Of a stretch of DNA of 64,000 nt, positions 1 to 64,000 are shown in pieces. Position numbers and translations under genes: made by a program. The notes beneath the pieces were generated by a model. It searched no databases. It had not been told where the DNA came from and was given only the letters and a program-made list of their open reading frames with translations. Source of the stretch: Myxococcaceae bacterium (lineage in GTDB: Bacteria > Myxococcota > Myxococcia > Myxococcales > Myxococcaceae); NCBI GenBank assembly GCA_025459425.1, contig JALOQF010000007.1, forward strand, positions 1-64,000. The letters are read 5' to 3'. Position 1 is the stretch's first letter. Every line of letters begins with the position of its first letter.

Positions 1-155
1 AACCAAGCCAGGAGGTGAACAACCGGGTATTCTGAAGACGACTCGACGACAGTGCGAATCAACTCATCATCACTGTCCACCAAATCGGGTCAGGCCCACT
101 GCACGAAGCCCCTCCACTCAGTCACGTCGACTGAAGAGAGCCGAGGACTTGCACG

Positions 156-473
156 ATGCGGAGTCAGACGATGGTGTTCGGTGCCCCAACCCGGCGCACC
201 GAAGCGTGGCGGGTGTACCAGGTTCGTACGGCCAACAGCCTCTACGAGCTCGAGGTGCAGGAGGCCGGCGGGCCGAGGCGCTGCGTGGTGCTGACGAAGC
301 TCGGAGCCGACGGCGCGGTGCTGCAGACGTTCGAGGACTCGCAGCCGCGCCTGGGAGACCGCTGCTTGTACGACGTGTCGCCGCTCGACTGGATGGGCCA
401 GTCGCTCGCCGTCGGCACCGCCGTCACGTCGACCCCGCCACCATGGTCTTCACGAACGCGCCAGCGCCGGTGA
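156..473 (+). CDS. Small hypothetical protein
   Basis: A 105-residue protein of unknown function. Residues 12-80 look like a real soluble beta-rich protein (VYQVRTANSLYELEVQ, then LGDRCLYDVSPLDWMGQ), with GC-rich third codon positions. The last 18 or so residues (after AVTSTP) turn into a low-complexity Arg/Ser tail, exactly where a second good reading frame opens at 443 with frame offset -1. The original gene may therefore have been one protein ending at 721, broken by a single-base frameshift, or this may be two overlapping cistrons. An alternative start is the ATG at 171. No motif I recognise. Confidence 0.55.
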   Translation: MRSQTMVFGAPTRRTEAWRVYQVRTANSLYELEVQEAGGPRRCVVLTKLGADGAVLQTFEDSQPRLGDRCLYDVSPLDWMGQSLAVGTAVTSTPPPWSSRTRQRR

Positions 474-721
474 CGGTGGCGCCACGCGCTTCGAAGCCGG
501 CTCCCGTCGCCGAGCCCGCGCCGCCGCCCTGGGCGCCTTTTCCGCTCGGCTGTGTCGAGATGCTCGAGGCCGCCGCCAGCGTGCTGGGCGCCGTCTGTCA
601 CCGGCACGACCTCTCGGACGCGCTGGCGAAGGACCCGAAGCTGGCCCGGCGCTACCAACTCGCGCTCGCCCAGTGCGGGGTGCTGCTCGAGACGCTCTCG
701 AATCGGCAGGACGAGTCCTGA
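443..721 (+). CDS. Small hypothetical protein, overlaps upstream gene
   Basis: A 92-residue protein. Residues 1-32 are a Pro/Ala-rich linker (APVAEPAPPPW); residues 33-92 look helical and contain two Cys (GCVEMLEAAASVLGAVC) and a typical basic/Leu pattern (LAKDPKLARRYQLALAQ). It overlaps the preceding gene by 31 bp in another frame. The Pro-rich start reads better as an internal linker than as a natural N-terminus, which favours the idea that 156-721 was one gene with a frameshift near 440. Function unknown. Confidence 0.5.
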   Translation: MVFTNAPAPVTVAPRASKPAPVAEPAPPPWAPFPLGCVEMLEAAASVLGAVCHRHDLSDALAKDPKLARRYQLALAQCGVLLETLSNRQDES

Positions 722-769
722 CGGGGCCGCCGTGACGCGGCGTCGGGGTGGTGGCAGAGTTTCGACCTC

Positions 770-1624
770 ATGTCCGTCAGGCCCCGGGTGCTGTTGGTGC
801 GACGCGAAGGGACGACGGGCTGGCACGTGCGGGTGGTGGGCGAAGCGCCCATCGACCTCTCGGACCTCGGGGTCGAGCTGCACGGAGCAACGCTCTCGTT
901 CGTCGACCGGGCGCTCTCGCTGAAGTCGGCCGACGCGCGGGTCAGGCTCGAGGGCGCCGACGACGGTCTCGGGCGCGCAAAGCCCTTTCGCCTCGTGGCA
1001 CCGCGGGGCGTGCTCGAGGGCGTGGTGTTCTCTGCCGACGAGCGCTCACGCAAGCCGCCACTCACCCCGCGCGTGCTGGCGGCCATCGACGCCGTGCGAC
1101 GCGACGACACCGAGTCCAACCGTCTCGTGCTGTGCGACGTCCTCGAGGAAGCAGGAGCGGTCGCCGAAGCCGAGTACGTGCGCCGTGACGTGGCCCTGCA
1201 GCAGCAGGGGGACTCCGACGTGGGTGGCTTCATCAAGGGGGTGCAGGAGCTGCGCGCGCTCGAAGCCGTGGTGGGCCCCACGTTCCGGTACCTCGTCGGT
1301 CGTGACATCGCCGGGTGTGCGGGCGTGCGCTGGGCGTTCCGGTGTCCGCGCAGCTGGGCGGAACTGGTCGAGACCGGCCGCGCTTCGGAGCGCGTGTGCA
1401 CGACGTGCCGGCAGGTGGTGGTCGAGGTCTTCAACGAGGCGAACGCCCAACAGCTGGCCAACCAGGGCGTCTGCGTGTCGGTTCGAGCTGGCGGTGCAGT
1501 CGCCGTGAGGGGCTCGGTCGCCGCGCCCAGGTTCGAGCGCATCGCTCCGGCTGCGCCGCGGACGCCACCTGTGTCCACGACGTCTGCCCCAAGGCCCTGG
1601 TGGAAGCGCCTGTTCGGCCGCTGA
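770..1624 (+). CDS. Protein with TIGR02996-like domain
   Basis: A 284-residue cytoplasmic protein. Residues about 104-143 (AIDAVRRDDTESNRLVL, CDVLEEAG, AEYVRRDVAL) match the pattern of the TIGR02996 family: a short helix of the type D-P-x-R-L-V-x-A-D-W-L-E-E-x-G followed by a hydrophilic helix ending near an Arg/Leu/Gln. That family is frequent in Myxococcota and Planctomycetes and has no established activity. A Cys pair (CTTC, about residue 206) precedes a Ser/Pro/Ala-rich tail that ends WWKRLFGR. The start follows the previous gene by 48 bp without an obvious Shine-Dalgarno sequence. Confidence 0.7.
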   Translation: MSVRPRVLLVRREGTTGWHVRVVGEAPIDLSDLGVELHGATLSFVDRALSLKSADARVRLEGADDGLGRAKPFRLVAPRGVLEGVVFSADERSRKPPLTPRVLAAIDAVRRDDTESNRLVLCDVLEEAGAVAEAEYVRRDVALQQQGDSDVGGFIKGVQELRALEAVVGPTFRYLVGRDIAGCAGVRWAFRCPRSWAELVETGRASERVCTTCRQVVVEVFNEANAQQLANQGVCVSVRAGGAVAVRGSVAAPRFERIAPAAPRTPPVSTTSAPRPWWKRLFGR

Positions 1625-1667
1625 GGCGTTCGACGTGCCGCCTGGCAGCCCGTGCGCGTGAGGCTCG

Positions 1668-2687
1668 TCACGGCAGTCGCACGATGACTCCGTCGATGCG
1701 TGCCAGCGCCACGAGAAAGTCACCGAACACGCGCGCATCGCCGGTCGGATGACGCACGCCGAGTTCGCGAATCGGTCCCATGGGCATCTCGATGCGGGCG
1801 TGGCCCACTTCGCCGGCGACTTCTTCACTGAAGATGAAGTCGGTGACCGCGCCTTGTTCGCGGCACAAGACGCGCAACCTGCCACGCCCATCGGGGTCGA
1901 AGCAGCCTCGCGCCCACGTCGTGGACTGACGCTCGACGCGCAGCGCAGGCCGTCCGCTCCGCTGAACCCGGGCGTCGAGCGGCAACGGGAGGACGTCAGC
2001 GGCGTCTCCTTTGCGTGGTTCGAAGGCGCCGGTGTTCACGTCGAACGTGAAGAGGGTCGGCGCTTTCACGGTTGGCCCCCGCACCTCGATGGCGACCCGC
2101 GTAGGGTCGGCCGGGTCGCGGCCGTGGACCTCGAGCCACCGGCCTGGAACAGCTTCGAAGCTGCTGCACCGCCACGAGTCGTGCTCGAAGACGCAGACCC
2201 ACGGCGCCTCGTCGCTCGAGATGGGAGTCGCCGTCATCACGAGCACTCCGGGCGCCCAGCGCAACAGGCGGACGTCGCCCACGCGCAGCGTCACGCCAGA
2301 CGGCTGAGGGAGTGGTCGCGCGCCTTCACTCGACAACGCAAAGAGCTGGGAGTCCGCATCGCCGAGGCCCGCCATCAGCGCGAAGCCATCGCCGCCCTGC
2401 GCATCGACCGCACGGACCGGTGACGGGCCTCCGTCTGTGGACAACGATGGGAGCGGGAGCACGCCGCGCCCGGTCGCATCGATCCACGAGACTTCGCCGC
2501 GCATGGTCCACGCGGCGTGGTCGGTGGCGAGCAGAACCGCGCTGCGGCCGAGTTCGTCGAGTGAGATCTCCTCGACGGACACCTGCATCGAGCCGCGCGC
2601 CGGTGGAGGGGCGATGTCTGGCACGGGCGTGCCACACGCGAAGAGGGTCGAACCGACGAGAGCGAGGAGGACGAGGTGCGTGCGCAT
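1668..2687 (-). CDS. Lipoprotein, unknown function
   Basis: A 339-residue predicted lipoprotein. I chose the ATG at 2687 because it gives a typical lipoprotein signal (MRTHLVLLALVGSTLFACG, lipobox Phe-Ala-Cys); the open frame runs further upstream but without coding character. The mature part begins with a Pro-rich segment and then alternates short beta-strand-like segments with surface loops (VSWIDATGRGVLPLP, FALMAGLGDADSQLFALS), as in a beta-propeller or WD-like fold, but I cannot assign a family. It is convergent with the gene ending at 1624 and follows the leftward gene 2794-4053, with which it may be co-transcribed. Confidence 0.65.
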   Translation of the reverse strand: MRTHLVLLALVGSTLFACGTPVPDIAPPPARGSMQVSVEEISLDELGRSAVLLATDHAAWTMRGEVSWIDATGRGVLPLPSLSTDGGPSPVRAVDAQGGDGFALMAGLGDADSQLFALSSEGARPLPQPSGVTLRVGDVRLLRWAPGVLVMTATPISSDEAPWVCVFEHDSWRCSSFEAVPGRWLEVHGRDPADPTRVAIEVRGPTVKAPTLFTFDVNTGAFEPRKGDAADVLPLPLDARVQRSGRPALRVERQSTTWARGCFDPDGRGRLRVLCREQGAVTDFIFSEEVAGEVGHARIEMPMGPIRELGVRHPTGDARVFGDFLVALARIDGVIVRLP

Positions 2688-2793
2688 GGTCGAATCGGTG
2701 AGCAAGGCGCATACCGGCTCACGTCTCGATGCGTCGCGGGGGTCGAGTGGGGGCAGTGTGCAACCGGTTGCACAGGTGTGAGGCCCTTGCACG

Positions 2794-4053
2794 TCACAGA
2801 GCGAGGCCGAGCGCCACGTGCGGCCCTGCGAGTGGGGCGGCGCCCAGGTCGAGCCAGCGCGCCCGGTAGCCGACGTGAAGTTCGAACGGGCCACCGCGCA
2901 AAATGCCGGCAGCACGCACGTCGAGCTGTGGGCTGCTCGTGAACGGCGTCAGCACGGCGGCTGCGTCGGCGCCGAGGAACGCCCAGGAAAGGCGCAGGTT
3001 CGCTCCGACGGTTGGTGAGACGTCGGTCGACGACGTCGCGCTCGCGCCGCCAAGCAGCCGGAGCCTGGCCCAGCGGTTCGCGACGAGCCCGTAGCCGACG
3101 AGAGCCGTCCAACGCTGGCCGGCGTCGAGCGTGAAGGGCGTGGCGCCGGACTGGTCGACGCTGAGGTGCAGGGCGATACGCCAGACATCGAGCTCGAGCC
3201 GCGCGCCGACGAGGAAGGGGCCGCCCTCGAGGGTGGTGGGCACCGTCGCCGTCGCCAGCGCGCTCAGCTGGACCAGGGGTGGATCTTCGTCGCGGGACGT
3301 CTCGGGTGGTCGGGGCGATGCCCGGGCACTCGGACTGGCAGGTGGCTCGTCGGGAGCGCCTGGTCGTGAGTCGGTCCTCGGGGCGGTGGGTGTGGTGGAA
3401 GCGGAGGTGCTCTCGGCCCGAGGTGAGTCGAGCGTGTGTGAGGGCGGCGTTTGCCGAGCGAGCGCGTCGTCGGAACCAGGAGCACGGTGGCTTGACGGAG
3501 TGACGGGACGACCGTTCTCGGGTGTCGTCACGGTGGAGGGCGCCGGCTGCGTCGCGCGAGGAGGCTGGACGAGCGGCGGCGGGTTCGGTGGCGCTGCGAC
3601 TGCGCGCGATGCGGGCGCATCGACGAGCGGCGGCGGGCTCGGGGCACCGGCAGAGACCGATCCACGCGAGGCTGTTGCGTCGGCGAACGTCGGTGGACTC
3701 GGGGAACCGGCGGAGGTCACTCCACGCGAGGCAGTTGCATCGACGAGCGGCGACGCGGTGCCCTGGGTGAATTCCCTCGTCGTCGACGACCCTGAGCCCC
3801 CTGTCTCGAGGCCGCGTGATGATGCAGCGCTCGTCGTCGGTACGCTAATCAGCGGCGGCGTCGTCGGAGTCGAGGGCTCCCTGGACGCGGCGGGTCCGCG
3901 CCGGTCGCCTGGAAACGGAGCCCACTCGAGCAGGTCTCCAGGCGTATGCGCCTCAGTGCGTCGACGAGCAGGTTCGGCAGAGACCAGCGGCGGGGCAGAC
4001 CACCCATCACCTGCGGCAATCACGAACGACACCAGCACCGGAAACGTCACCAT
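2794..4053 (-). CDS. Secreted outer-membrane barrel-like protein with Pro/Ser-rich linker
   Basis: About 419 residues. The start at 4053 gives a signal-like N-terminus (MVTFPVLVSFVIAAGDGWSA); ATG 4089 and GTG 4128 are possible longer starts. Residues about 30-265 are a low-complexity Pro/Ser/Thr/Ala linker with an imperfect 19-residue repeat containing DATASRG and PSPPPLVDA. The C-terminal 150 residues look like an outer-membrane beta-barrel: alternating strands such as FLVGARLELDVWRIALHLSV, LVGYGLVANRWARLRLLGG and GPFELHVGYRARWLDLG, ending in a hydrophobic VALGLAL. I infer a cell-surface protein whose linker may span peptidoglycan or the periplasm. Function unknown. Confidence 0.65.
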   Translation of the reverse strand: MVTFPVLVSFVIAAGDGWSAPPLVSAEPARRRTEAHTPGDLLEWAPFPGDRRGPAASREPSTPTTPPLISVPTTSAASSRGLETGGSGSSTTREFTQGTASPLVDATASRGVTSAGSPSPPTFADATASRGSVSAGAPSPPPLVDAPASRAVAAPPNPPPLVQPPRATQPAPSTVTTPENGRPVTPSSHRAPGSDDALARQTPPSHTLDSPRAESTSASTTPTAPRTDSRPGAPDEPPASPSARASPRPPETSRDEDPPLVQLSALATATVPTTLEGGPFLVGARLELDVWRIALHLSVDQSGATPFTLDAGQRWTALVGYGLVANRWARLRLLGGASATSSTDVSPTVGANLRLSWAFLGADAAAVLTPFTSSPQLDVRAAGILRGGPFELHVGYRARWLDLGAAPLAGPHVALGLAL

Positions 4054-4198
4054 GACCGGTTCGGGCGTCGTCGTCGGTCGGCAATTCATTTGGCCCACGA
4101 GTGATCGATTCCTCTGACTCGTGAACACGCAGTCCGTTCAGGTTCGTTTCGGAACGAACGCGTTGCGCCGGGCCCGCGAGGAGCGGTAACGCAGGCTC

Positions 4199-5605
4199 AT
4201 GCGTCGTTGGGTGTTGATGATCATCTGTTCCGGGTGCGGCGCGGTGCCGTCTGCGGCTCCCGTCACGCCTGCCGAGGTCTCGACGGTCGACGCCGGAGGC
4301 CTGGCTCCCGACGCCGGAACACACACTCCCGATGCTGGACCACCGACTCTCGACGCCGGAACACCGACTCCCGACGCCGGAACATCGACTCCCGACGCCG
4401 GAACACCGGCTCCCGACGCCGGAACACCGACTCCCGACGCCGGAGCATCGACTCCCGACGCCGGAACATCGACTCCCGACGCCGGAACATCGACTCCCGA
4501 CGCCGGAACATCGACTCCCGACGCCGGAACATCGACTCCCGACGCGGGAGCCCCAACGTCAGACGCTGGAACACCGACCCCCGACGCTGGACCGACCGAC
4601 GCTGGCCCGCCCGGACTCTTCCCCATCGAAGGGTTCGGCGCCGCGACTCGTGGCGGCTGGCAGCCCAACCACGACGAGGTGCTGGTCACCTCGTTGGCGA
4701 ACGCCGGGCCGGGCACGCTGCGCGACGCGCTCGATTCGGCGATGGGCCCGCGGGTGATCCGGTTCGCCCTCGACGGCACCATCGCGCTGACCTCGCCGCT
4801 CCTCGTCCCCTCGAACGTCAGCATCGACGGGCGCGGCCGGCAGGTGACGCTGACCGGCAAAGGGCTCATTCTTCCCGGCAGCGACGACGTCATTCTCTGC
4901 AACCTCGCCATCGTCGACGTCATGCCTGAATCGGAAGATGGCCTGCGCATCGGTGACCCATCGGGGCCGAGTGAACGCGTCGTCGTCGACCACGTCACCT
5001 TCCGCGCCACGACGCCCATGCGCGGCGACAGCGCCAACGTCGACGAGGCCATCTCGGTCGTCTTCGGCGCGCGCGACATCACGCTCTCGTGGCTCCGCGT
5101 CGAGGGGTGGGAAAAGTTCCTCCTCATCGGCAATGGTGACGCACCGGCCACGGTCGACGGAGCCATCACCGTGTCGATGCACCACGTCTTCACGACTGGC
5201 ACCGGTCGCCGGCACCCACAGGCCCGCTTCGGAGTGGTCGACGTGTGGAACTCGTCCTTCGAGGACTGGCGCATGTTCGATTGGGCCTTCCTCGCGCCGT
5301 ACCGGGAATCGTTCGGGGTGCAGTCACAGAACGGCGCGCGCGTGCGCGTCGAGGCGTCGTTCGTTCGCAGGGTGCCGCAGACGAAGGACCTCGGCTCGCA
5401 GGCCGACCACGCCACGCGCTGTGAGTCTGGTGGGCGTCTCGACGCGGTGGGCCTCGTCGTCGCCCCCGGCAGCACTGCGCCGCTCCAGTTCGGCGTCGGC
5501 TGTACGATGCCCACCGGGTGGACGCGGCCCTACGCCATCACGCTCGACGCGGCCGATGCCAACCTGCGAGCCCGGCTCCTCGCGGGCGCCGGCAACACGC
5601 TCTGA
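4199..5605 (+). CDS. Pectate-lyase-like lipoprotein with 7-residue repeat stalk
   Basis: A 468-residue secreted lipoprotein. N-terminus MRRWVLMIICSGCGAV carries a short lipoprotein signal. Residues about 40-130 are thirteen copies of a 7-residue repeat (GTSTPDA and variants), a flexible stalk common on myxobacterial surface proteins. Residues about 140-400 resemble polysaccharide lyase family 1 right-handed beta-helix proteins: TSLANAGPGTLRDAL, VIRFALDGTIALTSPL, NVSIDGRGRQVTLTG, DEAISVVFGARDITLSW, RHPQARFGVVDVWN. The likely role is binding or cleaving pectin-like or other acidic polysaccharide outside the cell; which catalytic residues are retained needs an alignment. It is divergent from the barrel gene at 2794-4053. 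Confidence 0.75.
   Translation: MRRWVLMIICSGCGAVPSAAPVTPAEVSTVDAGGLAPDAGTHTPDAGPPTLDAGTPTPDAGTSTPDAGTPAPDAGTPTPDAGASTPDAGTSTPDAGTSTPDAGTSTPDAGTSTPDAGAPTSDAGTPTPDAGPTDAGPPGLFPIEGFGAATRGGWQPNHDEVLVTSLANAGPGTLRDALDSAMGPRVIRFALDGTIALTSPLLVPSNVSIDGRGRQVTLTGKGLILPGSDDVILCNLAIVDVMPESEDGLRIGDPSGPSERVVVDHVTFRATTPMRGDSANVDEAISVVFGARDITLSWLRVEGWEKFLLIGNGDAPATVDGAITVSMHHVFTTGTGRRHPQARFGVVDVWNSSFEDWRMFDWAFLAPYRESFGVQSQNGARVRVEASFVRRVPQTKDLGSQADHATRCESGGRLDAVGLVVAPGSTAPLQFGVGCTMPTGWTRPYAITLDAADANLRARLLAGAGNTL
4316..4588 (+). repeat. 21-bp coding tandem repeat (13 units)
   Basis: Thirteen in-frame 21-bp units encode the heptad G-T-[SP]-T-P-D-A and variants. Four consecutive units (positions 8-11) encode identical GTSTPDA heptads, indicating recent expansion. 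The repeat is inside the lyase-like lipoprotein and keeps the frame. Confidence 0.9.
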
Positions 5606-5676
5606 CGTCGACTCGGAGCGCTCGCGGTCGTCGGCTGGCAGGGACCAGCGGGCAGCGACGAGGCTGCCCACGTCGC

Positions 5677-5900
5677 GGTGACCTGCCGCCGTTCAGGGCG
5701 CGCCACGACGTTGGTCGTCGGTCGCGACGAATTGCCGCAGCACCTCGCGCACGCCGTCGTCGTTCAGCAGCGCGCCGTGCTCGGCCGCGGTGACCTGCCA
5801 CCGTTCAGGGCGCGTCACGGCGTTGATCGGCGGTCGCGACGAACTGCCGCAGCACCTCGCGCACGCCGTCGTCATTCAGCAACGCGCTGTGCTCGGACGC
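5677..5900. repeat. 112-bp tandem duplication at the lipase 3' end
   Basis: Two adjacent copies with a 112-bp period (5677-5788 and 5789-5900). Each begins ggtgacctgcc and contains gccgcagcacctcgcgcacg. On the minus strand they encode the lipase C-terminus: the right-hand copy contains the real end of the gene (stop at 5805), while the left-hand copy repeats the code for EHGALLNDDGVREVLRQFVA, now downstream of the stop and untranslated. 112 is not a multiple of 3, so the extra copy is out of frame with read-through. Divergence between copies shows it is not a sequencing artefact of identical repeats. Confidence 0.85.
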
Positions 5901-6941
5901 GGTGGCCACCGCCTCGAAGTCGATGGGTCTGGGCGGCCGGGCCCGCGCCGTCGGAACCGTTCCGTCTCCATCGCCACGCACGGGCGCGGTGAGGTCGACG
6001 TCTCCACCAGCCGATGCCCGCCAGCCCACCACCGTGGAGCGTCCGCTGCCGATGATGGCCAGCGCGCACCACGCGGGGGCGGGGCCGTCGAGGTCCCCCA
6101 GCTCGCGCCAGAGCTCGGCGTGCGCCTGGAAGCGGGCCTCGAGCTGCGCGCGGTAGGCCGCGCTGTCCCGCACCGCGGGCTCGGCGAAGAGGCCCCAGCG
6201 CCGGTCGAGCCACGTCCGTGCGTCGTACGCCGCCAGCGTGACCGGAGCCCCATTCGCATCGACGAAGAAGTCGGGCGAGGGCGCCAGCAGCTGCCACGTC
6301 GACGGGAACGTCAGCAAGGCCTCGGGCGAGAGCAGCGCGGTGTTGCTCGACGTCGGCGTGCCGAGCTGCAGGTCGTCCCACTGCCCAGGGCCTCCCTTGA
6401 AGGGCGTGCCGACGAAGGCCACCTTCACCACCGAGCGCGCCCCCGCATGGCCCGAGCGCAGGCACGACAACGCCACCAGCCCGCCCATCGAGTGCCCGAT
6501 GAGGCGCACCCGCCGTGACGGGCCCAGCGCTGCGAGCCGCTCGCACAGGCCGCGCCCGCTCTCCCGAATGTCGGCGCGCCAGTCGTACGCGTACACCTGG
6601 AAGCCCGGCAGCGCCGTCTTCGCCCAGTCCATCCACGAGGCGTAGGGGTCGAGGTCGAGGAAGAACGGAATCGCCGTGAGCCGCGTGAGCGGGCCGACGA
6701 CGTGCAGCGGGCCGTACTTCGGAAACTCGCGCTGCCCCTCGAACGAGAAGGCGAGCGAGCGGTCTCCCTTCGACAGCCCCTGCCCGGGCGTCACGTACGC
6801 CAGCTCGCCGGACTTGGTGGCGAGGAAGCTGGCGCGGTAGCCGTGGAGGAAGACGGTGACGTCGTCGCCCTGAGGTGGAAGCAGGACGGGTTGCGGCGCG
6901 ATGCAGCCGACCAGGACGAGCGGCATGAGGAAGAGACGCAT
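5805..6941 (-). CDS. Lipase-like alpha/beta hydrolase lipoprotein
   Basis: A 378-residue alpha/beta-hydrolase predicted to act on lipid or ester substrates outside the cytoplasm. The N-terminus MRLFLMPLVLVGCIAP is a lipoprotein signal with lipobox Val-Gly-Cys. FLHGYRASF near residue 31 is the oxyanion region, GHSMGG at 149-154 carries the nucleophile (Ser151), GDGDGTVP near 323-330 the acidic residue and SEHS the His (about 351), so a full triad is visible. The layout resembles LCAT/lipase-type enzymes. The 3' end lies in a duplicated 112-bp segment, and a second untranslated copy follows the stop. The gene upstream (6957-8018) is only 15 bp away in the same direction. Confidence 0.85.
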   Translation of the reverse strand: MRLFLMPLVLVGCIAPQPVLLPPQGDDVTVFLHGYRASFLATKSGELAYVTPGQGLSKGDRSLAFSFEGQREFPKYGPLHVVGPLTRLTAIPFFLDLDPYASWMDWAKTALPGFQVYAYDWRADIRESGRGLCERLAALGPSRRVRLIGHSMGGLVALSCLRSGHAGARSVVKVAFVGTPFKGGPGQWDDLQLGTPTSSNTALLSPEALLTFPSTWQLLAPSPDFFVDANGAPVTLAAYDARTWLDRRWGLFAEPAVRDSAAYRAQLEARFQAHAELWRELGDLDGPAPAWCALAIIGSGRSTVVGWRASAGGDVDLTAPVRGDGDGTVPTARARPPRPIDFEAVATASEHSALLNDDGVREVLRQFVATADQRRDAP

Positions 6942-6956
6942 GGGGGCTGGCGCTCC

Positions 6957-8018
6957 TTACCGCCGGGCCTGCGCGACGGGCAGCGCGCGCGCGAACCAGT
7001 CGTCGGGCAGCGTGGCGAGGACCGAGTCGAAGTCGCCCTCGGTGCTCCTCCACACACGGCCGAGCTTCGAGAGCAAGGCGAAGTGGCTCGACTCGAGCCG
7101 GCAGAGCCAGAACTTCGAGCGCGCGTCGCCGCCGCGCCAGACGCAGTGCACGAGGGGGCTCGAGGTCGCCTGGCCGCGCCGCTCCCACGCGGTGCGGGCG
7201 TCGGCGCGCATGAGGGCCTCGTCGACCTGTTCGAGCCACCACGCCGGCTCCCCCAGCGAGAGCCCGGTCACGACGGCGCTCTTGATGGAGGTGCCGCGGC
7301 CGCTGACGTGGTCGGTCGTCCACGCCTCCTTCAGGGCCGCCCGGGCCAGCGTCCACGTAGGGCCCTTGCTCGTCGACGTCGGTGGAATCGCGCGCTCAGG
7401 CCGTGACACCTTCGCAGCGAGGCCGGCACGAGCGAGCCCCAGCACCTTCACGGCGCGGCTGACGAGCGCCGCCGACTCGGGGTGGGGCTGCTTGTGGCTG
7501 GCGACCGTCGCCAGGTCGATGGCCAGCTGAACGGTCTCGAAGACGGAAAGCTCGGGCGTCGGGCCGCCGAGGTGCGGGGGCGCGCTGGGCAACGCCGCCG
7601 CCGGCGCAGCGCGGGCCGCCGCGACGTACAGGCCGTGCGCCTGGGCGAGGGACACGCCGCGGCCGAGCAGCAACGCCGCGGCCTGCGCAGCTTCGACGGC
7701 CTGCGGGCTGGCTGCCGCCGCGATGGCTGTGAGCGCATGGAGCAGCCGCGCCGGTCGTTCGGTTCTGGCGCCGGCCACCGTGACGAGGTGCCGCAGCAGC
7801 GCTGGCGTGAGGCGGCGGTGCACGTCTCGCGGCAGGTGCTGTCGGTCGAGGGTGACCCAGAAGCTGACGGCCTCGGCGTGCCGGGTCGAGAGCGCGAAGG
7901 CCAGCAGCTCGCGGGACGACGGCGTCGCCGTCGGCAGTCGCCGCGCAGCACCATCGCGCGTCACCTTCGGCACCCAGGTGGCCGCGGCGAGCGTCGTCGC
8001 GAGGTCGGCGTCAGTCAC
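6957..8018 (-). CDS. Hypothetical protein
   Basis: A 353-residue protein of unknown function, read from a GTG at 8018 (VTDADLATTLAAATWVPKV). It is rich in Ala/Leu helices (LLRHLVTVAGARTERPARLL, ALTAIAAAASPQAVEAA), probably an all-alpha repeat-like fold, with no signal peptide. The C-terminal third is more conserved-looking (WLEQVDEALMRADARTAWE, FWLCRLESSHFALLSKLG). The frame stays open and GC3-rich up to an ATG at 8393, so a start with a 125-residue Cys-containing extension cannot be excluded. It is 15 bp upstream of the lipase gene and probably shares its transcript. Confidence 0.6.
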   Translation of the reverse strand: MTDADLATTLAAATWVPKVTRDGAARRLPTATPSSRELLAFALSTRHAEAVSFWVTLDRQHLPRDVHRRLTPALLRHLVTVAGARTERPARLLHALTAIAAAASPQAVEAAQAAALLLGRGVSLAQAHGLYVAAARAAPAAALPSAPPHLGGPTPELSVFETVQLAIDLATVASHKQPHPESAALVSRAVKVLGLARAGLAAKVSRPERAIPPTSTSKGPTWTLARAALKEAWTTDHVSGRGTSIKSAVVTGLSLGEPAWWLEQVDEALMRADARTAWERRGQATSSPLVHCVWRGGDARSKFWLCRLESSHFALLSKLGRVWRSTEGDFDSVLATLPDDWFARALPVAQARR

Positions 8019-8506
8019 CCGCCCAAGGGTAGACGTGCGCAGCCTGGAGCCCAAGGACCTCTGCAGGTCGCAGCTCGCCTTCGTCCTGGGCCCCTCGCAC
8101 GCCTCGTCGCCGCAGCACCAGCTCGTTTGGCCCGTTGCACACCGGCTGGCCTGCAGCGAGGCGGGTGGAGCTGGGGTCGGGCGTGCCGCTCCTTCAGCGC
8201 GGAAGGAAGGGAAGGTGCGCGTCACCACGGAGCAGCACGTGTCGACCTCGACGCCCTCGACGAGCACGGGCCCACGTCGGCCGTTGCCTGCGTCGAGGTC
8301 GCCCGGGCCCGCGACGAACGCCCAGTCCTGCACGAAGGTGCTGGCTCCTCCCGTTACGCAGCGCTCGCGGCTGCGGACTGCTCCCACCGCCATGGCGTTG
8401 CCTCAACAGGAAGCGCCCACAGGGGGAGCGCACCGTGCCCCGCGTTCGTCCGGTCCTTTGAAGCGAGCGCTTGCCTCGCCATCCGACAGCGCCCATCGTC
8501 CCGCGC
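8019..8506. other. 488-bp gap with coding-like minus-strand segment
   Basis: No gene is called here with confidence. On the minus strand the frame of the neighbouring gene remains open to 8393. The segment encoding FVQDWAFVAGPGDLDAG and VEGVEVDTCCS (about 8200-8360) has almost only G or C in third positions, as real genes do here, and a second Cys-rich patch (SWCCGDEACEG) follows. It is either an N-terminal extension of the 6957-8018 gene or the remnant of another protein. The last about 110 bp before 8507 must contain the pgi promoter; I see no clear boxes. Confidence 0.4.
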
Positions 8507-10066
8507 ATGGCTTCTCTTGCGGACTGGCAGCGCTACCAGCAGCACCTCTGCATCGTCGACTCGCTGGGCCTCACGCTCGACGTGTCGAAGATGCGCTTCT
8601 CGGACGCGTGGCTGTCCACCATGCAGGCGCCGCTCGCGAAGGCCTTCGACGAGATGGCAGCGCTCGAGGCCGGCGCCATCGCCAACCCCGACGAGGGCCG
8701 CCGCGTGGGCCACTACTGGCTGCGCGCGCCCGAGCTCGCGCCGAAGGCCGAAGCCGACGCCATCGTCGCCGCGCTCACCCAGGTGAAGGCCTTCGCCCGT
8801 GACGTGCACGAGGGCCGCGTCGTGGCGCCGTCGAAGGCCCGCTTCACCGACGTGCTCCTCGTCGGCATCGGCGGCTCGGCGCTGGGCCCGCAGCTGGCCC
8901 ACGACGCGCTGGGCACGCCGCGCGACGCGATGCGGCTGCATTTCTTCGACAACACCGACCCCGATGGCTTCGACCGCGTGCTGGCGAAGCTCGAGGGCCG
9001 CCTCGACGCCACCCTCACCATCGTCATCTCGAAGTCCGGCGGCACGAAAGAGACGCGCAACGGCATGCTCGAGGTGAAGGCCGCCTACGCGCGCGCTGGG
9101 CTGTCCTTCGAGGCGCACGCGGTGGCCGTCACCAGCGACGGGAGCGAGCTGCATCGCCTCGCCGCGCCGTGGCTCGCCCGCTTCCCCATGTGGGACTGGG
9201 TGGGTGGGCGCACCTCGCAGCTGTCGGCGGTCGGCCTGCTGCCCGCTGCGCTCCAGGGGCTCGACGTCGACGCGCTCCTCGAGGGCGCCCGGCTCGCCGA
9301 CGTCGCCACGCGGGAGCGCTCGCTCTCGAAGAACCCCGCCGCGCTGCTCGCGCTCATGTGGCACCACGCCACGGGCGGTAGAGGCCAGAAGGACCTCGTA
9401 GTGCTGCCGTACAAGGACCGGCTGCTGCTCCTGTCGCGCTACCTGCAGCAGCTCGTCATGGAGTCCCTCGGCAAGGAGAAGGACCGCTCCGGCGCCGTCG
9501 TGCACCAGGGGCTGTCGGTGTACGGGAACAAGGGCTCGACCGACCAGCACGCCTACGTGCAGCAGCTGCGAGAGGGCGTCCCCAACTTCTTCGTGCTCTT
9601 CGTCGAGGTGCTGAAGGACCGCGAGGGCGCGTCACTCGAGGTCGAGCCCGGCATCACCTCGGGCGACTACCTGCTGGGCTTCCTGTTGGGCACGCGCGCG
9701 GCGCTCGACGAGAAGGGCCGCGAGTCGATGACGCTCACCGTTCCAGACGTGTCGGCCCGCTCACTGGGCGCCCTCATCGCCGTCTTCGAGCGCGCGGTGG
9801 GCCTGTATGGCTCGCTCGTGGGCGTCAACGCGTACCACCAGCCTGGCGTCGAAGCCGGCAAGAAGGCGGCGACGGCAGTGCTCGAGGTGCAGCACCAGGT
9901 GCTGGCGGCGCTCGATGGCACCCCGCGGACGGCCGTCGAGCTCGCCGAGAAGGCCCGAGCAGCCGACGTCGAGACGGTCTTCAAGGTGCTCCAGCACCTC
10001 GCCGCGAATGGCCGCATCCACCGCGAGGCGGCCGCCGTGTGCGTCGCCGACCGCTTCTTCCGCTGA
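8507..10066 (+). CDS. pgi: Glucose-6-phosphate isomerase
   Basis: 519 residues; interconverts glucose-6-phosphate and fructose-6-phosphate in the cytoplasm (glycolysis and gluconeogenesis). The sugar-phosphate isomerase signatures are clear: [34 protein letters not shown], and [20 protein letters not shown] followed by [20 protein letters not shown], which carries the catalytic region. The last 55 residues ([36 protein letters not shown]) form a winged-helix-like tail like that of cyanobacterial-type Pgi and absent from the E. coli type. I start at the ATG at 8507 ([10 protein letters not shown]) because the residues upstream in frame are non-coding in character. Confidence 0.95.
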
Positions 10067-10422
10067 AGCCGTGGACGGCTCCGGGCCGAGTACTCGTGCC
10101 ACGGTCCGTGCGGGCGGGCGTCCTGGCCGACGCGCCACGTGCAGTGCGAGCCGAACGACGCCGCCGTCGCGTGTGTCGCCGACGGTAACGCCCCACCACG
10201 TCGCCCAGCGATCGACTGCGGAGACGACGGCGCCCGCTGGTTCACGTCGCGCCCGGGACAGCCGTGCCGGCTCGTGCGCTTCCCGGCCGACACGTCTCGT
10301 GCAGGCGTGAGACCGCTCCCTTCAGTCCTGCTGCACGGCACGCCCCTTGATTTTGCCGCGTCGTCCAACCTCCGCCGCGTGGCCGACACACTCGCGTCAC
10401 GCGCGCTGCCGACGCTTGGAGC
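10067..10422. other. 356-bp intergenic region
   Basis: Nothing certain. A plus-strand stretch at about 10139-10300 reads as a plausible Cys-containing peptide (QCEPNDAAVACVADG, IDCGDDGARWFTS), but it has no convincing start and its frame runs into the next gene. It could be a gene remnant. The promoter of the CorA-like gene should lie here. Confidence 0.4.
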
Positions 10423-11211
10423 ATGCGAAACCCGATTCCGAACCAGTGGAACGTTCCCGCCCGCTTCCGGGCCCGCATGGGCGACGCGGCCGGCCGCCAG
10501 CGCGCGATGGTACACGAGGGCCACCTGCTGCTCGTGCTGCACGAGGTGCCCCAGGCTGGAAGGCCCGAGCGCGTGGCCAGGCTCTTCTGGAGGGACGCCG
10601 CCGGCCAGTGGAAGGCCTCGGGCCAGGGCGCGGGCCTCGCGGCGCTGCGGGAGCACCTCACCGACTTCGAGCGCGCCGTCGATGAGCTCGAGGAGCACCT
10701 GCGCCTGGCCACCCGCGCGCGCGACTGGTTCGACGTGCTGCGTGAAGCGACGCCGCTCCAGCGCACGGCCCACCACCTGGCCCAGACGCTCCAGGCGGCG
10801 CGCGACGCCGTCGAAGACCGCGAGCTCATCACCCTGCGCGACCGCGCCAACGACGTCGAGCGCGCCATCGACCTCGTCACCGCCGAAGCACGCGACGCCA
10901 TCGACTTCGTCACCGCCCAGAAGGCCGAGGCGCAGGCGGCGGTGAGCCTCGAGCTGGCCCGCGCCAGTCACTCGCTCAACGTGGTGGCCGCGGTGTTCCT
11001 CCCGATGACGGCGCTGGCCTCCATCTTCGGCATGGAGCTGCGCAGCGGCCTCGAGGCCCTCGCGGGCCCCTGGCTCTTCTGGGGCGTGGTGATGGCCGGC
11101 GTGGCCCTGGGCCTCGTGATGCACCGACGGCTCACCCGCGCGGAAGGAGCGCCCCCGCGCGCCGACGCACCGAGGCCCCCCGACTCCGCGCGCGTGCCCG
11201 TCAGGGCGTGA
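10423..11211 (+). CDS. CorA-like inner-membrane protein
   Basis: A 262-residue protein related to the C-terminal half of CorA divalent-cation channels. Residues about 75-175 are long charged helices (coiled-coil-like; HLTDFERAVDELEEHLR, TLRDRANDVERAIDLV). Two transmembrane segments follow: FLPMTALASIFGMEL and LFWGVVMAGVALGLVM. In CorA the first ends with the invariant Gly-Met-Asn selectivity motif; here it is Gly-Met-Glu, so transport specificity, or transport itself, is uncertain. The N-terminal domain is much shorter than in classic CorA (about 320 residues). Assigned by topology and motif; the substrate is unknown. Confidence 0.75.
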   Translation: MRNPIPNQWNVPARFRARMGDAAGRQRAMVHEGHLLLVLHEVPQAGRPERVARLFWRDAAGQWKASGQGAGLAALREHLTDFERAVDELEEHLRLATRARDWFDVLREATPLQRTAHHLAQTLQAARDAVEDRELITLRDRANDVERAIDLVTAEARDAIDFVTAQKAEAQAAVSLELARASHSLNVVAAVFLPMTALASIFGMELRSGLEALAGPWLFWGVVMAGVALGLVMHRRLTRAEGAPPRADAPRPPDSARVPVRA

Positions 11212-12925
11212 AACGAATGCCGCTGCCAGTGAGTGGAGACTGCGGCGTCGCCGGGGTGCCCACCAACCCGAAGGGCCCTTCGAGACCGATGCTCGCACCC
11301 ACGCCCGTGACGGTGCCCATGCTGCAGTAGTGGAACTCGACGACGCCCGTCGCGAAGAACTTCGCCTGGAACTCGGTGCCCAGCTCGGCCACGTCCTTCC
11401 AGCCGACGGTGAAGCGGCTGCCACCCGTCGTGAAGGTGCGGGTGCGAACCCAGGCCGTCGTGTTGAAGCTCAGGAACAAGTCGTCCCACAGCGGCGCCGC
11501 GAAGAGGTTGGGCTCTCCCTGCGAGGGAATCGCCACGTTCCGGTACTCGTTCGACACCGGGTCGCCGGCATTGAGGAACTGCACCATGCCGTTGCTCTGC
11601 ACGCCGTACAGCGTGCGCACGCTGCCGAAGAAGGGGAACGAGATGGGGACGGTGAAGGGCCCGGCCGCAGAGTCATCGGTCAGCGCGGGCACGGTGCTCG
11701 GCGACAGCAGGTCCGTCGCGCCCGTCGTCAAGTCGTCGCAGGACGCGATGATGGTCGACGTCGCATACCCACCGGCGAAGCTCCCGCCGGCCGTTCCACC
11801 ACCAGCCGGGCCGCCTCCGCTGGCGCCGCCTCCCGCGCCACCGCCCGCCCCCGTCGGCATCAGGTCGAGCGTCAGCAGGTAGTTGCTGCCGCCGACGGGC
11901 GCGCTGCTCGAGTCGAGCCACACGAACCAGGTGCCGGCCGTCAGGGAGAGCGGGTTCGCGTTCGCCGTCATGCCCGCCGACGGCGGGGCGCACTCGAGGT
12001 TCGCCGACGAGGTGCAGGTGCTGCGAATGCTCACGCCGGGCGAGAAGCCCGTCGCCGACACCCGCGCGGTGACGATGCGGGGCGCCGTGAGGTTCAAGGC
12101 GTAGACGACGTCGGGGCCGAAGCCGGAGCACGACGTGGTGTCGTTGAGGCGGCCAGTCAGCGTCCCTGTGTCCGAGATGACCGCGGCGTTCGAGACGGGG
12201 TTGAGCGGAATCGGGTTGAGGCACGACTCGCCGGGCAGCGTCGTCCCTCCACCACCCGCACCGCCACCTGCAGCGCCTCCCCCCGCGCCGCCCTGGCAGG
12301 TGAGCGTCACGAGGTTGCACGTCTGCCCCGACTGCGCGCAGTTCGCGCACGCCTGCCCGCCGAAGCCGCACGTCGAGTCGTTGCCATTGGCGGGCGCGCG
12401 CACGCAGGTGGTGCCGGTGCAGCAGCCATCGAAACAGTTCGCCGTGTTGCAGGAGGGCGGGGTGCCTCCGCCGAAGCCTCCACCCGCGGAGCCACCAGCG
12501 GAGCCGCCCGCCGAGCCACCGGCCGCGCCGCCGCCAAAGCCCCCGGCAGCCCCGCCAGCAACTCCGCCTGCTGCGCCACCGCCGAAGCCACCGCCGGCCG
12601 CGCCTCCCGCGCTGCCTCCACCGACCGACCCACCAGCGCTCCCACCACCCGCCGCGCCGCCCACGCCACCGCCGGTCGTGCCGATGCTGCCGCCGGAGCA
12701 GGTGCCGAAGGTGCAGCTCTCGCCGAGCCCGCACGCCCTGCACGTCTCGCCACGCTGCCCGCACTGCGCGGTGCTCGTCAGGGTGACGCAGCGGCCGGTG
12801 GAGCCGTCACAACACCCGGTGCACGTCGAGGGCGTGCAGAGCGGCCGCGAGGGGCCACAGCTGCTGGCGATGACGCCGAAGGTGAGACCGAAACCAAGCG
12901 CGAGGAACGGGAGCGAGACCTTCAT
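11201..12925 (-). CDS. Cys-rich, Gly-rich surface lipoprotein
   Basis: A 574-residue lipoprotein starting at ATG 12925 (lipobox Ile-Ala-Ser-Ser-Cys after a hydrophobic core). It contains a Cys-rich module of small knottin-like type (PSTCTGCCDGSTGRC, CGQRGETCRACGLGESC), a long GGSAGG/GGAAGG linker, a second Cys module (TANCFDGCCTGTTC), another linker, a beta-rich region similar to prepeptidase C-terminal domains (APRIVTARVSATGFSPG), and a C-terminal about 190-residue beta domain (VPISFPFFGSVRTLYGV, PLWDDLFLSFNT, FHYCSMGTVTGVGASIG). The role is probably cell-surface binding or matrix; unknown. It is a paralogue of 33210-34355, sharing the first Cys module. It overlaps the convergent CorA-like gene by 11 bp. 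Confidence 0.8.
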   Translation of the reverse strand: MKVSLPFLALGFGLTFGVIASSCGPSRPLCTPSTCTGCCDGSTGRCVTLTSTAQCGQRGETCRACGLGESCTFGTCSGGSIGTTGGGVGGAAGGGSAGGSVGGGSAGGAAGGGFGGGAAGGVAGGAAGGFGGGAAGGSAGGSAGGSAGGGFGGGTPPSCNTANCFDGCCTGTTCVRAPANGNDSTCGFGGQACANCAQSGQTCNLVTLTCQGGAGGGAAGGGAGGGGTTLPGESCLNPIPLNPVSNAAVISDTGTLTGRLNDTTSCSGFGPDVVYALNLTAPRIVTARVSATGFSPGVSIRSTCTSSANLECAPPSAGMTANANPLSLTAGTWFVWLDSSSAPVGGSNYLLTLDLMPTGAGGGAGGGASGGGPAGGGTAGGSFAGGYATSTIIASCDDLTTGATDLLSPSTVPALTDDSAAGPFTVPISFPFFGSVRTLYGVQSNGMVQFLNAGDPVSNEYRNVAIPSQGEPNLFAAPLWDDLFLSFNTTAWVRTRTFTTGGSRFTVGWKDVAELGTEFQAKFFATGVVEFHYCSMGTVTGVGASIGLEGPFGLVGTPATPQSPLTGSGIRFTP

Positions 12926-13023
12926 GAGGCCGAGACACTCCAGCCGCCGAAAAAGTGCAAGGGCTGATCCGCCCTGGTTGGCCTGCAACCACCGAGAGCA
13001 TCGTCGTAACGGCCGCCTCGGCA

Positions 13024-14442
<1,419 letters not shown>

Positions 14443-14501
14443 GACGGCTCCCGGTGTAGCCCGGAACGGCAGCGCCCCCAACTCTGCGCCAGGGCCCCGT
14501 C

Positions 14502-16469
14502 TCAGCCGTTCTGCATGCTGAGCGAATACGTGGTGCACGTCGGCGCGCTGTTGGCCCGCCGGTACACCTTGATGTCGAAGTCCGCGCCGTCGTCGGTGCC
14601 GAGGCTGCCATCACGCCGGTAGCTGCGAATGTCGCAGGTGGCCTCGTTCATCGAGCACAGGCCCTGCCGCGCCGTCGAGCGCTGCCGGTACACGCACATG
14701 ACGATGTTCGGGTCAGACGCGGTCAGGTTGATGCGCACGTCGAAGTCGTCGCCGAACACGTTGTTGGCGTCCTCGGCGTAGAAGCCAATCCAGTCGACGT
14801 CGTCGGGCGTGGGAATCATGCCGGTGTGCTGCGCCGAGCCGCTCGAGGTGTCACGCAAGACGCCCTTGTAGACGCCCATGCTGCAGAAGGCCGCGGGGTC
14901 CATGCCGAGCTCCTGGCACTCGCACCCGTTCGACAGCATGCCGTCGGTGTCGTGGTAGCCCATGTTGCAGCTCGCGATGCCGCAGGTGCCGTTCATGCAC
15001 GAGGGCGTCGCGTTGGCCACCATGCAGCCCTGGTTGCACGAGGCGCCCGTGGCCGACAGGGGAATGGTGACGATGGTGTTCACCGGGTCGTCGGTCTCGA
15101 TGGACAGCTCTCCGCCGAAGGTGGCCATGGTGTCAGCGCGGAACTCGACCTCGACGACGGCGCGGCCGCCGGTGGCGATGGTGGCGGGCAGCGCGGGCAC
15201 GTTCTTGAGCGAATAGAGGTTCGAGGTGCCGCCGACGAAGGTGATGCGGCGCACGGTGAGGGCGCCGAAGCCGGTGTTCTGCAGCTCGACGGGCCGGGCC
15301 ACCTGCCAGCCCAGCGGCACCGAGCCCCACGCCAGCGTGGTGGGGTTCACCGTCAGCCGTGGCTCGGTGACGGTGCCCCGAATCGGAATCTCGAGGCTCG
15401 GCCGCGCCACGTCGGTCGACGCGATGACGAGGGTGGCGTCGACCAGCCCGGGCATCGAGGCGTCGAGCTCGATGGTGATGGGCAGCCGCGTGAGGGGCAT
15501 CAGCGTGGCGTTCTGCATCGCGTTCGGGAGCGTCGCGCGCACGTTGTTCGACGTGTCGCGCACCGTCACGCCCGACACGAAGAGCGACTGGCCGCCGAGG
15601 TTGGCGAGCTGCACGGTGACGGTGCGCCGCTGGCGTCGGGGCACGTCGCCGAAGTCGATGGCGCGCTCCTCGGGCTCGAGCGCGATGACGCCGTCGATGA
15701 AGCTGGTGCCTTCGACCTCGAACGTCACTTCACCCACCGCCGGCGTCGACGAGCCGATGACGACGTCGCCCCGGTAGTACCCGCGCGTGGCCGGCGAGAA
15801 GCGCACCGGCACCGGCACGCCCGCGTCGGGCACCAGCGCCGTCATCGGCGGCAGCGCCACCGACACCCACGGGTGCCCCGCGTCGGCCTGGTCGAGCGCG
15901 AGCGCGATGTTGCCGAAGCCCGCGTTGCGCACGGTGACGGGCAGCTCCTTCGAGGTGCCCACGGGCACCAGGCCGAACGACACCTTCTCGGGCGTGATGG
16001 CGAGGGCCGGCTCGCCGACGAGGCGCCGCACGATGGGAATCTCGAGCTCGCCGGGCTCGAGGCGGTCCGGGTCGGACTCGTCGGGCGACGCGTCGGTGTA
16101 GGTGACGAGCACCTTGAGGTCGTCGGCCGAGGGCGCGGCCTGCGGCGTGTAGCGCACGTCGACGCCGAAGTCGGCCGCCGCCCCGAGAATGAACGGCGCC
16201 ATCTGCGAGGGCGCCAGCGTGTACTCGGCCGACGCCTTCGAGAGGATGACGCGCTTGATGGCGACGCGCCGGTTCACCGTCGACTGCACCTTCACCAGCA
16301 GCGTGGTGTCGCAGCCGGGCGTGACGCAGGTGAAGGCGAGCTGCCGGGGCAGGGCGCGCAGGCCGCGGAACGGGCCGATGCCGTTGCCCATCACGACGGT
16401 GCCATCGGGCGGCCGGGTGGTGCAGCCGAGCAGCACGAACAGCGGCAGCAGGAAGCGGGTCCAGGTCAT
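14502..16469 (-). CDS. ASH/choice-of-anchor repeat lipoprotein
   Basis: 655 residues, ATG at 16469 with a good Shine-Dalgarno (GAAAGGAG 7-8 bp upstream) and lipoprotein signal (RFLLPLFVLLGC). The body is made of repeated immunoglobulin-like ASH (ASPM-SPD2-Hydin)/choice-of-anchor-D domains: VSFGLVPVGTSKELPVTVRN, AIDFGDVPRRQRRTVTVQLA, LAWGSVPLGWQVARPVELQN, each the motif F-G-x-V-P-x-G plus a beta-strand. A Cys-rich connector (CNQGCMVANATPSCMNGTC) precedes a C-terminal about 100-residue domain. Such proteins are usually extracytoplasmic scaffolds. It is 14 bp downstream of the homologous gene 16484-18223; the two were probably made by duplication and are co-transcribed. Confidence 0.85.
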   Translation of the reverse strand: MTWTRFLLPLFVLLGCTTRPPDGTVVMGNGIGPFRGLRALPRQLAFTCVTPGCDTTLLVKVQSTVNRRVAIKRVILSKASAEYTLAPSQMAPFILGAAADFGVDVRYTPQAAPSADDLKVLVTYTDASPDESDPDRLEPGELEIPIVRRLVGEPALAITPEKVSFGLVPVGTSKELPVTVRNAGFGNIALALDQADAGHPWVSVALPPMTALVPDAGVPVPVRFSPATRGYYRGDVVIGSSTPAVGEVTFEVEGTSFIDGVIALEPEERAIDFGDVPRRQRRTVTVQLANLGGQSLFVSGVTVRDTSNNVRATLPNAMQNATLMPLTRLPITIELDASMPGLVDATLVIASTDVARPSLEIPIRGTVTEPRLTVNPTTLAWGSVPLGWQVARPVELQNTGFGALTVRRITFVGGTSNLYSLKNVPALPATIATGGRAVVEVEFRADTMATFGGELSIETDDPVNTIVTIPLSATGASCNQGCMVANATPSCMNGTCGIASCNMGYHDTDGMLSNGCECQELGMDPAAFCSMGVYKGVLRDTSSGSAQHTGMIPTPDDVDWIGFYAEDANNVFGDDFDVRINLTASDPNIVMCVYRQRSTARQGLCSMNEATCDIRSYRRDGSLGTDDGADFDIKVYRRANSAPTCTTYSLSMQNG

Positions 16470-16483
16470 CGCCGCAGCTCCTT

Positions 16484-18223
16484 TCAGGGGACCGAGAAGG
16501 TGCCGTTGCGCCGCACCAGGTCGAGCACGTAGGCCGAGTCGCCGCGCCGCCCCAGCGAGGTGCTCTTCTCGGCGATGAGCATGCCGTTGACGTAGACCTT
16601 CACGCCCACCGCCGAGCCGCCGCGCGACAGACACACCTGCTCGATGAGGCGCCCCACGTCCTGCCCGGGAATCGGCACGGCGCCCCCGGTGAGGATGTCG
16701 ACCAGCACGTCGACCGAGATGCCCAGAATGCCCGCCAGCAGCGCCGTCGGCAGCGACTTGCAGTCCTGCTGGTACGTCACCTGGACCTTGTAGGTGCCGT
16801 CGGTGCGCGCGTCGGCGAGAATGATGCGCTCGGGCTCTTCCTTCGGCGCGAACGCCAGCCACGACGGCTGCCCGTAGCTGCCCCAGTTCATCGGGTTGGG
16901 GTTGCGCTTGTTGCAGACGTAGCCGAACGGGTGCTCGAGCGTCATGTCGACGTCGCGCACGTCGTTGTCGAAGGCGTTGTCCGACCCGTTGTCGTACGTC
17001 ATCTCGATCTTCACCACCTCGGGGCCGGGCCCGGTGACGCCGTTGGCCATCACGGGAATGGTGATGTTCGGCCGCGCCGGGTCGTTGAGGTTCAGCACCA
17101 GCAGCCCGGTGATGGGGCCCTCGGCGGTGGCGGTGGCGACGACCTGAATCTCGGTGAAGGTGCCGCCCGCGATGTTGGGAATGGCCTGGGGCGCGATGGA
17201 GAGGTCGGTCGAGGGCCGGGTGCCGCCCCAGGTGGTGCGCACGGTGAGCGGCGCGCCGCCCTCGTTGTTGATGGTGATGGGCCGCGAGACGGTGGTGCCC
17301 AGGCGCACGTCACCGAGGTTCACCATCATCGGCGTCACCGTCGCGCGCGGCGGGGTGGCCGAGTTGCCCTGCATCGGAACTCGAATCTCACCTTCGCTCG
17401 TGGCCAGCACCAGCGTGCCCAGCGTGTCGCCGCCGCCGTCGGGCATGCCGGCGCTGCGGGGCGTGAAGCGCGCCTCGAACGACAAGAGCGCCTCGCTGTC
17501 CCGGGTGATGGGCCGCAGCGTGCGCGGCAGCGTCATCGGCTGCACCACCTCGAAGTCGCTCATCGGCGGGTCGACGGTGATGGCTGAGATGGTGATGGGC
17601 GCGGTGCCGGTGCCGCGGTTGGTGAGGGTGACGTTGCGCTTGCCCTGGCGGCCGACGGCGACGTACCCGAAGTCGACCGGGTTGGGCGCGGCGGTGAGGT
17701 TGGGCGAGCCGATGTAGTTGGCGCGCACGGGCAGGCGGAACGTCGGGTACTCCTTGTCGTCCGACAGAATGCGCACCTCGTTCGCCTGCGGCACGGGCTC
17801 GCCCGGCGTCCACTTGAGCGTCAGCTCGACGTTGCGGCCGGGGAACACCTCTTTGGGGAAGTTCGAGCCGCAGAACTCGCAGTCGAGGCCCGCGTCGGCC
17901 TTCGCGAGCGTCGTCTCGAAGAGCGTGAGGGTGCAGTTGCCGATGTTCGACAGCAGAATCTTCTTCTCGACCGGCGCGTTCGAGGTGGTGGTGCCGAAGT
18001 CGACCGTGTGCGGCGTGGGCTGGAGAATCGGCGTGCCGTCGTTGACGTTCTCACACGTCTTGGCGTTCTTCGGCACGCACTCGAAGTTCTCGCAGAGGTA
18101 GGCGCCGGGGCAGTCCACGTCGGCGCGGCAGTAGGTGATCATGCTCACCTGCTGGGTGCGGTCGCAGGCGGTGAGCGCACACACCGCGGCGACGAGGGCG
18201 AGGGGCAACGTGCTGGTGTTCAT
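16484..18223 (-). CDS. ASH-repeat lipoprotein with Cys-rich N-terminus
   Basis: 579 residues from ATG 18223, with a lipoprotein signal (LVAAVCALTAC). A short Cys module (YCRADVDCPGAYLCENFEC) resembles the small motif found after many myxobacterial lipoprotein anchors. ASH-type Ig-like repeats follow: HTVDFGTTTSNAPVEKKIL, PNPVDFGYVAVGRQGKRNV, MMVNLGDVRLGTTVSRPI. The C-terminal about 180 residues form a different beta domain (MTYDNGSDNAFDNDVRDVD, YKVQVTYQQDCKS). Probably an exported structural or binding protein; the function is inferred only from the domains. First gene of the operon 18223-13024. Confidence 0.85.
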   Translation of the reverse strand: MNTSTLPLALVAAVCALTACDRTQQVSMITYCRADVDCPGAYLCENFECVPKNAKTCENVNDGTPILQPTPHTVDFGTTTSNAPVEKKILLSNIGNCTLTLFETTLAKADAGLDCEFCGSNFPKEVFPGRNVELTLKWTPGEPVPQANEVRILSDDKEYPTFRLPVRANYIGSPNLTAAPNPVDFGYVAVGRQGKRNVTLTNRGTGTAPITISAITVDPPMSDFEVVQPMTLPRTLRPITRDSEALLSFEARFTPRSAGMPDGGGDTLGTLVLATSEGEIRVPMQGNSATPPRATVTPMMVNLGDVRLGTTVSRPITINNEGGAPLTVRTTWGGTRPSTDLSIAPQAIPNIAGGTFTEIQVVATATAEGPITGLLVLNLNDPARPNITIPVMANGVTGPGPEVVKIEMTYDNGSDNAFDNDVRDVDMTLEHPFGYVCNKRNPNPMNWGSYGQPSWLAFAPKEEPERIILADARTDGTYKVQVTYQQDCKSLPTALLAGILGISVDVLVDILTGGAVPIPGQDVGRLIEQVCLSRGGSAVGVKVYVNGMLIAEKSTSLGRRGDSAYVLDLVRRNGTFSVP

Positions 18224-18949
18224 GGAGGTCCTCGAAAAACTACCACGGCGGGCGCAGACACGAAGGAGGCGGCCACCTCCTCCCCGGAAACGGCCTCGCA
18301 CGCTACCCTACTTGGGCCACGAGGAGGATCGGGGCTCGCCGTTTCCGTTGGGTGACGAAGGTTCGCGCGGCACCTTCTCGGGTTGAGCGACCCCGCCTCC
18401 GGTCAATCCAAGAGAAGTCGACGGCTGCGGAGTCCACCGGGCGCTTACCGCATCGGCTCACTGCAGAGAGAAGTCGACGGCTGCGGAGTCCACCGGGCCC
18501 TCACCGCCTCCGCTTCATGAGCTCGAGAACGTGCACGCGAGCGCGGAGAAGGACCGGGCCCGAGGGCATGCTGCCCGAGGCCGAGCGTGCCGTCGAGGCG
18601 TCCTTCGCCGCGCGCGCCAGCACGTCGAGGTCGTCGAACGAGGCTCGCTGGGTGAGGCCGAACGCAGCCTGGGCGCTCGTTCGGCGTGAAGCGGCCCGGC
18701 GCGTCGATGGTGCGGTCCGGCGGCGAGATGGCGTTCAACGACCAGGACGTCGGGGCCGGGGACGTGAGGAAGCCCTCGTCGACGCAGCGGTCGTGGGGAA
18801 TCCGTTGGAGCCCGCCAGAGCAGCGCTCGTCACGGCGCCACCCTCGCGTCGACTTCCAGGCCGTGCGCGAAGACGGGCGTCGCACGTCGTCACCACGCAC
18901 CGTCAGGGAGCGAAGCGCGAGAAACGCCGCCGCGCGCCGGGCCCCGGCC
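18224..18949. other. 726-bp region without a supportable gene
   Basis: Open frames exist on both strands, but none has the third-position GC bias, start context or recognisable motifs of neighbouring genes. It contains a 32-bp direct repeat (18411 and 18467). The promoter of the leftward operon starting at 18223 is expected at its left end, and the 3' end of the stressosome operon at its right end. It may be gene debris. Confidence 0.5.
18411..18498. repeat. 32-bp direct repeat, 56-bp period
   Basis: A perfect 32-bp sequence beginning agagaagtcgacggctgcgg occurs at 18411-18442 and again at 18467-18498, with weaker similarity continuing about 10 bp to the right of each copy. It is in a gene-free region. 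It may be the remains of a local tandem duplication. Confidence 0.85.
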
Positions 18950-19357
18950 TCAGGTGTCGGACTTGTAGAAGTCCAGCGGCAGGTGCTTCACCTCGTTCTC
19001 GAGCCAGCTGAGGGCCTCGGCCTCAGTGCCGACCAGCCGCACGAAGGTCGACCGGCTGACCCGCAGCACGAAGCCCAACGTCACGCGCACCGCCGTGTTC
19101 GAGACGACGATGGCGGTCTTGGGTGTCGTCTTGCGGGTGCTCCCCTCGCCGATGGTGCCCAGGTTTCGCCGCGCCTCGGGCGAGAACGACGCGCCGGGGA
19201 CGATGAACGAGATGATGGGCTTGCCCTCGTGCGGGGCGTTGGCGCCGACCACCTTGCGCAAGGCGAAGGCCTCTTCACCCGTGGCCAGGCCCGACGTCAG
19301 AATATACACATATTCGTGACCGGTCGGGAGCTTCCTGATTTCCCATGTAATTGGCAT
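18950..19357 (-). CDS. STAS/SpoIIAA-like protein
   Basis: A 135-residue small alpha/beta protein (MPITWEIRKLPTGHEYVY, AFALRKVVGANAPHEGKP, VSNTAVRVTLGFVLRVS, AEALSWLENEVKHL). The strand-helix order and the closing helix match SpoIIAA-like/STAS-SEC14-type proteins common in myxobacteria. It lacks an obvious DSxG phosphorylation motif, so it may be a partner rather than a phospho-switch. The GGAG ten bases before the ATG supports the start. It is the last gene of the leftward stressosome-type operon, 24 bp after the RsbR-like gene. Confidence 0.7.
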   Translation of the reverse strand: MPITWEIRKLPTGHEYVYILTSGLATGEEAFALRKVVGANAPHEGKPIISFIVPGASFSPEARRNLGTIGEGSTRKTTPKTAIVVSNTAVRVTLGFVLRVSRSTFVRLVGTEAEALSWLENEVKHLPLDFYKSDT

Positions 19358-19381
19358 TGATGTGCTCCAGCGAGGGGGAAG

Positions 19382-20005
19382 TTATTCGACCGTGGTCTTG
19401 ACGCCCAGGTCGTCGAAGATGACCTTCAAGGCGTCGCTCATGCGGCGCAGCGTGCGGATGCGCGACGTGTCGATGCCCAGCTGCGCGATGGTCTGCGCGA
19501 TGGCCGGGCTGATGCCGGTGAGGAAGCAGGTGGCGCCCACGAGGCGAACCGCCTCGCTCATGCGAATGAAGCTGTCGGCCGTGCGCGTATCGACGACCGA
19601 CACGCCGGTGATGTCGATGACGACGTACTCGGCCTGGTCACTCGCCACCCGGCTCAAGAGCGCCTCGGTCATCTCGGCGCCGCGGAGCGTGTCGACCATG
19701 CCGATGACGGGCAGCGTGAGCACCCCGTCCCACACCGAGATGATGGGCGTCGACAGCTCGCGCAGCGCCATCGCGGCGCGGTTGGCGATCTCTTCGTTCT
19801 TCTTCTCGATCTCGGCGATGTACGCGGTTCGGGCCGCCTCGGCGGCCTCGAGGTCCTCGATCATGATGTTCAGCCCGAGCTCGACGTGCAGGAACTCGTC
19901 TTCGACGGGCTCGTCGGGCAGGTCGATGCGGTGCTGGTATTCCTTGCAAGCTGCGCGGGCCATCACTTCGACGACGCGATCGATTCGTTGGGGGTCGATG
20001 TCCAT
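19382..20005 (-). CDS. RsbR-like stressosome protein
   Basis: 207 residues. The N-terminal part (1-85) is helical, ending in a coiled-coil linker (ARTAYIAEIEKKNEEIANR), and takes the place of the globin-like sensor of B. subtilis RsbR. The C-terminal STAS domain is strongly RsbR-like: ELSTPIISVWDGVLTLPVIG, VIDITGVSVVDTRTADSFI, EAVRLVGATCFLTGISPAIAQTIAQLGID. The Thr of VVDT and of IAQT correspond to the two RsbT phosphorylation sites of RsbR. In stressosomes RsbR and RsbS form the shell that holds RsbT; this one probably senses an unknown input. It follows the second ATPase gene by 9 bp. Confidence 0.88.
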   Translation of the reverse strand: MDIDPQRIDRVVEVMARAACKEYQHRIDLPDEPVEDEFLHVELGLNIMIEDLEAAEAARTAYIAEIEKKNEEIANRAAMALRELSTPIISVWDGVLTLPVIGMVDTLRGAEMTEALLSRVASDQAEYVVIDITGVSVVDTRTADSFIRMSEAVRLVGATCFLTGISPAIAQTIAQLGIDTSRIRTLRRMSDALKVIFDDLGVKTTVE

Positions 20006-20014
20006 GTGTGCCTT

Positions 20015-20455
20015 TCACCTGAAGGGAGTCAGCTCGGCTTCGGCCTCGACGGAGGCGCCGGGGTTCAAGTTCTTGAGCGACAGGCGCGTGGACAGGCGGC
20101 GAACGCTGGCCAGACCGGCGCCGAAGGTGCGCCCCACCTGGTCGCGAGGCCGCACGCCATGAAGCCCGAGGGCGTCGCTGCGCCCACCGTCGGCGAGCAC
20201 GGCCTCGCTGAAGCCGGGCCCGCGGTCGACCACCTCGACCAGCCAGCCCGCGCGCGACACCCGCAACGAGACGCTGCCGCCACGCCCGTGGACGACGGCG
20301 TTCGAGCCGAGCTCGGCGACGACCAGCGCCAGGTGCTCGGCCTGGGCCGGGGTGAGCCCATGGTCGAGCCCCGTCTGCCGCGCCTCGGCCGCCAGGGCCC
20401 GGACGTCGACGAGCGAGGCCACGCGTGCGCTCGACGGCTTGACGCCGGCGCTCAC
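20015..20455 (-). CDS. Anti-sigma/RsbT-family ATPase (second copy)
   Basis: 146 residues of the GHKL ATPase family (RsbT/RsbW/SpoIIAB type). The N box is in LALVVAELGSNAVVHGRGG, the G1 box is VVDRGPGFSE, and VGRTFGAGLASVRRLSTRL is the G2/closing helix, so ATP binding looks intact. It may phosphorylate a STAS partner. Starts with GTG, overlapping the stop of the phosphatase gene as GTGA (translational coupling). With the 213-residue RsbT at 21039-21680 this makes two ATPases in one operon. Whether it is an RsbW-like anti-sigma factor or a second RsbT cannot be told from sequence alone; no sigma-B gene is in the window. Confidence 0.85.
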   Translation of the reverse strand: MSAGVKPSSARVASLVDVRALAAEARQTGLDHGLTPAQAEHLALVVAELGSNAVVHGRGGSVSLRVSRAGWLVEVVDRGPGFSEAVLADGGRSDALGLHGVRPRDQVGRTFGAGLASVRRLSTRLSLKNLNPGASVEAEAELTPFR

Positions 20456-21042
20456 GAGGCCGCCCCTTCGACGTCGATGACCACGAGCGAGACGTCGTCG
20501 GTGTCTCGCCCGGCCTTCGCCATCAACGTGTCGGCCAGCGTCGTCGCGGGCTTCGTCGTCAGCTGCGTGATGAGCGGCCCCGCCTCACGGGCGTTGAGGC
20601 CGTCGGACGCGAGGACCCACCGCTGGCCGCTGCGCATTGGCAGCGTGAAGGCGCGGAAGCGGTAGGCGCCTCCGCCGAGGGTGCCCGCCATGCTGACGGG
20701 CCGGTTGACCTCGGTGGGTGAGAAGATCTCGACGTTGCCGACCCCCGCGAACGTGAAGGTGGCCGCCTGCGCGAGCAGGCCGCCCATCACCACGCCCCGC
20801 CGCTTCGAGAGCGCGCGGTGCACGGCGGCGAACACGGTCTCGAGGGGACTGCCAGCTGAGGCCCGAATGGCGGCCTCGGCCGCGCGCGCGCTGTCTTCGG
20901 CCTCGGGCCCGTGCCCGAGCGCATCGATGACGGCGATGAAGTGCCAGTCGGGAGCGATCGCCTCGACGACGGCGTCGCCACACGAGCTCAACCCTGCCAT
21001 CGGCCGCACGCGGTGCTCGAGCTTGAGCCGCACGCCACTCAT
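20452..21042 (-). CDS. RsbX-like PP2C (SpoIIE-family) phosphatase
   Basis: 196 residues, the same size as B. subtilis RsbX. PP2C/SpoIIE metal-binding motifs are visible: CGDAVVEA, VIDALGHGPEAEDSA (DxxGHG), WVLASDGLNA and DDVSLVVIDV. RsbX dephosphorylates RsbS and RsbR and resets the stressosome; that is the inferred role here. It overlaps the upstream RsbT gene by ATGA and the downstream ATPase by GTGA, implying coupled translation and fixed stoichiometry. An RsbU-like output phosphatase (with an RsbT-binding N-terminal domain) would be longer, which favours RsbX. Confidence 0.88.
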   Translation of the reverse strand: MSGVRLKLEHRVRPMAGLSSCGDAVVEAIAPDWHFIAVIDALGHGPEAEDSARAAEAAIRASAGSPLETVFAAVHRALSKRRGVVMGGLLAQAATFTFAGVGNVEIFSPTEVNRPVSMAGTLGGGAYRFRAFTLPMRSGQRWVLASDGLNAREAGPLITQLTTKPATTLADTLMAKAGRDTDDVSLVVIDVEGAAS

Positions 21043-21680
21043 GTCTTCCTCGCCGCCTTCGACCCCTGAATCCGGGTGCCGAGCCCCGGCTTGGTGTCGA
21101 TCTGCAGCTGGTCGAGCAGCGCCTTGACGCCGAGGAGCCCGCGGCCCAGGCCCGTGCGCGAGCGGTACCCGCCCGACAGAATGAGGTCCAGGTCTCGAAT
21201 GCCGGGCCCCTGGTCGCGCGCCTCGACGGTGAACAGCATGCGAGTCTGTTCCTCCGCCAGCTTCAAGCCGAGCTCGCCGCCGCCGGCATACATGTACATG
21301 TTTCGGGCCAGCTCCGAGACGGCCGTCGCCAGCCGAACGCACTCGGTCGGTGAGTAGTAGCCCTTGACCAGGTATTGGGTCGAGCGCTGCGCCGTGAGCA
21401 CGTCGGTGTCCAGCGCCACCTTGAGGTTCTGCTCGTTCGGGCGCGCGAGGCCGCCACCGGTGATGGCCGCGCGAAGGACCCGCGCCGGCAGGGGCTGGGC
21501 TCCCAGGGTGTACAGCCGGCCGGCGGTGTCGAGCTGCACCATCAGCTCCCGCACCTCGCAGACGTCGAGCGAGCCGACGGCCTGGGTGATGAAGGCCGGT
21601 GACGTCTTCAGCACCCGCTCGGCATTGCGCCCGAGCAGGCCGTGCAACACGGGCGTCAAGCTGTCCAGGACACTCGACAT
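21039..21680 (-). CDS. RsbT-like switch kinase with N-terminal extension
   Basis: 213 residues. Residues about 110-213 match RsbT closely: AVSELARNMYMYAGGGELG (N box), EARDQGPGIRDLDLILSGG (G1) and GLGRGLLGVKALLDQLQI (G2). RsbT normally is about 133 residues; here an extra about 85 residues precede the kinase (LTPVLHGLLGRNAERVLKT, VRELMVQLDTAGRLYTLG), of unknown fold and possibly a localisation or partner-binding domain. RsbT phosphorylates RsbR/RsbS and, when freed, activates a phosphatase. The gene is 3 bp after the RsbS gene. The downstream target is not visible in the window. Confidence 0.9.
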   Translation of the reverse strand: MSSVLDSLTPVLHGLLGRNAERVLKTSPAFITQAVGSLDVCEVRELMVQLDTAGRLYTLGAQPLPARVLRAAITGGGLARPNEQNLKVALDTDVLTAQRSTQYLVKGYYSPTECVRLATAVSELARNMYMYAGGGELGLKLAEEQTRMLFTVEARDQGPGIRDLDLILSGGYRSRTGLGRGLLGVKALLDQLQIDTKPGLGTRIQGSKAARKT

Positions 21681-21683
21681 CGG

Positions 21684-22148
21684 TCACTCGACCTCGACGA
21701 TGCGAATCTTCAGCTTCGTCAGCGCGCGCTCGAGCGTCAGCGCCGTCTCGACCTGGCGGAGGTCGACGCCGAGCTCGATGAGCGTCATGGCGACGGCCGG
21801 GCGAATGCCGACGAGCACGGCCTTGACCCCGAACTGGGACGCGATGCTGGCGGTCTCGCCGAGGATCTTCGCCGCGAAGCTGTCGATCAGGCTCAGCGCC
21901 GAGACGTCGATGACGAGGCCGCGAACCCCGTCGGCCTTCGAGAGACGGTGACTCACGGTCTCCTGAAGAAACCGCGCCTGCGAGTCGCTCAACTCGGCGG
22001 GGACGCTGACGAACACCGACGGCCCCAACCGCAGCACTGGAATGAAGTTCTCTACCTGGTTCAGAACGGCCTCGATCCTCGTGAATCCCTTGATCCGACT
22101 GGAGTGAACCCCACGGGCGGCCGATGTCAACAAGTCGGCCAGCGGCAC
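21684..22148 (-). CDS. RsbS-like STAS protein
   Basis: 154 residues, GTG at 22148. The STAS domain is strongly RsbS-like: VLRLGPSVFVSVPAELSD, VIDVSALSLIDSFAAKILGE (Ser of IDSF corresponds to phosphorylated Ser59 of RsbS) and GVKAVLVGIRPAVAMTLIEL. RsbS is the co-scaffold of the stressosome. The first about 28 residues (VPLADLLTSAARGVHSSRIK) have no counterpart and the start may be downstream, but no better ATG/GTG is available. First gene of the leftward operon 22148-18950 and divergent from the beta-propeller gene at 22334 (185 bp between starts, holding both promoters). Confidence 0.88.
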   Translation of the reverse strand: MPLADLLTSAARGVHSSRIKGFTRIEAVLNQVENFIPVLRLGPSVFVSVPAELSDSQARFLQETVSHRLSKADGVRGLVIDVSALSLIDSFAAKILGETASIASQFGVKAVLVGIRPAVAMTLIELGVDLRQVETALTLERALTKLKIRIVEVE

Positions 22149-22333
22149 CGAAGGTGTGCGGCCAGCCTACCCGGGCCGACCCTCCAGTGTGACCGGAGGT
22201 CAGACCGCACTCCACATGTGGCGTCTCCGAGGGTCATTCCTGACATCGTCGACTTGTGACGCTGTTCACGGTTGTGGTCATCTTTGACCTCCCTTCGGCA
22301 CTCACGCCGAGGGCGTTCATGAGGAGTTGCTTC

Positions 22334-24049
22334 GTGATTCGAGTTCGGGCGTTGGTGTTGTCATTGGGAACGAGCAGCTTGTTGGGGTGCGCCGCCGAGG
22401 GCGTCTCGGCCGAAGAAACGGCAGAGCGACAGGACGCGCAGGTCGGGCAGGTGCAGCAGGCTTGTCATGACGATGACAATCAGGACTGGACGCGTTTCGG
22501 AGGCAACGAGACCAACAGCCACTCGAACAAGGACCGGTCGCGCGAGCGCTTCACGGCCTTCGACACGCGCTGGGCGAGCCCGGCCGGGTCGTCCATCACC
22601 GGCCAGCCGGTCAGCGATGGCGAGCGGGTGTACGTCGGCGACTACACCGCGACGGTGACGGCGCGCCGCCTGCGGACCGGCGAGGTGGTGTGGCAGCGCA
22701 CGCTGCCCGGTGGGCTCCCGCCGTTCCAGGGGGCGCGCGTGCAGAACACCCTCGTGGTGGCCGACGGCGCGGTGTACGCGACCGAGTACTTCACCGCCGT
22801 GCTCACCAAGATGGACGCCGAGACGGGCGCCGTCATCTGGACCCGCGCGCTCGGCACCAACCCCTTCCACCGCGCCACTGGCAGCCCGGCCTACGCGAAG
22901 TGGCGGGGCAAGAAGCTCGTCATCCAGGGCCTCGACGCCGACGAGAACCTCTCGTACCTGCGAGACGCGACCGGCGCCATTCTGCTGGACGCCAACGGCG
23001 AGCCGCTGCCCCAGGTCACCGACAACCCGGTTCTCCCCGGTCAGCGCGGCTTCACGGCCGTGGGGCGCGTGGTCGCGGTCAACGCCAACACCGGCGTCAT
23101 CGAGTGGAGCACCGCCGTCAACGCCCAGCCCACGGAGTTCGGCATCGGGGTGTGGTCGACCGCTGCCATCGACGAGCGCCGTGGCCGCCTCTACATCGGC
23201 ACCGGTCAAACCTATAACCCACCCGCGTCGCCCAACGCGTGTGCCATTCTGGGAATCGACCTGAGCAACGGCGCGATTCGCCAGGTGATGAGCTTCGTGC
23301 CGCCGAACGCGCCCGCGTCCGAGAGCTGCGTGTGGGGCGCGGCGTACCCGAATGGCGTCGGCACGCCGGCCGCTGACGCAGACCTGCCAGGCACCTCGGG
23401 TGACGTCGACGTCGGCTCGTCGCCAATTCTGTACACGGTCGGGAACGGGCGTCACCGCCGCGACCTCGTGGCGGCGATGAACAAGGCCGGCCGCATTCGC
23501 GCGTTCGATCGCAGCACGGGCCAGCTGGTGTGGGAGCGGCAGATCTCGACCACGGGCGGCAGCGTGCTGGGCAACCCCGGCATCTCGGTCGCCAACGGCG
23601 TGGTGTTCGCCTCGGTGCTCAACGACGTGAGCTCGCCGGCCCGCAATACGCTCGACCTCTCGAACGGCAACCGCATCGCCGAGATCTTCGGGCCCTTCAT
23701 CATCGGCACCTACTTCGTGAACACGACGACGCTGGTCGCCCTCAACGGCACGACGGGCGCGACCATCTGGTCGCAGCCGAACCTCATCGGCCACGTGCTC
23801 GGCTCACCGAGCATCAGCAACGGCGTCGTGTACCAGGCGGCGTACAACGGCCAGCTCCGCGCCTTCGACGCGGCCAACGGCACGCCGCTCGGCACCACCA
23901 CCACGCCGCTGATTCCGCTCGGGCCCGACTTCTTCGTCAACGCGCCGTACGCGAACTCGGTCAGCATCATCAAGAACCGGGTCTACGCCGGCACGGGCCA
24001 GCAGTTCGGGCCGACCGACGGCACGTTGACCTCGTACGACGTTCGTTGA
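22334..24049 (+). CDS. PQQ-type beta-propeller lipoprotein
   Basis: 571 residues from GTG 22334, which has GAGGAG seven bases upstream and gives a clean lipoprotein signal (LVLSLGTSSLLGC); ATG 22319 is an alternative. The body is a beta-propeller of PQQ/BamB-like repeats, visible as the repeated motif A-x-[DN]-x-x-T-G-x-x-x-W: RRLRTGEVVWQRTL, DAETGAVIWTRAL, NANTGVIEWSTAV, DRSTGQLVWERQI, NGTTGATIWSQP, DAANGTPLG. It resembles polyvinyl-alcohol or alcohol dehydrogenase-type propellers but lacks a visible cytochrome c motif, so an enzymatic role is unproven. Divergent from the stressosome operon. Confidence 0.85.
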   Translation: MIRVRALVLSLGTSSLLGCAAEGVSAEETAERQDAQVGQVQQACHDDDNQDWTRFGGNETNSHSNKDRSRERFTAFDTRWASPAGSSITGQPVSDGERVYVGDYTATVTARRLRTGEVVWQRTLPGGLPPFQGARVQNTLVVADGAVYATEYFTAVLTKMDAETGAVIWTRALGTNPFHRATGSPAYAKWRGKKLVIQGLDADENLSYLRDATGAILLDANGEPLPQVTDNPVLPGQRGFTAVGRVVAVNANTGVIEWSTAVNAQPTEFGIGVWSTAAIDERRGRLYIGTGQTYNPPASPNACAILGIDLSNGAIRQVMSFVPPNAPASESCVWGAAYPNGVGTPAADADLPGTSGDVDVGSSPILYTVGNGRHRRDLVAAMNKAGRIRAFDRSTGQLVWERQISTTGGSVLGNPGISVANGVVFASVLNDVSSPARNTLDLSNGNRIAEIFGPFIIGTYFVNTTTLVALNGTTGATIWSQPNLIGHVLGSPSISNGVVYQAAYNGQLRAFDAANGTPLGTTTTPLIPLGPDFFVNAPYANSVSIIKNRVYAGTGQQFGPTDGTLTSYDVR

Positions 24050-24447
24050 CGGGGCTCGTTGAGGGCTCGAACGGCCGCCGGGGGGGCGGCCGCGGAGCTC
24101 CAGCCCGGGGGCTCCCTCGTGCAACCATGCTCCGGCATCGCTGCGCCGCCTGGCGCAGCGGTGAAGACGCTCACGCGGAGCACGCGCTCGTGCGTCTCGA
24201 CCGTCACCGTGGTGCCCGTCGCCGTCATCGGCGCGTCGTCCTCCGTCACCAGGGACGAGACGACGTCCATCCTCAGTGCGTCGCCGTTGCTGAGCGCTGA
24301 GACTTCCGAGCACAGTCTCGTGCGGCTCGGCAGGGACCGCGCGACGCGCACCCGCCGCTGCACGGTCGCCTCCGTGGTTGACGACGGTGCGCCGCCTCCG
24401 CAGGCTGCGCCGCATGGGCTCGAGGGACGCAGGGGGCCTCCTGCCAA
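23983..24447 (-). CDS. Possible small Cys-containing protein
   Basis: A 154-residue open frame that overlaps the 3' end of the propeller gene and the start of the channel gene. Most such frames are shadows, but the codons for LCSEVSALSNGDALRMDVVSS and the following TATGTTVTVETHERVLRVSV (about 24150-24310) end almost always in G or C, and the peptide looks like a beta-rich protein. An AACGGG lipobox-like sequence lies near the start without a proper hydrophobic signal. If real, its true boundaries are probably inside 24057-24410. Function unknown; it may be a remnant. Confidence 0.3.
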   Translation of the reverse strand: MAGGPLRPSSPCGAACGGGAPSSTTEATVQRRVRVARSLPSRTRLCSEVSALSNGDALRMDVVSSLVTEDDAPMTATGTTVTVETHERVLRVSVFTAAPGGAAMPEHGCTREPPGWSSAAAPPAAVRALNEPRQRTSYEVNVPSVGPNCWPVPA

Positions 24448-25454
24448 TCAGGTGGAGCGCGGTGTCGGTGTGCGTGGCCCTGCTGGCAGGCGCCGCAGCG
24501 GCCGAGCCGGAGCGCGTGCAGGTGGGCGCCTTCGTGCGCAACGTCGAGGCGCTCAACCTCGAAGAGAACTCGTACCACGCGAGCCTCGTCGTCTGGTTCA
24601 AGTGGAAGGGCGAGCAGGACCCGACGAAGCGCATCCGGTTCGTCAACCTGCTCGAGGCGTGGGCCCTCACCAGCGCGCCGGTGTTCGACGAGCCGAAGGT
24701 GCTCGAGGGTGGCGTCAAATACCAACAGCTGGTGATTGAAGGGCGCTTCTTCCACAAGTTCTGGTTGGGCACCTTCCCGCTCGACTGGCAGAAGGTGGTG
24801 GTCGAGCTCGAAGACACGCAGCGCGGAACGCGTGACGTCGTGTTTGACGTCGACGCGGCGAGCGCACTCGCGCAGGGCCTCACCGTTCCCGGCTGGGTGG
24901 TGCGTGCGCCCATCGCCGAGGTGCGCGAGGTGGCGTACCCGGGCAACTTCGGGCTGCCCGAGGCCCAGGTGCGCTCGCAGGTGCGGTTCGGCGTGTTGCT
25001 CCAGCGGCCCTCGCGGGTGCTCTTCACCACCATGCTCCCGCCCATCGTGCTGGTGCTGCTGTGCTGCTGGTTCGTCTTCTTCCTCAAGCCCCAGCACGTC
25101 GAGGCACGTGTGGGCACCGTCATCACCGCGCTGCTCACCGTGGTGTTCCTGCAGCTCGCCTTCACCGACGACCTGCCGTGGCTCGGCAGCACGGTGCTGC
25201 TCGACCAGCTGTTCAACCTCTCGTACGTGATGACGACGGCGGTGCTGCTCGAGTGCGTGGTGGTGGCGCGGTGGTTCGACCAGCTCCAGGCGCTCGAGGC
25301 GAGGGGCGCGACCGGGGAAGCCATGAAGCTCCGGGAGCGGCTCGAGCGCCTCGACGTGCGGGCCCGGCGCTGGTTCCCCGTGGCCTACGTGGTGTGCGCG
25401 GCGCTCATCGTGCTCGCGGGGCGCGGCCTCGACGTGTTCTCGATTCCCGTGTGA
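24414..25454 (+). CDS. Pentameric ligand-gated ion channel homologue (prokaryotic Cys-loop family)
   Basis: 346 residues. A signal peptide (RWSAVSVCVALLAGAAAAEP) is followed by a beta-sandwich ligand-binding domain (VQVGAFVRNVEALNLEENS, SLVVWFKWKG) with the family hallmark FPLDWQKVVVELED, equal to the FPxDxQ sequence of pentameric ligand-gated channels. Four transmembrane helices follow: M1 with conserved Pro (TMLPPIVLVLLCCWFVFFL), M2 VGTVITALLTVVFLQLAF, M3 LFNLSYVMTTAVLLECVVV and M4 FPVAYVVCAALIVLAGRG, with an M3-M4 linker of about 35 charged residues, longer than in GLIC. The Cys pair of animal receptors is absent, as in other bacterial members. Ligand and ion are unknown. I chose ATG 24414; a GTG at 24378 is possible. 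Confidence 0.88.
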   Translation: MGSRDAGGLLPIRWSAVSVCVALLAGAAAAEPERVQVGAFVRNVEALNLEENSYHASLVVWFKWKGEQDPTKRIRFVNLLEAWALTSAPVFDEPKVLEGGVKYQQLVIEGRFFHKFWLGTFPLDWQKVVVELEDTQRGTRDVVFDVDAASALAQGLTVPGWVVRAPIAEVREVAYPGNFGLPEAQVRSQVRFGVLLQRPSRVLFTTMLPPIVLVLLCCWFVFFLKPQHVEARVGTVITALLTVVFLQLAFTDDLPWLGSTVLLDQLFNLSYVMTTAVLLECVVVARWFDQLQALEARGATGEAMKLRERLERLDVRARRWFPVAYVVCAALIVLAGRGLDVFSIPV

Positions 25455-25485
25455 CGCGCGCGTGCGCCCCCGCACTTCGGCCGGG

Positions 25486-25516
25486 TTGACCGTGGACCAT
25501 GGTCCACGGACGACGG
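25486..25516 (+). promoter_or_regulatory. Palindromic operator/promoter upstream of SDR stub and merR
   Basis: CCGTGGACCATGGTCCACGG (25490-25509) is a perfect 20-bp palindrome. TTGACC at 25486-25491 overlaps its left edge, like a -35 box with the dyad in the spacer, the arrangement bound by MerR-family activators. A convincing -10 is not visible (about 25511). The MerR-family gene 120 bp downstream is the likely regulator. Confidence 0.6.
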
Positions 25517-25539
25517 TTGGGCCTCCCTCGCAGTTCTCG

Positions 25540-25640
25540 AAGGAGGTTCATCATGGACACGAAGCAGGTGGTGGTGGTGACGGGTGCCTCGACGGGCATC
25601 GGGCGTGAGACGGCGCTCGTGCTGACTCGTGGCCACCGCC
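25540..25640 (+). pseudogene. Truncated short-chain dehydrogenase (N-terminal stub)
   Basis: AAGGAGG (25540-25546), the best Shine-Dalgarno in the window, precedes ATG 25553 by six bases. The protein begins MDTKQVVVVTGASTGIGRET, the NAD(P)-binding TGxxxGIG turn of the SDR family, continues ALVLTRGHR and then loses all similarity where the MerR gene begins (25629). A full SDR has about 250 residues; only about 27 remain, and the frame has no early stop. I infer an internal deletion that joined the start of an SDR gene to merR. The operator in front suggests the SDR was the MerR-controlled gene. Confidence 0.7.
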
Positions 25641-26105
25641 CTCTCGCCGCTCCGGCTTCGCATCGGCGCCTTCGCGAAGAAGACGGGGCTCAGCCGCGAC
25701 ACCATTCGTTTCTACGAGCGCAAGGGCCTCTTGCTGCCGACCGTCGAGGCGAACGGCTACCGGACGTTCGACCAGCGGGCCGTGGAGCGGGCCCAGGCGA
25801 TTCAGGTGGCGCAGGGGCTCGGGTTCTCGCTCGCCGAGATTGGCCGCACCATCGTCGAGTGGGAGCTGAAGGGCCTCACCCGCGCGCAGCGCCTGAAGTT
25901 CATCGACGAGAAGACGGCCGAGCTCGCCACGCGCATCGCGCAGCTCGAGCGCATGAAGCGGTATCTCGAGCTGAAGGGCGCGTGGATTCGGGCGGGCGAG
26001 CAGGGGGTGCCGCCGCTGCTCGTCGACACGCTCACGGGGCCGGGCCGGCGTCGTGCGGGCCCGGTGCGCGGAATGACGGGGCGTGCCGGCGCACGGGTGG
26101 GCTGA
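25629..26105 (+). CDS. MerR-family transcriptional regulator
   Basis: 158 residues. The N-terminal winged helix is typical: LRIGAFAKKTGLSRDTIRFY, ERKGLLLPTVEANGYRTFD, AQAIQVAQGLGFSLAEIGR. The dimerisation coiled coil follows (ELATRIAQLERMKRYLELKG) and the C-terminus is short, without the Cys residues of metal-sensing MerR or the Fe-S cluster of SoxR, so the effector is unknown. GTG at 25629 is the first plausible start and overlaps the SDR stub in another frame. It probably binds the 20-bp palindrome at 25490. Confidence 0.85.
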   Translation: MATALSPLRLRIGAFAKKTGLSRDTIRFYERKGLLLPTVEANGYRTFDQRAVERAQAIQVAQGLGFSLAEIGRTIVEWELKGLTRAQRLKFIDEKTAELATRIAQLERMKRYLELKGAWIRAGEQGVPPLLVDTLTGPGRRRAGPVRGMTGRAGARVG

Positions 26106-26110
26106 GCCAT

Positions 26111-26497
26111 TCACCCGTCGTGCGGCCCCGAGGGCGTCTCGGTCCACAGCTCGCGTCCGCTCCCGTCTTCCACCGTCGCGCCGTGCAGGCGCGCAGCTGG
26201 ACGGCCCTCTTCGAGCACGGCGAAGTGCCCGCCGCAGCCGAGACAGGGCCCCGCGCGGGGCACCGGCGCTCCGCACCGAATACAGACCTGCGGCGTGCGC
26301 CCCACCAGCCAGGCCGCGGCGACGGGAGCCCCGAGGAGCAGCACCAACCAGCCGCCAACCGGGTGGTCTGCCGCGAAGAGGGGGAACGCGCCTGCGGCCG
26401 CGAGCACCACCCCGGCGACGAGGCGAGGCGCCATGCGACCTCGCCTGATGGCGAACACGAGCGACACGCGGAATTGACGTCGACCCGGCCGGTGCAT
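26111..26497 (-). CDS. Membrane protein with zinc-ribbon motif
   Basis: About 128 residues (ATG 26497; ATG 26524 possible). Two transmembrane segments (RLVAGVVLAAAGAFPLFA and VGGWLVLLLGAPVAAAWLVG) precede a rubredoxin-type zinc ribbon, CIRCGAPVPRAGPCLGCGG, with four Cys, and a polar tail. Function unknown. It resembles in plan (2 TM plus two CxxC) the protein at 34468-34938, where the order is reversed. Convergent with merR. Confidence 0.6.
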   Translation of the reverse strand: MHRPGRRQFRVSLVFAIRRGRMAPRLVAGVVLAAAGAFPLFAADHPVGGWLVLLLGAPVAAAWLVGRTPQVCIRCGAPVPRAGPCLGCGGHFAVLEEGRPAARLHGATVEDGSGRELWTETPSGPHDG

Positions 26498-26535
26498 TGC
26501 GGTCAGGTCTCGCTGGAGCCCCATGGGCGGTCGCG

Positions 26536-28173
26536 TCACCAGGGCAGGAGCGGCTTGTTCGCGTCCGTCGAGCCGACGGGGCTCGAGGCCACGTCGGTCT
26601 GCGCCTGGGCCATCGCGTACTCGGCGGCGCGCCGCGCCAGCTCGGGCCACTCGGCCGCCGCGCGCTTGACCGCCTCCGCCAGCGCGCGCTGCCCCGTCGG
26701 GTACGCGCAGGCGTCACCCGTCACCTCGAGCAGCTGCTCCCGCGCCGCCCGCGCCGAGGCCGTACGTGAGGAGAGCGGTCGCTCGAGCAGCTTCATCACC
26801 ACGCGGTCGAGCGTCGCTGGCACCTCGGGCCGCAGCTGCGAGGGCTTCGGAATCGGCAGGTCGAACACCGCGCTCAACGAGGCCGGGTCGTCGCCCGTCG
26901 GGAAGAGCCTCCGCCCGGTGAGCGCCTCGTGCAGCGTCACGCCAAGCGCGAAGAGGTCGACCCGCCCGTCGATGGGCTCTCCCGCCGCCTGCTCGGGCGC
27001 GAGGTACCCCGGCTTGCCCTTCACCACGCCCACCTGCGTCACGTCGGTGCGAGACGCCGCCCGCGCGATGCCGAAGTCGGCCACCTTCACCTCGCCCAGC
27101 TGCGACAGCAGCACGTTGGGCGGGTTCAGGTCGCGGTGAATGAGGTTCATCGGCTTGCCATCGGGCCCCACGCGCCGGTGCACGTAGTCGAGCGCCTGGC
27201 ACAGCTCGATGCCCAGGTACGTCACCGCGGGCAACGGCAGGCCCACGCCCTGGTACACGTCGAGCACCCGCTTGAGCGACAGCCCGTCGACGAACTCCAT
27301 CGCGAGGAAGAACGAGTCGCCGTGCCGCCCGAAGTCCACCACCTGCACGATGTTGGGGTGGTTGAGGCGGCTGCACAGCTCGGCCTCGAGGCGGAAGAGC
27401 CTCAAGAAGTCCGAGTCGGCCGCCAGCGCTGGCAGAATCTTCTTCAGCGCCACCGTCTTCTCGAAGCCGCCCTCGGGGCAGTACGTGGCCTTGAAGACCT
27501 CGGCCATGCCGCCCGAGCCGATGCGCTCGTGCAGCAGGTACTTCCCCATCACGTCACGCGCGCGCACCGCCGAGAGCGCCTCGGCCGCCCGCCGGTTGAA
27601 GTGCCCGACGAAGACCGCCGTCACAACGCCCGAGGCGAAGAGCAGCAGCACGCGTACCACGAAGAGCGGCGGCTTGAGCGTCACCAGCGCGTCGGGCGAG
27701 AGGTTCGGCCACGCGAGGAACAGGTAGAGCAGCAGGTACTCGGTGGCGGCGATGGCGCCGGCGCCGATGGAGAGCGCGCGGCTGCCGCGGAAGCCCGACA
27801 GCGCCACCAGCGAGGCCCAGATGGCCAGCGGCGGCGCGGTGAGCGCGTACTCGACGCTGTAGAGCCGGCTGTCGGCGATGAAGAGGAGCGATGGCGCCGA
27901 CACCTCGACCGCCACGTTGACCCAGCGGAAGGCGGGCCGGTACCACCCGCGCCGCAGCGCCCGGTCCTGCACGAAGAAGTAGAGGGCCAGCACCACCAGC
28001 ACCAGACCCAGCAGGCCGCCCAGGTTCCACCCGATGACGGGCCCGAGCGCGAACGACGCCACGGCCGCGAGCGCTGCCACCACCGCCATGAAGCGCGCGA
28101 CGGACGCCTCGCGCTGCGGAGCGTCTTTCTGCAGGTGGTCTGTGAGGGCGCGCTGGCCGGCCGAGTCGTCCAC
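26536..28173 (-). CDS. Ser/Thr protein kinase with N-terminal multi-TM domain
   Basis: 545 residues, GTG at 28173. Residues 25-200 contain about six transmembrane helices (FMAVVAALAAVASFALG, LVLVVLALYFFV, YLLLYLFLAW, VVRVLLLFASGVVTAVFVG), a membrane sensor-like domain. The kinase domain spans about 210-470: LLHERIGSGGMAEVFKA (P-loop), VALKKILP (Lys), IHRDLNPPNVL (catalytic loop with Asn in place of the usual Lys-Pro pair), ADFGIARA and APEQAAGEP. HRDLNPPN is a recognised myxobacterial variant of HRDLKPxN; activity is likely but not certain. The tail is Ala-rich helical. The gene stands alone. Confidence 0.88.
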   Translation of the reverse strand: MDDSAGQRALTDHLQKDAPQREASVARFMAVVAALAAVASFALGPVIGWNLGGLLGLVLVVLALYFFVQDRALRRGWYRPAFRWVNVAVEVSAPSLLFIADSRLYSVEYALTAPPLAIWASLVALSGFRGSRALSIGAGAIAATEYLLLYLFLAWPNLSPDALVTLKPPLFVVRVLLLFASGVVTAVFVGHFNRRAAEALSAVRARDVMGKYLLHERIGSGGMAEVFKATYCPEGGFEKTVALKKILPALAADSDFLRLFRLEAELCSRLNHPNIVQVVDFGRHGDSFFLAMEFVDGLSLKRVLDVYQGVGLPLPAVTYLGIELCQALDYVHRRVGPDGKPMNLIHRDLNPPNVLLSQLGEVKVADFGIARAASRTDVTQVGVVKGKPGYLAPEQAAGEPIDGRVDLFALGVTLHEALTGRRLFPTGDDPASLSAVFDLPIPKPSQLRPEVPATLDRVVMKLLERPLSSRTASARAAREQLLEVTGDACAYPTGQRALAEAVKRAAAEWPELARRAAEYAMAQAQTDVASSPVGSTDANKPLLPW

Positions 28174-28228
28174 GGGAAAGGGACGAGCCTACGAGGCGGT
28201 CAGCCCAATGGTTTGGGAAAAACCCGAG

Positions 28229-28375
28229 TCAGTGCGGGCGCGACGGCTCGCGGCGTGGCTCGGCCGGCAGCTCGACCGCTACCAACACCGAAGCGTACGG
28301 AGCGCCCTGGACGGTGAGCCGCTTCATCTCGGCCACCACCCCATTGTCGAGCTTCACCACCTGTCCGTCGGTCAT
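28229..28375 (-). CDS. Small hypothetical protein (48 aa)
   Basis: ATG 28375 to TGA 28229. The peptide reads MTDGQVVKLDNGVVAEMKRL, TVQGAPYASVLVAVELP, with alternating beta-like residues and acceptable codon use, unlike random frames here. It sits between the membrane kinase start (28173) and an AT-rich stretch (28415-28455) that would hold its promoter. No family recognised. Leftward like the kinase gene, so it may be its upstream operon partner. Confidence 0.5.
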   Translation of the reverse strand: MTDGQVVKLDNGVVAEMKRLTVQGAPYASVLVAVELPAEPRREPSRPH

Positions 28376-28414
28376 GCGCGAAGTCGTACCGCGCACGAAA
28401 TGGCCCTGTCAGCC

Positions 28415-28455
28415 CCACCCCTGAAAATCGGTAAATCAACTCGCCTGTAAAAATG
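28415..28455 (-). promoter_or_regulatory. AT-rich probable promoter
   Basis: This short segment (gaaaatcggtaaatcaac, gtaaaaatgttgac) is strikingly AT-rich for this genome. Read leftward it contains TTGATT followed by ACCGATTTTC, placed 40-80 bp upstream of the small gene starting at 28375. Weak evidence, based on composition and position only. Confidence 0.3.
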
Positions 28456-28533
28456 TTGACGGGTCGGTGGGTTCCGAAAGTTCAGATGTTCCGACGGTTT
28501 GTCTGGTTCTTTGGCGGTGCTGGTCAAAGGCTG

Positions 28534-28869
28534 TCAACGGGCCGGCGGGGGCTGCTGGAGCGCCTCTTCGAGTTGGCGGTCGAGGGCACGCCGCTGCTCC
28601 AGTTCCTGGGCCTCGAGGCGCTGGGCGAGCGCTTCGAGGGTCGGCTCCGGGCGCGGCGTCGGGGTGGGGCGCCCGAAGAGCGCGCGCAGCACGACGACGA
28701 TGGCGGCCAACCCGAGGGTGATGACGCCGATTTTGAGGGCCAGCACGCCGAGCTTGAGCAGAAAGGCCAAGGCGACGAGCACGAGCGCGAGCACTGGAGG
28801 GCCGAGCACGACGGCGCCGACGAGGGCGAGCACGGCGACGAGCCAGCGGGGCAGGGCGTTCGAGGTCAT
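28534..28869 (-). CDS. Small membrane protein
   Basis: 111 residues from ATG 28869. Hydrophobic segments WLVAVLALVGAVVLGPPVLA and LGVLALKIGVITLGLAAIVVVL give two or three transmembrane helices, followed by a Pro-rich turn and a charged helix (LEALAQRLEAQELEQRRALD) that may be a coiled coil. No known family. Downstream of and co-directional with the HxlR regulator (40 bp gap). Confidence 0.65.
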   Translation of the reverse strand: MTSNALPRWLVAVLALVGAVVLGPPVLALVLVALAFLLKLGVLALKIGVITLGLAAIVVVLRALFGRPTPTPRPEPTLEALAQRLEAQELEQRRALDRQLEEALQQPPPAR

Positions 28870-28909
28870 GGTGCGCCACAGACGCGCGGCGTCGGCCGTC
28901 GATTGCCGC

Positions 28910-29308
28910 TCAGGTGCCGCTGGCCACCTGGTCGCGACGTTTGGCCCACTTCGCCCCAATCGTGTGCGCCTCGCTCCAGCGGGCGATGGCCTCGAGGTGC
29001 GGCATCAACCCTTCGGCCATCGTCGTCAGGTGGTACCGCGTCGCGCGAGGGCCCTCGACCCGTCGCACCAGCAGCCCGTCGAGCTCGAGCTCGCGCAGGT
29101 GCTCGAAGAGCATCTTCTCGCTGATGGGCGCGATGGCGCGCTTGAGTGAGGCGAAGCGGTCGATGCCGTGGTGCACGTACCAGAGCACCAGCACCTTCCA
29201 GCGGCCCCGGAGGAGCGTGACGGCCGCCGCGAGCGGGCACCCTGCGACCAGCTCGACTTCGTTCTGGTAGCTCGTCGACGTCGTCTTGCGCGGGCTGAGC
29301 TTACGCAT
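28910..29308 (-). CDS. HxlR-family transcriptional regulator
   Basis: 132 residues from ATG 29308. The HxlR winged-helix is clear: CPLAAAVTLLRGRWKVLVLW, RFASLKRAIAPISEKMLFEH, LRELELDGLLVRRV, TRYHLTTMAEGLMPHLEAI. A single Cys (near residue 25) at the usual HxlR redox position may sense electrophiles or oxidants. It is divergent from the NTF2-like gene at 29389 with 80 bp between starts, the usual arrangement for a regulator and its target. Confidence 0.9.
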   Translation of the reverse strand: MRKLSPRKTTSTSYQNEVELVAGCPLAAAVTLLRGRWKVLVLWYVHHGIDRFASLKRAIAPISEKMLFEHLRELELDGLLVRRVEGPRATRYHLTTMAEGLMPHLEAIARWSEAHTIGAKWAKRRDQVASGT

Positions 29309-29388
29309 TTGTCGGGATGCCCCCGGTCTCGTCGCCTTCGTATTGGAGGGTCGCGCCACTTCCGGCGCCTTTCCCCTGGAGACCTGAC
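29309..29388. promoter_or_regulatory. Divergent promoter region, HxlR/NTF2-like pair
   Basis: 80 bp between two divergent starts. GCGCC-acttcc-GGCGC (29353-29368) is a 5-bp dyad and a candidate HxlR operator. No other elements are clear. Confidence 0.35.
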
Positions 29389-29832
29389 ATGTCACTTCAA
29401 ACCGCTCGAGACTGGCAAGCCATCGCCGAGCTGCGCCACCGCTTCGGCCGTGCCCTCGACGAGCGCCAGTGGAGCGTGTTCGACACGATTCTCGAGCCGC
29501 AGCTCGACGTCGACCTCTCGGCGTTCGGCATCGCCGCCGCGACGATGCCCCGCGCCCAGTTCGTGGCGCTCTACCAGCACTCGTTTCGTCGCCCCGAGAT
29601 GAAGTCGCACCAGCTGTACGCGAACTTCGAAATCTCGGTGGTGGGTGAGGTCGCGACGGCGACGTCATCACTCTTCGGGCGGCACTGGATGGCCGACTTT
29701 CCGGGCGGGGCCCACTTCACGCTCCACGCCCGCTACCATGACCGTCTGACCCGGGCCTCGGGTGACTGGCGCCTGGCCGCGACGCGGCTCGAGGTGCTGT
29801 TCACCGAAGGCAACGTCGGCCTCATCTCATGA
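29389..29832 (+). CDS. SnoaL/NTF2-like protein
   Basis: 147 residues. The start helix AIAELRHRFGRALDERQWSV, then FVALYQHSFRRPEMKSHQLY and a curved sheet (FEISVVGEVATATSSLFGR, WRLAATRLEVLFTEGN) are typical of the SnoaL-like cone fold (NTF2 superfamily). Members are small hydroxylases, isomerases or binding proteins, so the activity is undetermined. Probably controlled by the divergent HxlR regulator. Confidence 0.75.
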   Translation: MSLQTARDWQAIAELRHRFGRALDERQWSVFDTILEPQLDVDLSAFGIAAATMPRAQFVALYQHSFRRPEMKSHQLYANFEISVVGEVATATSSLFGRHWMADFPGGAHFTLHARYHDRLTRASGDWRLAATRLEVLFTEGNVGLIS

Positions 29833-29838
29833 GGCGCG

Positions 29839-30411
29839 TCACCGGGGGCTGACGGGCAGCAGGTTCTCGTTGCGGAGGCGCTCCACCTCGGGCCTCGTCG
29901 GCCCAGCGCTGGCTGGCTGGAGCTCTCTCGGCGGCGTGAGCGTCGTGGCCGGCCCGCCGTCGGAGTCGAGGCGCTCGTAGGCGGCGTACACCCCTCGCTT
30001 GCAGAGGTGGTTGGTGGGGTTCACGTCGACGCAGCGCTGGAACACCTCGGCGGCCTTGCGCCACTCGGTGGGGCCCGTGTCGGGGCCCAGCACGAGCTTC
30101 ACCGCGTAGCGCAGCTCCTCGGAGTTCGCGTCGGTGAAGGGTGACGGCGCGACCTCGACGGTCGGGCCCGAGGGGGCCGTCGGCTCCGCGGCCGCGGCGG
30201 AGGTTCCCGCGTCCGCAGCGGGCGTGGGCGTCGCGGCCTCGGCCACCTCGGCGCGAGGCGCTGGTGGCGCCACCACCGCGCTCGGCACCGGGGCGGCGCC
30301 GCTCGGGGGCGCCGTGGGCGGCGCAGTCTCTTCGGGGCGAAGGAGCCAGAAGCCTGCGGCCAGCAGCGCGCCCGCGGCCGTCGCCAGCGCGACCCGTTGG
30401 GTGGTCGTCAT
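29839..30411 (-). CDS. Membrane-anchored protein with TPR-like C-terminus
   Basis: 190 residues from ATG 30411, with GAGAGGA upstream. One N-terminal transmembrane segment (VALATAAGALLAAGFWLL), a Pro/Ala-rich linker (30-95), and a C-terminal helical piece (EELRYAVKLVLG, WRKAAEVFQRCVDVNPTNHL, CKRGVYAAYERL) that resembles one or two TPR hairpins. The gene overlaps no other but starts 4 bp after the stop of the 30416-31321 gene, so it is likely the second gene of that operon. Function unknown. Confidence 0.7.
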   Translation of the reverse strand: MTTTQRVALATAAGALLAAGFWLLRPEETAPPTAPPSGAAPVPSAVVAPPAPRAEVAEAATPTPAADAGTSAAAAEPTAPSGPTVEVAPSPFTDANSEELRYAVKLVLGPDTGPTEWRKAAEVFQRCVDVNPTNHLCKRGVYAAYERLDSDGGPATTLTPPRELQPASAGPTRPEVERLRNENLLPVSPR

Positions 30412-30415
30412 GGTG

Positions 30416-31321
30416 TCATTCCTCTCCACGGTCGCCGATGCGGTGACCGCACAGCGCCTCGAAGGTCGTGATGACGGCGCCGATGTCGTCCTGGCCCTTG
30501 CCCGCCGCGCGCGCGAGCGCGTACGCCTCGCGCACCGACGCCGCCGTCGGGGTGGGCACCCGGTTCGCCGCTGCGTTCTCGAGCAGCAACGTCAGGTCCT
30601 TGTGCATGAGGTCGACCTCGAAGTGCGTCGAGAAGTCCCGCTCGAGCAGCGCCTTGCCCTTGAAGTCGAAGTACGGCGAGCGGAAGCCCGAGGCCTGCAC
30701 CACCTCGATGAACTTCCGCGGGTCGACGCCGGCCTTCGAGGTGAGCAGCAGCCCTTCCGAGAAGGCCTGCAGCATCGCCGCGATGAGCCCGTTGCCAGCG
30801 AGCTTCACCTGCGTGCCTGCGCCCAGCGGCCCGCAGTGAATCACCTTCTCGCCCACGGCCTTGAAGACGGCGTCGGCGCGGGCCATCGCCGCGTCGGAGC
30901 CACCCGCCATGATGACGAGCGTGCCCTTCTCGGCGCCGTTCTTCGAGCCGGTGACGGGCGCGTCGATGACGTCGACGCCCTTCGCGCCGAACGCGGCACC
31001 GAGCTCGCGCACGAGCGGCACCGACACCGTGGAGAAGTCGATGAAGAGCTGGCCCGAGCGGGCCGTCGAGAGCAGGCCCTGCGCGCCCAGCGCCACCTCG
31101 CGCAGCGCCGGCACGTCGGCCACGCAGGTGCACAGCACGTCGGCCACCGTCGCCACCTCGGCGGGCGTCGAGGCGACGTGCAGGCCGAGCGGCGCGAGCT
31201 CGTCGGCGCGCGCCCGCGTGCGGTTCCACACCGTCACCTCGAAGCCCTTCGCCTTGAGGTTCTTCGCCATGCGGCTGCCCATGAGGCCAAGGCCGAGGAA
31301 GCCGACGTGTCGGGTGCTCAT
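30416..31321 (-). CDS. 3-hydroxyisobutyrate-dehydrogenase-family oxidoreductase
   Basis: 301 residues. Beta-hydroxyacid dehydrogenase family: N-terminal NAD(P)-binding turn GFLGLGLMGSRMAKNL with NRT (residues 33-35), which favours NADP; substrate motif FIDFSTVSVPLVRELG; DAPVTGSKNGAEKGTLVIM; and catalytic Lys in VKLAGNGLIAAMLQAFSEG. The family includes 3-hydroxyisobutyrate, glyoxylate/succinic-semialdehyde and tartronate-semialdehyde reductases; NRT plus DAPVTGSK suggests the glyoxylate/succinic-semialdehyde reductase side, but the substrate is not settled. Confidence 0.88.
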   Translation of the reverse strand: MSTRHVGFLGLGLMGSRMAKNLKAKGFEVTVWNRTRARADELAPLGLHVASTPAEVATVADVLCTCVADVPALREVALGAQGLLSTARSGQLFIDFSTVSVPLVRELGAAFGAKGVDVIDAPVTGSKNGAEKGTLVIMAGGSDAAMARADAVFKAVGEKVIHCGPLGAGTQVKLAGNGLIAAMLQAFSEGLLLTSKAGVDPRKFIEVVQASGFRSPYFDFKGKALLERDFSTHFEVDLMHKDLTLLLENAAANRVPTPTAASVREAYALARAAGKGQDDIGAVITTFEALCGHRIGDRGEE

Positions 31322-31495
31322 GCGCGCGCTCCAGTGCGCCGTGGTGGCGCGCGGGGCGCCCTAGCACTTCTTGCGGGCCGACCGGAACCCGTCGGACGGC
31401 GCGGGCCCCGCTGCGAGGCCGGGCGCGCTCCTGGGGCGCTGGCGTGCGCGGGCCACGACGCTTGGCACCGGCTCCGCTACACTGGCGCGCGTCTC

Positions 31496-31708
31496 ATGCG
31501 CCTTCCCCAGCTCTTCCGTCGCGAGAACTCGAGCGCCGCCAGGCAGGAGCGCCAGGCCCGCCTCGAGCGCGCCCTCACCGACGGGCTGCGGCGCCTCTCG
31601 CACGTGCTCGAGCAGGCGGCCGACCTCATCGAGAAGCAGCGGCTGTCGCGCTCCGGGTACGAGACGAAGAAGGACTTCCTGCAGCGCCTCGACAAGCCGA
31701 AAGACTGA
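31496..31708 (+). CDS. Small hypothetical protein (70 aa)
   Basis: 70 residues, charged and helical: MRLPQLFRRENSSAARQERQ, LERALTDGLRRLSHVLEQAA, then LIEKQRLSRSGYETKKDFLQ. The codons are GC3-rich and the stop is 8 bp before the acyltransferase start, indicating one operon. No family recognised; possibly a partner of the acyltransferase. Confidence 0.6.
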   Translation: MRLPQLFRRENSSAARQERQARLERALTDGLRRLSHVLEQAADLIEKQRLSRSGYETKKDFLQRLDKPKD

Positions 31709-31716
31709 CTCCACGC

Positions 31717-33063
31717 GTGTTCTACCGGGCGTTTCGGTTCGTCGTCTCGCTGCTGTTACGGAACTTCTTCCGCGTCGAGCCCGTCGTCGACCCCTCGCGC
31801 GCGCTCGAGGCCGAGGGGCCCGTCATCTACGTGGGCAACCACCCCAACGGGCTCGTCGACCCGGGGCTCCTCTTCATCCTCGTGCGACGGCACGTCACCT
31901 TCCTCGCCAAGGCGCCGCTCTTCCGCATGCCGGTGCTGGGCTGGCTGCTGAAGGGCCTCGACGCCCTGCCGGTGTTCCGCAAGCAGGACGGCGGCGGTGA
32001 CACCTCGAAGAACGACGCCACCCTCACCGCGAGCGTCGACGCGCTGGTCCGCGGCCGCGCCATCACCCTCTTCCCCGAGGGCAAGAGCCACTCGGAGCCC
32101 CAGCTCGCCGAGCTCAAGACCGGCTGCGCCCGCATCGCGCTCGACGCCGTGTCGAAGGGCGCGAAGGTGCGGCTGGTGCCGGTGGGCATCACCTACGGCG
32201 AGAAGAACCGCTTCAGGAGCCTCGTGCACGTCGAAGTCGGCGCGCCGCTCGAGGTGTCGGCCTTCGCGACGCCCGAGGGGGCCCGCGACGTCGAGGCCGT
32301 GCGCCGCCTCACCGACGCCATCGCCGACGCGCTGACGGCCCTGACGCTCAACCTCGCGCGCTGGGAAGACCTGCCCCTGGTGAAGACCGCCGAGGCCCTC
32401 TACGCCCTCGAGCGTGGCCAGGCCGCCGGAGACCTCGAGCGCCAGAAGGCCTTCGCTCGCGGGTTGTCGCTGCTTCGGGACGAGCAGCCCGCGCGCTTTG
32501 ATTCCCTCAAGGCCGAGGTGGTGGCCTTTCAGCGGCGCCTCGAGCTCGTGCAGGTGACGCCCGAGGAGCTCACCTTCCACTACCGGCCGTCGACCGTCGC
32601 GCGCTTCGTGGTGCGCAACCTCGTGTGGCTCCTGGGGCTGCCCGTCTTCCTCGCCGGCATGGCCGCCTTCGTGGTGCCGTACTGGATTCCCCTCGGCGCG
32701 GTGAAGCTGGCGCGGCCCGAGGCCGACACCGAGTCGACGGTGAAGGTGCTGACGCTGCTGCTGCTGGCGCCGGTGTGGTGGGCGCTGCTGGTGGTGGGCG
32801 GGTGGGCGTGGGGGCTCTTTGGCGCGTTGGGGGCGCTGGTGGGCGTGCCGCCGTTGGCGCTCTTCACGCGCTGGTACCTCGAGCGGCGCGTGGCCGCGGT
32901 GCGCGACGCGCGGGTGTTCTTCCTCTTCTTCTCGCGGCAGCGGCTCAAGGCGCGGTTGCTCACCGAGGGCCGCGCGCTGGCGCAGGCCATCGACGGCGTG
33001 GCCGAGGAGCTCGGACCGCGCGTGGTGGGAACCGCAGCGCCGCCCGGGCCCACGGGAACGTAG
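31717..33063 (+). CDS. PlsC-like membrane acyltransferase
   Basis: 448 residues, GTG 31717. Glycerolipid acyltransferase motifs: block I NHPNGLVDPG (HxxxxD), block II near KAPLFRMPVLGWLLKGLDA, block III TLFPEGKSHSEP (FPEG) and block IV VRLVPVGITYG. It therefore transfers an acyl group to a (lyso)glycerophosphate-type acceptor at the membrane. The C-terminal part adds about 200 residues with transmembrane helices (VRNLVWLLGLPVFLAGMAAF, TLLLLAPVWWALLVVGGWAW) not found in PlsC of about 245 residues; this longer form occurs in GPAT/DHAPAT-like bacterial proteins. Acceptor specificity unknown. Confidence 0.88.
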   Translation: MFYRAFRFVVSLLLRNFFRVEPVVDPSRALEAEGPVIYVGNHPNGLVDPGLLFILVRRHVTFLAKAPLFRMPVLGWLLKGLDALPVFRKQDGGGDTSKNDATLTASVDALVRGRAITLFPEGKSHSEPQLAELKTGCARIALDAVSKGAKVRLVPVGITYGEKNRFRSLVHVEVGAPLEVSAFATPEGARDVEAVRRLTDAIADALTALTLNLARWEDLPLVKTAEALYALERGQAAGDLERQKAFARGLSLLRDEQPARFDSLKAEVVAFQRRLELVQVTPEELTFHYRPSTVARFVVRNLVWLLGLPVFLAGMAAFVVPYWIPLGAVKLARPEADTESTVKVLTLLLLAPVWWALLVVGGWAWGLFGALGALVGVPPLALFTRWYLERRVAAVRDARVFFLFFSRQRLKARLLTEGRALAQAIDGVAEELGPRVVGTAAPPGPTGT

Positions 33064-33209
33064 CGCCGGTGCCGGAAGCAGCGACGGCTGAGCCAACTCG
33101 CCGCAGCGCCCACCTCGTGTCGATGGAGCGGTGGAAGCCCTGGCGTCAGGCGAACGGGTTGGCCAGGGCTCGGCGCATCGCGGACGCGGCCGAGCGTCGT
33201 CCCGTCAGC

Positions 33210-34355
33210 TCACGGCCAGCTGACGCTGAACGACTGTGAGCCGATGTCGACGCACTCGGTGCTCATGGTGCTCGGGCTGTCGGTCATGAAGTTCCACGCC
33301 ACGTAGTTGGTGGGGCCGATGTTCCCCGAGAAGGTGCCCGCGGCCGTGTTGAAGGTGCCCGACGTCCACTGGCCGGCGCCAGAGCGCGCGAAGTAGCCCT
33401 CCGAGGCGCACTGCGACAGGTCGAGCAGGCAGAACCGAATCGACAGGCAGTGGTCGCAGGTCTGGTACAGGTTGTTGAACGGGAGGGTGAAGGACTCGGG
33501 GAAGAACGGCCTCGGGCCGCCGAAGTTCCAGTAGCGCTCGTTCACCCCGAAGAACCCGGTGCCGGCGTCCTGGTTCGCGCCGAGCGACGAAATCACCACG
33601 AGGCGCTCGAAGCCCGCGTCGGGGTTGCTGCTGAAGCCGGCGGCGACGAAGTTCTGCTGGGGAACCATCGAAATCTGAACGCAGCCACCGGCCGCGCCGC
33701 CTCCGACGCCGCTGCCCGCCGAGCCACCGCCCACGCCGGGAAACCCGCCGCCCGTCATCGAGCCCTGGCAGGTGCCCATCACGCAGGCCGCCGCGCCCTG
33801 CTGCACGCAGTTCTGGCAGAGCCCGCCGTTGCGGCCGCAGGTGGTGAGGTTCAGGTTGGTGCCCGACGGCACGCAGACGAGCTGACCGCCCGTGTTCGCC
33901 AGACAGGTGTTGCACGGAGGCGCACCGCCACCCGCGCCGGAGCCGCCCACGCCACCGCCGACACCGGAGCCCGCCACGCCGCCGCCCACGCCGGAGCCCG
34001 CCACGCCGCCGCCGACACCGGAGCCACCCACGCCGCCGCCGACGCCGGAGCCACCCACGCCCGAGCCGCCGACGCCGGAGCCGCCCACCCCATCGCCGCC
34101 CGTGCCGGTGCTGCCGCCGGAGCACACGCCACCGAAGCCGCAGGTCTGGCCCAGCCCGCAGGCCGTGCACATCATGCCGCGTTGGCCGCACGCGGTCGGC
34201 GTGGTGCCCGTCTGGCACATGCCGCGGCTATCGCAGCACCCGGGGCAGCTTGTGGCCGTGCAGCGCCCCTGTGGCAGGCCGCACGAGGCCGATACCGACA
34301 GCATCAAGCCGCACACGAACCCCATCACTCCAAAGCGCGTCGTCGTGGACATCAT
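33210..34355 (-). CDS. Cys-rich, Gly-rich surface lipoprotein (second copy)
   Basis: 381 residues. Signal with lipobox (GLMLSVSASCG), then the Cys module TATSCPGCCDSRGMCQTG, CGQRGMMCTACGLGQTCGFG that is nearly the same as in the lipoprotein at 11201-12925, a GVGGSGVGG repeat linker, a second Cys module (CNTCLANTGGQLVC, CGRNGGLCQNC), another Gly linker and a C-terminal about 150-residue beta domain (RYWNFGGPRPFFPESFTLPF, GQWTSGTFNTAAGTFSG). The C-terminal domains of the two lipoproteins differ, so only the anchor is shared. Probably a modular surface protein; function unknown. Confidence 0.8.
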   Translation of the reverse strand: MMSTTTRFGVMGFVCGLMLSVSASCGLPQGRCTATSCPGCCDSRGMCQTGTTPTACGQRGMMCTACGLGQTCGFGGVCSGGSTGTGGDGVGGSGVGGSGVGGSGVGGGVGGSGVGGGVAGSGVGGGVAGSGVGGGVGGSGAGGGAPPCNTCLANTGGQLVCVPSGTNLNLTTCGRNGGLCQNCVQQGAAACVMGTCQGSMTGGGFPGVGGGSAGSGVGGGAAGGCVQISMVPQQNFVAAGFSSNPDAGFERLVVISSLGANQDAGTGFFGVNERYWNFGGPRPFFPESFTLPFNNLYQTCDHCLSIRFCLLDLSQCASEGYFARSGAGQWTSGTFNTAAGTFSGNIGPTNYVAWNFMTDSPSTMSTECVDIGSQSFSVSWP

Positions 34356-34467
34356 CGTCGTCTGGCTCCCGGTTGGGCGCTCCGCCGGCCACGGAGGAAA
34401 CGCCCGACGTGGCCCCTGTACCCGAAAGCCGTGCTCGGCTTCAAATGAAGTGGCATCAGCGGGTGTG

Positions 34468-34938
34468 ATGGGTGTTCCGGGCGTCCTGGCTGACGGTCGC
34501 TACTGCGTCGAAGCGACCCTCGGCGCTCCGGCTGGGCTTTGCCCGTGGTGTGGCGTGCGCGGGCCTCACCGGCAGGTGCGGGCGCGGGGCGTGTTGGGAA
34601 ACGGCACGCGGCTGCCGGTCACCGAGACGTTGCTCCTCTGTCGCGCGTGTGCGGGCGCGTCGGTGCGCCCCGGGCTGCTCGTTCGCCTCGTCGGCGGGCT
34701 CGGGGTGCTGGCCCTGACGCTCTTCATGGCCCTCTTCTTCGGTGGCGCGGTCTTCTTCTGTTGGACACTCCTCGAGGGCTGGTGGCGCGGCACCACGCCG
34801 GAGCCGCTCTTTCTCGGGCTCTGCCTGCTGGGGCTGGGCGTCACCTCGGCCGGGCTGTGGTTGCCTTTGCGCCGCCTGGGAGACGCCGTGCGCGGCGGCC
34901 AGGTGCGCGTCGAGGTGCCGGTCGAGGAGGCCGCCTGA
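34468..34938 (+). CDS. Zinc-ribbon membrane protein
   Basis: 156 residues from ATG 34468. An N-terminal four-Cys ribbon (LCPWCGVRGPHRQV with LLLCRACAG) is followed by two transmembrane helices (LVRLVGGLGVLALTLFMALF, LFLGLCLLGLGVTSAGLWL) and a charged tail. Unknown function. 56 bp upstream of the ABC transporter genes in the same direction, so it may belong to that operon. Confidence 0.65.
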   Translation: MGVPGVLADGRYCVEATLGAPAGLCPWCGVRGPHRQVRARGVLGNGTRLPVTETLLLCRACAGASVRPGLLVRLVGGLGVLALTLFMALFFGGAVFFCWTLLEGWWRGTTPEPLFLGLCLLGLGVTSAGLWLPLRRLGDAVRGGQVRVEVPVEEAA

Positions 34939-34994
34939 GCGCTCCGTCATCTGTCCGATGGAGGGCCGGTTCCGCTGGACTACAACGGGTCCCC

Positions 34995-35774
34995 GTGACG
35001 AACGCGGTCGAGGCGAGGGGGCTCATCAAACGCTTCGGTGACTTCACCGCCGTCGACGGGCTCGACCTCACCATTCCGACCGGCAGCTTCTATGCCTTCC
35101 TCGGGCCCAACGGCGCTGGCAAGTCCACCACCATCTCGATGTTGACGGGCATCTACGCGCCCGACGGCGGCACGCTCTCGCTGCTGGGGCTCGACGCGGT
35201 GAAAGAGCCCCTCGCGGTGAAGTCGCGCATCGGCGTGGTGCCCGAGGAGCTGTCCCTCTTCGAGCGCCTCACCGGCCGCCAGTACCTCACCTTCTGCGGC
35301 CGCATGCACGGGCTGCCGGGCGACGAGTCCGAGGCGCGGGCCGACGAGCTGCTCACGCTGACGGAGCTCTCGTACAAGGCCGGCGCGCTGGTGGCCGAGT
35401 ACTCGAAGGGCATGCGGCGGCGCCTCGCCATCGCGGCGGCGCTGGTGCACGCGCCCGACCTCGTCTTCCTCGACGAGCCCTTCGAGGGCATCGACGTCAT
35501 CGCCGCCGGCGTCATTCGCGAGCTGCTCTCGGAGCTCTCGCGCCGCGGCGTCACCCTGCTGCTCACCACCCACGTGCTCGAGATTGCGGAGCGCCTCGCC
35601 ACCCACGCCGGCATCATTCGTGCGGGCAAGGTGGTGGACGAGGGGCCGGTGGCCGAGTTGGTGGCGCGCAACGGCGTCTCGTCGCTCGAGGCGGTGTTCG
35701 AGAAGCGCATCGGCGTGCCAGTGGCGCGCGACGCGTCGTTGTCCTTCTACGGAGCGCGCGCGCGTGGCGCGTGA
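34995..35774 (+). CDS. ABC transporter ATP-binding protein (ABC-2 type)
   Basis: 259 residues, GTG 34995. Walker A FLGPNGAGKSTTISML, signature EYSKGMRRRLAIAAAL (a YSKGM form used in ABC-2 export systems), Walker B LVFLDEPFEGID and H-loop LLTTHVLEIAERLATHAG. It powers the permease encoded next, with which it overlaps by 11 bp (stop 35774, next start 35764). The substrate is not predictable; ABC-2 systems export polysaccharides, peptides or drugs. Confidence 0.92.
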   Translation: MTNAVEARGLIKRFGDFTAVDGLDLTIPTGSFYAFLGPNGAGKSTTISMLTGIYAPDGGTLSLLGLDAVKEPLAVKSRIGVVPEELSLFERLTGRQYLTFCGRMHGLPGDESEARADELLTLTELSYKAGALVAEYSKGMRRRLAIAAALVHAPDLVFLDEPFEGIDVIAAGVIRELLSELSRRGVTLLLTTHVLEIAERLATHAGIIRAGKVVDEGPVAELVARNGVSSLEAVFEKRIGVPVARDASLSFYGARARGA

Positions 35775-37425
35775 CGTGCTGAAGCCGCCGTCGTTCCTGG
35801 AGCACCTGGTGCTGCTGTGGCGGCTGCGGCTCACCATCGGGCTCAACCGCTCGACGGGGCGGCACCGCTGGCTCTCGGTGGTGGGCTTCGTCGCCTCGGC
35901 GTCTCCGGCGGTCGGCCTCGCTGGCACCTTCTTCCTGGTGATGCACCACCCGGTGGTGCGCGAGAGCGACACGTGGGCCGACTTCCTCGTGCGGCTGCTG
36001 CTCTTCGTCACCAGCGCGACGTGGGTGACGTGGCCGGTGCTGTCGGCGGGCGTCGACGACCACTCGGAGCTCTCTCGCTACGCGGCGTTCCCCATCTCGT
36101 CGTTCCGCTTGATGCTGGCGTCGACGCTGGCCTCGCTCGTCGAGCCGCGCAGCATCGTCTTCACCGCGCCGCTGGTGGGCGCGACGGCTGGCTACCTGCA
36201 CGTGCGGCCGCCCTCGTCGTGGGCGCTGGTGTGGCTCGGGTTCGCTGCCTACGTGCTCTTCAACGCGGCGCTGTCACGGGTGGGGTTGCACCTGATGCTC
36301 AACCTCTTGCGGCAGCAGCGCAGCGCCGAGCTCATCGGCGGCGGCTTCGTGGTGAGCCTGGTGGTGGCCTCGTTCATTCCGCCGGTGGACACCGGGTGGC
36401 TGCTGCACCTCAACGAGGTGGGCGCGGCGGCCGTGCCCGACACCATCATCTCCGACGCGGCGCTGGCGCTCGGGCGCTTCCCCACGGGGTGGTTCGGCCA
36501 TCTCCTGCGCGCGACGTGGGCCGAGCGGAACGACGTGGCGCTGGCCGACGCGCTGGGCACCATCGAGCTCGGCCTGGTGGCGCTGGTGCTGGCGTGGGGC
36601 CTGTTGCTGCAGTTCCACCGCTTCGCGGGCCGGGGCGGCGCGGTGTCGTCTCAGGGCCGCGCAGGCAACCCCTTCACCCGTACGCGCTCGACGTTCCAGA
36701 CGCTGGTGGTGCGCGAGGCGCTCGACCTCTGGAACAACCCGCGCGCGCGGCTGCTGGCAGCGGTGCCCTTCGTGCTGGCGATTCTCTTGAAGCTGCTGTC
36801 GGGCCGCGCGCTCTTCGTCTTCTTCCTCGAAGGCGCGGCGGACGCGTGGGTAATGGGCGGCTTCGCGGTGTACGGCGCCATCGTGTTGTCGTCGACGTTC
36901 TCGCAGAACGCGTTCGCCTACGACGGGCATGGCTTCGTGGTGTTCCTGGCCGCGCCGGTGCCGCTGGGAGACGTGCTGCGCGCGAAGAACGTCGTGCACG
37001 GCGCGGTGGGTGGCGTGATGGCGCTGCTGGTGGTGGCCTTCTACGTGCCGTACTTCCGCGCGGGCTCGGCGGTCGACGTGGGCTGCGCGCTGCTGGCGGT
37101 GGCGGCGCTGGTGCCGGTGTTGCTGGCGGCGGGCAACTTCTTGTCGCTCGTCTTTCCCGTGAAGTTCCACGCGAACCTGAAGCGGCGCGACAAGCTGCCC
37201 TTCGCGGCGTCGATGCTGGGCCTGCTGGCGGCGTCGGTGGGCACCGCGCCCTTCGTGGCGGCGCTGAAGGCGTGCGGGAAAGCGGCTCCGACGGTGACGA
37301 CGCTGGGGGTGCTGGCGCTGGCGGCCGTGGGCGCGTGGCTGGTGTACGCGGTGACGCTGCCAGTGGCGCTCGGGCTGCTCGAGAAGCGGCGTGAGGTGGT
37401 GCTGCGGGCCGTCACCCGGGAGTGA
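35764..37425 (+). CDS. ABC-2-type transporter permease
   Basis: 553 residues, GTG 35764. Many transmembrane helices: WLSVVGFVASASPAVGLAGT, FGFAAYVLF-like segments, LGLVALVLAWGLLLQF, LLAAVPFVLAILLKLL, VGGVMALLVVAFYVPYF, VALAVAALVPVLLAAG-like and LALAAVGAWLVYAVTLPVAL. The very long permease and its gene pair suggest a myxobacterial ABC-2 exporter of unknown cargo. The last 36 codons (37318-37425) occur again at 50920-51027 as a 108-bp direct repeat; see the finding on the 13.6-kb block. Confidence 0.85.
   Translation: MARDVLKPPSFLEHLVLLWRLRLTIGLNRSTGRHRWLSVVGFVASASPAVGLAGTFFLVMHHPVVRESDTWADFLVRLLLFVTSATWVTWPVLSAGVDDHSELSRYAAFPISSFRLMLASTLASLVEPRSIVFTAPLVGATAGYLHVRPPSSWALVWLGFAAYVLFNAALSRVGLHLMLNLLRQQRSAELIGGGFVVSLVVASFIPPVDTGWLLHLNEVGAAAVPDTIISDAALALGRFPTGWFGHLLRATWAERNDVALADALGTIELGLVALVLAWGLLLQFHRFAGRGGAVSSQGRAGNPFTRTRSTFQTLVVREALDLWNNPRARLLAAVPFVLAILLKLLSGRALFVFFLEGAADAWVMGGFAVYGAIVLSSTFSQNAFAYDGHGFVVFLAAPVPLGDVLRAKNVVHGAVGGVMALLVVAFYVPYFRAGSAVDVGCALLAVAALVPVLLAAGNFLSLVFPVKFHANLKRRDKLPFAASMLGLLAASVGTAPFVAALKACGKAAPTVTTLGVLALAAVGAWLVYAVTLPVALGLLEKRREVVLRAVTRE
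37318..37425 (+). repeat. Direct repeat, left copy (permease 3' end)
   Basis: 108 bp from ctggcggccgtgggcgcgtg to the permease stop codon. It aligns without gaps to 50920-51027 with 6 mismatches (94 percent identical): four synonymous, two conservative (Val/Ala, Leu/Val). Similarity ends sharply on the left and soon after the stop on the right. Distance 13,602 bp, same orientation. Confidence 0.9.
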
Positions 37426-37695
37426 GGGTCGCGGCTCGCTGTACCGGCGCGCCGGAAGGGCCTCGTGTCTCCGTTCGTCGGTTCTGGTCGAGCGGAGAGC
37501 GTGACCCGTCCTCCCCCGGGCGAGCCCCCGGGAGCCGGTCTGGCCTCTTCGCCCGGGCTGCGAGTCCGCTCGACGGCCGCGGCGCCGCGGTTGCGTCGTG
37601 GAGTGGACGCAGGTCGGGCTGGTGACGAGCGGTACCTTGACCGCCACGCTCGCAAACGGTGGCATCGTCTCGGGCTCGTTTGCGGTGCAGTGAGC

Positions 37696-38652
37696 TCACC
37701 CACCGGGGCGCTGCACGGTGCCTTCACACGCGCGATAGACCCGCTCGAGCAGCGCTCGCTGCGCAGGCGTTCCGGTCAGGTCGACGCCGATCGAGGGGCG
37801 GGGCGTCTCGAGCCGGTGGGCGACGAGGCCCTGTAGCTCGGCATGCCCCCCCAGTGGGCCGAAGTCGATGCGGAGCTTCAGGTGCGTGCCCACGCGCAGC
37901 TCCGGCGCGGTCACCAGCAGCCCGCCCGGCGAGATGTTGATGGCACGGCACAGGCGTGAGCCGGCGCCGATCATCACCACGGTCGGGAAGTCGCAGGGCA
38001 ACCGCGGCATCCCCCGGTGCTCTTCGGCACGGGCCGCTACTGACGGAGGAACCACCTCTGAGAAGACCCACCGCTCGGTCGCCGCAAACGAGGGGACGCC
38101 CCGCCCGTCCAGAGGGAGGCGGCTCAGGTCCGTCAGCCGGCCCCAGCTCCATGTTGCGGCCTGCTCGTGGCCGCGAGCGTCGAGGCTCTCGATGCGGCCA
38201 CTCCGTCGGAACGCCCGCACGTGGTCGATGAGCTCGTCGAGGAACCGTCCGCTGGCCGCCCCTGAAACCCGGCCGGGCCGCTCCGAAAGCCCCAGGAAGG
38301 TGCGTCGCAATGTGAACTCGCCGAGCTGGTCGGGTCGAACGACGTCGACGACTCCCATGCGGAACGAGCTGCACCAGCGGGCCTCCTTCGTGTCGGCGCT
38401 CGCCAACACCACCGGCCGGTCCCCATGGCCCATCGCCTCGAGGTGAAGCAGCGCCGCCGTGAGGTCGGCGGGGCGCTCCGCGACCACCACGTAGGCCGAC
38501 ACGCCGATGAACTGCAGCCGCTCGTGCAGGTCGGCTTCGTCCAGCCCGTGCGCCGAGCAATCGAGCCACGGCGCTGCGATTCGTTTCGCGAGGTCGGTGG
38601 CGAACCCGCTGTTTCGCGCGAGGACACCGCACCGCCGGGGTTGAAGACGCAT
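37696..38652 (-). CDS. Pseudo-receiver protein with PilZ domain
   Basis: 318 residues. The N-terminal 120 residues have a receiver-like alternation of strands and helices (RLQPRRCGVLARNSGFATDL, VSAYVVVAERPADLTAALLH, RPVVLASADTKEARWC) but no obvious phosphorylatable Asp in the canonical position. The middle is helical (RFLDELIDHVRAFRRSGR). The C-terminus looks PilZ-like: RAINISPGGLLVTAPELRVG, HLKLRIDFGPLGGHAELQGL (D/NxSxxG pattern), preceded by FPTVVMIGAG. PilZ domains bind c-di-GMP, but the N-terminal Arg pair (RxxxR) is not evident, so ligand binding is uncertain. Divergent from 38809. Confidence 0.65.
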   Translation of the reverse strand: MRLQPRRCGVLARNSGFATDLAKRIAAPWLDCSAHGLDEADLHERLQFIGVSAYVVVAERPADLTAALLHLEAMGHGDRPVVLASADTKEARWCSSFRMGVVDVVRPDQLGEFTLRRTFLGLSERPGRVSGAASGRFLDELIDHVRAFRRSGRIESLDARGHEQAATWSWGRLTDLSRLPLDGRGVPSFAATERWVFSEVVPPSVAARAEEHRGMPRLPCDFPTVVMIGAGSRLCRAINISPGGLLVTAPELRVGTHLKLRIDFGPLGGHAELQGLVAHRLETPRPSIGVDLTGTPAQRALLERVYRACEGTVQRPGG

Positions 38653-38808
38653 GGCAACACTCTTGACATGCTGGTGCGTGGCTTCAATTCGGGCAGACCC
38701 TCACCTCGCTCCCGAGGTCATGAGTCGCTGGTGACCCCGTGGTGTCCCCCGGCGGTCGGGGCTCTCGCCAATTCCAGAACCGACTCCGGCATCGCTACCG
38801 TCGCCGCA

Positions 38809-39126
38809 ATGCCCGAAGAGCCCACCTCAGTGACGCTTCGCCTCCTCGTGAACGAGTACGGTCGCGTCGTGGCCTGCCATGGCCCTTCGTTCATGCGCTT
38901 ACGTGACGTGCTCCTGCGCCAGCCGCTGCATCGGCTGCTCGGGCGCAGGCTCACCGAGCTGACCGGCGCCAGGGCCGCGATGCCGTGCTGGTTTTCGATG
39001 CCCTCACGGGCCTCGGTCCGCGTGTTGGCATGGGCCGAGGAGCCCTCGCTGCTGGCGCGGAGCTGGGTCAGCATCAGTGAGGTCGGCCAGGAGGGGTGGG
39101 TGCATGGTCTTCATCGCCTTTCGTGA
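38809..39126 (+). CDS. Hypothetical protein (possibly PAS-like)
   Basis: 105 residues from ATG 38809. TLRLLVNEYGRVVACHGP, RLRDVLLRQPLHRLLGRRLT and RASVRVLAWAEEPSLLARS suggest a small alpha/beta domain, perhaps PAS-like, but I cannot prove it. Overlaps the next gene by 23 bp. Start of a rightward group (38809-43541) within the signalling block. Confidence 0.5.
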   Translation: MPEEPTSVTLRLLVNEYGRVVACHGPSFMRLRDVLLRQPLHRLLGRRLTELTGARAAMPCWFSMPSRASVRVLAWAEEPSLLARSWVSISEVGQEGWVHGLHRLS

Positions 39127-39499
39127 TGCCTCTGGCCGGTTCCGGGCGCGAGTGCCGTCGAGCTGGCGCATCGACCATCACCCGGAGGGCGCGACCGTCT
39201 TCAGCGACCAGCGATGGTTCGAGCAGGTCTCGGTTTCCGTGACGGCGGTCGCCGGGCCGCCTGGTGCCACGTGCTGGAGGCCGCTGCTCGACTTCCCGGA
39301 CATCCTGCACGAACTCGGGGGCGGCTCGCTGGCGCGGACGTGGAACGGGGTTCATGGTGCGTCTCTGTTCGTCGTCACCCACACGTTTCCCGCGCTGTGG
39401 GGGGCGCTGCCCCGAGACCAGGTCACGCTGCTGCTGACCACGCTCGAGTTCAGCGGAGCACCCGCACCGCCACCCGCCCTGCCGACGCTTCACGCGTGA
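39104..39499 (+). CDS. Hypothetical protein
   Basis: 131 residues from ATG 39104 (gaggggtgg upstream is a possible Shine-Dalgarno). GRFRARVPSSWRIDHHPEG, VSVSVTAVAGPPGATCW and LFVVTHTFPALW recall small beta-sandwich stress proteins with the pattern G-x-F-x-x-x-x-P-x-x-W; the PsbP-like fold is a guess. Function unknown. Confidence 0.5.
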   Translation: MVFIAFRDASGRFRARVPSSWRIDHHPEGATVFSDQRWFEQVSVSVTAVAGPPGATCWRPLLDFPDILHELGGGSLARTWNGVHGASLFVVTHTFPALWGALPRDQVTLLLTTLEFSGAPAPPPALPTLHA

Positions 39500-39716
39500 A
39501 CTCGGGTGGAGGACAGGTCGGCGGCCTCCGATGCGAACCCGAACGCGGGCTTCCCCGAATGGTTGACTTCGTGCCTGGTGCGTCATGCTTCTGCTCGATG
39601 TCCCATCTCGTGCCGGCCGGTTCCACCGAGTCATGCCCGGAGCTGGCCGAGCGGTTCGCGAGCGCGAGGCAGGGGGCTGATGACTGCTTCGGTAAGGGGC
39701 CAGCCGGGGAGGTGAC

Positions 39717-41432
39717 GTGAGGGTCGGTGCGCGGGTGTTCCTGACGGTGGAGCGTGCGTCGCTGCGGCTGGCGCTCGAACAGAAGCTGGCCGGGGGCGGC
39801 TACGAATGGTGTGGACCTGCGCTGGCCGATGAGTCGCGCCCCGACGTCTGGCTCAGCGACCTGCGGGACCCCCAGCGCGCGGGGGAGGTGGCCCGCGCGC
39901 TCCGAGCACTGGTGGGTCGGCCGATTCCGCTCATCGTGCTCGCGGCCCCGGCGGATGCGCTCGACGTCCTGCGAACGCACGAGGCGACCTTCGTGGTGAC
40001 GACCCCGCTGCGCTGGTGTCAGCTCGAGGTCGCCATCGAGGCGGCGCTTCGAGATGTCAAGGCCCGTCAGGGCGAGGTGCGGCGACTCGCGCAGCTGCAC
40101 CAACGCCTCGGCTACCGCTCGATGCTCGTCGACGGCGACGGCGCCGCGAGGGACCCGCTGGCGGACCAGGCCGGGTTCCACGCGCTCTCCGACCGTTTCG
40201 AAGTCGAGCTCTTCACGATGGACGACGAGGTGGCGCCGGCCCTCCTCCGTGACCGCGCGTCGGACCAACTCGTCGAGGGCGTCGTCGCGCGCACGCGCCC
40301 GCACGAGGCGCTTCACTGGCTCGTCTTTCGCGAGGCCCTCGACGTTGGCCGTGAGCGCGAGCTGCTCGACTTCGCGGCACGCCACACGGCCGTGGGAGCG
40401 CTCGCCGCAGGGGTCGTGCACGAGGCGAGCGATCCCCTGGCCTACCTGCAGGCCAACCTCAACTACGCCGCCGACGTCCTCCGCTCCGAAGGGTACGGAG
40501 GCGAACTGCCACAAGCCCTCGAGGACGCGCGCGACGGCGCTGGCCGCATCGCGTCTCTCCTTGGCGACCTGCGCGAATTCCTCGGGCAGCACCCGGAGCG
40601 CAGCCGGCCCCTCGACGTGCACGACCTGCTGGCGTTCGCGATGCGCGTCACATCGCAAGAATGGAAGCACCGCGCCGCCGTGGTGGTGAGCCCCGGCCCG
40701 GCGCCCCTCGTCGTCAGCTCGCCCGTTCGGCTCTCGCAGGTGTTCATCAACCTGCTCATCGTCGCGGGCAAGCTCGTGGTGTTCGCCGACACGCCCGCGG
40801 CGCGGCTCGAGGTCGCGACCGGTGAGGCGCCCGGCGGTGCGCTCGAGGTTCGCGTGTCGGTGAGGTGTCCGTGCGGGGCCGGTGCGGCCACGATGCGCCA
40901 CGCCCTGCGCCGCTACCTCGACCGAGCCGCAACCATCGGTGACTTTGCGAGCATCGGGCTCGCGGTCGCTCACGCCATCACGGTCGACCTCGGCGGCGAC
41001 TTCTCGGTGGACGCCGGCGAGACGTGGTTCGAGGTGCGGGTGACGGTGCCCGGCCTTGGCTCCACGCCGCTGCGCACCCACCCGCCACGCGTGCTGTGGG
41101 TCGGCCCCGCCTTCGAGTCGGTCGAGCTGCGCCGGCAGCTCCTCGCCTGCGAGGACGAGGGCGCATGGATGCCCACGGTGTCGTCGGCTGACGAGCGCGT
41201 TCGGGCGCGTACCTTCGACCTCGTCTTCGTCGCCTCGGCCAGTGAAGGGCACTCGCTGCGCCGCACCCTCGACGTGCAGCCCTTCTCGGTCGTGGCCGAG
41301 AGCGGCGCGCTCGAGTCGGGCCACTGGTACGTGCGCTCGGGCGCGGCCCTCGAGCCCCTCGCGTGGTTCGCGCGCCGTCGCCGTTCGGGTGCGGCCTCGC
41401 CCGTCGACGAGCCGCAGCGCGAGCTCCGCTGA
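39717..41432 (+). CDS. Degenerate histidine kinase flanked by pseudo-receivers
   Basis: 571 residues, GTG 39717. Residues 1-115 look like a receiver (GARVFLTVERASLRLALEQK, RPDVWLSDLRDPQRAG, PLIVLAAPADALDVLR); a helix follows; a HisKA-like region has the H-box AVGALAAGVVHEASDPLAYL; and an ATPase-like domain (RLSQVFINLLIVAGKLVVF, ASIGLAVAHAITVDLGG) lacks the invariant N-box Asn (VAGK instead of NA) and the DxGxG G1 box (CPCGAG). A second receiver-like module (RVLWVGPAFESVELRRQLLA) ends the protein. I infer a pseudokinase that may act as a scaffold or allosteric partner. Whether His-phosphorylation by another kinase occurs is unknown. Confidence 0.75.
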   Translation: MRVGARVFLTVERASLRLALEQKLAGGGYEWCGPALADESRPDVWLSDLRDPQRAGEVARALRALVGRPIPLIVLAAPADALDVLRTHEATFVVTTPLRWCQLEVAIEAALRDVKARQGEVRRLAQLHQRLGYRSMLVDGDGAARDPLADQAGFHALSDRFEVELFTMDDEVAPALLRDRASDQLVEGVVARTRPHEALHWLVFREALDVGRERELLDFAARHTAVGALAAGVVHEASDPLAYLQANLNYAADVLRSEGYGGELPQALEDARDGAGRIASLLGDLREFLGQHPERSRPLDVHDLLAFAMRVTSQEWKHRAAVVVSPGPAPLVVSSPVRLSQVFINLLIVAGKLVVFADTPAARLEVATGEAPGGALEVRVSVRCPCGAGAATMRHALRRYLDRAATIGDFASIGLAVAHAITVDLGGDFSVDAGETWFEVRVTVPGLGSTPLRTHPPRVLWVGPAFESVELRRQLLACEDEGAWMPTVSSADERVRARTFDLVFVASASEGHSLRRTLDVQPFSVVAESGALESGHWYVRSGAALEPLAWFARRRRSGAASPVDEPQRELR

Positions 41433-41564
41433 AGGAAGCGAGGCCACAGCGAGTCGCCGAGCGACACCAACGCCCCGGCGTTCCGTGGGTGATGCGGGTT
41501 TACCCTGATTGAGAAAGGGGTGTTGGGACTGAAAATATTCAGTGCCACAAGATAGCGAGCCCAG

Positions 41565-43541
41565 ATGAGATGTCTTGCCTGCAACCGCGCCGCACTCCAT
41601 TCCTTCTGTGGGGCGTGCGGGCCGGAAGCCCGGTCGTTCCCCGGGTATCAGCTCGTGTCGCTCATCGCACAGGGCGGCGCGCAGGTGTTCCGCGCGCGGC
41701 AGGTCACCCTCGAGCGAGACGTCTGTCTCAAGCGTCTGCTGCCCGCCATCGCCTGTGAACCCACGAACGTCGCGCGCTTCCGGCGAGAGGCGCTCGCGAT
41801 GGCGAAGGTCCAGCACCCGAACGTGGTGGCGATTCACGACGTCGGCGTCGGGCTCGATGGCATGCCCTTCATCGTCATGGACCTCGCGCAGGGAGCCTCG
41901 CTGCGGTCCGTGTTGAAGAGCCAGGCGCCGCTCGCGCCGCTCCGCGCCATCGAGCTGGTCGATCAGGTGCTCGCTGCGCTCGAAGCGACGCACGCGGCGG
42001 GCCTCGTGCACCGCGACCTGAAGCCGACCAACATCATGGTGTCGACGTTGCCCGATGGCCGCGAGTGGTGCTCGGTGCTCGACTTCGGCATCGCGAAGGC
42101 GAACACCGCCGATGAGCCTCTGACCAAGGTCGGCTTCGTGCTCGGCACCCCGGGCTACATGGCGCCCGAGCAGATCCTCGCAGATGACGTCGATGGGCGC
42201 AGCGACCTCTTCTCAGTGGGCGTCATTCTGTTCGAGCTCCTCACGGGCTCACGGCCCTTCAAGGCGGGCACCGACCTCGAGCGCATGCGCCGCACCGTCG
42301 TCGACGAGATTCCCGTGGCGGCGACCCGCGTCGACACGGTGCCTCCGATGCTCGACGTCGTCTGCCGACGAGCGATGGCGCGGGTCGCCGGAGAACGTTT
42401 CGAGTCGGCGGCAGCCTTTCGGGCGGCGCTCGCGGCGGTTCGCTCCTCGTTGACGGCACCTCGCCCCGAGCCCGCGCCTTCGCTCGTCGCGACGTCGCCA
42501 GCCGTCGCCCCCGACCACGCCCCGACGTCGGCGGCGCCGAACGCGACCCTCTCGTCCCTCGTCGACGATGCGAGCCGGGCTCCCTCGGCGCTGGCGCAGT
42601 GGGCGTTGGTCGACCGCTTCGAGCGGCAGGTCCGGTCGGCGCTGAGCTCGGGTGACGTGCAGGCCCTGATGGCGCTTTCCCGGGCGGAAGCGTCGCTCGA
42701 GGCGGTGCTCCCGTATCCCGAGGTCGAGCGCTCCGTCGGCGACCGGCTCGCGAAGGTCATCGTGGACTCGACCGCGAGCGTCATCGCCCTGGCGTCGAAC
42801 CCCCACGGCGCTCCACTGGTCGCCTGGTTGCTCGCGCGGCCGGGGGTCCCCGGGGCCATCGTCCTCGCCAGGAGCCTCACGCAGCTCAACTCCCGGCATC
42901 GTGGCCCCCTCATCGCCCGGCTGTGGCACCTCGACCAGGTCGACGAGGTGGCCTCGGCGCTCGCCAGCGAAGGGCCCGAGGCCGTTCGGTGCGCGGTCGA
43001 GTGCGTCGAGGCGCTGCCCGACCAGCAGAAGGTCAGGCTGGTCTCGGCCTTTCTGCGGTCGCTCGACGAGGCGACCCGGTTGTCGGCGCTCGACGGGCTC
43101 TCGGACTCGCTCGCGCTTCGCGTCTCCGCGCGAATCAGGCCGCTCCTCCGCGACGAGTCGAAGCGCGTTCGCACGGCCGCGATGAGGTGGGTGTTTCGGC
43201 TCGAAGACGAAGGCGCCGTGCCCGAGCTGGGCCGGCTGGTGCGATTGTCGACCGACCCCGAGGAGCGCCTCGCGTCGGCGCGGGTGCTCTCCAGGCTCGG
43301 AGAGGGTGGGCTGGCGACGCTGGTGGACCGGCTGAGCAGCGAGTCGAACCCCGAGGTCGCGCGCGTCATCGCGGAGCTGCTCGTCGCGTCGGGCTGGGTC
43401 GCTGGCTTCGAGCGCGTCGCAGCGCTCGCGAACGACGAGCGGACACCGGCCGCGCAGCGCCGCATCTTCGAGACCGCCTTGAGCCAGGCTCCAGCGGACG
43501 TCACCGAGGCGCCGCCCCTCGTTTCCAGGTCGGCGCTCTAG
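41565..43541 (+). CDS. Ser/Thr protein kinase with C-terminal HEAT-like repeats
   Basis: 658 residues from ATG 41565. A four-Cys zinc ribbon (MRCLACNRAALHSFCGACG) starts the protein, then the kinase domain (about 28-290): YQLVSLIAQGGAQVFRARQV (P-loop with Ala-Gln instead of Met-Gly), VCLKRLLP, HRDLKPTNIM, DFGIAKA and APEQILADD. After a linker, residues about 350-658 are repetitive helices of HEAT/Armadillo type (LSALDGLSDSLALRVSARIR, VRTAAMRWVFRLEDEGAV, ERLASARVLSRLGEGGLATL), a protein-interaction solenoid. No transmembrane segment. It follows the degenerate histidine kinase by 132 bp (an AT-rich stretch, possible promoter, near 41535). Confidence 0.9.
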   Translation: MRCLACNRAALHSFCGACGPEARSFPGYQLVSLIAQGGAQVFRARQVTLERDVCLKRLLPAIACEPTNVARFRREALAMAKVQHPNVVAIHDVGVGLDGMPFIVMDLAQGASLRSVLKSQAPLAPLRAIELVDQVLAALEATHAAGLVHRDLKPTNIMVSTLPDGREWCSVLDFGIAKANTADEPLTKVGFVLGTPGYMAPEQILADDVDGRSDLFSVGVILFELLTGSRPFKAGTDLERMRRTVVDEIPVAATRVDTVPPMLDVVCRRAMARVAGERFESAAAFRAALAAVRSSLTAPRPEPAPSLVATSPAVAPDHAPTSAAPNATLSSLVDDASRAPSALAQWALVDRFERQVRSALSSGDVQALMALSRAEASLEAVLPYPEVERSVGDRLAKVIVDSTASVIALASNPHGAPLVAWLLARPGVPGAIVLARSLTQLNSRHRGPLIARLWHLDQVDEVASALASEGPEAVRCAVECVEALPDQQKVRLVSAFLRSLDEATRLSALDGLSDSLALRVSARIRPLLRDESKRVRTAAMRWVFRLEDEGAVPELGRLVRLSTDPEERLASARVLSRLGEGGLATLVDRLSSESNPEVARVIAELLVASGWVAGFERVAALANDERTPAAQRRIFETALSQAPADVTEAPPLVSRSAL

Positions 43542-43560
43542 GCCGGGTTCGCGCCGAGGT

Positions 43561-44274
43561 TCATTCGCGGCCGGCGGCGAGGCGCGCGCGAGAGGGCGGG
43601 CTGCCGCGGAGCCCCTCGCGCCCACGGGCTGGTTCGCGCACGTCCATCGAGCCCGCCCCGCCGCGGCCGTCGACGACCCGCAGGGCCAGTTCTGCAGACG
43701 AGCGGGCGCCCATCTTGTGCATCACCCTCGACCGGTGCACCTCGATGGTCTTCACGCTGATGCCGAGCCGATCAGCCATCTCCTTGTTGGTGAGGCCCTC
43801 GAGCACCAGCTCGAGCACGTCGCCCTCGCGTGCGGTCAGCTGCTTGAGCCGGTTCGAGCTCTCGAGGTGGCGAGCCTCGGTCTCGAGCCGTGCCCGGTCC
43901 TGCTCGAGTGCGCGCTGTACGGCCTCCATCACCTGCGCGCCGCTGAAGGGCTTCTCGATGAGGTCGACCGCGCCCGACTTGAAGGCGCGCACCGCCAGCT
44001 TGAGGTCACCGAAGGCCGTGAGAATGATGAACGGGGAGCGCCAGCCTCGGCCGCGCGCCTCTTCGAGCACCGCGATGCCGTTCATCTCCGGCATGCACAC
44101 GTCACACAGCACGCAGGCGGGGTGGTTGGGCGGCGGGAGCAGGAGGAAGCTCTTCGGCGAGTTGAGGTGCCTGGCCTCGAGGCCCACGCTCGACAGCAGG
44201 TAGCGCAGCGCACCGCCCGCAGCGTCATCGTCATCGAGAATGTAGACGCGGGGTGGCTCGAGAACGCGGGACAT
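43561..44274 (-). CDS. FixJ/NarL-type response regulator
   Basis: 237 residues. The receiver (PRVYILDDDDAAGGALRYLL, VLCDVCMPEMNGIAVLEEA with phospho-acceptor Asp, FIILTAFGDLKLAVRAFKSG, LIEKPFSGAQ) has all conserved residues. A coiled linker (EQDRARLETEARHLESS) leads to a LuxR-type helix-turn-helix (QLTAREGDVLELVLEGLTNK, MADRLGISVKTIEVHRSRVM). FixJ-like, so it activates transcription when phosphorylated; the likely partner is a histidine kinase of this block. Divergent from the isochorismatase-like gene at 44384, with a palindrome between them. Confidence 0.93.
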   Translation of the reverse strand: MSRVLEPPRVYILDDDDAAGGALRYLLSSVGLEARHLNSPKSFLLLPPPNHPACVLCDVCMPEMNGIAVLEEARGRGWRSPFIILTAFGDLKLAVRAFKSGAVDLIEKPFSGAQVMEAVQRALEQDRARLETEARHLESSNRLKQLTAREGDVLELVLEGLTNKEMADRLGISVKTIEVHRSRVMHKMGARSSAELALRVVDGRGGAGSMDVREPARGREGLRGSPPSRARLAAGRE

Positions 44275-44326
44275 GCGCGGAGGTTAAGGGGCCTTCCTGG
44301 TCCTTCGCCACGCGGGTTGTTCCGAC

Positions 44327-44350
44327 GCGGTCAGGGTATTCCCTGACTGC
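44327..44350. promoter_or_regulatory. Palindrome between response regulator and cysteine hydrolase genes
   Basis: GTCAGGGTATTCCCTGAC (44330-44347) is a perfect 7-bp dyad with a 4-bp centre; extending each arm to 10 bp adds one mismatch. It lies 34 bp before the rightward ATG (44384) and 53 bp before the leftward ATG (44274). LuxR-type regulators bind such dyads, so I infer autoregulation or control of both genes by the FixJ-like protein. Confidence 0.55.
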
Positions 44351-44383
44351 GTCTGGCGCGCGGCCTGATGAGACTCTGGCCGC

Positions 44384-44989
44384 ATGGCGACCACGGCGCT
44401 GGTGTTCCAGGGGGTGCAGAACGACTTCTGCGACCCGAGCGGGCGACTCTACCCCCTGCTGGGTGCACAACTCGAGCGGCGGGGCACCCTCACGTCCCTG
44501 AGGAGGCTGGTCGAGGGCTTCCTCGCGGCACAGCAGCCCGTCTTCTTCGTGCCCATCGAGTTCACGCCCGACTACCGCGAGATCGCGAGCGCCGAAGGGG
44601 TGCTGGGCCTCATCCGGGAGCAGCGCGCGCTCAGCCGGGGGAGCCGCGGAGCAGCTCCACTGGAGTCCTTCGTGCCGCTGCTCGAGCGCGTGACGGTGGT
44701 ACAGGCCAAGCGCGGGTTGTGCGCCTTCGGGACCACCCCACTGCATGAGCTGCTCCAACGGGCTTCGGTGTCGACCGTGGTGGTGGCGGGTCTCCTCACC
44801 AATGTGTGTGTCGAGACGACCGCGCGCTCGGCCTACGACCTGGGCTACCGCGTGGTGATGGTGCCTGAGGCGACGGCGACCCGGTCTGACGCTGAACAGG
44901 ACGCGAGCGAGCGTTATGCCTTCCCCTTGTTGGGGGCGTCGCTCGGGGTGAGCGCCGTCCTCGCCCAGCTCGACACGCCCTCGCCCTGA
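44384..44989 (+). CDS. Isochorismatase-family cysteine hydrolase
   Basis: 201 residues. The catalytic triad of the superfamily is in place: Asp in LVFQGVQNDFCD, Lys in VVQAKRGLCAFGTT and Cys in VVAGLLTNVCVETTARSAYD. The family includes isochorismatase, nicotinamidase and N-carbamoyl hydrolases; the substrate is unknown here. Gap to the hybrid histidine kinase gene is 6 bp, so they form an operon. Confidence 0.9.
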   Translation: MATTALVFQGVQNDFCDPSGRLYPLLGAQLERRGTLTSLRRLVEGFLAAQQPVFFVPIEFTPDYREIASAEGVLGLIREQRALSRGSRGAAPLESFVPLLERVTVVQAKRGLCAFGTTPLHELLQRASVSTVVVAGLLTNVCVETTARSAYDLGYRVVMVPEATATRSDAEQDASERYAFPLLGASLGVSAVLAQLDTPSP

Positions 44990-44995
44990 CGACGC

Positions 44996-46846
44996 ATGCA
45001 CGTGCTCCTCATCAGCCAGTCGACCGAGCCGCTCGAGCTTCCGCCGGGGGCCAGCCTGACGACTGGCACGCCGTCTCCCTGGGTGGTGGTGGTGCGGGGC
45101 CGGCCCTGCTTCGCCAGCCTCGCCACCGCGTGGACGTGGCAGCGCGACGGAGCGTTGGTGCTGGGGGTCGACGTGCCCGAGCCGCCCGTCGGTTTCGAGT
45201 ACGACGCGGTGGCCTCGGCGTCGGAGCTGCCCGGCGCCATCGTGAGGCTCGGTCGGCTCTACGAGCTCGAGCAGGCATCGATTCAGCAGCTCTCCCTGTG
45301 GGAAGGCGCCTACCGCGGCTCGTCGACGTCGCTCTACAGCGCGATTCAACGTCGGCTCGGCCAGCAGGCCTCCGTCGCCCGCCAGAAGGACCTCGTCGTC
45401 GAGGCCGAGCTGCAGCTCCTGGGAGAAGCCATCGACGGGCTGGACGAGCCCTTGTGTGTCGTCGACGCGGGCGGAGAGGTGTACCTGGCCAACCGGGCCT
45501 GCTCGCTCGACCGCTCCGGTCCACTGCGGTTGCAGGACGTCTTCCGCGCCCAGGCCGGAGACTCGCTCGAGGCCTGCCTGGTGCGCGCGGCCGGCGGGGA
45601 GCGGGTGCGTACGTCGCTCGTGCGGCGCGTCGACGGTGTCGAGCGCGAGTACTCGGCGGTCTTCGCGCGCTCACGCACGGCGTCCGAGCGTGGGGTGCTC
45701 GTCGTCGGCGCGTTCCAGGACGTGACCGAGCAGACACGGCTGACCCAGCGCGCTGCCCGCTTCGAAGCGCTCTCGTCGACTGGCCGCCTGATGGCCGGGG
45801 TCATTCACGAGCTCAACAACCAGCTCACCTCGGTGCTGAACGTGCTGATGGTGCTGAAGGACCGGGTCGAGCCGTCGTCTCCCACGAGCCAGCTCCTCGC
45901 CGTCGCCCAGGACGGCTGCGACCGCATGGCCCAGGTGGTGGGTGACTTGCGCGCGCCCATGGCGACCGCCAGCGTGCAAGAGGCCGTCGACGCACACGAG
46001 GTGGTCGAAGCGGCGCTGCGCACGGCTTCCCACGTGCTCAAGCACCGCGGCCACGTCTCCCTCGAGCTCCTCGACGCGCCCCCGCTCTTCGCCGATGCGC
46101 GCCGCCTGGGGCAGGTGGTGCTCAACCTGGTGCTCAACGCGGCCGAGTGCCTCGACCCCCTCACCGTCGACTCGAACCGCGTCGTCGTTCGGGTCTCGAC
46201 GACTGCGCAGGGGTGGGGGCGCATCGAGGTCATCGACAATGGGCCCGGCATGAGCGCGGCCACGCTCGCGCACGCGTTCGACCCGTTCTTCTCGACGAAG
46301 GCGACCGGGAGTGGCCTCGGGTTGGCGCTGTGCCGCGAGTTCGTCGAGGCGCAGGGCGGCCGCATCGACCTCGAGAGCGCGGTGGGCGCTGGCACGCGCG
46401 TCACCGTCGACATGCCGCCAGCCCCGGCGCCGCCCGTGCAACGGGTCAGCGTGCCGTCTCCGCTCCCCTCTCGCGAGCTCGGCCCCGTGCTCATCGTGGA
46501 CGACGAAGCGAACCTGCGCGCCAGCCTCAGCTGGGTGCTGGGCGAGGTGCCCACCATCTGCGTGGCCACCGTCGAGGCTGCGCGCGCCGCCATCGCGACC
46601 CAGTCGGTCGCCGCGGTGCTGTGCGACTTCCAGATGCCCACGGGGCTGGGCACCGAACTCCTCGGTTGGCTGAGGTCGTCGGGGTCGCCCCTGGCCGACC
46701 GCTTCGCGCTGCTGACGGGCGGCGCGCTCGACGAGCGACAACGCGTGCTGCTCGAGCGGGCGTCAGTACCGGTCCTCGAGAAGCCCTTCAGTCGGGCGCA
46801 GGTGCTGGCCCTGCTCGGTCGCTTCGCCGCTACCCGCGCCGCCTGA
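44996..46846 (+). CDS. Hybrid histidine kinase with C-terminal receiver
   Basis: 616 residues. The N-terminal about 120 residues contain an atypical receiver-like module (VLLISQSTEPLELPPGASL). A PAS-like domain (LGEAIDGLDEPLCVVDAG, VLVVGAFQDVTEQTRLTQRA) follows, then HisKA (LMAGVIHELNNQLTSVLNVL), HATPase (VLNLVLNAAECLDPL as N box; VIDNGPGMSAATLAHAFD; STKATGSGLGLALCREF) and a C-terminal receiver (PVLIVDDEANLRASLSWVLG, VLCDFQMPTGLGTELLGW, VLEKPFSRAQ), all with the expected residues. It overlaps the convergent gene ending at 46763 by 84 bp on the other strand. Probably part of the same phosphorelay as the FixJ-like regulator. Confidence 0.92.
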   Translation: MHVLLISQSTEPLELPPGASLTTGTPSPWVVVVRGRPCFASLATAWTWQRDGALVLGVDVPEPPVGFEYDAVASASELPGAIVRLGRLYELEQASIQQLSLWEGAYRGSSTSLYSAIQRRLGQQASVARQKDLVVEAELQLLGEAIDGLDEPLCVVDAGGEVYLANRACSLDRSGPLRLQDVFRAQAGDSLEACLVRAAGGERVRTSLVRRVDGVEREYSAVFARSRTASERGVLVVGAFQDVTEQTRLTQRAARFEALSSTGRLMAGVIHELNNQLTSVLNVLMVLKDRVEPSSPTSQLLAVAQDGCDRMAQVVGDLRAPMATASVQEAVDAHEVVEAALRTASHVLKHRGHVSLELLDAPPLFADARRLGQVVLNLVLNAAECLDPLTVDSNRVVVRVSTTAQGWGRIEVIDNGPGMSAATLAHAFDPFFSTKATGSGLGLALCREFVEAQGGRIDLESAVGAGTRVTVDMPPAPAPPVQRVSVPSPLPSRELGPVLIVDDEANLRASLSWVLGEVPTICVATVEAARAAIATQSVAAVLCDFQMPTGLGTELLGWLRSSGSPLADRFALLTGGALDERQRVLLERASVPVLEKPFSRAQVLALLGRFAATRAA

Positions 46847-48163
46847 CGCCACGGGCAGTCGCAACACCACCTCGTTCGGCCGGTGTTGCAGGCTCCCGCC
46901 GACGGCTTCGAGAGCGGTGCTGGCCACGGCCAGCTCGAGGCCGAGATGGGGGCCCTGCGTCGACAACAGCCCCGGGCGCGCAGTCGAGATGACGAACAGC
47001 ACCGCGCCCGGGGTCTCGCGCACCACCGCCGACAGCCCTTCGAGGCCGGCGTTCGCGAGAGACCGGAAGACCGTCAGCAGCGCGACCTCGACGTACATCG
47101 GGTCGACGAAGACGATGGGGCCAGCGAGGCCTTCGACGTCCACCGGAGGCGAGCGGGCGCCCCGCAGCGCTCGCAGCACGAGGGGTTCGAGGGGCACGGC
47201 TTCGCGGCGCACGTCGCCGGTGACGATGAGGCGCCTCACCCGGCCGACGAGCTGGGCGGCCCGCTGACACTGCGTGAGGGCTTCCTGGAGCGCGGGCCCG
47301 ATGCTGGGCTCGACACGGCCGCCAGGGCCAGGCCGCTCGAGCCGCGCCAGCGCGCCCTCGACCCACGCCGTGATGGAGGCCAGCGGCTGACTCAGCTCGT
47401 GCGTGACGAAGGCCGAGACCTCGCTCACCAGCAGGCTGCGCTCGAGCAGGTTGCGCTGGGACTCGAGGGCAGCGACGCGCCGCTCCGACTCGATGCGGTC
47501 GGTGTCGTCGGTGATGGTCCACATCGTGTGCGGGGCGCCGTCGACGGCGAGCGGCGCGACCACGAACGAGTAGTGTCGCTGCGGCGACGAGGACACCGCC
47601 AGGGCTCCACACTGGGCCTGCGTGGCTCCATCGAGGGCTGCCAGCGCCGGCGGGAGCGACCTCGTCACGGTCGCCGGCGCTTCGCCGAGCGAGGGAAAGT
47701 GGCGAAGCGCGGCCTCATTCGCGAGCACGATGGCGCCGCCCTTCGAGAGCACGATGGCGGCGGGCAGGCCAGACACGATCGCCGCGAAGTCTTCGGGCTG
47801 TGGGAACCGGTGCACGTTCCGGGTGAGCGCGGCGACCATCGAGTCGGTCACGTCACGCACCATGCCGACGACCACCCGCTGGTCTGCGACCGCCGCCAGG
47901 CGCGCCTCGTAGGTGCGCTCCCCGCGCGTCGGGTGGTGGTACCGCCACGCCGCGGTGCCCGAGGCGATGGCGCGGTCGTCGGGGTGCACTCGCGACAACC
48001 ACGCCCTGGCGTCGGCCTTGAGCTCGTCGAGTGAGAAGCCGCTGAGGTCGACCATCGCGGGCGACGCGAACACGACCGCGCCCGTCGGAATCGAGAAGAC
48101 GAACAGGGCGTCGGCAGAGAGAGACAGGAGCTGACGGGCCTGCTCGAGCGTCAGGTCGTTCAT
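46763..48163 (-). CDS. PAS-domain histidine kinase, ATPase domain atypical
   Basis: 466 residues from ATG 48163. PAS domain 1 (LLSLSADALFVFSIPTGAVV, LSGFSLDELKADARAWL, VHPDDR), PAS-like 2 (IVSGLPAAIVLSKGGAIVLA), then HisKA (VTHELSQPLASITAWVEGAL). The ATPase domain keeps the N-box-like region (LLTVFRSLANAGLEG) and a G2-like patch (GPHLGLELAVASTALEAV) but no DxGxG (STARPGLL instead), so activity is doubtful. The 3' end overlaps the hybrid kinase gene by 84 bp (tail to tail). Divergent from the histidine kinase at 48353. Confidence 0.85.
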   Translation of the reverse strand: MNDLTLEQARQLLSLSADALFVFSIPTGAVVFASPAMVDLSGFSLDELKADARAWLSRVHPDDRAIASGTAAWRYHHPTRGERTYEARLAAVADQRVVVGMVRDVTDSMVAALTRNVHRFPQPEDFAAIVSGLPAAIVLSKGGAIVLANEAALRHFPSLGEAPATVTRSLPPALAALDGATQAQCGALAVSSSPQRHYSFVVAPLAVDGAPHTMWTITDDTDRIESERRVAALESQRNLLERSLLVSEVSAFVTHELSQPLASITAWVEGALARLERPGPGGRVEPSIGPALQEALTQCQRAAQLVGRVRRLIVTGDVRREAVPLEPLVLRALRGARSPPVDVEGLAGPIVFVDPMYVEVALLTVFRSLANAGLEGLSAVVRETPGAVLFVISTARPGLLSTQGPHLGLELAVASTALEAVGGSLQHRPNEVVLRLPVASGGAGSGEATEQGQHLRPTEGLLEDRY

Positions 48164-48352
48164 CGTCGACCAAGGGTAGTGACCGCGACCAGTCGCGCCA
48201 ACCACCACATGGCGGGTCGGCGTCGCCTCATCAGGGAAGTTGCTGATGTCATGCGTGTCTCGACCGATTGGCCGTCGAGTCCGGGGCGGCGAGGCTCGAA
48301 ACATGCCAGCTCGAAGGTCGTTTCCAGCGTCAGGGGCGAACGGCGGGGCGTC

Positions 48353-49462
48353 GTGACGCTCTCGACTTCGTCAAGCCCTGCCGGTCCCGGTTCGAGCGGG
48401 CCCTCGGCCGACGAGGCGCTGCGGCTGCTCCACGCCGTGCCCGGGGTCGCGCTGCTGGTACGCACCGGAGTGCTCAGGCATCGCTTCGTGTCGAGCGTCT
48501 GCAGCTCCGTCGAACTTCGCGCGTGGGCCTTCGCGCTGGAGCGGCTGCCCCAGCCCTTCGTCGAGCTGGCCGAGGCGGCACGGCGGGCGCGCAGTGTCGT
48601 CAGCGAGGTGGTCCTCGAACACGGCCTCGCGGTGCGGGTCGACGCCATCGCGCTCACCGCAGACGAGGTGGCCTTCCACGTGCTCGACGTCACCGAGCAG
48701 CTGCGCGTCGAACGGCAGGTGCTGGCCGCCGAGCGCGCCCGACTCGCCGCACAGCACCTCGCGCACCGGGCGTCGGCGGAGCGGCTGTCGGCGCTCGCCA
48801 CCGTCGCCGAGGGCGTCGGCCACGAAATCAACAACCCCCTGACGTGGATGAGGTCGAACCTCGAGTTCGTTCGTGGCGAGCTCGAGCGACAGGGCGCGAC
48901 CCGCGAGCTCCTCGCCGCACTCGACGAAGCAGACGAAGGGGTCTCGCGCATCGCCTCGGTGGTTCGCGACCTCCGGGTCCTGACGGGCCGTTCCGACACG
49001 GGCCGCCTCGAGGTCGTCGCCCTCCTTCCAGTGATTCGCGCCGCCATCGACGCGACGGTCGGCGTCTTTCGGGACCGGGCGCCGGTGGTGCTCCACGCCG
49101 AGGGCGCGCCCGACGTGCGTGCCCACGAAGCCAATCTGGTGCTCGTCCTGGTGAACCTGCTCGCGAACGCCGCCCAGGCGCTCGGCCCAGCAGCCCCCTC
49201 TGACGATCGGGTCGACGTGCGAGTGCTCGGGCCCCTCGAGGGCAGGGTCGTCGTCGAGGTGAGTGACACCGGCCGCGGCATGGACGTCGAGACGCTGACC
49301 CGCGCCTTCGACCCGTTCTTCACCACCCGGCCCGTGAACGTCGGTGTCGGGCTCGGGCTCGCCGTCTCCCGCGCGCTCGTCGAAGCGATGGGCGGGCGCC
49401 TCGACCTCGAGTCCGCACCGGGCCTTGGCACGACCGCTCGTCTCAGCCTTCCTTCGGCTTAG
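48353..49462 (+). CDS. Histidine kinase (soluble)
   Basis: 369 residues from GTG 48353, chosen because codon bias becomes typical only there; ATG 48251 and 48179 are possible. A PAS-like N-terminus (LHAVPGVALLVRTGVLRH, EVAFHVLDVTEQLRVERQVL) leads through a coiled coil to HisKA (TVAEGVGHEINNPLTWMRSN) and a complete HATPase domain (VLVNLLANAAQALGPA; VSDTGRGMDVETLTRAFD; GVGLGLAVSRALVEAMGG). No transmembrane segment. Intact kinase; substrate regulator unknown, perhaps the FixJ-like protein. Confidence 0.88.
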   Translation: MTLSTSSSPAGPGSSGPSADEALRLLHAVPGVALLVRTGVLRHRFVSSVCSSVELRAWAFALERLPQPFVELAEAARRARSVVSEVVLEHGLAVRVDAIALTADEVAFHVLDVTEQLRVERQVLAAERARLAAQHLAHRASAERLSALATVAEGVGHEINNPLTWMRSNLEFVRGELERQGATRELLAALDEADEGVSRIASVVRDLRVLTGRSDTGRLEVVALLPVIRAAIDATVGVFRDRAPVVLHAEGAPDVRAHEANLVLVLVNLLANAAQALGPAAPSDDRVDVRVLGPLEGRVVVEVSDTGRGMDVETLTRAFDPFFTTRPVNVGVGLGLAVSRALVEAMGGRLDLESAPGLGTTARLSLPSA

Positions 49463-49950
49463 CGCCCGCGGCGGGACAGTCGGTCGACCATCGCGTCCGT
49501 GCCCAGCGTGGTGAACACCACCTCTCCGGTAGCGATGCGCTGGGCCGGCACCGGGATTGGCTCGCGCACCTCGGCGTCATCGATCCAGACGGGCCGGTGC
49601 GTGAGGGGGTTCGTCCACCAGCGGCCTTCGTGCCAGATCAGCTCGAAGGCCAGGCGCGAGAGCGTCGCGTCGTCGATGACGATGGCGCACTCGGGGCTGC
49701 GGCCGACCTTGATGGGCGAATGCAGCGGGTTGAGCTCGAAGCAGAGCCCGTCGTTCGTCCGCGGGCCCGACAGGCGCGCCGAGGTCACGGGCAACGTCTC
49801 GGCCACCCCGGCGGCTTCGAGAGACGACGACGGAGTCCACCGGCCCGGCTCCCACACCAGCCAGCTCAAGGCGTGACGAATCAAGAAGCCCTCGCGTCCC
49901 AGGTGCGCGAGTCGTCGAACGAGGTGTGATTCGAGCCAGCCCGACAGCAT
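49459..49950 (-). CDS. FHA-domain protein
   Basis: 163 residues from ATG 49950. N-terminal helical part (LVRRLAHLGREGFLIRHAL, WLVWEPGRW), then an FHA-like core: PIKVGRSPECAIVIDDATLS, RLAFELIWHEGRWWTNP, containing the GR and S/N patches used for phosphothreonine recognition (the usual His-Ala/Ser-x-x-His is modified). The divergent gene at 50103 encodes a paralogue with the same beginning (ML, then W/F-rich, HxWLVW). Likely a binder of kinase-phosphorylated proteins. Overlaps the 48353-49462 gene by 4 bp, tail to tail. Confidence 0.75.
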   Translation of the reverse strand: MLSGWLESHLVRRLAHLGREGFLIRHALSWLVWEPGRWTPSSSLEAAGVAETLPVTSARLSGPRTNDGLCFELNPLHSPIKVGRSPECAIVIDDATLSRLAFELIWHEGRWWTNPLTHRPVWIDDAEVREPIPVPAQRIATGEVVFTTLGTDAMVDRLSRRGR

Positions 49951-49953
49951 GGG

Positions 49954-50096
49954 CACTCCCCAGGTAAACCCAGCTGGGAGTGTCTCCGAACGCCGACAAC
50001 TGACAATGAGGGTTTCCGCCAATCGCGGCCCCTGGTCGTTTGCCGCCAGAAGGGGGCATGGGTGCCCCCCTCTGGCTGTCGACCCTCAATCGACAG
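49954..50096. repeat. Three inverted repeats between the FHA genes
   Basis: Hairpin 1: 49954-49982 (CACTCCC-CAG paired with CTGGGAGTG, one bulged C). Hairpin 2: 50046-50075, CCAGAAGGGGGC/GCCCCCCTCTGG, 12 bp with one mismatch, loop ATGGGT. Hairpin 3: 50076-50096, CTGTCGA/TCGACAG, perfect 7 bp. They fill much of the 152-bp divergent intergenic space. Roles could be operators, RNA leaders or transcription attenuators; I cannot choose. Confidence 0.6.
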
Positions 50097-50102
50097 AAGC
50101 TG

Positions 50103-50561
50103 ATGCTCGGTGACTTCTTCCTCCGCCGCTGGCCCCATGACTGGCTCGTGTGGCTGTCGGGCGGCGGCCAGTTCGCGCCGACGGTCGAGGCGCGTGATCT
50201 CGACGAGACGCTCCAGCCGGGGGCCGCTGCACCTCGCGCCCTCGTCAGCTCCGACTGTCAGGCCTTCAGTCTGGAGTGGGCGGGCACCCCCCTCAGCGTA
50301 GGGCGTGCGGGCGTGAACGACTTCGTCATCAACGACGTCACCGTGCCGCGCGTCGCGGGGCTGCTGGTCTTCAGGGGCGGTGCGTGGAACTGGCGCAGGT
50401 TGGGCAGCGAGGTGGACGAGCAGCTGGGGCCGTACCTGCCACTCCTGCTTGGTACGGTCGAGCTGCGGCTCGTCCCCGCTGAGGTGATGGACCGGGCGCT
50501 GGAACGTGGCGCCTGTGAGGCCCTGTTGCAGCACCTCCCCCATGAGCGGCAGCGGCCATAA
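50103..50561 (+). CDS. FHA-domain protein (paralogue)
   Basis: 152 residues from ATG 50103 (MLGDFFLRRWPHDWLVWLSG), chosen because it aligns with the start of the paralogue; a longer frame from 50040 would read through the hairpins. The FHA-like core is PLSVGRAGVNDFVINDVTVP, RVAGLLVFRGGAWNW, followed by a C-terminal helix (MDRALERGACEALLQHL). Divergent partner of 49459-49950; right end of the signalling block. Confidence 0.7.
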   Translation: MLGDFFLRRWPHDWLVWLSGGGQFAPTVEARDLDETLQPGAAAPRALVSSDCQAFSLEWAGTPLSVGRAGVNDFVINDVTVPRVAGLLVFRGGAWNWRRLGSEVDEQLGPYLPLLLGTVELRLVPAEVMDRALERGACEALLQHLPHERQRP

Positions 50562-50917
50562 GCCGAGCGAGCGCGCTGCGCGGTGGTCGAGGGGCCAAGG
50601 GGTCGGAGGGGGCGCCCCTGGAGTGCGCCACCCTGGAATCGCGGTAGGACCCATGCCTTGGCCCGCTCCCGCCGCCACGCCCGCTTCCCGGTCCTCGAGG
50701 CCCTTCCCTGGTTCGGTCTGGACCTGCCCGGTGTGCCCACGAAGGTCCCCTGGCCGGGTCGACCTCGCGGCGGTGTCCAGGACGTTCGCCTCCCTCCCCC
50801 CCGAGCAGGAGTTCCTCAGCGGAGGCGGAGCGCTGGCCCGGTCGGCAGCGCTTTCGCTGACCATGCGGAACGTGCAGCCCCCCGCAGACTGGCTCGGGAC
50901 ACCGAGCGACCGCCCGT
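50562..50917. other. 356-bp region without a gene
   Basis: No reading frame here has convincing codon bias, start or motif. It separates the FHA gene from the right copy of the permease repeat. If the block was inserted or deleted, the junction should be near its right end (50918). Confidence 0.5.
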
Positions 50918-51027
50918 CGCTGGCGGCCGTGGGCGCGTGGCTCGCGTACGCGGTGACGGTGCCGGTGGCGCTCGGGCTGCTCGAGAAGCGGCGTGAGGTG
51001 GTGCTGCGCGCCGTCACCCGCGAGTGA
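50918..51027 (+). pseudogene. Remnant of ABC permease 3' end (right copy of direct repeat)
   Basis: 50920-51027 encodes LAAVGAWLAYAVTVPVALGL, LEKRREVVLRAVTRE and a stop in frame, the same as the last 36 residues of the permease at 35764-37425. 102 of 108 bases are identical, with two conservative amino-acid changes. Nothing else of the permease is visible upstream. Either the right end of an insertion or duplication at the permease 3' end, or all that is left of a deleted second permease gene. Confidence 0.85.
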
Positions 51028-51196
51028 GCGCCCGGGGCTCGCGCCTTCGGCGGGCCTTCAGTGCACCCTCGTCGTTCCCATCAGGGGGGCGAGACCCGGC
51101 CGCCGGCGCCTGCGCCTCCGCCTGTGCGAGGCAGTCGCCTGCGAGCACCGTGGGGCCGACGAAGGTACCCCGAGGCCGAGCCCCATCGCCCGCGGC

Positions 51197-52258
51197 TCAG
51201 CGAGCCGGTCCAGCTTCGTCGGGTCGTCGTGGCAACCACGGCCTCGCCACCGCGCCCCAGGCGAGAATCGAGCGCTCGAGGGGACCGACCGCGAGGCCCC
51301 GGGCCGCAGGCATCACCTCCACGAGCGCCGCCGTGGCCGTGAGCTGATCTGCGTCTGCCGGGCGCCCGCTCGCGCGAAGGGCGGCGATGCCCAGGGCGGT
51401 GGCGCCGGTGCCCTGCCCATCGACGATGGGTCCGCTGACGGCGTCGGGTCTGCCGTCGACGTCTCGAGGCCATTCCCGACAGCTCGCAGGGAGCGTGACG
51501 CCCAGCACCACCACTCCCGCGTCGCAGAAGCGGCCGTAGAAGTCGTCGGCGAAGGCGCGCCCGGCCACCGGGTCTGCCAGCGAGAGGAAGCCAGCCGTCC
51601 ACGCGAGGACGGTGCCCCGTGGCTTCGTCTCGAGCGCGCGGCCCGTCGCGTCGACGCGCGTGATGAAGCCCCCTTCGGCGCGGCGGAGCGCCTCGAGCCG
51701 CGCCACCAGGCGCTGCCCGGCGCGGGTGCTCTCGAGCGAGCCGGTGAGCGCGCCGTGAAGCAGGAGCCCCGCTGCTGCCGGGGACGAGTCACAGGGCCAG
51801 TACTGCCCCTTGAAGGACTCGACGAAGGCTGGTGCCGCGGCGTCGACGTCGGCGCGCACCTCGGCCGCGAGGGCGTCGAACCCGCGCGACTCGGCTTCAC
51901 TCGAGGCGTCCAGGCGCGCCAGACCCGCGAAGATGAGCAGCTCGTACCCACGCCGCAGGATGCTCTTCGGTGAACGCGCGAAGGGCAGCCGACCCCTCGT
52001 CCTGGCGTCGGCCAGCAGCCGACGAACGCCCGAGGCCGCGGCGGGCTTCTCCAGCGTGCCGTCGAGGGCTTCACCCACCAGGGCCAGGGAGAGGAACGTG
52101 TCGCAGGCGAGCTGGGCCTCGAGGAAGCGGTGCTCCTGCTTTCCCAGGAGGCGGGGCGCGCAACCGCGCGGGCCTGTCACGGCGTCGACCAGCTCGAGGG
52201 CCGGTGACGCGAAGACCGTCGATGGGAGCAGGAGCACTGACAGTGCGCGGGCGTACAT
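51197..52258 (-). CDS. Secreted protein, unknown function
   Basis: 353 residues with a signal peptide (ALSVLLLPSTVFASPALEL). The mature part is mostly helical with regularly spaced Gly/Tyr/Trp motifs: LRRGYELLIFAGLARL, GQYWPCDSSPAAAGLLLHG, VLAWTAGFLSLADPVAGRA, DGQGTGATALGIAALRASG. This pattern suggests an alpha/alpha toroid (as in linalool dehydratase-like or glycoside-processing enzymes), but catalytic residues cannot be named. Divergent from the deacetylase-family gene at 52528 with 269 bp between starts. Confidence 0.65.
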   Translation of the reverse strand: MYARALSVLLLPSTVFASPALELVDAVTGPRGCAPRLLGKQEHRFLEAQLACDTFLSLALVGEALDGTLEKPAAASGVRRLLADARTRGRLPFARSPKSILRRGYELLIFAGLARLDASSEAESRGFDALAAEVRADVDAAAPAFVESFKGQYWPCDSSPAAAGLLLHGALTGSLESTRAGQRLVARLEALRRAEGGFITRVDATGRALETKPRGTVLAWTAGFLSLADPVAGRAFADDFYGRFCDAGVVVLGVTLPASCREWPRDVDGRPDAVSGPIVDGQGTGATALGIAALRASGRPADADQLTATAALVEVMPAARGLAVGPLERSILAWGAVARPWLPRRPDEAGPAR

Positions 52259-52527
52259 GGGTGCGCAGCCTGCCAGCCGACGTCCGCGAACTGGCGTCGA
52301 GAGCGGGTGGGTGGTCGAAGGCTCGCGTCGAGCGGTCGCCGTGACGGGGTGAGCGCGCCGGCGCGAGGGGGGGCGACCGCCACGATGTCCTCGGGACGAT
52401 TCGGCGCGCTGGGCCAGTCGTCGAGTTGGGGCAGCGAGAACGCCGCTGATGGCTGCGTCTGAGGTGCGCTGCCACGGTCTCCCGAGCGCCGATGACTCAT
52501 TCTGCCTGACGGCGTAAGCACGTCGCG

Positions 52528-53427
52528 ATGCGCGCCTGGTACTCCGACCCGTACGAGGTCCCGCTCCCCGAGGGGCATCGGTTCCCGATGGCGAAGTATC
52601 GGCTGGTGCGTGAGGTGCTGCTGGCGCGGGGCGTGTTGGCGCCGGAGCAGCTCGAGCTCGCCCAGCCCGTCGACGAGGCCACGCTCGCGGTGGTGCACGA
52701 CCGCGCCTACCTGCGCGCCTGCTTCGAGGGCACGCTCGACGAGGCGGCGCTGCGGCGCATCGGCTTCCCGTGGAGCGAAGCGTTGCTCGAGCGCTCCCTC
52801 GCCTCGGCGGGTGGAACGCTTTCGGCGGCGCGCCACGCGCTCGTGCATGGCGTCGGCGGGAACCTGGCCGGCGGAACGCACCACGCGCACGCCGACTTCG
52901 GCTCGGGCTACTGCGTGTTCAACGACCTCGCCGTCGCCGCCGCGACGCTCCTGCGCGAGGGCGCGGTGGAGCGCGTGCTGGTGGTCGACCTCGACGTGCA
53001 CCAGGGCGACGGCACCGCGGCCATCTTCCGCAGCGAGCCGCGCGTGTTCACCTTCTCGATGCACGGCGCGAAGAACTTCCCCTTTCGCAAGCAGGTCTCG
53101 ACCCGCGACGTCGAGCTGCCCGATGGCTGTGATGACGCGCGCTACCTCGGCCTGCTCGACGAACACCTGCCCGAGGTGTTCGAGGCCTCGGCGCCCTCGC
53201 TGGTGCTGTACCAGGCTGGCGTCGACGCGCTCAAAGAAGACACGTTGGGCCGGCTCCACCTCTCACACGAGGGGCTGCGCGCGCGAGACCGCCGGGTGTT
53301 CGACCTCTGCTGGAGCCGCGCGGTGCCCGTCGTCGTCACGCTCGGTGGAGGGTACGCCCGCCCCATCGACGCCACCGTTGAGGCCAGCGTCGGAACCTGG
53401 GTCGAGCTCCGCCGCCGCTTCGGCTGA
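52528..53427 (+). CDS. Histone deacetylase/acetylpolyamine hydrolase family protein
   Basis: 299 residues. Zn-dependent deacetylase signatures: GGTHHAHADFGSGYCVFNDL (tandem His), VLVVDLDVHQGDGTAAIF (metal ligands Asp and His), LYQAGVDALKEDTLG (Asp ligand) and TLGGGYARP. Class I/II HDAC-like fold; bacterial members deacetylate acetoin-utilisation targets, polyamines or proteins. The length fits (about 300). Stands alone; substrate unknown. Confidence 0.92.
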   Translation: MRAWYSDPYEVPLPEGHRFPMAKYRLVREVLLARGVLAPEQLELAQPVDEATLAVVHDRAYLRACFEGTLDEAALRRIGFPWSEALLERSLASAGGTLSAARHALVHGVGGNLAGGTHHAHADFGSGYCVFNDLAVAAATLLREGAVERVLVVDLDVHQGDGTAAIFRSEPRVFTFSMHGAKNFPFRKQVSTRDVELPDGCDDARYLGLLDEHLPEVFEASAPSLVLYQAGVDALKEDTLGRLHLSHEGLRARDRRVFDLCWSRAVPVVVTLGGGYARPIDATVEASVGTWVELRRRFG

Positions 53428-53484
53428 GGCCGGCCGTCTCAGGTGACCCAGCGGGTGTCTGGCGACACACCGAAAAATCGGGGG

Positions 53485-53513
53485 TGATCAACCACTGGTT
53501 CGAACAGTGATCA
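53485..53513. promoter_or_regulatory. Dyad element upstream of MCP-like gene
   Basis: TGATCA (53485-53490) and TGATCA (53508-53513) flank ACCACTGGTTCGAACAG, whose core GTTCGAAC is itself palindromic. The symmetrical element lies about 93 bp upstream of the ATG at 53606 and is a candidate operator. It is not a match to a box I can name. Confidence 0.45.
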
Positions 53514-53605
53514 TGATTCCAACCTTCTACAAGCCTTCGACGCGACGGGCCGTCGTGGCATCGCGCATGAAAAGGCCGCTCTCGTGGGGAGGGGACCGGA
53601 GCATC

Positions 53606-54505
53606 ATGACCTCGGCGATCACCAGCTGTGTCCACGAAACATTGGCTGGGGTGCGGCACGACCTCGAGCGCGCCGAGGGGCTGGTGCGTGACGGCATGCT
53701 GACGCTGGGGCAGACCTTCGGCGCCTTCCGCACCGAGCTCGTGGTGCAGCAGCGCGAGCTGGGCGCGGTCGTCGAGTTGCTCCAGGGCGCAGGGAGCACG
53801 CACGGGTTCGTCGAGCGCATGAAGGCCATCGTCGAACGGTTCATGGACGACATTCTCCACGTCAGCGCGGCGTCGATGCGCCTCATGGGCCGCATCGACG
53901 ACATGGTGCCCGACATCGAGGCCATCGTCCTGACCACCCGCAAGGTGAGCACCATGGCGCGCCGCACCCGCTTCGTCGCCCTCAACGCCACCGTCCACTC
54001 GGCGCGCTCGGGCTTCGAGGGGCGCACGTTCCGGGTGGTGGCCGATCAGATCAAAGAGCTCGCCAACGACGCCGCCCTCGTGTCGGAGCAGATTCAGCAG
54101 CTCGTCGCGGTGTCGAACGGGCGGCTCGCAGACGTGCGCGTGGCGATGATCGGGCTCGCGTCGCACGACGTGAACGGCGCAGTCGAGGGCCAGAGCCGCG
54201 TCATCGAGCTGCTGCGCACCCTCGAAGACACCAACCGTCGGGTCCGCGCGGCCCTCGCCGAGGTCGAAGCCAGCGCCGTGCAGGCGCTGAAGGCCTTCGA
54301 GCTCGAGGAGCAGCTCGGTGCGCTCTTCACCGCCATGCGCCGGAGGGTCGAAGCGCTCGCGTCGGTGTGGGAAGCCTGGGCCGCCCGGCAGGGTGAACCG
54401 CCGGCCGAGGTCGTCGCCCTGTTCGAGTCGCTCGAGGGCACGCTCCGCAAGGTGTCGGCGGTGCAGCAGACCTCGCTCGATGCGGGCACCGTCGAGCTCT
54501 TCTGA
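53606..54505 (+). CDS. Soluble MCP-like signalling protein
   Basis: 299 residues from ATG 53606 (GGAG just upstream). Mostly long helices; residues about 110-185 match the hairpin tip of chemoreceptor signalling domains: KVSTMARRTRFVALNATVHS, ARSGFEGRTFRVVADQIKEL, ANDAALVSEQIQQLVAVS. No transmembrane segment and no ligand-binding domain, so it is cytoplasmic. It could couple to a CheA/CheW pathway encoded elsewhere, such as a Frz or Dif type pathway; no other che genes are in the window. Confidence 0.8.
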   Translation: MTSAITSCVHETLAGVRHDLERAEGLVRDGMLTLGQTFGAFRTELVVQQRELGAVVELLQGAGSTHGFVERMKAIVERFMDDILHVSAASMRLMGRIDDMVPDIEAIVLTTRKVSTMARRTRFVALNATVHSARSGFEGRTFRVVADQIKELANDAALVSEQIQQLVAVSNGRLADVRVAMIGLASHDVNGAVEGQSRVIELLRTLEDTNRRVRAALAEVEASAVQALKAFELEEQLGALFTAMRRRVEALASVWEAWAARQGEPPAEVVALFESLEGTLRKVSAVQQTSLDAGTVELF

Positions 54506-54624
54506 GCTCCCCACCCGACGGGCCGGTGGGCCGCCGTCAAGGTGCTCCGCCTGGTGCCTCCCATCAGGGCAGCGTCGAAAGCGCGCGGCGCAGGCCGCTG
54601 ATGTGGTTGACTCTCGACGTCTCT

Positions 54625-56610
54625 ATGCCGGCCGGCGTGATGTGCCCGAAGTGCGGAACCGTGAACCCGTCCGACGCGAAGGTGTGCGCCAGTTGCGGCA
54701 CGTCACTCGCGGCGTCCGGTGATGCCCGCACGTCCATGCGCAAGTCCATCGCCGCGGCGCCTCCGGCGAAGTCGAAGGCGGCGCTGCCGAGCAGCCCGCG
54801 CCGTACGGGCGAAGTGCGGCTGGGCAAGACGCTCGACGAGACGGCAGGCCGCACCGAGCCCGGCGACGACCCGGCGAAGACAGCCGCCGAAGACGGCCCG
54901 GTGCCCCGGCCGAAGGCGACCCGCACCAGCATGGCCAACATGGGCGCGGTGGCCGACCCGGGCGGGCGCAAGTCGAGCGCCGGCATGAAGGCGATGCCCC
55001 GGCCGCCGGCGTCGCCGCCCTCGATGGTGAGCGCGTCGCGTGACTCGCTCATCGGCCAGAAGCTCCAGGAATACGTCATCAAGGAGCGCGTCGGCGTCGG
55101 CGGAATGGGCATCGTCTACAAGGCGGTGCACACGCTCATCAACAAAGAGGTGGCCATCAAGGTGCTGCGCAGCGACGTCGTCACCGACCCGCGTGACGTC
55201 GACCGCATGCTGGACGAGGCGCGCATCATCAACAGCATCAAGCACCGCGGCATCATCAACATCTTCGGCGCGGGCTCGCTGGAAGACGGGCGGCACTACC
55301 TCATCATGGAGCTGCTCGAGGGCGAGTCGCTCGAGCAGTTGATGCAGCGCGAGGGCACGGTGGCCGCCGGAGACTCGGTCATCATCCTCGAAGAGACGCT
55401 CTCGGCCCTCGCCGCGGCGCACGCGGCCGGCGTCGTGCACCGAGACCTCAAGCCCGCCAACGTCTTCCTCGTGAAGGAAGGCCAGAAGGTCTACGTGAAG
55501 CTGCTCGACTTCGGGCTCGCGCGGCGCCAGCAGCAGAACGTCACGCGCATCGCCGGCACGCCCGACTACATCTCGCCCGAGCACGCGCGCGGCCGTCCGG
55601 CGGGGCCTCCAGCCGACCTCTACGCCTTCGGCGTCATGTGCTTCCACATGCTCACCGGCAAGCTGCCCTTCACGGGCAACACGCCGATGGAGGTGATGGA
55701 GAAGCACGTGCACCACGAGCCGCCGGTGCCGCACGAGGTGAACCCGCAGATTCCAAAGGCCCTCTCGGAGCTCATTCTCAAGCTGCTGGCGAAGGACCCG
55801 GCGGTGCGGCCCGACGCCAACCAGGTGAAGGCCGACCTGCGCGCCGCCACCAAGCAGCTCCGCAACGCGGCGACGATGATGAGCCTCATGTCCATCGAGC
55901 CGGTCGTCGGCGACAAGCCCGCCGGGGCGAAGGGCGAGAAGACCGAAGACGCGCGGGCGCGAGAGCTCGCCGTCAAGGCGCAGGTGCAGGACGTCAAGCG
56001 GCAGGTGAAGAAGCGCTGGCCGCTGGTGGTGGGCGGCGTGGTGGGGGTGTGGTTGCTCGGCGTGCTCCTGTACGTGCTGTGGCCGAGCGACCTGCCGACG
56101 CCCGTTCCCACGAAGCCGCTCGTGAAGAAGCCGGGCCTGGTGCCCGACAAGCCGCCCGAGGTGGCCGCGGTGCGGCCCACCCTCGACCCCACGCCGAAGC
56201 CCAACCAGGTCGACCCGACGCCCGTGGCGAACGCCGTGAGCCCCGTGGCTGACGCCGATGCCGGAGAGACCGCCGCCGTCGACCCCAGCCCGTTGGAAGA
56301 CCCGCTCGCCGAGCCCGACGCCGGCAGCGAGCCCAACGTGCTGGTGGAGGACAACAACCGCGTGCTCGACAGCTTCCTCATCGGGCAGTTCATGCGCAAA
56401 CCCGGCCCCGACGGGCAGAGCATCAGCACGATGCTCGAGCGCATGTCGGCCGACCTGCTCGCCGACGCGGACAAGCGCGAGTACTTCGAGAAGCCGTACG
56501 CGAAGGCGAAGACGTTCTGCGACGCCGCCGACACGAAGCTGAAGCTCATCGACTGCGACGACCAGGTGCGCAAGCTGCACACGCGCTTCTACGGCAAGGA
56601 GTTCCAGTAG
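54625..56610 (+). CDS. Ser/Thr protein kinase with N-terminal zinc ribbon
   Basis: 661 residues from ATG 54625 (ATG 54640 is also possible). A zinc ribbon MCPKCGTVNPSDAKVCASCG precedes a Ser/Ala/Pro-rich linker; kinase domain about 140-410: YVIKERVGVGGMGIVYKAVH, EVAIKVLRS, HRDLKPANVFL, LDFGLARRQQ, SPEHARGRP. A transmembrane helix (WPLVVGGVVGVWLLGVLLYVL) near residue 475 is followed by a Pro-rich stretch and an extracytoplasmic about 90-residue domain with paired Cys (FCDAADTKLKLIDC). An intact kinase with a possible periplasmic sensor. Confidence 0.92.
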   Translation: MPAGVMCPKCGTVNPSDAKVCASCGTSLAASGDARTSMRKSIAAAPPAKSKAALPSSPRRTGEVRLGKTLDETAGRTEPGDDPAKTAAEDGPVPRPKATRTSMANMGAVADPGGRKSSAGMKAMPRPPASPPSMVSASRDSLIGQKLQEYVIKERVGVGGMGIVYKAVHTLINKEVAIKVLRSDVVTDPRDVDRMLDEARIINSIKHRGIINIFGAGSLEDGRHYLIMELLEGESLEQLMQREGTVAAGDSVIILEETLSALAAAHAAGVVHRDLKPANVFLVKEGQKVYVKLLDFGLARRQQQNVTRIAGTPDYISPEHARGRPAGPPADLYAFGVMCFHMLTGKLPFTGNTPMEVMEKHVHHEPPVPHEVNPQIPKALSELILKLLAKDPAVRPDANQVKADLRAATKQLRNAATMMSLMSIEPVVGDKPAGAKGEKTEDARARELAVKAQVQDVKRQVKKRWPLVVGGVVGVWLLGVLLYVLWPSDLPTPVPTKPLVKKPGLVPDKPPEVAAVRPTLDPTPKPNQVDPTPVANAVSPVADADAGETAAVDPSPLEDPLAEPDAGSEPNVLVEDNNRVLDSFLIGQFMRKPGPDGQSISTMLERMSADLLADADKREYFEKPYAKAKTFCDAADTKLKLIDCDDQVRKLHTRFYGKEFQ

Positions 56611-56624
56611 CCCGTGCCGGCGCT

Positions 56625-57191
56625 TCAGGCCGCTTCGAGCACGACACCCTCGTAGAGCTCGTCGACGTCGAACGTCAGCTTCGGCTCGGCGACTTCGACG
56701 CGCTCGCCCGACCGCACGTGCCGCTCCACCCAGAGTTGCCCAGCGCGGTGAATCACCGTCACCGAGCGCTGTCGATGCGAGACGATCAACACCGCGCGGA
56801 GGGCAGGAACCTGCTGGTACTGGCTCAGCTTCTCTCCGCGGTCGTAGTCCTCGGTCGAGCGGCTGGTGACCTCGACGAGGACGATGGGGTTGGTGAGCGC
56901 GTGCGCGTCGATGGGCGATCGCTCGACGGGTCCGCAGACGACCGAGACGTCGGGAAAGGTCGCCATGTCGGTGCGCTCGATGCGGACCTTGAGGTCAGAC
57001 GAGAAGACCGTGCAGGGTTTGAGCTCTCGCCGCAGGATGAAGGTCGCGTTGGCGCTCAGCGCGGCGTGGGCGACGGTGCCACCTGCCAGGGCGTACAGGT
57101 TGCCTTCGTGGAACTCGAGCTTGAGCTCCGACCGCTTCAGGGCCTCGAGGTACTCCTCGTACGAGGAGTGCAGGCGTCGTCCGGCGGCCAT
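56625..57191 (-). CDS. Uma2-family (DUF820) nuclease-like protein
   Basis: 188 residues from ATG 57191. Restriction-endonuclease-like PD-(D/E)xK motifs of the Uma2 family: LKLEFHEGNLYALAGGTVAH, SDLKVRIERTDMATFPDVSV, PIVLVEVTSRSTEDYDRGEK, LSQYQQVPALRAVLIVS. Very common in Myxococcota and cyanobacteria, with unknown role. Convergent with the kinase (14-bp gap) and divergent from the Rieske oxygenase at 57267. Confidence 0.88.
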   Translation of the reverse strand: MAAGRRLHSSYEEYLEALKRSELKLEFHEGNLYALAGGTVAHAALSANATFILRRELKPCTVFSSDLKVRIERTDMATFPDVSVVCGPVERSPIDAHALTNPIVLVEVTSRSTEDYDRGEKLSQYQQVPALRAVLIVSHRQRSVTVIHRAGQLWVERHVRSGERVEVAEPKLTFDVDELYEGVVLEAA

Positions 57192-57266
57192 TGCGAGCGA
57201 CTCTATCGACGAAGCCAGGTCGGTTGAAGTCGTGGTCCCGAGCGGCGAGAGTGGAAGCACGCTCCG

Positions 57267-58445
<1,179 letters not shown>

Positions 58446-58479
58446 GCGGGACGAGCGTCGTTGCGAGGCGTTCGCGCCG

Positions 58480-58620
58480 ACGGCTCGAGCGGTCACCGGC
58501 GCATCCAGCGGCATCGGCCGCGCCCCCGCCCTCGAGCACGTCAGCCACGGAGGAGACGTGGTTCTCGTCGCCCGTCGCGAGGCGCTCCTGGCGTCGCTGC
58601 GCGCGCGAAGGCGGCGGTCG
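58480..58620 (+). pseudogene. Short-chain dehydrogenase relic
   Basis: The frame including 58489 reads AVTGASSGIGRAPALEHVS, HGGDVVLVARREALLASLRA, the start of an SDR (TGxxxGIG turn, second strand, VARRE), then the similarity ends. Only about 45 residues are recognisable and no start codon is obvious upstream. Second SDR N-terminal stub in this window. The rest of 58446-58764 holds no gene that I can support. Confidence 0.6.
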
Positions 58621-58764
58621 GGACTTCGGGCACGCGCGAGCGACCGTGCGTCAGGCCCTTCGGTGTCGCGCGCGGCCCGCGTCAGCGTGGCAGAGGAAAC
58701 GAAGACGCCCCGGCGCTCCACGAGGGAAGGCCAGGGCGCCAGGCGGATGACGAAGCGGGGTTGA

Positions 58765-59370
58765 TCAGCGCGTGTTGGCCGCGACGGCGATGGAGCCGCC
58801 GGCGGTGACGTTGATGTCCTCGTTGTACGAGAACGACTCGCTCGAGGTCTTGATGGTGCCGACGAGCTTCATGGTGACGCCACCGCCGGACGACGAGAGG
58901 CCGGTGACGGCGACCTGCTGGCGCACGTCGGCCTCGATGAAGTCGTTGAAGGCGCCCTGCACCTCGACGCGGCCCTTGAAGGTCTGGTCGACGCTGACGT
59001 TGCCCGAGTTGGTGACGATGGCCTGCGTGACGGTGAAGGAGCCATTGTAGATGGCGACGCCGACGTCGCTCCTGGCGGCGCCGCAGTTCTTGTAGGTGAC
59101 GGTGAAGTTCTGGGCGACCGAGGCGCCGCCGCCGCCGGTGTTCACCGAGGCGCCGAAGCCGCTCAGGCTGGCCTCACCACCCTCGGGGCACTTCCACGAG
59201 ACGGAGCCGGTGATGTCGAGGGGCTGCGCGGAGCGGTTGGCGCCCGCCGAGGTGGCGCTCGAGGCGGCGAAGAAGGCCTGGGCCGCGCCTTCCTTGCCGC
59301 CGCCGATTTTGGCGGTGCCGCCGCAGGCCATGAGTCCGAGGGTGCCGAGCGCGACGAGGAGCTTCTTCAT
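58765..59370 (-). CDS. Lipoprotein, unknown function
   Basis: 201 residues from ATG 59370; lipoprotein signal MKKLLVALGTLGLMACGG. The mature part is a beta-rich domain with strand pairs such as ITGSVSWKCPEGGEASLSG, FTVTYKNCGAARSDVGVAI, YNGSFTVTQAIVTNSGNVSV, RVEVQGAFNDFIEADVRQQV. No family recognised. Upstream of it in the same direction is the MlaC-like gene, but a hairpin lies between them (59463-59480). Confidence 0.75.
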   Translation of the reverse strand: MKKLLVALGTLGLMACGGTAKIGGGKEGAAQAFFAASSATSAGANRSAQPLDITGSVSWKCPEGGEASLSGFGASVNTGGGGASVAQNFTVTYKNCGAARSDVGVAIYNGSFTVTQAIVTNSGNVSVDQTFKGRVEVQGAFNDFIEADVRQQVAVTGLSSSGGGVTMKLVGTIKTSSESFSYNEDINVTAGGSIAVAANTR

Positions 59371-59462
59371 GTGTGGGTCTCCCGGGGGTGCTGCGAGTGG
59401 TGAACGGGCCGTTGGTTGCCAGCCCTCGCCCGGTCGATCAGCCGGGAGCGCGTGAACTCTAC

Positions 59463-59480
59463 CCCCGCGGAATCGCGGGG
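59463..59480 (-). terminator. Hairpin after MlaC-like gene
   Basis: CCCCGCG-gaat-CGCGGGG: perfect 7-bp stem with a 4-base loop, 14 bp after the stop of the MlaC-like gene (59494) in its direction of transcription. There is no U-tract, so it would be a weak intrinsic terminator or an attenuator before the lipoprotein gene. Confidence 0.45.
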
Positions 59481-59493
59481 CAACTCCCACCCG

Positions 59494-60066
59494 TCACTTG
59501 AGGACGATGTCTTTGAGTTCGGCGTTCTTCTCGCGCATGAGCTTGAGGAGGTTGTCCCAGCCGCCTTCCTTCATGATGGGGCGAATCTGGTCGTCGCGAA
59601 TGCCCTGGAGCATCGAGTCACCGAGGACGGCGACGTCGATGACCTTGTAGCTGGAGCCGGCCTTGATGACCTCGTACTTCACCTTGAGCTCCTGCTTCTT
59701 CATGGGGTGGTTGATGAGAATGGTGGAGCCGATGGAGGCCCTGTCACCGGTGACGGTGGGCTCGTCGTAGATGACGGTGTCGAGGTTCTCGAAGTTCTTC
59801 CGAATCTTGGGGAAGGCGATCTTCCCGAAGAGCTGGTGGAACTGGTCGATGAACTCCTTGCGTTGAGCGTCGGTGCCCCTGGCCCAGTCGTCGCCGAGGA
59901 GGAACTTGCCCTGCTCTTCTCCGGCGAAGAGCTTGAGCGCGGCGAGGTCTTTTCCGTAGCGCACGGAGTTGACGATGACCTTGAGGGGCTTCGAGACGTC
60001 ATCGCGAGGGCCTGCGAGGGCGGGGAGGGCGAGGACGAGGGCGAGGGCAGAGAGGGTGCGAATCAT
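59494..60066 (-). CDS. MlaC/Ttg2D-family periplasmic phospholipid-binding protein
   Basis: 190 residues from ATG 60066, with a signal peptide (TLSALALVLALPALAGP). The C-terminal pattern VIDVAVLGDSMLQGIRDDQI, RPIMKEGGWDNLLKLMREKN matches MlaC/Ttg2D (tolC-independent phospholipid transport substrate-binding component). Such proteins shuttle phospholipids between the outer and inner membrane with an MlaFEDB ABC system, which is not encoded nearby. The length is typical (about 210). Confidence 0.85.
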   Translation of the reverse strand: MIRTLSALALVLALPALAGPRDDVSKPLKVIVNSVRYGKDLAALKLFAGEEQGKFLLGDDWARGTDAQRKEFIDQFHQLFGKIAFPKIRKNFENLDTVIYDEPTVTGDRASIGSTILINHPMKKQELKVKYEVIKAGSSYKVIDVAVLGDSMLQGIRDDQIRPIMKEGGWDNLLKLMREKNAELKDIVLK

Positions 60067-60112
60067 GGCGGCTCCGACGGCGAGGGTGCGCCATTCTTCA
60101 CAAACCGGGGTC

Positions 60113-60139
60113 CAAGTCACCCAAGTCACCCAAGTCTCC
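60113..60139. repeat. 9-bp triplicate repeat
   Basis: CAAGTCACC occurs twice in a row (60113-60121, 60122-60130) and a third time with one change (60131-60139), between the starts of the MlaC-like gene and the PEGA kinase. Possible binding-site cluster or simple slippage. Confidence 0.5.
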
Positions 60140-60180
60140 CGTTGTCACCCCCTTCCCCCAGTGCTCCACTCCCGCGCCGC

Positions 60181-62004
60181 GTGGCCGACGCGCGCGAACG
60201 GTACATCTTCGTCAAGCACCTGGCCGAGGGCGGCATGGCCGACGTGTTCCTGGCGAGGGACGTGGGCACGACGCCGCCGCGGCTGGTGGTGGTGAAGCGG
60301 CTTCTGGCAGATCTCAAGTCGCAGAAGGACCACGTCGGCATGTTCCTCGACGAGTCCGACCTGGCCATGCGGCTGGTGCACCCGAACATCGTGCGGGCGT
60401 TCGACCGGGGCAGCACGAAAGACGGGCCGTTCCTCGTGCTCGAGTACCTGGCCGGGTACGACCTCGACCTCGTCATCGAGCGGCTCAAGCAGACGGGCGG
60501 GCAGGTGCCGTGGGAGCTGGCGGTGCGGGTCATCACTGCCGTCGCGCACGGCATGGCGTACGCGCACGAGCTGACGGGCACCGACGGCAAGCCGCTCAAC
60601 CTGGTGCACCGCGACCTGACGCCCTCGAACATCTTCCTCACCTTCGACGGGCTGGTGAAGGTGCTCGACTTCGGCATCGCGCGCGCCGAGGAGCGCCGCA
60701 CCCGCACCTCGACGGGCATGCTCAAGGGCAAGGCGCGCTACCTGGCGCCGGAGCAGATCCAGGGCCTGCCGGCCGACGGGCGGGTCGACGAGTTCGCCCT
60801 GGGGGCCGCGCTCTACGAGACCTTGACGCTCAAGCCGCTCTTCCAGGGCGACAACGAGCTGGCGGTGATTCACGCGATTCTCGAGCGCAAGCGGCCGCAG
60901 CTGAGCCGGGTGCGCAGCGGCGTGCCCGAGCTGCTCGACGTGGTGTTCGAGACGATGACGGCGCAGCTGCGCGAAGACCGCTACCCGACGATGCGCGCCG
61001 TCGCCGAGGCGCTCGAGGCCGTGGTGCCGCCGACGAGCGACTGGCGCGCCACGCTCTCGGGCTTCGTGCGGCAGCACTTCGGCCCCGACTTCGAGGCCCA
61101 CGCCTCGCTCATGGCGCGCCTGTCGAGCGCGTCGACGAACGAGCTGAAGGCCTTCTTCGAGAAGGGCACGGCCCCCGACGCGGCCCTGGCCGATCCCGGC
61201 CGCGCGCAGACGGCGGTCGTCACCAACCCGCAGGTTCCCGTCGAGGCGCGGCGCACCCCGACGAGCGCGGTCGACGTGCCCCTCGAGCTGCCGACCGAGC
61301 CGATGCAGGTGGTGACCCCCGTCGCCCCCGAGGCTCCGCGCCCGTTGCGGCTGCCCGGCGAGGACTCGACGGTGCCGGAGCTGCTGTCCGCCCCGACCCT
61401 GCCTGCCGCCGGGGCCGCGCAGCCCGACGGCCCGACGCGCTCGCGCCTGCCGATGGTGGTGCTGGGGGCAGGGCTGGTGCTGACGCTCGGTGTCGGTGGG
61501 CTGGCGTGGAAGAGCCGCAAGCCCGTCGCGCCCTCGAAGGGGTCGCTGCTGGTCCGCTCGGTGCCGCCCGGCGCCACGCTCGAGGTCGACGGCCGCCCGC
61601 TCGCGTCTCGCACGCCGACCGCCTTGAGTGAGCTGGCGCCCGGCCGGCACCAGCTGGTGCTGACGCACCCCGACGCGCTCCCGGCGGTGCAGGTCGTCGA
61701 GGTGGCCGCGGGCGAGCAGCGCACGCTCGACGTCGCGCTCCCGTCGCGCGAGGGCACGCTCTCGTTCTCGGTGTCGCCCGACAGCGCGGTGGTGCTCGTC
61801 GATGGCCGCGAGGTGGGGCTCGATGCCGGCGTCGGCAAGACCGAGCCCCTCACCGCCGGCCGCCACGAGATCATCGTGCGCGCGCTCGGGTACCACCAGC
61901 ACGTGCGCGAGGTCGACGTGAAGGACGGCCAGCACGACACCGTGCGCATCGAGCTCGAGCCCGAGCCGTCGGCGCCTGCCGGGTTGCCCGTCGAGCCGCG
62001 TTGA
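60181..62004 (+). CDS. Ser/Thr protein kinase with PEGA-like C-terminal domains
   Basis: 607 residues, GTG 60181 (VADARERYIFVKHLAEGGMA) beginning right at the kinase domain. Motifs: P-loop LAEGGMADVFLARD, VVVKRLLAD, NLVHRDLTPSNIFLT (catalytic loop with Thr in place of Lys, as in many myxobacterial kinases), LDFGIARAEER and APEQIQGLP. After a Pro-rich linker, a transmembrane helix (RLPMVVLGAGLVLTLGVGGL) anchors two PEGA-like beta domains outside (GSLLVRSVPPGATLEVDGRP, LSFSVSPDSAVVLVDGREV). Active-site integrity is likely. Upstream are the MlaC-like gene (divergent) and a short repeat. Confidence 0.9.
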   Translation: MADARERYIFVKHLAEGGMADVFLARDVGTTPPRLVVVKRLLADLKSQKDHVGMFLDESDLAMRLVHPNIVRAFDRGSTKDGPFLVLEYLAGYDLDLVIERLKQTGGQVPWELAVRVITAVAHGMAYAHELTGTDGKPLNLVHRDLTPSNIFLTFDGLVKVLDFGIARAEERRTRTSTGMLKGKARYLAPEQIQGLPADGRVDEFALGAALYETLTLKPLFQGDNELAVIHAILERKRPQLSRVRSGVPELLDVVFETMTAQLREDRYPTMRAVAEALEAVVPPTSDWRATLSGFVRQHFGPDFEAHASLMARLSSASTNELKAFFEKGTAPDAALADPGRAQTAVVTNPQVPVEARRTPTSAVDVPLELPTEPMQVVTPVAPEAPRPLRLPGEDSTVPELLSAPTLPAAGAAQPDGPTRSRLPMVVLGAGLVLTLGVGGLAWKSRKPVAPSKGSLLVRSVPPGATLEVDGRPLASRTPTALSELAPGRHQLVLTHPDALPAVQVVEVAAGEQRTLDVALPSREGTLSFSVSPDSAVVLVDGREVGLDAGVGKTEPLTAGRHEIIVRALGYHQHVREVDVKDGQHDTVRIELEPEPSAPAGLPVEPR

Positions 62005-62077
62005 CCCGCTTGACGCTGCGCGCTAGAGGCCGCCGCGTCGAGTCACGCCGTTCCCTCCAACGCCCCCCAAGACGACC

Positions 62078-63247
62078 ATGCCCAAGGACTACCTCTTCAC
62101 CTCTGAATCCGTGACGGAAGGCCACCCGGACAAGATCTGCGACCAGATCTCCGACGGCGTCGTCGACGCGCTCATCGAGAAGGACCCCTACGCCCGCATC
62201 GCGGTCGAGACGCTGGTCAAGACGGGCATCGCCATCGTCGCGGGCGAGGTCACCACCAACGCGTGGATCGACATTCCCCGCATCGTGCGCAACACCATCA
62301 CGCGCATCGGCTACACCGACTCGTCGATGGGCTTCGACGGCCACACCTGTGGCGTCATGGTGGCCATCGAGGGCCAGTCGCAGGACATCGCCCGCGGCGT
62401 CGACGAGGGCGCCAAGAAGGAGCAGGGCGCCGGCGACCAGGGCATGATGTTCGGCTACGCGTGCAACGAGACGCCCGAGCTGATGCCGGCGCCGATCCAC
62501 TACGCGCACGCGCTCACGAAGAAGCTCGCCGACGTGCGCCGCAAGAAGCACGACTGGATCCGCCCTGACGGCAAGTCGCAGGTCACCATCGAGTACAAGA
62601 ACGGCAAGCCGGTGCGCATCGACGCCGTCGTGCTCTCGACCCAGCACGCCGAAGAGGTGACGAACAAGAAGATCAAGGACGTCATCATGGAGGAGGTCAT
62701 CAAGGCCGCCCTCCCCGCCAAGCTCGTCGACAAGAAGACGAAGTTCTACATCAACCCCACCGGCCGCTTCGTCATCGGCGGCCCCATGGGCGACTCGGGC
62801 GTCACGGGCCGGAAGATCATCGTCGACACCTACGGCGGCATGGGCCGGCACGGCGGCGGCGCCTTCTCGGGCAAGGACCCCTCGAAGGTCGACCGCTCGG
62901 CCGCGTACATGGGCCGCTACATCGCCAAGAACGTGGTGGCCGCGGGCCTGGCCGACCGCTGCGAGGTGCAGGTCTCGTACGCCATCGGCGTCGCCGAGCC
63001 CGTGAGCGTGCTGGTCGAGACGTTCGGCACCGCGAAGGCCGACGAGGACGCCATCGGCAAGGCCGTGCGTGAGGTGTTCGGCCTCAAGCCGCGGCAGATC
63101 ATCGAGCACCTCGACCTGCTCAAGCCCATCTACCAGCGCACCGCGGCGTACGGGCACTTCGGCCGCTCCGAGTTCAGCTGGGAGAAGACGGACAAGAAGG
63201 ACGCGCTCCGCGACGCCGTGGGCGCCTCGAAGATCAAGGCGGCCTGA
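62078..63247 (+). CDS. metK: S-adenosylmethionine synthetase
   Basis: 389 residues, cytoplasmic. Makes SAM from methionine and ATP. Family motifs all present: [20 protein letters not shown] (ATP/substrate), [39 protein letters not shown]. Length is standard (about 385-395). ATG at 62078 follows the kinase gene by 73 bp. I see no SAM riboswitch upstream, and a strong terminator follows at 63276. Confidence 0.97.
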
Positions 63248-63275
63248 CCGACCGGTTCGTCGTCGCCGTGAAGGC

Positions 63276-63311
63276 CAGCCCTTCTCCGGAACGACCGGGG
63301 AAGGGCTGTTT
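63276..63311 (+). terminator. Rho-independent terminator of metK
   Basis: CAGCCCTTCTCCGG pairs with CCGGGGAAGGGCTG (one G-T pair in 14), loop AACGA, followed by TTTG. Begins 28 bp after the metK stop. The best terminator in the window. Confidence 0.85.
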
Positions 63312-63349
63312 GCCGTGGGTGGGTCCGCACGAAGGGAGACGCTTTGGCC

Positions 63350-64000
63350 ATGGCGCGCGCATCGTCGAAGAGCACCTCGGGGAAGCAGGCCTCGCTCGCG
63401 AAGCTGGCGGGCTCGCTCGACACGAAGAAGCGCCCACTGCCGGCTGACGCCCAGCCCGCGGCGGTCGCGGCGCTGACGCGCGAGGTGAAGGGGCGTCAGG
63501 GCGCGCGGGAACGAGAAGGCGCGTCGGCGCTCGCGGCCGAGGTGAAAGGCCGCGCAGCCCTCGCCGAAGCGGCGACTGGCAGCGGAGCGGCGTCGCGCAA
63601 GGCGTCGCGCGAGTCAGCAGCGAGCGGGCGCGCGTCGGAGTCGCGGAAGGAAGAGACGAGCGCAGGCTCGTCGGCTTCGCGGGTGGCTCCAGCGAGCGGG
63701 CGCGTGTCGGAGTCGCGAAAGGAAGAGACGAACGCAGGCGCGTCGGCTTCGCGTGTGTCTCCAGCGAGTGGCCGCGCGTCGGCTTCGCGTGGGGCGGCTC
63801 CAGCGAGTGGCCGCGCGTCGGAGTCGCGGAAGGAAGAGACGAACGCAGGAGCATCGGCCTCGCGTGGGGCGGCTCCAGCGAGTGGCCGCGCGTTGGCGTC
63901 GCGCGAGTCATCAGCAGCGAGCGGCCGCTCGTCGGAGTCGCGGAAGGAAGAGACGAACGCAGGCGCATCGGCTTCGCGTGTGTCTCCAGCGACCGGCCGC
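63350..64000 (+). CDS. Repetitive basic protein, 3' end beyond window
   Basis: The frame from ATG 63350 (agggag 14-19 bp upstream) is open to the end of the window, so at least 217 residues. The start (MARASSKSTSGKQASLAKLA, GSLDTKKRPLPADAQPAA) is helical and charged. From about residue 80 it is an in-frame imperfect repeat of the type ASGRASESRKEETNAGASA, SRGAAP. It is Ser/Ala/Arg-rich with alternating Lys/Glu and likely unstructured. I do not recognise it; a DNA- or RNA-binding, or phosphorylated tail-like, region is possible but unproven. Confidence 0.65.
   Translation, partial: MARASSKSTSGKQASLAKLAGSLDTKKRPLPADAQPAAVAALTREVKGRQGAREREGASALAAEVKGRAALAEAATGSGAASRKASRESAASGRASESRKEETSAGSSASRVAPASGRVSESRKEETNAGASASRVSPASGRASASRGAAPASGRASESRKEETNAGASASRGAAPASGRALASRESSAASGRSSESRKEETNAGASASRVSPATGR
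63635..64000 (+). repeat. Imperfect in-frame repeat in 3' partial gene
   Basis: A 24-base core encoding SESRKEET starts at 63635, 63707, 63818 and 63932 (spacings 72, 111, 114 bp, all multiples of 3), with related Ala/Ser/Gly-Arg units between them. Runs off the window. Confidence 0.85.

Follow-up and report, generated by a model that had tools for sequence, protein, structure and literature searches.

Stressosomes are large bacterial protein hubs for stress sensing. The sigma-B pathway of Bacillus subtilis (RsbR/S/T/U/V/W/X) is built around a core of RsbR, RsbS, RsbT and RsbX. This RSTX core is widespread, and modules without sigB and RsbU are the usual state in Gram-negative bacteria (PMC9237108). 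In Vibrio vulnificus and V. brasiliensis, R, S, T and X are encoded together, with their phospho-sites conserved, a globin-coupled RsbR and a linked downstream two-component or c-di-GMP gene, and operate without a sigma-B cascade (PMC9237108; PMC4976288). For Gram-negative bacteria, it is an open question by what route a signal reaches the stressosome and which function RsbT has in the absence of sigma-B. Related loci with a short RsbT occur in Myxococcota and Acidobacteriota (L040, L041, L042, L052, L155 and L156) in the arrangement R-S-T-[ATPase::SpoIIE], and each encodes one RsbT-kind ATPase, a second GHKL ATPase and a PP2C domain.

Here we analyzed a six-gene operon within a 64,000-nucleotide stretch of a Myxococcaceae genome (hereafter the window; Table 1). 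Our literature searches found no description of a myxobacterial stressosome or of the odd parts of this operon (a HAMP-type RsbR, an enlarged RsbT and a second ATPase), and no paper joining the terms "stressosome", "HAMP domain" and "STAS domain".

Gene content of the operon and comparison with described stressosomes

Table 1. Coordinates in the window of the six operon genes and of two protein segments.
Feature	Position	Strand	Basis
RsbS (S)	22148-21684	minus	GTG-started ORF; single STAS domain
RsbT (T), extended switch kinase, 213 aa	21680-21039	minus	HATPase_c domain
RsbX (X), PP2C phosphatase-like, 196 aa	21042-20452	minus	SpoIIE domain
ATP2, second GHKL ATPase, 146 aa	20455-20015	minus	HATPase_c_2 domain; SpoIIAB/RsbW-type N box
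RsbR (R), 207 aa	20005-19382	minus	HAMP-like N-terminus, long helix, STAS domain with two phospho-Thr
AA, SpoIIAA-like, 135 aa	19357-18950	minus	Family profile; PF11964 match of one relative
RsbT N-terminal helical extension, ~residues 1-80	21441-21680	minus	Predicted model and profile homology
RsbR HAMP-like segment and connecting helix, residues 1-83	19757-20005	minus	Profile alignment to HAMP domains

The original prediction described six leftward genes, overlapping or 3-24 bp apart, that form a complete stressosome-type module with an extended RsbT, a second ATPase and conserved phospho-sites and ATPase boxes. All six ORFs were found at these places, with 4-bp overlaps at the T-X and X-ATP2 junctions and gaps of 3, 9 and 24 bp at the others, and domains, motifs and relatives bear out the remainder of this description. 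RsbS has a Pfam STAS match (1e-10) and a phospho-Ser, S90, within LIDS (numbering from the GTG-started ORF), and is 65-82% identical to the RsbS proteins of neighbors; over residues 33-154, it is 80% identical to the Archangium protein. Since relatives start there, the true start of RsbS is probably a CTG at position 22064, 28 codons downstream and preceded by GAGG, which would give a protein of 126 aa.

RsbR likewise has a STAS match (5e-14), and its two phospho-sites, T140 (VVDT) and T172 (IAQT), are invariant in the alignment. Its sequence matches RsbR proteins from the stressosomes of known structure, those of Vibrio and Listeria, well above chance level (E 5e-29 to 2e-24), and the top PDB fold match of its model is the Listeria stressosome RsbR (E 2e-13, 33% identity), which speaks against STAS proteins that lack a stressosome interface. 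The ATPase boxes are kept in both GHKL proteins: residues N127, D156, G158 and G160 of RsbT (HATPase_c, 2e-6) and E48, N52, H56, D77, G79 and G81 of ATP2 (HATPase_c_2, 2e-10; N box of the form E..xN..xH) are invariant in alignments with relatives. RsbX, a single-domain protein 59% identical to that of the Archangium locus L050, has a SpoIIE match over the Pfam cut-off (5e-6; 27 bits versus 25), and the PP2C Asp motifs are readable in its sequence.

By every feature that can be tested from sequence and predicted structure, the operon is a member of the stressosome RSTX group. It shares R, S, T and X and the same phospho-sites with the B. subtilis pathway and with the Vibrio modules. Unlike the latter, it has an N-terminal domain on RsbT, a separate second ATPase and an added SpoIIAA-like gene, its RsbR carries a HAMP-like segment where theirs is globin-coupled, and it lacks a linked downstream two-component or c-di-GMP gene. 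The short-RsbT loci differ in having the second ATPase fused to RsbX, and in carrying RsbRD_N (L042) or a protoglobin (L155, L156) on RsbR; L042 and L052 additionally have an RsbT-like domain within a downstream hybrid histidine kinase.

A sigma-B or RsbU gene had been reported as missing nearby, with a divergence from the Bacillus system drawn from this. The absence holds and extends genome-wide: no RsbU_N match was found at E up to 1 in the 8.4 Mb source assembly (~90% complete), and no SigB/F/G protein scored over the cut-off (best TIGR02980 match 140 bits versus 234). A sigma-B partner was likewise absent from all relatives examined. Judged by this gene content, the operon is not a sigma-B pathway; since this is the usual Gram-negative state (PMC9237108), however, the absence is not a distinguishing mark of the operon.

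The N-terminal parts of RsbR and RsbT

The N-terminal half of RsbR had been described as a short helical domain that is not globin-like. The latter part stands, but profile and model both point to something more specific than a short helical domain. The predicted model has a helix at residues 5-19, a connector and a second helix at residues 37-84 running into the STAS domain, with moderate confidence in the HAMP part. A profile of this region aligned with 14 HAMP domains encoded in the same genome (hhalign probability 93.6, E 2e-7, versus E 0.19-0.43 for shuffled controls). It also matched a soluble histidine kinase of G013 at that protein's N-terminus (E 1e-13) and a membrane HAMP in genome G038 (E 4e-4). 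We refer to the segment as HAMP-like because the Pfam HAMP cut-off of 25 bits is not reached: the window RsbR has no PF00672 match and the best relative scores 17.8 bits. Distant RsbR proteins of this class have weaker HAMP-like repeats (E 2e-4), and one of them carries a PAS domain.

No sensor domain was found in the short N-terminus of RsbR, so the signal is probably supplied by a partner encoded as a separate gene, namely AA here and H-NOX in some relatives. The AA gene adjoins most Myxococcaceae copies of the operon and evolves fast, with 37% identity in a comparison that gives 78% for RsbR. The window AA has no PF11964 match, only a sub-threshold DUF7793 match in Pfam; a Citreicoccus relative passes PF11964 (26.1 bits), and the family profile matches PDB 3bl4 (1e-6). 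Two genomes of another family (G074 and G078) have, in place of AA, a gene for an H-NOX protein after ATP2 (PF07700, 3e-36 and 2e-34). Our hypothesis is that the position held by AA or H-NOX is that of an exchangeable input partner for the sensor-less RsbR. A HAMP-only RsbR beside an H-NOX gas sensor is of interest, as it might allow a stressosome to be connected to a defined ligand (NO or O2).

The extra N-terminal residues of RsbT (~80-85) are genuine and conserved, and structure prediction indicates a folded region. The AlphaFold model of RsbT is confident (mean pLDDT 92.8 overall), with high-confidence helices at residues 4-25, 40-57 and 66-74 of the extension. PDB fold matches of the whole model are headed by the ATPases SpoIIAB and RsbW; the extension itself matched nothing in Pfam or among PDB sequences and had no evident counterpart among PDB folds, and we rejected its identification as RsbU_N or another known domain. 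A weak YbaK match of RsbT (E 0.02-0.3) falls inside the ATPase part and was taken as chance. Full-length identity to Archangium relatives is 53-57%, and the extension is conserved out to six genomes from other Myxococcota families, where homology is detected by hhalign (probability 91.8, E 7e-7, versus E 0.14-0.79 for column-shuffled controls). In our tree, the extended RsbT proteins form one clade (support 95/80) that adjoins the RsbT-like domains of hybrid histidine kinases in other stressosome loci (97/97).

We consider it highly probable that the operon encodes a Myxococcota-type stressosome working in the following way, in which we infer the dynamics, the targets of RsbT and what ATP2 and AA do. 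On the model of the known system, the STAS domains of RsbR and RsbS would form a core that holds the extended RsbT, with the extension most likely assisting its docking onto the core or onto partners. A signal would enter RsbR via the HAMP-like segment, upon which RsbT would phosphorylate RsbS (Ser90) and RsbR (Thr140/Thr172), depart from the core and act on a target encoded elsewhere. RsbX would then reset the core.

Distribution of the operon and the second ATPase

The nearest relatives of the operon are found in Archangium and Myxococcaceae. A locus of an Archangium MAG (L050) has the identical six genes in identical order, and a second copy in the same MAG (L048) consists of S-T-R-AA only. 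All six genes are also present in G010 in the order AA-S-T-X-ATP2-R, and Myxococcus, Pyxidicoccus and Citreicoccus have the order ATP2-T-X-S-R, mostly with AA. A phylum-wide search found RsbT relatives in 69 of 195 genomes. Every listed genome of genus g23 (Myxococcus) has the full-length extended form, which also occurs in additional Myxococcaceae genera and in the six genomes of other families. In the loci of these six, the extended T is accompanied by R, S and X and by ATP2 as a gene of its own, in shuffled order.

The second ATPase is no peculiarity of this locus, as many other stressosome loci have one, either separate or fused to RsbX. Its form follows the type of RsbT. Among 24 loci with an extended RsbT, 21 have a separate ATP2 gene, three have none and no fusion was found; among loci with a short RsbT, 11 have an RsbX with a fused ATPase domain, eight lack a second ATPase and one (G039) has it as a separate gene. 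Thus, where a second ATPase is kept, it is separate in 21/21 loci with extended RsbT versus 1/12 with short RsbT, a hand-compiled comparison whose rows are related by descent, so that a Fisher test overstates its significance, and whose pattern spans families. We conclude that the operon is a Myxococcota-type stressosome variant marked by co-inherited extras, namely the HAMP-type RsbR, the extended RsbT and the second ATPase.

These numbers bear on the possibility that this is an ordinary RSTX stressosome in which ATP2, AA and the extension are loose neighbors or minor elaborations with no separate function. The breadth of the RSTX core (PMC9237108), the variation in gene order and accessory genes among loci, and the operon being found in none of six same-genus genomes would all fit such a view. 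Nevertheless, mere decoration would not be expected to remain coupled to one type of RsbT over deep divergence, nor does it accord with the invariant ATP2 boxes, and we consider it quite improbable.

Synteny suggested that ATP2 is nothing more than the ATPase::RsbX fusion in split form. Trees do not settle this: support was 92/92 in one tree and 73/84 in another, and an AU test, in which the outgroup is too distant, gave p 0.57. The fusion of a comparable ATPase domain to RsbX in short-RsbT loci nevertheless hints that ATP2 works with RsbX, and the leading, if tentative, proposal for the SpoIIAB/RsbW-like ATP2 is that it acts with RsbX to control the reset of the core.

A somewhat less probable proposal is that ATP2 and AA make up a second partner switch, in which ATP2 would be an RsbW/SpoIIAB-like kinase that binds or phosphorylates AA (or RsbS/RsbR) and RsbX would oppose it. 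The SpoIIAB/RsbW-type N box with its conserved E, N and H is consistent with such a role, as is the presence of ATP2, X and AA in one operon in both the window and L050, with AA accompanying most Myxococcaceae copies. However, the AA family alignment has no conserved Ser/Thr in the SpoIIAA-type phospho-motif, and the two genes part company in several loci, with ATP2 lacking AA in L054, L060, L063, L065 and most distant loci, and AA lacking ATP2 in L048.

RsbT in Myxococcus genomes without the core, and candidate outputs

Partial loss of the operon was observed in the Myxococcus xanthus group. In three Myxococcus-type genomes (loci L054, L059 and L060), the operon keeps RsbS without RsbR, and a HAMP-type RsbR is encoded elsewhere in each genome. 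No RsbR or RsbS was found in G028 and in the genomes of L061, L063 and L065, where RsbX is gone or a fragment and the RsbT frame is intact; L063 and L065 also retain an intact ATP2. In M. xanthus AM003 and Myxococcus sp. CA023, ATP2-RsbT is all that is left intact of the operon, and neither RsbR nor RsbS was found genome-wide. The survival of RsbT, mostly with ATP2, without RsbR and RsbS counts against our main reading, since some of the operon's genes may function independently of a stressosome.

In the core-less genomes, the ATPase part of RsbT is under purifying selection (dN/dS ~0.15-0.24), and the extension evolves faster than in comparison genomes that retain RsbS (0.5-0.74 versus 0.11-0.39, from few and non-independent pairs), which suggests that the extension serves the core. 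ATP2 of L063 and L065 differs by few changes (dN/dS 0.71).

It is conceivable from these genomes that the extended RsbT and ATP2 form a signaling pair, possibly a heterodimeric kinase, that does not need the core, with the stressosome as an optional regulator. The intact pair in AM003 and CA023, the constraint on the RsbT ATPase part and the RsbT-kind domains built into hybrid histidine kinases elsewhere all fit this arrangement. Against it, the fast extension and the ATP2 dN/dS value look like early decay, and G028 and G122 keep RsbT with no ATP2 detected beside it, so that we regard such a pair as unlikely. Equally doubtful is the broader notion of a distinct Myxococcota class that would combine a bare-HAMP RsbR relay and exchangeable sensors (AA, H-NOX) with a core-independent RsbT-ATP2 pair. 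As Myxococcus is genetically tractable and keeps RsbT without RsbR and RsbS, it offers a direct test of RsbT acting alone.

We also looked for candidate outputs of the operon. None of the neighboring genes is conserved beyond near relatives: Hsp70-like and amidotransferase-like genes flank the Myxococcus operon and its near relatives only and are absent elsewhere, and were thus discarded as a conserved output. A PADLOC defense search returned nothing meaningful. The genome has four SpoIIE and four STAS matches in total, the operon's own included, and the other SpoIIE-type proteins were rejected as RsbT outputs, since none is linked to the operon and none has an RsbU_N domain. As to their own surroundings, C552 adjoins a separate ATPase gene, C483 adjoins a Ser/Thr kinase, and C390 lies in a chemosensory-like cluster with STAS and ATPase genes.

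Sensor genes and kinases associated with stressosome operons

In the stressosome operons of two Myxococcota genomes outside Myxococcaceae (G074 and G078), the gene for the second GHKL ATPase (ATP2) is followed directly by an H-NOX gene. Our literature search found no report of a stressosome tied to a separate gas sensor. The closest relatives of the extended RsbT are the RsbT-like domains of two hybrid histidine kinases, in which an RsbT-like HATPase_c_2 domain precedes HisKA-HATPase-REC.

Features and their locations
Feature	Location	Strand	Remark
H-NOX (haem-NO-binding) gene	L146:1409-1951	-	immediately after ATP2, stressosome operon
H-NOX (haem-NO-binding) gene	L148:4378-4926	+	immediately after ATP2, stressosome operon
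Hybrid histidine kinase, RsbT-like domain	L042:5764-8568		adjoins R-S-T-ATPase::RsbX locus
Hybrid histidine kinase, RsbT-like domain	L052:5506-7755		adjoins R-S-T-ATPase::RsbX locus
Myxococcus gene-loss series	L063:4053-5248
Myxococcus gene-loss series	L065:5102-6297
Myxococcus gene-loss series	L047:4868-5521
Myxococcus gene-loss series	L061
Two neighbouring long, secreted-looking proteins	window 14502-18301	-	repeated xxFGxVxxGxxxxxxVxxxNxG segments

Gene loss in Myxococcus

Stressosome genes were lost step by step within Myxococcus (L063, L065, L047 and L061), ending with just ATP2-RsbT, or just RsbT, still intact, and with neither RsbR nor RsbS found in the genome. A further Myxococcus-type locus (L060; genome of 9.0 Mb) is labelled Comamonas sp. 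KCTC 72670, a name that is probably wrong.

Additional stressosomes and repeat proteins

A second stressosome type, comprising protoglobin RsbR, RsbS, short RsbT and an ATPase::RsbX fusion, occurs at L155 (G160) and L156 (G145); G160 also carries the extended-RsbT type. The Archangium MAG with the full operon (L050) has an additional S-T-R-AA copy (AA, SpoIIAA-like) lacking RsbX and ATP2 (L048:5614-7729). The window's two repeat proteins, judged by eye to be choice-of-anchor/Hydin-like, fall in one cluster as paralogues.
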